The notes under the pieces: generated by a model | The model's database searches: none | The model's input: the letters and a program-made list of their open reading frames with translations, nothing else | Told to the model about the DNA's origin: nothing | Shown: in pieces, positions 1-22,844 of the stretch | Layout of the letters: every line of letters starts with the position of its first letter | Numbering within the stretch: the first letter of the stretch is position 1 | Translations under genes and position numbers: made by a program | Virus record (IMG/VR): IMGVR_UViG_3300035150_000085 | Span: 1 to 22,844 of that record | Strand: one strand, 5' to 3' | DNA from: a virus | DNA: 22,844 bases

Positions 1-993
1 CTGTGCCCCAGCAAGAGTATCATTCTGGATAGCATAAGCCTCAGCAGCTGCGTTTGTTCCAGTGACCGCTTCAGTATATTCCTCAATGGCTTCCTGCCCG
101 CCCTGAATCAGTTTTATCATTGCAGGGCCGGCACGGTTCCCAAAGATTGACATAATCTCACCGGTCTCAAGCCCGGCTTCACCGAGAATGCCGAAGACCT
201 CTGCAAGACTGTGTGTTGCAGGATTGATATCTTCAAAAGTAATTCCAAGCTCGTTTAACTTGGCAATCGCCGGACTCGTAGCATTCGCAAGATCACCAAA
301 GGCGCCGCGGAGGGCGGTTCCTGCCTGAGTGGCAGCGAACCCGTTATTATACAGGATCTGAAGCGCACCGACTGTCTCTTCCAGAGAGAACCCGAGGCCA
401 GAGGCGACAGGACCAGCGTACCGCATGGACGTAGTCAGCTTATCCATTGTTGCCTGTGAGTTGGTTATTGCCGCCGTGAAGACATTGGCAACACGCTCTG
501 CTTCAGAGGCGTCGAGGTTGAACTGACTGATTGAAGCGGCAACGGATGCGGATGTAGTTGCGAGGTCTGACTGTGTCGCGCCGGCCAGATAAAGAACACC
601 GTTCAGAGCTGCCATCGACTGCGTCGCATCAAACCCGGCTGATGCCAGATAATAAAGAGCATCAGCGGCTTCGGAAGCTGTGAACCTGGTTGTCCGTCCT
701 GCTTCCTGGGCTGCAGCATTAAGGGCTTCCATCTCTTGAGTGGACGCCTTGGCGACAGAAGCGACGTTCGCCATTGACTGCTCGAACTGTGCGAACGTCG
801 AGACGGCTGCTTTTATTCCCTGGATTGTTTTAGTGAGTGCAACAACGGCAATGCCAATAGCCCCGAGAGAAGCGATAGCACCACCTGCGAAAGTTCTGAA
901 GAATTTACCGGCGGTCATGAGATCGCCGCGGAGTGCGCCAGTGTTTACCCTGACTTGTGAATTAACGGTTCCGGCGTCTATTCCGTTGGGCAT
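1..993 (-). CDS. Phage tail tape measure protein, N-terminal part (runs off window)
   Basis: The frame stays open from an ATG at 993 to the window edge, giving 331 residues. The start is chosen because a GGAGAAGAGG purine run lies just upstream. The protein is rich in Ala, Gly, Ser and Thr. It opens with a hydrophobic stretch at about residues 35-55, then shows the signature of the TP901/PhageMin_Tail core: a 'FAQFEQSMANVASVAKAS' segment, a 'TRFTASEAADALYYLASAG' segment, and later 'ALQILYNNGFAATQAGTALR' and 'EVFGILGE'. In this family the protein sets tail length and fills the tail tube before DNA ejection. It overlaps the preceding gene by 32 nt, as expected for a translationally coupled tail operon. 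The C-terminal part is outside the window, so length and any lytic domains cannot be judged. Confidence 0.93.
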   Translation of the reverse strand, partial: MPNGIDAGTVNSQVRVNTGALRGDLMTAGKFFRTFAGGAIASLGAIGIAVVALTKTIQGIKAAVSTFAQFEQSMANVASVAKASTQEMEALNAAAQEAGRTTRFTASEAADALYYLASAGFDATQSMAALNGVLYLAGATQSDLATTSASVAASISQFNLDASEAERVANVFTAAITNSQATMDKLTTSMRYAGPVASGLGFSLEETVGALQILYNNGFAATQAGTALRGAFGDLANATSPAIAKLNELGITFEDINPATHSLAEVFGILGEAGLETGEIMSIFGNRAGPAMIKLIQGGQEAIEEYTEAVTGTNAAAEAYAIQNDTLAGAQ

Positions 994-1696
994 TCCTCTT
1001 CTCCTGTTCCTCTGCATATATCGCCCATGCTCGACGGTCGATGTCTGCCTTGTTGAATTCGGTAAAGTTGCCCGTTATGTTTTCTGACGGGCGATTGTTA
1101 TTGTTCTTCGCCATAATAGCGAGATTCTTCAAAATCTCCTCGTCAACTTTTTTGATGTCATTTTTGTCTACCAGCTCAACACCATAAGAAAATATTGTAC
1201 CTGCAAAATCTGCAGGGAAAATCTGGTAGAAAGCAAGTTCCTTGTTCAGCAAGGTCCGCTCTTTCTTTTTTCTCTCATCTGCGTTATTCTCTGCGAGTGC
1301 AGCTTCTCTTGCTTTTTTGATTTCAGCTTTCATTCCTTCTGCATCTTCATATAACGAAGCAGCTTCAAGGGCTTCATCATACGAAGGCGAGATCATTGCA
1401 TACCGCATAATCTTGTTCTGGATTTTAGCGAACTGAAGCATATCTTCAGCAGAGGTTTCCTTTCTCTTAACCTTGTCATAGAAAGTTTCTATGAGGGAAA
1501 AGTTCCCACAGTCTTCAATCTCAACCTGACGGAGAGGCCTGACCCGAACAGGGCCAAGCATGAGACCATTGAAAGACGGCCATATCTCCTGATAGGCCGC
1601 CTCTTCAATAAGGTCTTTACACGTTCTCGACGTCGAGGACTGCGTATTCTGTGATTGAGAGTTCTTTTCTGTATTTCGCCGGGTAAATCGTGCCAT
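962..1696 (-). CDS. Tail protein in the tail assembly chaperone position (unrecognised family)
   Basis: A 244-residue, highly charged protein lies between tail tube and tape measure genes, where long-tailed phages carry their tail assembly chaperone(s). I do not recognise the sequence; the role is inferred from position only. The centre (about residues 80-160) is helical and rich in Ala, Glu and Lys, and the C-terminus ends in an Arg/Asn-rich basic tail. The ATG at 1696 has an AAGGA site five bases upstream, but this start puts the first 27 codons inside the end of the tail tube gene, and that segment is low-complexity (Asn, Ser, Gln, Thr). No other ATG, GTG or TTG occurs until Met46, so either the 80-nt overlap is real or a rare start is used. 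I saw no clear slippery heptamer for a chaperone-type frameshift. Confidence 0.75.
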   Translation of the reverse strand: MARFTRRNTEKNSQSQNTQSSTSRTCKDLIEEAAYQEIWPSFNGLMLGPVRVRPLRQVEIEDCGNFSLIETFYDKVKRKETSAEDMLQFAKIQNKIMRYAMISPSYDEALEAASLYEDAEGMKAEIKKAREAALAENNADERKKKERTLLNKELAFYQIFPADFAGTIFSYGVELVDKNDIKKVDEEILKNLAIMAKNNNNRPSENITGNFTEFNKADIDRRAWAIYAEEQEKRNAQRNRRRNR

Positions 1697-2543
1697 TTTC
1701 GTCCTTGTAGTTTGTCGCGGTCATGGAATAATTGACATCATTAAGATTGTAATCGTGAGTTTCATCGCCAACCTGTCCTGAAAGGGTCCGACCAACTTCT
1801 TTGTAGTAGCCTACAAGATCGCCTTCTTTGTTCTCGCCCTTCAGATATTTGGCATAAAAGGCCTCGTACATAAAATAAATCTTTGTCGATTCAGAATCAG
1901 GATCATCGTATTGTCCTGTCGTCGAGTTCCATACACCGCCCTCGATGATCTCACCCATTTCAGGATCATACGCGGAATCAACAAGCGCAGAACTAAATCC
2001 TTTTTTATACGAATCAGTCTGAATAGTGGTCTCTTTTCCGTTTGAATCCTGTGTTGACTTCTCTTCCGACTCTTTGTAATTCGGCGAGTTGGTCAGACTT
2101 TTCACTGTGTTGCTTTTAACAAACTTCACGCCTTTCCCCTGGCCGAACATGGCAATCTCCGCACCTTCGCCGTACACCTGGAAGTATCCGACAGACCCGG
2201 GAACAGTCAACGCAAGTTTAATCCGGTTTGTTGTCGTGTCCTGGGATGCTGTAACGTTCGCCGGGGAAGCGTCATTGATGGCAGCGAAGAGTTCTGCAAC
2301 AGTAACAGCCGTTTCGTCCACAGACCCTACACCTGTTGAAACATCAAACTCGATTGTTTCTGCTGTCCCGTCCTGTTTGAACGTGATCTCAACAGCCGAT
2401 GTATCATACGCCGCTGAGAAATCAAACGGACCTGCACCGCCGATGACTCTTTCAGTCGTGGGGATTGTTTTATCATCGTTCAGGGGCAGGATCCGAAAGA
2501 ATTTGATAAATGCCATATATTCGGCATCTGCTCTTAATGACAT
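1617..2543 (-). CDS. Major tail tube protein (probable)
   Basis: A 308-residue acidic protein beginning after a strong AGGAGG site (spacing 6). It is the first large gene after the neck genes and directly precedes the chaperone-position gene and tape measure, the standard place of the tail tube subunit. The N-terminal half (about 30-140) is Thr/Val-rich and beta-like, with a tandem-repeat feel. The C-terminal half contains Tyr-rich strands ('YFMYEAFYAKYL', then 'DLVGYYKEVGRTLSGQVGD') of the kind seen in tube subunits. It is longer than the roughly 150-200 residues of minimal tube proteins, so an added surface domain is possible. No sheath gene is present upstream, which favours a non-contractile tail. 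The family assignment rests on context and general character, not on a diagnostic motif. Confidence 0.7.
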   Translation of the reverse strand: MSLRADAEYMAFIKFFRILPLNDDKTIPTTERVIGGAGPFDFSAAYDTSAVEITFKQDGTAETIEFDVSTGVGSVDETAVTVAELFAAINDASPANVTASQDTTTNRIKLALTVPGSVGYFQVYGEGAEIAMFGQGKGVKFVKSNTVKSLTNSPNYKESEEKSTQDSNGKETTIQTDSYKKGFSSALVDSAYDPEMGEIIEGGVWNSTTGQYDDPDSESTKIYFMYEAFYAKYLKGENKEGDLVGYYKEVGRTLSGQVGDETHDYNLNDVNYSMTATNYKDENGTIYPAKYRKELSITEYAVLDVENV

Positions 2544-2552
2544 AATGTCCTC

Positions 2553-2903
2553 CTAAAATAAATCCGGAATCAAAAACAATCGCCACATGGAGATTGTTCC
2601 ATCCTCTTCTGGGGTTATCGTACTTGAAATTACATTCTCTGACAAGACGATGTTTCTGTTACCATCATCACTGACAGCCTCGTAGTCCTCTAAAAGTTCC
2701 AGCAGAGTTTTCCTGACATACGTCCTGAGAAACTTCTGTTGCCCCGGGAGGAAATGCGCGAACACCCGGATTTGTGTCCCTCTGCCAGGGAAAGGCTCTT
2801 CTTTAATGACGACATAAGGAGCATCAGGCCCGTGCTTTTCTCCGAACAGATAAACCCTTTCAATCGGTCCTGTCTTTAATCTATCACGCACTTTGAAAAT
2901 CAT
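2553..2903 (-). CDS. Tail terminator / tail completion-like protein
   Basis: A 116-residue protein starting at an ATG that overlaps the stop of the upstream gene (ATGA, 2900-2903), so translation is probably coupled. It sits immediately before the tail tube gene, the usual site of the tail terminator that caps the tube and joins it to the head. The mixed alpha/beta composition, with an early 'YVVIKEE' strand, a 'VFAHFLPGQQ' strand and a late 'STITPEEDGTISMWRLFLIP' segment, resembles small terminator or minor tail proteins. No catalytic motif is visible. The call rests on gene order and size. Confidence 0.6.
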   Translation of the reverse strand: MIFKVRDRLKTGPIERVYLFGEKHGPDAPYVVIKEEPFPGRGTQIRVFAHFLPGQQKFLRTYVRKTLLELLEDYEAVSDDGNRNIVLSENVISSTITPEEDGTISMWRLFLIPDLF

Positions 2904-3250
2904 CCGTACAGCTCCTTCAGGTCCCGCATAAAATCAGGGATAACACCTTTCACTACCGGCCAGAGCGCGGCGTTCCTGCCGTCTTTGGCGAACTCCAAAT
3001 ACTTCCCGTAATGAACGCCGTGCGCAATAAAGAACCCGACAACGTCAGTTTCCTGAAACGCATCTGAATGAACCCTGTCTTTTGCCTGGTATGTCCTATT
3101 CTGCCAGAACTCATCGGCAGCCTGCCGCCGGTTAAAGATTTCAAGAACCTTCGCCGCATAATAAAGACACAGAGCATACAATGCAGCCTTTTTCCTTTCG
3201 AAGATCCCGAACAGATTCCCGATTACAAGATCAACCCCGACTATGCTCAT
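2900..3250 (-). CDS. HK97 gp10-like neck/tail-completion protein
   Basis: A 116-residue protein with the hallmark late segment of the HK97 gp10 group: a 'HGVHYGKYLEFAKDG' run (residues 78-92) followed by Pro-containing 'ALWPVVKG'. In this family the protein belongs to the head-tail interface. The N-terminal half is helical and rich in Ala, Tyr and Arg. The ATG lies inside the end of the upstream 65-residue gene (overlap about 20 nt), and the gene ends in an ATGA overlap with the next one, so the neck genes form a tight coupled block. Confidence 0.75.
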   Translation of the reverse strand: MSIVGVDLVIGNLFGIFERKKAALYALCLYYAAKVLEIFNRRQAADEFWQNRTYQAKDRVHSDAFQETDVVGFFIAHGVHYGKYLEFAKDGRNAALWPVVKGVIPDFMRDLKELYG

Positions 3251-3428
3251 CCATCAGCCTCAGTTGGTACAGAATAGAAATTGCAAGGGACCATGCTTGT
3301 CCCGGCGTAACAGTTTCTTTTTTTCCGTTAACCTCGATAATCATTGTTTTCTGGTCTGTCTTTTCTGCCTTTGGACTGAGCTGCCCTGTTTCTTCATCAA
3401 TCATTATCTTATCAGGAATATCACTCAT
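3231..3428 (-). CDS. Small unknown protein in the neck gene block
   Basis: A 65-residue protein not recognised as a family. It begins at an ATG overlapping the stop of the upstream connector gene (3425-3428) and ends inside the next gene. The N-terminal half is Lys/Asp/Glu-rich and hydrophilic; the C-terminal half contains an amphipathic helix ('AWSLAISILYQLRLMDE'). The overlapping start and stop on both sides argue for a real, co-translated gene. A small head-tail joining or assembly role is possible but not shown. Confidence 0.6.
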   Translation of the reverse strand: MSDIPDKIMIDEETGQLSPKAEKTDQKTMIIEVNGKKETVTPGQAWSLAISILYQLRLMDEHSRG

Positions 3429-3838
3429 GTTCCGCCTCCCGATTCATCAAGGTCGGCTGCTTCCATCAGGGGTGCTTGGTACCCTATAATCCCGCCTGAA
3501 GCATAAAGTGGATCGACCGGGCCGATGCGCCATTCTTTTCCGATAGCCTCGAATGTCTCTCCTTCTGTGATGACTGTCTGATAATCAGACAGAATGAACC
3601 TTTGCAGGTTCGTACTGATACCAGCCGGGACAGGACCATTTTTCGGGACAGTCATTCCTTGTTCATGACTGATCCGAACATACCGAGTATCCTCCGCAAC
3701 GGGAGTCCCGAAAGGATCCTCTACCAGTCCACCCATCCAATCATCAACCATCGGTTTTGAATAAGTGATAATCGCTGTGGGGTTTTCTTTGATTTTATTC
3801 TGGATTGCTTTTCTGCGCTGAGTGAGTTCAGCTCTCAC
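3425..3838 (-). CDS. Head closure / head-tail joining-like protein
   Basis: A 137-residue protein with a GTG start at 3838. GTG is chosen because a GGAGG site lies six bases upstream and the codon overlaps the previous stop as GTGA (3835-3838). It opens with a basic helix (residues 1-18), followed by beta-rich sequence with several Gly/Pro turns, and ends in a Gly-rich tail. Size and order after the adaptor-like gene fit the SPP1 gp16-type head-closure ring protein. No motif proves it. Confidence 0.6.
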   Translation of the reverse strand: MRAELTQRRKAIQNKIKENPTAIITYSKPMVDDWMGGLVEDPFGTPVAEDTRYVRISHEQGMTVPKNGPVPAGISTNLQRFILSDYQTVITEGETFEAIGKEWRIGPVDPLYASGGIIGYQAPLMEAADLDESGGGT

Positions 3839-4296
3839 ACGTTCCCTCCAGATATCTCAGGAGCTGAGGAACCGCCCCAGCGCGGCCCGGCCTTGCTAAC
3901 AGTCTCCTCATAATCTTCCTGGAACTCAGCAAGAAGATATTCATAATACTTCAGGAGATCAGAAAGCCCCGTCCATTCTGTTGACTCTGCCCCGGTATCA
4001 GACCTTTTCAATCTGAGTTCCTTTCCAATCTTGGCAATAATCTGTTTCAGGGCTTTGACACAGGCATAGTCTTCTCCATCAGCATCGAACCAAACACCGA
4101 GCCGTGTATCAGAGACATATAGATTGAGAGTCACCCATTCATTCCCATCATGGTATTTGTAGAGTCCTTCATGCCTGTATGCTGTCTGGTTTACGGGGGA
4201 ACCGGGGAGATCCCCGGTGACATCCTGAATATCAATGAATCCGTCCGGATCATCAATCCTGAGGCGGACCTCTTTTAATTCGTTGAATGTTGCCAT
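3835..4296 (-). CDS. Head-tail connector (adaptor)-like protein
   Basis: A 153-residue acidic protein, the first of the neck block. It opens with 'ELKEVRLRIDDPDGFIDI', close in style to gp6-like head-tail connector proteins, whose N-termini read as LR.RI.D....I...I. The C-terminus is a Gly/Ser/Pro-rich tail. No Shine-Dalgarno is visible before the ATG. Instead a sigma70-like promoter (4303-4331) puts its -10 six bases before the ATG, so the mRNA may start at the A of the start codon. The downstream neighbour overlaps by four bases. Confidence 0.65.
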   Translation of the reverse strand: MATFNELKEVRLRIDDPDGFIDIQDVTGDLPGSPVNQTAYRHEGLYKYHDGNEWVTLNLYVSDTRLGVWFDADGEDYACVKALKQIIAKIGKELRLKRSDTGAESTEWTGLSDLLKYYEYLLAEFQEDYEETVSKAGPRWGGSSAPEISGGNV

Positions 4297-4302
4297 GAGA
4301 TT

Positions 4303-4331
4303 ATACTACTTTTTTACATATCATTTGGCAA
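4303..4331 (-). promoter_or_regulatory. Candidate sigma70 promoter giving a leaderless connector mRNA
   Basis: On the minus strand a TTGCCA -35 (4326-4331) and TAGTAT -10 (4303-4308) are separated by 17 bases. Six bases follow before the ATG at 4296, so the expected transcription start coincides with the start codon. The absence of a ribosome site before this gene fits. A perfect TATAAT also occurs three bases closer to the ATG, but it would start transcription inside the gene. Confidence 0.45.
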
Positions 4332-4338
4332 GGGGTCG

Positions 4339-4527
4339 TTATTTCAGTTTAACTTTCTCCCCGGCAGCATTGAAGAACTCTCCTGGTCCTGTGCAGACAT
4401 AGCATCCTGAGTTTTTCGTCATAGAAGAGAGAGCATTGCAGGCTTCCTGTTTTGTTTTATAGTATCCCAAGATTACAAGAGATCCTCCGCGATCAAACTT
4501 AACAATCATTATTCTTTCTTTTGGCAT
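4339..4527 (-). CDS. Small unknown protein with its own promoter
   Basis: A 62-residue protein of unknown function between capsid and neck genes. The ATG at 4527 follows a GGAGG site with suitable spacing. Its core ('LVILGYYKTKQEACNALSSM') resembles short phage proteins in which a strand is followed by a residue-counting helix with Ala/Cys; the unknown gene at 7607-7825 has a similar layout ('FCGVFDSEEKAKKACLSYL'). Two Cys (41 and 44, in 'CYVC') could bind metal or form a disulfide. A near-consensus promoter sits just upstream and a terminator precedes that, so this gene is transcribed separately from the capsid genes. Confidence 0.65.
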   Translation of the reverse strand: MPKERIMIVKFDRGGSLVILGYYKTKQEACNALSSMTKNSGCYVCTGPGEFFNAAGEKVKLK

Positions 4528-4544
4528 TTCGGCCTCCTGTTTTC

Positions 4545-4573
4545 TTTATAGCACGGATGCCCGAAAGTGTCAA
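4545..4573 (-). promoter_or_regulatory. Strong sigma70-type promoter after the capsid terminator
   Basis: Minus strand TTGACA (4568-4573) and TATAAA (4545-4550) are separated by exactly 17 bases, close to the sigma70 consensus. About 17 bases follow to the ATG at 4527, leaving a short leader with a GGAGG site. It lies directly after the T-run of the terminator at 4575-4601, so it restarts transcription for the neck and tail genes. Confidence 0.75.
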
Positions 4574-4574
4574 C

Positions 4575-4601
4575 AAAAAACCCCCGGTGGTCAGCCGGGG
4601 G
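4575..4601 (-). terminator. Rho-independent terminator after the major capsid gene
   Basis: A seven-base-pair GC stem (CCCCCGG at 4581-4587 with CCGGGGG at 4595-4601), a seven-base loop, and six consecutive T on the minus strand (4575-4580) form a textbook intrinsic terminator. It lies 76 bases past the capsid stop, so the abundant capsid mRNA probably ends here. Confidence 0.85.
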
Positions 4602-4676
4602 AAAGGAAGATATGGATGAAAATAGAAAAATGGTCAGGCAGTAATAGGATACCACGCTTGTCTTTTTCTGTCAACC

Positions 4677-5879
4677 CTACAGAGTAGGCAGTGTAATCTC
4701 AAGACACATACCAGTTCCGGAAGATCCGACCGGGGTGCTGTGAGAATAACCGAAGAACTCTGCAACGTATTCTGTCTGAATACCGTACCATACTCTCTCT
4801 TCCTGGGAGAGATTCAGAACAGAACCTTTGCCCTGCTCCATGGTCAGCTGCCGTTTTGTCAGCGTATAGGCTGCTCTCGGTACAAACAGATATGCATAAT
4901 CAGAATCAACACCAGGATAAGAATGTGTCTTTTCTCCGGCATAGATCGTATCACCCCGATAAGGAATGATCGCAGTCAGCCAAGACAGGGCCTCAAAGTT
5001 GGAAGGCTTACCCTTCCCGCCGAGATTCAGCTGCCCGTTGACTGTTCTCTGAAACCAGAGCTGCTTGTCATACGGAATAGCCAGATAAACCTGATCAGCG
5101 GCGATAGTCTGGCCTGTCTGTGCATCAGTCAGCCCGAGAAGAGTTGAGTATGCATTAACCAGAGTGTTGTACAACAGTTCTTCTTTCGTTGCGCCGGATG
5201 TGGTGTCGGCTGCCTGCTGCTGTCCTGTGTCCCATCCTGATGCCGCAGTTTTGGCGACCATTAGTCCGAGAACGTTCCGGTTGTTTCTGTATCCGACATA
5301 GCCACGGGTGACAGCGCGCATGACTTTCTGGATGTCATAGAGAGGGTTAAAGATCACGTCCTGCAGGCTGGTTTTATCACCGACTGCAAAAAGGTCCATG
5401 CTGACAGTACCAGTTGCCCCGGTCTTATGTTCCAGGAGAGGAACAGCGTCATTGTTGCCATAGATAGGCTCGAACGCAGCTCCGGCATCAAGGAACTCAT
5501 CCAGCCGGACAGACTTGCCGAAAGCATCATTGACCTGTTCATTCATGACCGTGTCAGTGTAGTCAGCTTCCTGCATCCTGCGCCGGGTGATATCAATCCG
5601 GAGAAGATCAGACAGAGTCGACCAGTCGTCAGGAAGCATGGAGGCGTTCTTTGCTTTCTTGTGAAGATCCTCAATCTTGCTCCATACCCGGGCATGGCCT
5701 TCCGACCCTTCCCAGATGTTCGACTTCATGACAATGTCTGTCTCTGATGTTTTCAGAGCCTCGGCATCATGTGATGCAAGATTCTGTTCTTTTTTTCCTG
5801 AGTATCCGACAGCTTTCTGTGAATACCCGTTTTTGACACGCTGTTCGATCAGCGCATTTTTATCAAGAATAAGTGCCAT
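4677..5879 (-). CDS. Major capsid protein (HK97-fold, probable)
   Basis: A 400-residue protein following protease-scaffold and decoration genes, the standard order. The ATG at 5879 has an AAGGAG site. The N-terminal 70 residues are polar and helical, as in delta-like or N-arm regions. The body contains features common in HK97-type coat proteins: 'FNPLYDIQKVMRAVTRGYV' (about 178-196), an 'AADQVYLAIPYDKQLWFQRT' strand (about 259-278), and a late 'YAYLFVPRAAYTLTKRQLTME' P-domain-like region. No single diagnostic residue can be cited, so the call rests on size, place and general pattern. A terminator follows, consistent with a very high-expression gene. Confidence 0.85.
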   Translation of the reverse strand: MALILDKNALIEQRVKNGYSQKAVGYSGKKEQNLASHDAEALKTSETDIVMKSNIWEGSEGHARVWSKIEDLHKKAKNASMLPDDWSTLSDLLRIDITRRRMQEADYTDTVMNEQVNDAFGKSVRLDEFLDAGAAFEPIYGNNDAVPLLEHKTGATGTVSMDLFAVGDKTSLQDVIFNPLYDIQKVMRAVTRGYVGYRNNRNVLGLMVAKTAASGWDTGQQQAADTTSGATKEELLYNTLVNAYSTLLGLTDAQTGQTIAADQVYLAIPYDKQLWFQRTVNGQLNLGGKGKPSNFEALSWLTAIIPYRGDTIYAGEKTHSYPGVDSDYAYLFVPRAAYTLTKRQLTMEQGKGSVLNLSQEERVWYGIQTEYVAEFFGYSHSTPVGSSGTGMCLEITLPTL

Positions 5880-5889
5880 GTTTCACTCC

Positions 5890-6303
5890 TTAGGTGCTGG
5901 CTTCTGCGCCGTGGAACCGCAGTCCCTCGAAACGAAATACGTCATTCGAGTCTTCGACTTTCCTGACATACCCAACCAGATACCGACCGCCGTCTCCTTC
6001 TGATTCGTAGAACTTGCTCTTGTTGGTATCCCAATAGACTTCCTGACCCCAAGTGTCAAAGGTCTCACCGGATCCGATCATATCAGAGCCGACTTCATAA
6101 ACCTGCGCCACATGGATAGTCCCCTGTGCGCCGCTGGCGATATCCTCATCGGCAAGGCCGAAGAACGGAGTCGCTTTGACGAAGTCTCCCTGATTGATTG
6201 CAGAGTCAGCTGTGATCTCAATGTGATCATCCTGGGTGACTTTTTCCTTGATGACGTATCCCTGGTGGTCAGAAGAGTTGTCCTGTGATGCGGGTAAGCT
6301 CAT
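5890..6303 (-). CDS. DUF2190-like capsid decoration (cement) protein
   Basis: A 137-residue beta-rich acidic protein immediately before the capsid gene. It shows the DUF2190-style series: 'AINQGDFVKATPFFGLADED' (35-54), then a Gly/Ile 'GTIHVAQVYEV' strand, a 'GQEVYWDTNKSKFY' segment (85-98), and 'GGRYLVGYVRKVED'. In this family the protein binds the outer capsid shell and stabilises it. The ATG is preceded by AGGAGG with five bases spacing, and only nine bases separate it from the protease-scaffold stop. Confidence 0.75.
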   Translation of the reverse strand: MSLPASQDNSSDHQGYVIKEKVTQDDHIEITADSAINQGDFVKATPFFGLADEDIASGAQGTIHVAQVYEVGSDMIGSGETFDTWGQEVYWDTNKSKFYESEGDGGRYLVGYVRKVEDSNDVFRFEGLRFHGAEAST

Positions 6304-6312
6304 TACAACCTC

Positions 6313-7563
6313 CTACAGTTCGAGAACGGGCGCGCCCGTAATCTCATTTTTTACGCTCTTGTCAGAATAACCGGGCATCTGATTTGCTTCAGATCCGGCA
6401 TCTGCCATCTGTCCTGCCAGATTCTTTGCAACGGGAGATTCTTTCAGCTCCGCGATTGCTTCATCCAGCTTGTCCTCGGGAGTGTTCCCGAGCTTGTCAA
6501 CGGCATAAGAAAGCAGAACATTCTTTTCACCTAGACCATTCGGATCAAACTCGCTTTTCAACTTGTTCTCAACCCTGGCCTTTTCCGTCTTGGCAATCAG
6601 GTCCTGCATGTTCTTGTAAGAAGAAACAGGATCTTTCACTCCAATCTCAGCAAACTGTTCTGCCATTGCCAGCGCGTCGCTGTGGTTCTTCGTCAGAAGA
6701 CGATCTTCACAGTTAACAGCGGTGGCAAGTTCTTTGAGCGTCAACGAGTTGTTCTCGATAGCTGCCGAAACAGCTTCGATGATTTCTTTTTTAGTCACTG
6801 TTGTGGCTCCTTTGTTTTTGTCGATCATGCTGATCAGCTCTGCGATCTCGGTCTTGTGTTCTGCATTAGCACGGGAGACCATTCGTCTCAGCGCGGAACG
6901 CATAACAACCCCGTCACGGATGGGCGTCTCAGAATCATCGTCTGTATTGAAGAGACCTGACTCAATAAGCGACCTCGCTTTATCAAGCCAGCCAGAATCA
7001 TTCGAATTAACTGTCTGTTGCATTGCCCCGGCTCCATACTCAACAGCATCATTTCTCTCGTATCCTTTGGATGCGGTGAAATATGTAATCTCATTCCCTT
7101 CATCGTCTTTCGAAACCGTGTACTCCGGCCAGGTAACCAGGGAGAAATGAACGATATTTGCCTTCGCATCACGGATCAAACCGGCATTGCTGTCAGAGTC
7201 ACCCTCGGGCGGGATATAGATTTTCATATGAATCTTTCCGGTCCCGTCTCCGTTTTTGTCCATTCTGGCTCCGACTGTGTACAGGTCAGAAGTCGGGCGG
7301 GACTCCCATGTATGTCCACGTTTTGATCCGGGGATCGGGCGGTCATTCATGACGTTTTTGAAAGACTCGAAGAATTGTTCCTGATAGATGCCGCCTGTCC
7401 CTTTCACAGGATAGTCAATTGACTCGACTTTGAAGAAAGGATTCTCATCGCCTTCGAGAATGGATTTCATCTTTTCTTCAGGAACGAGAGTCGGGATTGT
7501 ATCCGGAGATACAGAAGACTCCGCAGCAGAGTAATTCAAAAAAACAAGATCTTTCTTATTCAT
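6313..7563 (-). CDS. Prohead protease fused to scaffolding domain
   Basis: A 416-residue protein with two parts. Residues 1-150 look like a U9/U35/S78-type prohead serine protease: a 'KRGHTW' His (His84), a Gly-rich beta region, then 'IVHFSLVTWPEY' with candidate nucleophile Ser141. Residues 190-390 are helical, charged and rich in Lys, Glu and Ala, like a scaffold that would be digested from inside the prohead. The position before decoration and capsid genes agrees. A Shine-Dalgarno is absent before the ATG at 7563; a promoter-like -10 ends six bases upstream, suggesting a leaderless mRNA. Met32 is an alternative start with a weak GAAG site but would drop the N-terminus. The catalytic assignments are inferred. 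Confidence 0.75.
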   Translation of the reverse strand: MNKKDLVFLNYSAAESSVSPDTIPTLVPEEKMKSILEGDENPFFKVESIDYPVKGTGGIYQEQFFESFKNVMNDRPIPGSKRGHTWESRPTSDLYTVGARMDKNGDGTGKIHMKIYIPPEGDSDSNAGLIRDAKANIVHFSLVTWPEYTVSKDDEGNEITYFTASKGYERNDAVEYGAGAMQQTVNSNDSGWLDKARSLIESGLFNTDDDSETPIRDGVVMRSALRRMVSRANAEHKTEIAELISMIDKNKGATTVTKKEIIEAVSAAIENNSLTLKELATAVNCEDRLLTKNHSDALAMAEQFAEIGVKDPVSSYKNMQDLIAKTEKARVENKLKSEFDPNGLGEKNVLLSYAVDKLGNTPEDKLDEAIAELKESPVAKNLAGQMADAGSEANQMPGYSDKSVKNEITGAPVLEL

Positions 7564-7569
7564 GAAATC

Positions 7570-7599
7570 AGAATAGAATATTTATTATTAAATCGTCAA
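7570..7599 (-). promoter_or_regulatory. Candidate promoter giving a leaderless protease-scaffold mRNA
   Basis: Minus strand TTGACG (7594-7599) and TATTCT (7570-7575) are 18 bases apart in very AT-rich DNA, with six bases left before the ATG at 7563. The predicted transcription start falls on the ATG, and no ribosome site is present. The -10 matches the consensus at only four of six positions, and a second TATTCT overlaps it with poor spacing. Confidence 0.35.
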
Positions 7600-7606
7600 C
7601 AGGTTG

Positions 7607-7825
7607 TTATTCACTCTCAGGTTTTCCAGGGAAAGGAAAATATGCCCCATCCCAAGGAATGGTCTCATCTGGAATATTTCTATTTAATACGGCAGGACCG
7701 ATGAAATATAAATAGCTGAGACAAGCCTTTTTTGCTTTTTCCTCAGAATCAAATACTCCGCAGAACTCCCATTTCGATCCTGTCTCTCTATATTCAATTA
7801 TTTTACCAACAATAAATACATTCAT
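7607..7825 (-). CDS. Small unknown phage protein (DUF7336-like pattern)
   Basis: A 72-residue protein, last gene of the accessory cassette. The ATG at 7825 overlaps the methyltransferase stop (ATGA) and has a GGAGG site. The layout is a strand ('VFIVGKIIEY'), a turn, 'WEFCGVFDSEEKAKKACLSYL' and an aromatic, Pro-rich tail ('WDGAYFPFPGKP'). This strand-then-'GVF.SEE.A..A' pattern recurs in small phage proteins such as the DUF7336 group, whose function is unknown. The assignment is tentative. Confidence 0.6.
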   Translation of the reverse strand: MNVFIVGKIIEYRETGSKWEFCGVFDSEEKAKKACLSYLYFIGPAVLNRNIPDETIPWDGAYFPFPGKPESE

Positions 7826-8469
7826 CCTTTTCCTCCCAAATAAAGAAACACAGCCCCGAACTCTTCCTCGCCGCCGTATGTCTCTTCAATATCCTTCAGG
7901 TATTTAAACTGTTCCGGTCTGGCTGTAATAAAGTTGTACTGAAACTTATGTTTCTCATCTCCCGTTTTTTTCCAAAGATAAAAGTCCATGAAAATACAGA
8001 TCGTTACTCCCGGGATAAAATGCCGCCAAAAGATCCGCTGCGTCTGCAAAAAGTTCGATTCCTGTTTACAGGCGTCATCGATATAAAGCCCGATAGGGCC
8101 ACCGTGATACTCTGCTTTCCTGATCTCTTTTCGGATAACGGTTATCGGGACAGGAAAGACACTCAACATTCCGGAAACAAGTTCGTAATTGCTTGTCCCT
8201 GGTTCCAGATCTACACCCTCCCGCGCTGCCTTCATCGGCTGACGGCCGGAGACAATAAACCGATCATAGGTATAGATCGGCATACTCTTTCCTGATTCCA
8301 TAACAGCGAGCGCAGCCTGTGCTGTCCCTGCCCCCATCCAGGTGCCAAGCTCAACGATAGCCGTGTTATCCGGAGCAGCAAAAACAGCCTCTCTTATATG
8401 CTGGCCAATCTGACGGCCTCCCATGCTGGGAATCTTTTCAGCTTCCTTTGCCAAGTCAATCATATTCAA
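7822..8469 (-). CDS. Class I SAM-dependent methyltransferase-like protein
   Basis: A 215-residue protein with a Rossmann motif I, 'IVELGTWMGAGTAQAALAV' (residues 38-56), typical of methyltransferases of the TylF/Methyltransf_24 group, and a later acidic 'GLYIDDACKQ' strand that may be the metal- or substrate-side motif. Such enzymes commonly methylate sugars or small molecules, which fits its place after glycosyltransferases and a LicD-like gene. The start is probably TTG at 8469: AGGAGG lies seven bases upstream, and the codon overlaps the LicD stop as TTGA (8466-8469). The ATG two codons later would have a 13-base spacing. The acceptor cannot be read from the sequence. Confidence 0.75.
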   Translation of the reverse strand: MNMIDLAKEAEKIPSMGGRQIGQHIREAVFAAPDNTAIVELGTWMGAGTAQAALAVMESGKSMPIYTYDRFIVSGRQPMKAAREGVDLEPGTSNYELVSGMLSVFPVPITVIRKEIRKAEYHGGPIGLYIDDACKQESNFLQTQRIFWRHFIPGVTICIFMDFYLWKKTGDEKHKFQYNFITARPEQFKYLKDIEETYGGEEEFGAVFLYLGGKG

Positions 8470-9047
8470 ATCACAACCTCCTGCTTAAATCCCTTGCTAA
8501 GATATTCTTTCTGCTTCACACTCCTGATCGGTGTTCGCCAATCAGGGCCGTATAAATGTGTCAGATAACCTTCAGTATCATGAGGGATCAGATACAACCC
8601 GCCACGAAACTCAATCTCTTGCAGGTTATCCATAAAGCCGACAGGCATCGTGTAAACGCTCCACTTGCCGTTCGATCTCCTAACCTTACTGATGTGCATT
8701 CCTCTGACACGGAAAAAACTCCGCAGGTCAATATGATAGTCGTGCTTGTCAATAGCAACCTTCCAGTCATTCAAGCCACCACGGACCGTGATGATATCAT
8801 ACCCGAGTGACTCGAACTCTCTTGCAATATGATCTTCCAGCCCGAGAACTTTCTCAGCTTCCAGGAAAAAGTCGGCATCGAAATCCCACGGGATAAAGTC
8901 ACCATCACGGACATACCCGAGAACAATCCCGTCAGAAAGAATTGCTGGCTGTTTGTATTTCGCCAGGACAGCTTTCACTTCAATAAGCATTGAAGCCTGT
9001 CTTTGAAAATCTGATTCTGTTCTGTTTTTATTCGGGTCTTTCGTCAT
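8466..9047 (-). CDS. LicD-family nucleotidyltransferase / phosphotransferase
   Basis: A 193-residue protein carrying the LicD signature: 'ILSDGIVLGYVRDGDFIPWD' at residues 36-55 continuing into 'FDADF', with Asp39 and the Asp55/Asp57 pair as metal ligands. LicD enzymes (nucleotidyltransferase fold) transfer phosphocholine or other phospho-groups to surface glycans; fukutin is a distant relative. The ATG at 9047 is chosen over the upstream ATG at 9089 because an AGAGGAAAG ribosome site directly precedes it. Together with three glycosyltransferases and a methyltransferase it forms a glycan-modifying cassette. The substrate (capsid glycan or host surface polymer) is not known. Confidence 0.85.
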   Translation of the reverse strand: MTKDPNKNRTESDFQRQASMLIEVKAVLAKYKQPAILSDGIVLGYVRDGDFIPWDFDADFFLEAEKVLGLEDHIAREFESLGYDIITVRGGLNDWKVAIDKHDYHIDLRSFFRVRGMHISKVRRSNGKWSVYTMPVGFMDNLQEIEFRGGLYLIPHDTEGYLTHLYGPDWRTPIRSVKQKEYLSKGFKQEVVI

Positions 9048-9200
9048 ACTCTTTCCTCTTGTTTTATACGATACTTGAAAAAATAACATCCTGATGAAAA
9101 TGAATAAGTTTCCCTAACAGGAGAAAGATCATTTTTACAAATACCCTGTAATGGGAAATGATCAATAACAAAATACTGGCAATCACAACAACGCTTGTCT
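9048..9200 (-). other. Intergenic gap with weak stem structure
   Basis: This 153-base gap separates the GT-YopX gene from the LicD gene. An imperfect inverted repeat pairs GATCATTT (9127-9134) with AAATGATC (9156-9163), with an inner CCC/GGG pair, but no T-run follows on the minus strand, so it is not a convincing terminator. A TATAAA near 9070 could be a -10 for the LicD gene, but I find no matching -35. I see no gene here. Confidence 0.35.
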
Positions 9201-10295
9201 TTAGTCACTTATCTTCTCCAATAAAAAATGTTTATGAATCGTCCCGACAACCTCACACATGGCCATATATTCAGGAGTTAACTGGTCCCAATAATAATCA
9301 GGCTCCCAATCAGCTTTGCCTGTTCTTTTTCCCCCTGTTCCAAAGGCTGCATAATTCCAATGGCCACCCCAAATCACAGGTTTGTATAAATGTTTCGGTG
9401 TATGAATATCCTTAATAATATCTCCCTGATATACATCCTTCCCGTTTTTATCCTTCAGCCCTGTACAATACTCAATAACCCACCCATCAGGATAGATTCT
9501 TCCCTCGTAATGCTGATAATAAAAAGGACGACCATCAGATGTTAAATCAAATCCGTCATATAAATATTTTTCACCTGTCCAAGCTCTACGCTTCACCCTT
9601 CTCTCCTCCTTCAAATACCCCTTCCAAATATCAAAAATCCTGTATGTCACATGGTCTTCCGAAACCTGACGCCGAGGCTCCAATCCCTGAACGAGATCCC
9701 ACAGGTTTGATTTCATATGGACAATCTTCGTGTTCTCGCTGAACCAGTCCCAGCTATTTTGTTCAAGATTATACTCCGAACAGGAAAACCTTTTGATGCT
9801 GTTATCATTCAAAGCATGAAGTGTGATCGCTGTCTGATCCCCACCGAGATACTCACTAACATGCTCAACAAAGAGTTCAGGGCTGGAAATAATAGTTTCT
9901 GTCATCCTGATTATTGACTTCAGGATCCCCCGTCCTGCAGGGCGATAAAAAAGGACACCAGCATTGAGCCACCCCCTTGCTTTCCTGACGGTCACCCCGA
10001 GAGTGAAATCCTTCTTGAAAGCCGGAGAACAATCCCCGGTAAACATCAGGTCAGCATCTGTCATAATGATATCATCATTATGAGTCAATGCCCACCGCGC
10101 CATTTCCAAAAAAGCATACGAGGAAGAAAACGTCAGGAACGGATCACATTTCCTCGCTTTCTCTTCAGGGCGGGGAACTGTCAGGATGACAACCTCTGCA
10201 TCTGGATGATGAAGCCTAGCACTATATTCCCAAACTTTTAACAGTTTAGAGAAGTCGTTCAGGTCTTCTTCAAAATGAACCGTACAAATAATCAT
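9201..10295 (-). CDS. GT-A glycosyltransferase fused to a C-terminal YopX domain
   Basis: A 364-residue two-domain protein. Residues 1-225 are a GT-A-like transferase related to the next two genes upstream: 'IIMTDADLMF' holds the metal-binding DxD (Asp80, Asp82), 'GWLNAGVLFYR' follows at 108-118, and 'GGDQTAITLHAL' at 151-162. Residues 232-356 are a complete YopX domain: 'RRVKRRAWTGEKYLYDG', then 'EYCTGLKDKNGKDVYQGDII' (275-294) and the closing 'EVVGTIHKH'. The same domain stands alone at 12614-13042. The ATG at 10295 has an AGGAG site. A full ribosome site and in-frame GTG sit exactly at the domain junction, so a free YopX protein could also be made. Confidence 0.85.
   Translation of the reverse strand: MIICTVHFEEDLNDFSKLLKVWEYSARLHHPDAEVVILTVPRPEEKARKCDPFLTFSSSYAFLEMARWALTHNDDIIMTDADLMFTGDCSPAFKKDFTLGVTVRKARGWLNAGVLFYRPAGRGILKSIIRMTETIISSPELFVEHVSEYLGGDQTAITLHALNDNSIKRFSCSEYNLEQNSWDWFSENTKIVHMKSNLWDLVQGLEPRRQVSEDHVTYRIFDIWKGYLKEERRVKRRAWTGEKYLYDGFDLTSDGRPFYYQHYEGRIYPDGWVIEYCTGLKDKNGKDVYQGDIIKDIHTPKHLYKPVIWGGHWNYAAFGTGGKRTGKADWEPDYYWDQLTPEYMAMCEVVGTIHKHFLLEKISD
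9594..9611 (-). promoter_or_regulatory. Internal ribosome site and GTG start for a free YopX domain
   Basis: Inside the GT-YopX gene the minus strand reads AAGGAGG (9605-9611), eight bases, then an in-frame GTG (9594-9596, Val234). This is exactly where a stand-alone YopX protein would begin. It may produce a 131-residue YopX product or be a relic of two genes that fused. Confidence 0.55.
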
Positions 10296-11107
10296 AATCG
10301 TGTTCTCCTATAATCAAGACCGCGGACAGTTCTTTTCTGTTTTTTTGCCAGTTGTATTTTCTCTTTTTTGATATCCCACGGCATCTTTTCTGATGTCCCT
10401 ATTTCTTTCTTGTCTGTGTAAGATGCCCATTCTTTTAGGATGTCATACATCCAGGGATATCCCTCACGGAGAAATGCGCACCGCCTCAGTTTCCCTTTGA
10501 TATGGACAAACCGTGTATTCTCATTAACATACTGCCAGTCACAGTCAACAGCATTCCAAACCTGAGTCGGGAGAGAAACAGCATCAGCAATCTCAGGGTG
10601 CATTTCAATCATGTATCCCATTGCTGACTGATTCATCCCGAAGTATTTCACTCGCCATTGCTTGTGAAACCGGAAGTCATAATACATCCGGTCATTGATT
10701 TCCAGGAGCTTGCGCATCCATTCATGCGCGCGTTCTGTATTCCTGACAAAAAGAACACCGCCATTCAACCGGCACCGAGTTTTTTTCCAGGCAGGTTTCT
10801 CTGTATACCCGATGTCAAACAGGATCTCCCAGACATCCTCGATTGATTTTAAGGCGAGCATATCGCAGTCACAGAAAACAAGATCGTCGTCAGCCTGTTC
10901 CATATACTCGACCTGTGCCCGAAGTTTACAGGTATTGATCCACAGCCCTGGTTTCCTGTCGTCTTTCTGCATCGGGACATCTGGCCGGAGAGTAACGAAC
11001 TCAACATCCGGCATGTGTTTTTTACAGGAAGAAACGAAGACATTATACAGCTGTTGATAATCGAACGAAGCCCGTTCGTAGTCAAAGACTGCTGTGACTA
11101 TCTTCAT
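10292..11107 (-). CDS. GT-A-like glycosyltransferase, second of three
   Basis: A 271-residue paralogue of the gene at 11082-11891. It has the strand-plus-DxD motif 'DLVFCDCDMLAL' (Asp80, Asp82), 'LNGGVLFVRNTERAHEWM' (134-151), a 'QWRVKYFGMNQSAMGYM' region, and 'TRFVHIKGKLRR' near the C-terminus. These landmarks fit glycogenin-like/GT8-like or nucleotide-sugar transferase folds. It overlaps the upstream gene by 26 nt and the downstream gene by four, with a GGGGAGAT-type ribosome site. Donor and acceptor sugars are unknown. The strict parallel with its neighbour suggests duplication within the cassette. Confidence 0.8.
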   Translation of the reverse strand: MKIVTAVFDYERASFDYQQLYNVFVSSCKKHMPDVEFVTLRPDVPMQKDDRKPGLWINTCKLRAQVEYMEQADDDLVFCDCDMLALKSIEDVWEILFDIGYTEKPAWKKTRCRLNGGVLFVRNTERAHEWMRKLLEINDRMYYDFRFHKQWRVKYFGMNQSAMGYMIEMHPEIADAVSLPTQVWNAVDCDWQYVNENTRFVHIKGKLRRCAFLREGYPWMYDILKEWASYTDKKEIGTSEKMPWDIKKEKIQLAKKQKRTVRGLDYRRTRL

Positions 11108-11891
11108 AAACCGGTGCCCCTATCTCCCCCGCTTCCGCATACCAACTCTGCATCGCTGCCTTGTAGTTCCCGAATGGCAACTTCTGCCCGAGAACAAGAC
11201 GGCGAAGACGACTCTTCATGTGAACAAAGACTGTCCCGCATCTGAGGATATGAGGCCAGTCTGTGTCAACGGCATTCCAGATCCGGCACGGGAACGACTT
11301 CACAATCGCTTCATACTGTCCTGTCTCGAACAGGCAACCGAAGGCAGCCTGATTCATTCCGGCATACTTCACCCGCCATTTCTGGTGTTCATACCCGTTA
11401 TCGTACAGCCTCTGATTGACTTCTTTGTATTGCCGGAAGAAATCCCTGGCAGGCTCTGTCGACTTAACAAACATTATCCCGCCATTCATCGGCATTCTGC
11501 GGATCTTTACGTCTCCCCAATACTGACGGGTGTTCTTATCCTTCCGAAGACGGACCTCTGTCCGCTCTGTATAACCGACATCAAACTCCTGATCGAATAT
11601 TTCAGACTCAGAGAAAGGCCGGATGGCAACCATGTCGGCATCGGCAAGAATGATGTTCTCATCTGTCTCTTCGATTATCCGGAGCCACTCTTCGAGCTTA
11701 ATTGTATTGTAAAGAAAATTAAGAGCGTGCCGGTCGCCGTCAGGAAGGATCGGCGGGTCGACTTTAATGTCGAGGAACTTTGCTTCGGGGCAATACTTGC
11801 TGCAAGAATGCCGAAAGACTCTGGCGAGCATTTCATAATCAGCAAGGTTGTATTCGGGGGGATAGTTGAAGCTGACTGTGACTATAATCAT
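11082..11891 (-). CDS. GT-A-like glycosyltransferase, first of three
   Basis: A 269-residue protein with 'NIILADADMVAIRPF' (DxD at Asp84/Asp86), then 'MPMNGGIMFVKSTEPARDF' and 'HQKWRVKYAGMNQAAFGCLF', followed by 'GTVFVHMKSRLRR'. The order matches the gene at 10292-11107 almost landmark for landmark. The Asp pair would bind a divalent metal and sugar-nucleotide. No clear Shine-Dalgarno precedes the ATG at 11891; it overlaps the stop of the small membrane protein gene (ATGA), so translation is probably coupled. The acceptor may be the phage capsid or the host surface. Confidence 0.8.
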   Translation of the reverse strand: MIIVTVSFNYPPEYNLADYEMLARVFRHSCSKYCPEAKFLDIKVDPPILPDGDRHALNFLYNTIKLEEWLRIIEETDENIILADADMVAIRPFSESEIFDQEFDVGYTERTEVRLRKDKNTRQYWGDVKIRRMPMNGGIMFVKSTEPARDFFRQYKEVNQRLYDNGYEHQKWRVKYAGMNQAAFGCLFETGQYEAIVKSFPCRIWNAVDTDWPHILRCGTVFVHMKSRLRRLVLGQKLPFGNYKAAMQSWYAEAGEIGAPVYEDSHSSL

Positions 11892-12073
11892 TTAAGTAAC
11901 AGCCACAAAAGAAAAGCCAAGAAAGCGAATCCAGAAACAACAAAAACCATAGACGCGATCTCTTCCATTATTTTTTTTCTCCTCTTTGATGTAATAAAAA
12001 GAATCCACGTGTACACCGTGGTCATCCCTAAAAGACTGATAATCGCAACGCACTGCCACCATTCCCAGCTCAT
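11888..12073 (-). CDS. Small membrane protein, two predicted helices
   Basis: A 61-residue protein with two hydrophobic segments (about 7-28 and 41-60) joined by a basic loop containing 'SKRRKK'. The ATG at 12073 is chosen because a GAGGTGG site lies five bases upstream; a GTG three codons earlier lacks one. It overlaps the stop of the 39-residue gene and the start of the first glycosyltransferase by four bases each, so it belongs to the cassette. The basic loop suggests both termini are outside the cytoplasm. The family is not recognised; a membrane anchor or lysis-like role cannot be told apart. Confidence 0.65.
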   Translation of the reverse strand: MSWEWWQCVAIISLLGMTTVYTWILFITSKRRKKIMEEIASMVFVVSGFAFLAFLLWLLLK

Positions 12074-12189
12074 AAATACCACCTCATTTTTTCTGATGCT
12101 CTGCGAAGCCAGATCCCGAAACGGACAATCCAGCCCTTACCTTTTCTGATTCCGTAGTTACGGATTTTGTTTGCTGTGTTGAAAAGCAT
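12070..12189 (-). CDS. 39-residue basic miniprotein
   Basis: A short gene supported by a strong ribosome site (GGAGAGGAGAAG, then six bases, then ATG at 12189) and by a stop codon that overlaps the next gene's ATG as ATGA (12070-12073). The product is basic and aromatic: 'KIRNYGIRKGKGWIVRFGIW' at residues 8-27, ending 'RWYL'. It could be an amphipathic, membrane-adhering or nucleic-acid-binding peptide; no family is recognised. Size and context make it easy to miss in automatic annotation. Confidence 0.6.
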   Translation of the reverse strand: MLFNTANKIRNYGIRKGKGWIVRFGIWLRRASEKMRWYL

Positions 12190-12209
12190 TATTTCTTCTC
12201 CTCTCCCAA

Positions 12210-12455
12210 CTATATTTCAGCAATAACATATGCGAGATAATAAACTAACGAAAAAAAGGCTATCAATCCACAAAGAGTCCAGAGTCCCTCTATCAGGAAA
12301 TCAAGCCAAAGTGAACGCCAAAACCTCTCTGTGTATCGCCCAAGCAAAATAAAAGATACACACAACGGCACTGAAACAATCAATGTTTTCAATGCTGTAG
12401 TTTTATCAAAAAAGCCCGCCAAGAAACCTGTGTCACACGCCGTTATAAACAACAT
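12210..12455 (-). CDS. Small membrane protein, 81 residues
   Basis: The ATG at 12455 is chosen over an upstream start at 12494 because GGAGG lies six bases before it. The protein has a hydrophobic helix at about 21-40 and a longer hydrophobic region at about 51-78, the latter probably one long or two short helices, with basic residues between ('GRYTERFWR'). It overlaps the upstream Cys-rich gene by 23 nt. It is the second of two small membrane proteins ahead of the glycosyltransferases. The function is unknown. Confidence 0.6.
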   Translation of the reverse strand: MLFITACDTGFLAGFFDKTTALKTLIVSVPLCVSFILLGRYTERFWRSLWLDFLIEGLWTLCGLIAFFSLVYYLAYVIAEI

Positions 12456-12612
12456 TCCTGTTCCTCCACATCCCGCACCAGCTGTTCTCGGCAACGATAG
12501 GGAATACCGGCTTTGCAGGGTCTTCTCCGCTTATAGGGTTGCCAGCCCTGCAATATCCTTTGTTATTATCGAAAGCGAGAAAGTGCTGGCACTGTTTACA
12601 TGTTTTGTTCAT
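12433..12612 (-). CDS. Cys-rich miniprotein, probable zinc binder
   Basis: A 59-residue protein with Cys5-x2-Cys8, Cys21 and Cys46 arranged as 'CKQCQHF', 'GYCRAG' and 'SWCGMW', a four-cysteine layout common in small phage proteins and likely to bind zinc. The ATG at 12612 is preferred to an upstream start because GGAGG lies just before it. The longer version would overlap the YopX gene by 70 bases without a ribosome site. No role is known. Confidence 0.65.
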   Translation of the reverse strand: MNKTCKQCQHFLAFDNNKGYCRAGNPISGEDPAKPVFPIVAENSWCGMWRNRNVVYNGV

Positions 12613-12613
12613 T

Positions 12614-13042
12614 TCAATCCTCCAATAGTTCTGGGGCTTCGTTGATGTTCCCGATAATTTCCATGTCATTCCAGAAATCAACATGGAATGAAACAGCTTC
12701 TTTGTTTTTTAATCTACATTGAAAACGTGCTCTTTTTTCGTCCCATTCACAAAACAATAATCCAAAGTTTTTATGCCTTTTTTCTGAACAGAACTTCAAT
12801 ATATCCCCCTCATAGATTTCCTTGTCATTATTGTCTTTGAGGCCGGTGTATTGTTCAAATTCAACATTCGGAACAAAAGTACTTTCTGTTATTTCATCAT
12901 CAGACATTGGAGTTTTCGAATGTTCAGCAGAGTACCCACCAGCCCTGACACAATCAACACCATTTTTCCAAATATCCTTTACTGTAAAATATTCAAAAGC
13001 TTTATTTTTTTCATGCCATGCTCGAAACTTAATCTCTCTCAT
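12614..13042 (-). CDS. YopX family phage protein
   Basis: A 142-residue protein opening 'MREIKFRAWHEKNKAFEYF', with the central YopX signature 'FEQYTGLKDNNDKEIYEGDI' and a closing 'MEIIGNINEAPELLE'. YopX proteins are widespread in phages and form oligomers; their function is unknown. The start is the ATG at 13042 rather than the preceding GTG, because AGGAGG is six bases upstream. A candidate promoter (13062-13090) lies between it and the head protein, so this may be the first gene of the accessory cassette's own transcript. A second YopX domain is fused to a glycosyltransferase at 9201-10295. Confidence 0.9.
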   Translation of the reverse strand: MREIKFRAWHEKNKAFEYFTVKDIWKNGVDCVRAGGYSAEHSKTPMSDDEITESTFVPNVEFEQYTGLKDNNDKEIYEGDILKFCSEKRHKNFGLLFCEWDEKRARFQCRLKNKEAVSFHVDFWNDMEIIGNINEAPELLED

Positions 13043-13061
13043 CACATTCCTCCTGTATATC

Positions 13062-13090
13062 AGAATAGCACAGGTTCCTTTCTATGTCTA
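13062..13090 (-). promoter_or_regulatory. Candidate promoter for the accessory cassette
   Basis: Minus strand TAGACA (13085-13090) and TATTCT (13062-13067) are separated by 17 bases; the -35 matches consensus at five of six positions and the -10 at four. A 19-base gap with AGGAGG leads to the YopX ATG at 13042. It would let the YopX-glycan cassette be expressed apart from the head genes. Confidence 0.45.
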
Positions 13091-15016
13091 CCCTGATTGC
13101 GCAGGAATATAATATTGATTGTACCAATCATCCAGATAGTCAACGCGTTCGCCGTCTGACCATGCTGTCAGGTCACTCATGAACTCGTCATGATCCATAA
13201 GACGCTGACGAATAACGCATTGGCAGTTATGAACAGCAACTCCTTCAGCAATATATGAATGATCGTCTTCAACGGTTAAATTATACACATACCCCTTTAC
13301 TTTTTCCGATGATACACTTACAATAGATATATTATGGGTGTTAAAATTGATATTGATAGGGAGGTCATCGTCAAACTCTTTTGCGATGAGAATCTCACGG
13401 TTAAGCAAATAGCGGATAGATTGAAAGTCTCCCGGCCTTGTATCAACAGGAATCTTCTCAGGCATGGATTTAAACCGCTTACTATTACAGAGGCTCTCAA
13501 CCGCAGATATGAAAACGGATTCATTGCAAACACCGATGCTGCGCATAAGGCTGTCAGAGGCCGCGTCCACTCTGACGAAGAGAAAGCCAAACGCGCTCAA
13601 TTCTGGTCCGGACAAATCAGGTCCCCATACGAAAGGATGATGTATGAAGCCCTCATAGAGCGCGGAGAGAAACCTGTCCCGAACCTCGCTGTATTCGCTT
13701 TCAACATTGATCTCGCCTTTGAGGACGTAAAGCTCGCCGTTGAAGTTGATGGCGGGAATTGGCACACTAGCCCCGTTAAAATAAAGTACGACACGAAAAA
13801 AACTGTTTTCCTGGAATCCGAAGGATGGACAATCCTCCGATTTAGATTCGCAAAACGGGAGGGGTTTGATGTCGACGCTTACGCTGACGAGGTCATCTCC
13901 GTTCTTCAATGTATGCGCAGGGATAAAAGAACTACCTGATAAAAACGGATGATTTGATGTGGCCTTTATTGTTCTTTCGCCTGTATCAACAGTAATCATC
14001 TCACCAGAATACAAAGTCTTCCATGCCTTCAAAACTCTCTTGGCGTTTCCATTATGAGTGATGATATATTCTCCTGGAAGAATATCCTCAATATTTTTTT
14101 CTCCATGGAGAGTAAGAATCCTTGTCCCCTTTTGAAAACAGTTTGAGTGGGGATACCCCGGCAACTCTGAAAACCGATACGGACTATTCTGTGCCAAATC
14201 CTCACACTCACACGGCCAGCTTTGTCGTCCGGCATTCAGTTCCCAATCGTAAGAATCCCTGCACGCTGGGTTGCTCTGCCCCTGCCATGCGGCTGCTGTC
14301 TGCATGGCCGAATACAACTCAGACCGGACAAGGCGGAGTGCGCGGTAGTCAATAGCCCTGCCGACACGTCTGGAATACTCCCTAGTCCCGGGGAGAAGTT
14401 TCCCGTATCGTCCTGCACTGAAAGTATAATCCCGGCCGTTCCTGGCATAGACCTCGATGTCCCGGGCGATCTGTGTCACGTCCCGGCCCTGTGCTACTCC
14501 TGCCTGTACAACACGTTTGATATCTGCCTGATACTGCTGGTTGATCCCGCCCCAGATCCTCTCGCTAAAGGTGTACCCGTCGGGCCATTGTTGGCTGACA
14601 AGAGCAGCGACAAGCCTTTTGTTAATCGATTGATAGATATTTGAGATACCGGAAGGGACAACAGCAGATATGTCACCGGCTGCAATAAGTGCCTCAGTCA
14701 AATATTTTTGATCAATCCGTCCCGGCCCTGGTGTGTTTTCTGTAAGCCAGTAACAATCAGACACAACGCCAGGAACAGCCTTTTCAATAAACTCACTGAT
14801 TATTCGCGCGCTATCCCGAAGCTGTCTCTCAACAGCACGCCACCCTGAGGATGTTAAATCAGAAAGCTGTGCCGCCTCTGTCGCCCTGACAACAGCGGCA
14901 GCCTCATCGGCTGCCTGGATATAAACGTCTCTGATTCTCTTCAGTGCTGACAGCTGAACCCTCGGCCATTCTGCCCGGGCTGCTATATAAAGCTCTTCGA
15001 ACACCTCGTTCGTCAA
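13088..15016 (-). CDS. Phage head morphogenesis protein (MuF/SPP1 gp7-like) interrupted by an intein
   Basis: The frame encodes 642 residues: a head protein of 337 residues after removal of a 305-residue intein (Cys293-Asn597). The extein has the MuF features: a helical N-terminus, 'RALRLVRSELYSAMQTAA' (225-242), 'DSYDWELNAG', 'CECEDLA' (Cys269, Cys271) and 'ELPGYPHSN' joined after splicing to 'CQCVIRQRL'. The intein sits in the conserved PH-N-C-x-C motif, where Cys598 is the +1 nucleophile. MuF-type proteins are minor head components near the portal. The start is TTG at 15016, overlapping the portal stop as TTGA with a GGGGG site about eight bases upstream; there is no ATG in the first 230 codons. 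The intein part is open on both strands (see separate entries). Confidence 0.9.
   Translation of the reverse strand: MTNEVFEELYIAARAEWPRVQLSALKRIRDVYIQAADEAAAVVRATEAAQLSDLTSSGWRAVERQLRDSARIISEFIEKAVPGVVSDCYWLTENTPGPGRIDQKYLTEALIAAGDISAVVPSGISNIYQSINKRLVAALVSQQWPDGYTFSERIWGGINQQYQADIKRVVQAGVAQGRDVTQIARDIEVYARNGRDYTFSAGRYGKLLPGTREYSRRVGRAIDYRALRLVRSELYSAMQTAAAWQGQSNPACRDSYDWELNAGRQSWPCECEDLAQNSPYRFSELPGYPHSNCFQKGTRILTLHGEKNIEDILPGEYIITHNGNAKRVLKAWKTLYSGEMITVDTGERTIKATSNHPFLSGSSFIPAHTLKNGDDLVSVSVDIKPLPFCESKSEDCPSFGFQENSFFRVVLYFNGASVPIPAINFNGELYVLKGEINVESEYSEVRDRFLSALYEGFIHHPFVWGPDLSGPELSAFGFLFVRVDAASDSLMRSIGVCNESVFISAVESLCNSKRFKSMPEKIPVDTRPGDFQSIRYLLNREILIAKEFDDDLPININFNTHNISIVSVSSEKVKGYVYNLTVEDDHSYIAEGVAVHNCQCVIRQRLMDHDEFMSDLTAWSDGERVDYLDDWYNQYYIPAQSG
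13296..13324 (+). promoter_or_regulatory. Candidate promoter for the antisense homing endonuclease
   Basis: Plus strand TTTACT (13296-13301) and TACAAT (13319-13324) are separated by 17 bases, matching the sigma70 consensus at four and five of six positions. Nine bases lie between the -10 and the ATG at 13334, so any leader would be about three bases. No ribosome site is present. The element lies inside DNA that encodes the intein's C-terminal splicing block on the other strand. Confidence 0.35.
13334..13939 (+). CDS. Vsr-like EDxHD homing endonuclease encoded antisense inside the intein
   Basis: A 201-residue protein on the strand opposite the head gene. Residues 11-45 form a helix-turn-helix-like DNA-binding part ('VKQIADRLKVSRPCINRNLL'). 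Residues 96-190 match the Vsr-like fold of the I-Bth0305I group: 'RSPYE' (Glu100), 'FNIDLAF' (Asp126), 'LAVEVDGGNWH' (Asp139, His144), Asp153 in 'KYDTKK', and 'ESEGWTILRFRF'. This family contains homing endonucleases linked to split inteins and introns, so the likely job is to cut intein-free head genes. The ORF runs exactly from opposite intein residue 561 to residue 360, filling the gap between splicing blocks. Codons are in register with the opposing codons. All 14 Leu and 7 Ser codons avoid TTA, CTA and TCA, which would be stops on the other strand. Expression is unproven; no ribosome site is seen. Confidence 0.82.
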   Translation: MGVKIDIDREVIVKLFCDENLTVKQIADRLKVSRPCINRNLLRHGFKPLTITEALNRRYENGFIANTDAAHKAVRGRVHSDEEKAKRAQFWSGQIRSPYERMMYEALIERGEKPVPNLAVFAFNIDLAFEDVKLAVEVDGGNWHTSPVKIKYDTKKTVFLESEGWTILRFRFAKREGFDVDAYADEVISVLQCMRRDKRTT

Positions 15017-16455
15017 ACAGTGGTCCCCCTGTTAAGCATCCCTCCAGCGTCAAGAGCTGTCAGAGGGTCGGCGCTTGCCAAGGCTTTGAAAGCGGCCATA
15101 TCGCCGAGTCCTCTGACGAACTCTTTAAAATCATCCTCCGTGGCATTCGGGAAGTTCATATCCCAGAGCCGGTGTAGCTGGTGTTTCGTCATCCCGGCAA
15201 CACTCATTATTCTGCTGATACCGTCTGCGAAATTTTTAAAGATAATAGATTTTGTTTCGTCGTTGATAGCGTCCAGATCGTTCCATTCAACAGTCAGCTC
15301 GAACGCTGTGTTGTTCATGTTCACGATATTCATAAGCTGAAGGGATGCGGTGAAAACCTTTATCCATGGGGTCGTGCATTCTCTTTGGTCACCCCGGACG
15401 TACATTAAAAGGGTACTCATATTCTCCTGGACAGATGCGAGGTTCCCCTCTGTTTTCAGGCCCCAAGCGATCTCTGGGATCCCGGAACCTTCGACGACTT
15501 TCCGGTATTTCATTTTGAGCGCGTCCATGAAAGCCTGGTATGCCTGCAGGGGAGGGGCAAGCACTTCAGGCTTTTCATCTCCTGCTTCTGGCCTATGAAT
15601 CAGGAGGTCAATAGTGCTGATGTCCATATCCGTAAACATCTCTTCTGCGTTATCAAACCCATTCGTTTGAGCAAAGGCATCTGGATCAGATGTCCCGATA
15701 AGTAACTTAATCTTCCATTTCGCCAAAAGAGTCGAGAGGGACAGGTCAATATCATGATAGGCTTTCAGGTCACTGATGATCCGGCCATAAATAGAATGAC
15801 CCCTGATATCATCCCCGTCAGCTTCACAGGAAAAGGGAACCGGAAGCATCCCGATGGGGTTCCGGACCGTGCCGGCTTTCAGTTCAGTCGGCAGCATAGA
15901 GCCTCCCAAGTATTGAACGGTGATCCGCTCCCTGGTGAATGACCTCCGGCGTGTCACTGTTATGTTCCGGCTGTATGCTGCAGTGATCGTGATATTCTCT
16001 TCAACAATCAATTCCTGGATTTCATTGGTATCAATATTCCGGATAATATCACAGACAGTATTGTCCGGGATGAACTCCCAATAGAGTTTACCCTGGGAGA
16101 ACTTCGGCCAGACCCAAACAGTTCCTTCCCGCCGGCGCTGAATGTGTATCTGCTGGATCTGAACATTGAACTGCTTAATAAGGTCCTGCAGAACCTCGTT
16201 GAGGTTGTCATCTTCTGTTTTCGGGATAGGGAACCCCTGGAAAAAAACAGGAATCTTCACCGGAGCCATTGCCAGAGCAGAAGCCAGCTTCAATCCGGGA
16301 TAATCTCCGAAATACAACCCGCGGGTGAGGTTCTGGTTAACCTGCATCCCGTCTGTGAAGTCCCTGGTCTGCGGTGTGATTCTCTGTGTCTTAACCGGAT
16401 TATTTGTTTCGCTTCTGGTTTTGAACCAGTCGAATACACTGCTGAAAATACTCAT
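15013..16455 (-). CDS. Portal protein
   Basis: A 480-residue protein between terminase and MuF-type genes, the standard portal place, and of usual portal length. The early segment 'GLYFGDYPGLKLASALAMAP' is followed by 'QQIHIQRRREGTVWVWPKFS' and a beta-rich wing region. A long helical stem region includes 'LKAYHDIDLSLSTLLAKWKI' and 'QENMSTLLMYVRGDQRECT'. The portal forms the dodecameric DNA gate at one capsid vertex and docks the terminase. The ATG at 16455 overlaps the terminase stop by four bases and has AGGAGG five bases upstream. The call rests on order, length and general pattern rather than a single motif. Confidence 0.88.
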   Translation of the reverse strand: MSIFSSVFDWFKTRSETNNPVKTQRITPQTRDFTDGMQVNQNLTRGLYFGDYPGLKLASALAMAPVKIPVFFQGFPIPKTEDDNLNEVLQDLIKQFNVQIQQIHIQRRREGTVWVWPKFSQGKLYWEFIPDNTVCDIIRNIDTNEIQELIVEENITITAAYSRNITVTRRRSFTRERITVQYLGGSMLPTELKAGTVRNPIGMLPVPFSCEADGDDIRGHSIYGRIISDLKAYHDIDLSLSTLLAKWKIKLLIGTSDPDAFAQTNGFDNAEEMFTDMDISTIDLLIHRPEAGDEKPEVLAPPLQAYQAFMDALKMKYRKVVEGSGIPEIAWGLKTEGNLASVQENMSTLLMYVRGDQRECTTPWIKVFTASLQLMNIVNMNNTAFELTVEWNDLDAINDETKSIIFKNFADGISRIMSVAGMTKHQLHRLWDMNFPNATEDDFKEFVRGLGDMAAFKALASADPLTALDAGGMLNRGTTV

Positions 16456-18821
16456 TTATTCCTCCTGGCTGCCAAGGCACGTTTGGCTCCCGGCGTATAC
16501 TGGATGGTTTTACCTGTGTAGAAGCACAAAATTAAACTGTCCGCGAGATCAGGACTCTTCCCGTATCGTTCCTTGAAGTCTTTCTTCGGCTCGATAATCT
16601 TTGCCTCCGTTTTGTCGTAATCATATAATCTTTCCGAGAGTTCGTCCATAAGTTCATCATCATCGGGGATGTCAATCTCATCTATAGGCAGCTCGAACCA
16701 CATTTCCGTGGCGAGGTTCTTGTATTTTCGCTTTTGGATAGCCGACGAACCAAAGTTAATCGGGACCACTTTCGCCCCGAACTCCCGGAGCCGGTCAGTC
16801 ACGCCACCGTTATGTGTCCATATTGGTTTTGTTGATTCTGGACACATGGAAAAATATAGTTTACTATCTCCGGTTATACAAAGTTCATAAACATTATCAT
16901 AATATTCTTCCTTCTTTTCTGTCTTCAAACAAGTATCATATTTGTTTTCTTTTTGCTGATATTCAAAAATACAATAATTATCAAACTTCCGTGTTATTTC
17001 TCTTCCGAATATTTTACTTTTACTACCTGCTTTATGTTTTAAATAAGCATTTCCTTTCTTTCCTATTTTGTAAATCAACTCCAATATATCATCAACAAGC
17101 CATTTACTCGATGTAACATAATATCTGACTCCTTTTTTCCAGAATCCATCTCCTTTTGCAAAAGCATCAAGAAAGGAATCTATAATTTCATTCGAATTAT
17201 TAGCAACCCATCTCGGAACTGTTTTATATCGAAATCCGAATCCGCCTTTATAGCAATTATTTTTTATCCATCTGTGAAGATTTTTATTAAAGACTTTTAT
17301 CCCGTCTTTTTTTATTTGTGCTTTTCCGAACATTGAGCATAATTCATATATTTCATCAATATTATCCTGTATCTTTTGAGTTATCATTAAACTATAATCA
17401 TTTTTTTCAAAATGACCTTCGCTAACATACCAGCCAAGAAAAGAAGCAAAATTCACAGGATCTAAAACATTTTCCTTTGAGATTTCTTTATATCCCCCGT
17501 ATGGCATTTCAATGATATTCTCCGGAATAATAAACCCCATCTCGCTATTATCATAATTGAAATCTGAATCAAAAATAACATATTTGCGGTCAAGACAATT
17601 TTCCCATGACGTCTGCTGATAGTTGTATTCTTTCCTTGTTTTAAATGGAAGAATATGAGAAAAACTATATTGAAAATTGCCACATTTTATTATTCTTGTT
17701 TTTTCTCTTTTGTTATTCAATCTTACTTTTTCAATGACAACATTCCCACTGTTATCTTTTGAATAAACATCATCACCAACCTTTAAGTCTTCTACAAGAA
17801 CCCACCCCAAAGGTGTCAATACTTTTGTCCCTTTAACAACACACCCGACTCCGGTGTCGTCAATCTTTATTGTCGTCGAGGCTTTATGCTTCACGAATGA
17901 CCAGACTTCTTTCGCCACCCTTTGGGTGTCTGCGCCGTGAAGGATCTTGCAGTCAATAACCTTCATCCCCTGCCGGAGATACATCACAGTCCTGTCATCC
18001 CCGAACCGGGCAACATCAACCCCGCATGAAAGCGGACCATCTGCAGGGAGGCGACGATTCATAGCAGCCCGGACAGCAACACGGGACATCACTGCATTGA
18101 AGCCCTGTGCCTTCGGCTTTCCTCCCCACTTATGCTCAGCGATATCAGGCCGAACAGCATAGTCATGCTTCATCTGTGTCATGAGTTTATCAGGAAACCA
18201 TGGGTTGTCTTCTTTCCCTGGTTTCAGTTCCAGGGCTATCGTGTTCGGTGGCGGGTTAATATAGAATAGTTTGTAAACCGGGTCCATGTCTTTGTCACGG
18301 TTGAACGTGATCCAGATTTCCGAACCGTCTTTCCGGAACGTCGGAAAAATCAGGTCCCAGGACTCAACAGGGATAGACTCGGCCTCGTCAATCCAGCACA
18401 GATCGTATCCTTCGAGACCCTTCAACCCTTTGGCTGTCTTTAGGTCCTTCAGCCCGGCAAAATAAAAATATGAACCATTCCGCTTGTTGATGATTCTGGA
18501 CCTGGAAGGGATGGCCTCCCAATCTTCCTCGTATCCAAGCCGACAGATTGTGTCCCATATCAGGGAGTACGAGGATTCTTCAAGCGTTTTTTGAATCTCA
18601 CGGCCACAGAAACACTTCAGGTGTTCAGCGTGAAGCTTCTGAACAAGAAGGGAAGCAACCGACCAGGACTTCGCCCCAGCTCCGCGGCCACCGTGGGCGA
18701 CTTTGAAGTCAGCCGGTTCTCGCCAAGACTCGAACTTCGGGGCGACAGTAATCCGCTCTTTCCATTCAAGCAGGTCTAAAAGTTCATCCTGTTCTTCCCT
18801 GGTAAGCGAATCTAAATTCAT
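16452..18821 (-). CDS. terL: Large terminase subunit interrupted by an intein
   Basis: The frame encodes 789 residues, 444 without the 345-residue intein (327-671), a normal TerL length. The ATPase has a Walker A of the terminase type 'GGRGAGAKSWSVA' (44-56, Lys51, Ala in place of the usual Gly before Lys) and a Walker B 'LCWIDEAE' (Asp145, Glu146). The RNase H-like nuclease has 'CGVDVARFGDD' (Asp269, Asp275/276), 'IKIDDTGVG' (Asp321/322) and 'SPDLADSLIL' (Asp758, Asp761). The intein falls just after the second acidic motif, splitting the family's GVGGGV stretch between Gly326 and Gly672. Unspliced protein would have its nuclease site divided. The ATG overlaps the terS stop (ATGA), with an AAGG site. 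TerL packages DNA into the prohead and cuts it. Confidence 0.93.
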   Translation of the reverse strand: MNLDSLTREEQDELLDLLEWKERITVAPKFESWREPADFKVAHGGRGAGAKSWSVASLLVQKLHAEHLKCFCGREIQKTLEESSYSLIWDTICRLGYEEDWEAIPSRSRIINKRNGSYFYFAGLKDLKTAKGLKGLEGYDLCWIDEAESIPVESWDLIFPTFRKDGSEIWITFNRDKDMDPVYKLFYINPPPNTIALELKPGKEDNPWFPDKLMTQMKHDYAVRPDIAEHKWGGKPKAQGFNAVMSRVAVRAAMNRRLPADGPLSCGVDVARFGDDRTVMYLRQGMKVIDCKILHGADTQRVAKEVWSFVKHKASTTIKIDDTGVGCVVKGTKVLTPLGWVLVEDLKVGDDVYSKDNSGNVVIEKVRLNNKREKTRIIKCGNFQYSFSHILPFKTRKEYNYQQTSWENCLDRKYVIFDSDFNYDNSEMGFIIPENIIEMPYGGYKEISKENVLDPVNFASFLGWYVSEGHFEKNDYSLMITQKIQDNIDEIYELCSMFGKAQIKKDGIKVFNKNLHRWIKNNCYKGGFGFRYKTVPRWVANNSNEIIDSFLDAFAKGDGFWKKGVRYYVTSSKWLVDDILELIYKIGKKGNAYLKHKAGSKSKIFGREITRKFDNYCIFEYQQKENKYDTCLKTEKKEEYYDNVYELCITGDSKLYFSMCPESTKPIWTHNGGVTDRLREFGAKVVPINFGSSAIQKRKYKNLATEMWFELPIDEIDIPDDDELMDELSERLYDYDKTEAKIIEPKKDFKERYGKSPDLADSLILCFYTGKTIQYTPGAKRALAARRNK
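16809..17843 (-). other. LAGLIDADG intein in TerL with Gly at the +1 position
   Basis: Residues 327-671 of the TerL frame. Block A is 'CVVKGTKVLTPLGW' with Cys327, then 'EDLKVGDDVYS'. Block B reads 'YSFSHILPF' with His389 but Ser386 instead of the common Thr. The endonuclease domain has two dodecapeptide-like motifs, 'FLGWYVSEG' (461-469, Glu468) and 'FLDAFAKGDGF' (550-560, Asp558). Block F is 'NVYELCITGD', and the end is 'IWTHN' with His670-Asn671. The next residue is Gly672 (codon GGT), not Cys, Ser or Thr. The DNA is clearly more AT-rich than the TerL gene around it, which suggests acquisition from another source. Terminal motifs support splicing or cleavage chemistry; the missing +1 nucleophile makes the outcome uncertain. 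Confidence 0.88.
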
Positions 18822-19354
18822 TTTGCCTTATTTAAAAGATAGGCGAGCCTTTCGCGTTTTTCTTCCGGTGTTCTTTCTTGTTTCTCGTCTCTTCCATCAT
18901 CATCAGAGTCCCTGTCTATGAGCTTGGAAAACCGTGCAAGAATCTGCCACGCCTGTTCTTTCGACACGAGTTTCACTTTTTGATGTGTTCCATACTTACC
19001 TGGTGTAACTGATATTTCTGTGACCATGGCTGCATCTTCAATAGATAGATCTTCTGAATCTTTAAACGTCAACTGCCCGTCTCTCCATGAAAAAAGATTT
19101 CGAGGATCAAGAAACGCTGCATGTTCGATTGTTTTTAATAACTTAAGCCCGTATTCGTCGAGATTGGAAAGGTGCCTCTTTATTTTTTTCTCTATAGCAT
19201 CCAAAATGTTAGGATTTGTCAATAGATTTGAAGCTGTTATTCTGGCTGTCTTTTTACTATACCCAGCATTGATTGCCGCCTGTGTTGCATTAAATCCTGT
19301 CTTTACATATTCAGAGATAAATGCTTTTTGTTTTGTTGTCATCTTCGTTGCCAT
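18818..19354 (-). CDS. terS: Small terminase subunit
   Basis: A 178-residue protein of the Terminase_2 type. The N-terminal DNA-binding part reads 'KQKAFISEYVKTGFNATQAA' (8-27), then 'NAGYSKKTARITASNLLTNP' (29-48), the standard helix-turn-helix of this family. A helical oligomerisation region follows, and an acidic/basic C-terminus rich in Asp, Glu, Arg and Lys ends the protein. TerS binds the packaging start site and regulates TerL. Four bases overlap terL. No Shine-Dalgarno lies before the ATG at 19354; a good promoter ends six bases upstream, so the mRNA is probably leaderless. Met5 is an alternative start but would also lack a strong ribosome site. Confidence 0.92.
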   Translation of the reverse strand: MATKMTTKQKAFISEYVKTGFNATQAAINAGYSKKTARITASNLLTNPNILDAIEKKIKRHLSNLDEYGLKLLKTIEHAAFLDPRNLFSWRDGQLTFKDSEDLSIEDAAMVTEISVTPGKYGTHQKVKLVSKEQAWQILARFSKLIDRDSDDDGRDEKQERTPEEKRERLAYLLNKAK

Positions 19355-19360
19355 ATTTTA

Positions 19361-19389
19361 ATAATAGCCCACTTGCCAGAAACTGTCAA
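19361..19389 (-). promoter_or_regulatory. Promoter of the packaging-head operon, predicted leaderless
   Basis: Minus strand consensus TTGACA (19384-19389) and TATTAT (19361-19366) are 17 bases apart. Six bases follow before the ATG at 19354, placing the expected +1 on the A of the start codon. It overlaps the oppositely directed promoter at 19373-19401, so the two cannot be occupied together. Confidence 0.65.
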
Positions 19390-19401
19390 CAGAGATATAA
19401 T
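19373..19401 (+). promoter_or_regulatory. Promoter of the plus-strand module, predicted leaderless
   Basis: Plus strand TTGCCA (19373-19378) and a perfect TATAAT (19396-19401) are separated by 17 bases. The ATG at 19409 begins seven bases after the -10, so transcription should start at or one base before the start codon. It interlocks with the terS promoter on the other strand. Confidence 0.6.
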
Positions 19402-19408
19402 ATGCAAT

Positions 19409-19648
19409 ATGGAAGACTACGGAACAATGCCCTGTTGGACAGGGCAAATAAATCGGAGGATTCTACCGGAGGGTGATGACTCCAAGGGCGGCAGGCCAAA
19501 ACATGTGATATGTAAAAAAGACAACCAGGTCAAGAAATACCAATCAATCAGACAGTGTATAAAACAAACAGGATGGAGCCGCAAGAATATTCTTTCAGGA
19601 GAGAAAGACGGGTGGAGGATTGTCCTTGAAGAGACAGAAATGGAGTAA
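19409..19648 (+). CDS. Small protein with a NUMOD1/IENR1-like DNA-binding segment
   Basis: A 79-residue protein, first on the plus strand. Residues 41-75 ('VKKYQSIRQCIKQTGWSRKN', then an 'ILSGEKDGWRIV' end) resemble the modular helix-turn-helix repeats found in homing-endonuclease tails: a Ser-Ile helix, a recognition helix, then an aromatic Gly-Trp strand. Here the module stands alone with a short Cys-containing N-terminus, so it may be a DNA-binding regulator or a remnant of an endonuclease. The ATG at 19409 lies directly behind a promoter with no ribosome site, consistent with leaderless translation. An ATG-less upstream extension exists but would run through the terS promoter. The family call is tentative. 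Confidence 0.6.
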   Translation: MEDYGTMPCWTGQINRRILPEGDDSKGGRPKHVICKKDNQVKKYQSIRQCIKQTGWSRKNILSGEKDGWRIVLEETEME

Positions 19649-19654
19649 ATCGCG

Positions 19655-19814
19655 CTTGTACACTTAAACCACTATTTTCAAAAAGGTGTATATAGGCAAA
19701 ATTATGAGATATTTTTAACTCTATAGGAGACTTTTTCAAAACAGCCTTTTAAGTGTACAAGGTCTACCGGAAGTGTACCAAATGTAAAAAATGTCCTTTT
19801 ACTAGTTTACACTT
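19655..19814. repeat. Operator-like repeat cluster (AAGTGTAC motif)
   Basis: The 205-base gap between 19649 and 19853 holds four copies of an AAGTGTA(C/A) motif. A 14-base stretch at 19655-19668 (CTTGTACACTTAAA) is the exact reverse complement of 19748-19761 (TTTAAGTGTACAAG). Further copies are AAGTGTAC at 19771-19778 and, reversed, GTTTACACTT at 19805-19814, which covers the -35 of the regulator promoter. The surroundings are very AT-rich. This suggests binding sites for the adjacent HTH regulator, though replication-origin iterons are also possible. I see no gene in the gap. Confidence 0.6.
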
Positions 19815-19834
19815 TTTTTTATTTGTGATAGATT
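19806..19834 (+). promoter_or_regulatory. Candidate promoter of the HTH regulator
   Basis: Plus strand TTTACA (19806-19811) and TAGATT (19829-19834) are separated by 17 bases, followed by AAGGAG and the ATG at 19854. The -35 lies within one of the AAGTGTA repeats, a layout expected for autoregulation. Confidence 0.5.
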
Positions 19835-19853
19835 GTTTAAAAAGGAGTTTTTT

Positions 19854-20231
19854 ATGATTGACAAACGTCCGATGATATTTCAGATAGAAAAAATGATTGA
19901 AAAGTCTTTTAAAAACAAGAAATCGTTCGCTGAAGCTGTAGGAATAAGCCGTACATCATTATACAGAATACTCAATGAAAAGGTTTTTATCCCTGAAAAA
20001 ATGCTGAATAAACTTTCAGATAAAATCGGACTTAATGTAATAATGTCCCTTGAGACATTTGAAGAGGATATTCTTTTCCTGTCAGTATCAGCAGAGCAAA
20101 AAAAGTGGATAAAGAATACAGCATTGACAGCAAGAATGAAAACTGATGAATATATTTTTCAGGCAATCAAAGAAAAATATGAAAGAGATAAAGAAAAGGA
20201 AGAAAAATATGGGAGGTTTTCAGAAACATGA
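19854..20231 (+). CDS. Helix-turn-helix regulator with possible RHH-like C-terminus
   Basis: A 125-residue protein starting at an ATG behind AAGGAG; an upstream TTG start (19833) would place the ribosome site inside the gene. Residues 24-60 form a Cro/XRE-type helix-turn-helix: 'SFAEAVGISRTSLYRILN', then 'IPEKMLNKLSDKIGL'. Residues 76-110 ('FLSVSAEQKKWIKNTALTAR', then 'MKTDEYIFQAIKEKYE') resemble a ribbon-helix-helix (CopG-like) segment, so the protein may have two DNA-binding parts. The C-terminus is Lys/Glu-rich. It lies next to a cluster of inverted operator-like motifs, one over its own promoter, which suggests a phage repressor or early regulator. It overlaps the next gene by four bases. 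Confidence 0.75.
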   Translation: MIDKRPMIFQIEKMIEKSFKNKKSFAEAVGISRTSLYRILNEKVFIPEKMLNKLSDKIGLNVIMSLETFEEDILFLSVSAEQKKWIKNTALTARMKTDEYIFQAIKEKYERDKEKEEKYGRFSET

Positions 20232-20452
20232 TAAAAGACTGGTTAAAAAAAATCCTCCCCTGTCATTATTGCCAAGGCGCGGAAGTATCATTTTATTATT
20301 CAGATAAGAAGATAAAACGATACGGGGTTGTCTGCGATAACTGCGGGAGAATGATCGGATGGCTTCCTTCCTCTATGGAGGACAGGATTGAGATTGAAGG
20401 TTTCAAAATAAAGGAAAGAGAAGCGTATGTCTCTACAAGTTTACCAAGATAA
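20228..20452 (+). CDS. Zinc-ribbon miniprotein
   Basis: A 74-residue protein with two CxxC pairs: 'CHYC' (Cys12, Cys15) and 'CDNC' (Cys36, Cys39), separated by a beta-like aromatic strand, typical of a zinc ribbon. The ATG overlaps the regulator stop (ATGA) and follows a GGGAGG site. It ends 26 bases into the primase gene. Such small proteins are common in phage early operons; this one probably binds DNA or a replication protein, but nothing proves the partner. Confidence 0.7.
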   Translation: MIKDWLKKILPCHYCQGAEVSFYYSDKKIKRYGVVCDNCGRMIGWLPSSMEDRIEIEGFKIKEREAYVSTSLPR

Positions 20453-22844
20453 CGGTTTCCGTTTTTTCCCATGTAAAGCAAACAAGGCTCCTGATGTTCC
20501 AAGTTGGCAGAATGAGAAATATCATATTGATCAGGATAAAGCTGAGACCCTGCAATCCATAGGGACAATGATCGGGGCATGGATTCCGGAAGATGTCATC
20601 ATCCTGGATCTGGACCGGCACGAAGGGAAGCCAGATGGGAATATTTATTTCAAAGAGCTGATGAAAAAGCTGAATATTTCTATCGGGTATTTCTTTGATA
20701 CCACTGTTGTGAAGACAGGTGGAGGCGGTCAACATATCTTCTTTTACGCCGGGAAGAATCACGGGCTGAAACAGGGAGCCATTAAAATTGAAGGGCATGA
20801 AATCGGAATCGATATCAAAACATCATCAGGGTATGTTATTGCCGCCGGGTCCCCGGGATATCACTTCATCAGTGATGCAGACCCGATGGAGATCCCTGAA
20901 GAGTTGATGAATTGGCTGAAGGCTGTCAAACAGAAACCGGATAAACACGAAGAGAAGAAACCGACAGTTGAGTCAAAGCATATTCCTGTAAAACTGCTAA
21001 AGAGTGTTCTCAGGAAAGTGGATGTGACAAGATTCAACAGTAATGATAGATGGTTAGAGTTTATCACATCAGCTGTCGCGGCCGCCGGGGATAGCGCAGA
21101 GGTCATTGATGCCCTGGAAGAGTGGAGCCGTGGGGATCCGCAGTATGAGCACCATCAGGTTATCAACAGGATAAAGTCTTTTAAGCCGGAAGGCGGTATC
21201 ACCATCGGGACCTTTGTAATGTTCCTGCAGGAAGAGGGGATAAGTCAGTATCTTGTGAACCAAGTTGTGAAGGTTGATGCTATCAGCAACGCTCTTTTGA
21301 TAGGAGAAGATGAAGAGAGTTCTCTTCCGTTCCCGGAACCGGATTATTTGTATTTGTCAGAGCTTGTTGAGGCAAGGGAGTTTTTCACCCTGTCCGGGAA
21401 TACGGCAGCGAAGAAACTACTGTATGTCGCTTTTGACGGGAATGTGATTTTCTGTAAAGGAGACAAGGAGACGTATTTTTTTAATGGGTCCAGATGGGAA
21501 GTAATGAGGGATCTGTTTTCGGTTGTGTATACTATTCTTTTTAAGATAGCGAAAGAATACTATTATGCCAGGGATAACAGCAAAGAAATGAATGAGTGCC
21601 TGATCCGGGTCATTAAAAACCTGAACGATACTACTTGGAAAAAGAAAACAATCACAGAGATCCAGTCAATGATCAGAGAAGATCATGTTGATTGGGACAG
21701 CCCGGCCATCAGGGAGACAGTCACCCTACGGGACGGGGTGATTGACTTCTCGAATAAGCAGATAGAGAAGCGGAACGGATACCGGGCAGAGTTCCGGTTG
21801 AAGTATATAGATTATTCTGTTGATGATGTCATGAACGCAGGAGAACCGAAATCATTCCTTCAATTTATGAAAGAGATTTTCCCGGACGAAGAAACAAATG
21901 AAATGGCAATGCAGTTGATTTCTTTGTGTATCTCTGGGAACAGCAATAAAAGGATCTTCCAGCTGTGGGAAGGAGACGGATACAACGGGAAGTCAACACT
22001 CATTGATATTATCAAAGAGATTCTGAAAGGGAAGACCAATACATACAACCCGAAGTTGCTGATGCCGGACAGGAGAGATTCAGGTCTCGGGGTTACGCCA
22101 GAGCTTGCCAGCTTCCAGGGGTCCTATGCAGCAGTCGGGACAGAGGTCGAGCAGGGCAATGAGTTCTCAACCGGGATTATTAAGAACCTGACCGGAGGCG
22201 ATACCATCACGGCGAATCCAAAGTTCAAAGACCAGATTGAGTTTTATCCGACATGGCAGTTGATTCTCGCGGTCAATGATCTCCCGAGATTCAACTCCCT
22301 GGACAGTGCTTTCATTGACAGGCTGTACATCCTTCCTTTCAAAATGACTTTCCCGAAAAGCAAAAATGATCGGGCTGCCCTTATAGAGAAAGGAATCCCG
22401 GAACAGTACATTGGGGAAAGGAAAGACAAGAATGCTCTCCTGGCTTCTATCTTTTCAGAGAAGCCGGCGATAATAAAAAAGATGATATCTGTTTACCTGC
22501 AGATCGAAAACAAAAATAATGGTTATATAAAAGAGTCAGCCGAGGCACTGCGGGAGAAGTCTTCATACATCCACGAGAATGACGACTTCGGGAGATTCAT
22601 CAAAGATATGTGTGTCATTGATGATGATTCTTTCTGCAGCTCAGAAGAGCTGACAGATGCCTTCAAAGATTATATGGGATTCCGGAAAGCCTCTTCAAAG
22701 TGGGTGGTCAGTAACGTGAAAAAGTTCAACCGGCATATTATTTCAGGGAGTAAAAACTTAGAGTTCAGGGACCCGGACGAAGGGACGTATGTAACAAAGA
22801 GGCGCAGAGGTCTTATCGGAATCAGGCTGAAGACAGCAGCAGAA
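20427..22844 (+). CDS. Primase-polymerase / SF3 helicase (partial, runs off window)
   Basis: The frame is open for 806 codons to the window end. Residues 1-190 are an archaeo-eukaryotic-type primase-polymerase: 'VIILDLDRHEG' (Asp61, Asp63), 'KTGGGGQHIFF' (His103) and 'GIDIKTSSGYVIAAG' (Asp129). The middle (about 190-480) is helical, like a PriCT/D5_N linker. Residues 500-640 are a D5-like superfamily 3 helicase: Walker A 'EGDGYNGKST' (Lys522), Walker B-like 'AAVGTEVE' (Glu573, Glu575) and motif C 'ILAVNDLPRF' (Asn617). In phages and plasmids such proteins prime and unwind DNA at the origin. The ATG at 20427 is inside the upstream gene, after GGAAAGAGAAG. The C-terminal end is outside the window. 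Confidence 0.92.
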   Translation, partial: MSLQVYQDNGFRFFPCKANKAPDVPSWQNEKYHIDQDKAETLQSIGTMIGAWIPEDVIILDLDRHEGKPDGNIYFKELMKKLNISIGYFFDTTVVKTGGGGQHIFFYAGKNHGLKQGAIKIEGHEIGIDIKTSSGYVIAAGSPGYHFISDADPMEIPEELMNWLKAVKQKPDKHEEKKPTVESKHIPVKLLKSVLRKVDVTRFNSNDRWLEFITSAVAAAGDSAEVIDALEEWSRGDPQYEHHQVINRIKSFKPEGGITIGTFVMFLQEEGISQYLVNQVVKVDAISNALLIGEDEESSLPFPEPDYLYLSELVEAREFFTLSGNTAAKKLLYVAFDGNVIFCKGDKETYFFNGSRWEVMRDLFSVVYTILFKIAKEYYYARDNSKEMNECLIRVIKNLNDTTWKKKTITEIQSMIREDHVDWDSPAIRETVTLRDGVIDFSNKQIEKRNGYRAEFRLKYIDYSVDDVMNAGEPKSFLQFMKEIFPDEETNEMAMQLISLCISGNSNKRIFQLWEGDGYNGKSTLIDIIKEILKGKTNTYNPKLLMPDRRDSGLGVTPELASFQGSYAAVGTEVEQGNEFSTGIIKNLTGGDTITANPKFKDQIEFYPTWQLILAVNDLPRFNSLDSAFIDRLYILPFKMTFPKSKNDRAALIEKGIPEQYIGERKDKNALLASIFSEKPAIIKKMISVYLQIENKNNGYIKESAEALREKSSYIHENDDFGRFIKDMCVIDDDSFCSSEELTDAFKDYMGFRKASSKWVVSNVKKFNRHIISGSKNLEFRDPDEGTYVTKRRRGLIGIRLKTAAE

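Follow-up and report, generated by a model that had tools for sequence, protein, structure and literature searches.

Phage genomes are mosaic, and accessory gene cassettes known as morons are added to them at gene boundaries. In a second familiar arrangement, genes with in-frame internal starts yield both a long and a short product. The glycosyltransferase and YopX domain families are also already known, and the insertion of a cassette is in itself ordinary phage mosaicism. The YopX papers found give no function for the domain in their listed abstracts, and a literature search for YopX together with a glycosyltransferase found no paper. Here we analyse 22,844 nucleotides of viral DNA (IMG/VR record IMGVR_UViG_3300035150_000085, positions 1 to 22,844; the window), in which a glycosyltransferase gene runs in frame into a YopX domain with a ribosome-binding site (RBS) at the joint. 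Comparison with a close relative indicates that this fusion very probably arose through insertion of a cassette and displacement of a stop codon. What is new is the geometry, in which a cassette placed at the RBS of a gene that overlaps its neighbour gives a chimera that carries an RBS at its joint.

A glycosyltransferase–YopX chimera with an internal RBS

The minus-strand gene order in the window is GT1, GT2, GT3 and LicD, after which come an ORF predicted to be methyltransferase-like and the head genes. The features of the locus are as follows.

9201–10295 (−): fused ORF GT3–YopX, 364 amino acids, translated as an open frame without a stop
9606–10295 (−): GT3 glycosyltransferase domain (GT-A fold), ending ...IWKGYLKE; 90% identical to GT3 at locus L004 of the relative
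9605–9611 (−): Shine–Dalgarno AAGGAGG at the junction, where the relative has the LicD RBS
9603–9605 (−): GAG codon where the canonical YopX start ATG would sit, from alignments with free YopX
9594–9596 (−): in-frame GTG, candidate internal start of a free YopX, at the Ile codon of MREIKF
9201–9605 (−): YopX domain (PF09643, TIGR01671), from the Pfam match (3e-8), model and fold match
9047–9604 (−): 558-bp insert, with 7 bp in its place in the relative (blastn blocks)
9044–9208 (−): 54-amino-acid Cys-rich ORF (CxxC...C...C), which follows YopX in the insert, from translation
8466–9047 (−): LicD-family gene downstream of the insert (Pfam 1.8e-11), 89% identical in L004
12614–13042 (−): YopX2, a second, free-standing YopX with its own AGGAGG and ATG
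12433–12612 (−): Cys-rich ORF after YopX2; the relative has a homologue at this place, without YopX
10292–11107 (−): GT2, tandem glycosyltransferase paralogue, from profile match and paralogue comparison
11082–11891 (−): GT1, tandem glycosyltransferase paralogue, from the same two lines of evidence

The Cys-rich ORF at 9044–9208 overlaps the YopX stop with its start and the LicD ATG with its stop, and no Pfam family was found for it. A protein search found no phage match for the LicD protein, and PADLOC reported no defence match.

The original prediction that a third glycosyltransferase continues in frame into a complete YopX is borne out by a frame that stays open from 10295 to 9201 and by matches to both domains. 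The AAGGAGG, eight bases and in-frame GTG that it placed at the junction are also present (9611–9605, 8 nt and 9596–9594), and the reverse strand there reads ...GGG TAT TTG AAG GAG GAG AGA AGG GTG AAG CGT AGA GCT TGG..., appearing in the assembled sequence (within 9560–9660) as ...AAGGAGGAGAGAAGGGTGAAG.... By chance, 0.85 occurrences of AAGGAGG-N4-10-RTG are expected in the window, counting both strands; among 205 internal in-frame start codons, only the junction GTG has a 7-nt Shine–Dalgarno match. No class of RBS in the window is stronger than the one to which this site belongs, and fold prediction leaves it unpaired. Because the signal falls on the domain junction, is unique among the internal starts and coincides with the LicD RBS site of the relative, it stands out from chance. 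Open frame, Shine–Dalgarno scan and fold prediction agree on a real in-frame chimera whose internal RBS is strong and unstructured. Programmed frameshifting was also considered and is unneeded, since the frame is continuous.

Sequence comparison identifies the GT3 part as a paralogue of GT1 and GT2, and alone it matches no Pfam family. In a first AF2 model, of the whole fusion, the glycosyltransferase part was poor because the alignment held only two GT3 rows, and a separate model of this part was adequate; a mixed alignment with GT1 and GT2 rows was left out of modelling because those rows were misaligned to YopX. The separate model (pTM 0.79) has a GT-A glycosyltransferase fold, and Foldseek matched it to BoGT6a, the GT8 enzyme LgtC and the PBCV-1 capsid glycosyltransferase with E values of about 1e-8 to 1e-6. 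In total 287 PDB matches had E <= 0.001, and the best 50 of the 287 were nearly all glycosyltransferases. GT3 resembles GT6 (BoGT6a), GT8 (LgtC) and the PBCV-1 enzyme (2p72) in its fold and a DxD-like TDAD motif, and stands in tandem with two paralogues, but sequence identity to these structures is only about 12–16%. It differs from them further in having no Pfam match of its own, and is best described as a predicted glycosyltransferase.

Residues 273–355 of the fused ORF match Pfam YopX at 3e-8, with 34.2 bits against a gathering threshold of 22.4; for TIGR01671 this domain, YopX1, scores 29.8 bits, below the NCBIfam cut-off of 41.3. A model of residues 231–355 lies mostly at pLDDT 80–97, and Foldseek returned the YopX structures 2p84, 2qyz and 2ox7 (E 1e-5 to 2e-4). 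Pfam, PHROG and fold matches to the YopX family (PF09643, TIGR01671, phrog_98) cover the C-terminal domain of the fusion, which keeps the RAW and TGLKDKNGKD.YQGDI motifs. It departs from the family in being joined to an upstream enzyme and in its degenerate N-terminus, where ERRVKR stands for MREIKF and there is no ATG: in place of MREIKFRAW with a start codon we find ERRVKRRAW, in which the RAW part is kept.

The GTG had been taken as the point where a free YopX would start. Alignment instead puts the canonical Met three codons upstream, at a GAG (9605–9603) that overlaps the Shine–Dalgarno, and sets the GTG against an Ile codon. The canonical start in relatives takes the form ATGAGAGARATHAAR; free YopX genes nearly always begin ATG-(0-3 codons)-AGA-GAR-ATH-AAR, and 145 of 152 have an ATG start. 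A YopX started at the GTG would be three residues shorter than the canonical form and could still fold, because the first modelled strand (residues 236–239) begins after the GTG (residue 234). The GTG is therefore a plausible YopX start, though not the canonical one. As the junction RBS is strong and unpaired, translation of free YopX from this codon is plausible too, and on balance we lean towards it; production of both the fusion and a free YopX appears likely from these sequence features.

An empty site in a close relative

The close relative IMGVR_UViG_3300031552_000007 (G001; loci L004 and L105) is colinear with the window at ~80% nucleotide identity. Its GT3 ends ...KGYLREAGCDEGSE*, inside LicD, and at the junction site L004 reads GAGGGAGG-N6-GTG(LicD), which is the RBS and start of LicD. 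Homology between window and relative (blastn blocks 11107..9605 and 9046..7825) breaks at the last G of AAGGAGG (9605) and resumes at 9046, within the LicD start codon, with 558 bp between these points in the window against 7 bp in G001. At both YopX loci of the window, G001 has an empty site of the kind expected of cassette insertion at a Shine–Dalgarno. GC content of the insert is 0.37, compared with 0.45–0.46 in the flanking GT3 and LicD, and GC3 is 0.33 in YopX compared with 0.49–0.50 in its neighbours GT2, GT3 and LicD. A search for unfused relatives, proposed with the original prediction, was successful: in five other viruses the relative of GT3 stops where the glycosyltransferase domain does or shortly beyond it, the GT3-like proteins of G404, G406 and G407 at or just after IWKGYL and that of G408 somewhat later, all without YopX.

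These comparisons change how the junction is to be read. The fusion had been ascribed to loss of a stop codon, but the GT3 stop was most probably displaced rather than mutated, with the YopX/Cys-rich cassette inserted upstream of it. Nor do they support the view that the RBS is a leftover of a free YopX gene, since it lies where the relative has its LicD RBS and the canonical YopX ATG is absent.

In the mechanism we propose, GT3 would at the outset have overlapped LicD, with its stop inside LicD and beyond the insertion point. A two-gene cassette, YopX plus the 54-amino-acid Cys-rich protein, would then have entered the spacer that separates the RBS of LicD from its start codon. By displacing the GT3 stop, the insert would have led GT3 to read in frame into YopX, a one-in-three outcome; the other two frames at the junction stop quickly, at GTGA and at a TAG shortly after. 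Ribosomes completing GT3 would necessarily make the 364-amino-acid chimera, which follows from the sequence as assembled, if that is correct. The junction RBS, in the old LicD RBS place, probably also starts free YopX at the GTG, and the Cys-rich ORF and then LicD would be translated through start/stop overlap. Parsimony suggests that the cassette was gained in the window rather than lost in G001, and the YopX tail may be near-neutral for GT3.

The fusion is seen in one virus only, and the empty site in one close relative only. Searches turned up no closely identical donor cassette, and the whole fused protein had no match in GTDB genomes. The phages collection gave only weak matches, to the YopX part, and no near DNA relative; a general empty-site test across Enterococcus and Staphylococcus phages gave mosaic matches only, with no clean pair.

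A second YopX between an RBS and a gene start

At the YopX2 site, G001 reads ACAGGAGG-N6-ATG(Cys) and the window reads ACAGGAGG-N6-ATG(YopX2)...TTGGAGGATTGAA-ATG(Cys). The old Shine–Dalgarno serves YopX2 in the window, and the 3′ end of YopX2 (TTGGAGGATTGA) serves the Cys-rich gene. YopX2 is placed in the same way as the fused YopX, with an old RBS before it and the start of a gene after it, a layout that could reflect gain in the window or loss in G001. We also considered that YopX and a Cys-rich gene might move together as a pair, here in two copies, and rejected this for the second copy, where G001 has the Cys-rich gene without YopX.

Among YopX genes more broadly, GGAG occurs in the last codons or stop of 70 of 151, compared with 13% of body windows, and in 59 of the 151 it is suitably spaced to serve the start of a next gene. 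GGAG(G) often falls within the codons of the conserved ELLE at the YopX C-terminus, for example at 12614–12630 (−) in the window. YopX therefore seems well suited to a position between an RBS and a start, possibly just as a general habit of tightly packed phage genes.

Fusion is uncommon among YopX genes

About 175 YopX genes were surveyed without finding one fused to a recognisable gene, and no clear gene fusion was present in 152 distinct YopX loci, a set collected by motif searches and not a random sample. The upstream ORF ends at or inside the YopX start in 66 of the 152, always in the other two frames, and a four-base overlap of the ATGA/GTGA type is the commonest arrangement (22/66). Four counted loci, and a few others that lack the motif, have an in-frame upstream stretch longer than 40 amino acids; on inspection none looked like a gene except a short case at L047. 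In that locus, around position 2501, a short in-frame segment MNDKDFKKLAESVDQMGAIMHGDSIPHR precedes the YopX start, is flanked by repeated TTNNMMN and is absent from the related L101; it may be a small in-frame insertion or fusion. Open frames are 122–176 amino acids long for the 25 YopX found in 398 Bacillota genomes.

Most genes beside YopX belong to replication, recombination or packaging, and at most 1 of 123 neighbouring ORFs matches a glycosyltransferase family. The fusion had been put forward as a clue linking YopX to glycan modification; that reading is not supported, given these neighbours, the unfused GT3 relatives and the free YopX in the window itself.

Alternative explanations

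An assembly or sequencing error of one base at 9612–9596 would make GT3 a separate, overlapping gene that ends at the YopX start. Each single-base deletion from 9612 to 9596 stops GT3 after 233 amino acids at the TGA of GTGA, each single insertion tested at the junction ends it at 236 amino acids (TAG), and the resulting gene overlap would be of the type seen most often upstream of YopX, in a survey where fusions are otherwise unseen. However, the site has no homopolymer longer than GGG, the flanking genes are all in frame, and short-read consensus indels across about 17 nt are rarer than a one-in-three coincidence of frame, and we regard such an error as very unlikely. The conclusions on the insertion and the RBS are independent of it, and hold even if the junction contains an error.

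A different question is which products the locus makes. The GTG may be an ordinary valine codon, with the internal RBS a silent relic and YopX1 a decaying passenger at the GT3 C-terminus. The missing ATG, the change from MREIKF to ERRVKR at a usually conserved Phe and the alignment of the GTG with an Ile codon are all consistent with this, and with the ATG and part of MREIKF lost, the fusion could now be the sole form. Against it stand the 7-nt Shine–Dalgarno match at 8-nt spacing, unpaired and unmatched among the 205 internal starts, and the position of the first modelled strand, which would leave a free form able to fold; we find expression of the fusion alone rather doubtful. YopX might alternatively have been recruited as a functional domain of a selected bifunctional glycosyltransferase, with fusion and free form both made and used. 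Both domains appear complete, the junction RBS is intact and the change from GAGGGAGG in G001 to GAAGGAGG improves the Shine–Dalgarno match, yet there is no second example and no linker, GT3 relatives are unfused, glycosyltransferase-like ORFs are nearly absent beside YopX (at most 1/123) and the other YopX in the phage is free, all of which makes selection for a bifunctional enzyme improbable. Cassette insertion with displacement of the GT3 stop remains the preferred account of the fusion.

Inteins and other differences from the relative

Several further differences separate the window from G001. The minor head (MuF-type) gene at 13088–15016 (−) contains an intein, with an insert at about 14139–13193 that is absent in G001. 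Antisense inside this gene, at 13334–13939 (+), lies a 201-amino-acid ORF with HTH and MTES_1575/DUF559 nuclease domains. Relatives of this ORF (33–35% identity) run antisense in Gordonia phage Vivi2, within its annotated MuF/head-morphogenesis gene, and in Angelicage and Fosterous they match on the minus strand beneath that gene, making the ORF a candidate for a recurrent antisense homing endonuclease. The terminase large subunit gene (TerL; 16452–18821, −) has an intein at 16810–17836, whose Hint and LAGLIDADG-like matches fall short of the Pfam cut-offs, and TerL of G001 is uninterrupted at that site.

Between GT1 and GT2, L004 carries at 3737–5981 a region absent from the window, with a cytidylyltransferase–PEP mutase fusion gene (TIGR02320 above cut-off) and a second ORF that by appearance is a putative phosphonopyruvate decarboxylase; phosphonate decoration in L004, together with LicD, is possible. 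Between the methyltransferase-like ORF and a protease-like gene, window positions 7607–7825 (−) have no G001 alignment (gap 7824–7610), another gene swap. The 107 bp at 19655–19761 also match G001 in inverted orientation at about 71%, and may form an inverted repeat close to the small terminase gene.

Implications and comparison with known systems

The fusion is uncommon yet can be explained as a by-product of the shuffling of genes among phages, and is not evidence for YopX acting on sugars. It documents, with an empty-site relative, a route to gene fusion that needs no stop mutation: a cassette enters between the RBS and the start of an overlapping downstream gene. It also cautions against inferring function from a domain fusion, as the glycosyltransferase–YopX fusion is explained by insertion geometry and is unseen elsewhere. 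We give little credence to the bolder view that overlapping phage genes are instant-fusion hot spots giving two-product genes and that this chimera is now a working enzyme with YopX as its partner domain.

Like a phage moron, the insert in the window consists of AT-richer accessory genes at a gene boundary, in a layout that would keep downstream expression. Here, however, the breakpoint lies exactly at the Shine–Dalgarno of an overlapping gene pair, which leaves the upstream gene without its stop and creates a chimera. The window ORF likewise has the anatomy of genes with internal starts, a long ORF that contains an in-frame start served by an RBS of its own, but here a recent insertion has brought two unrelated domains together, and the short product is putative.
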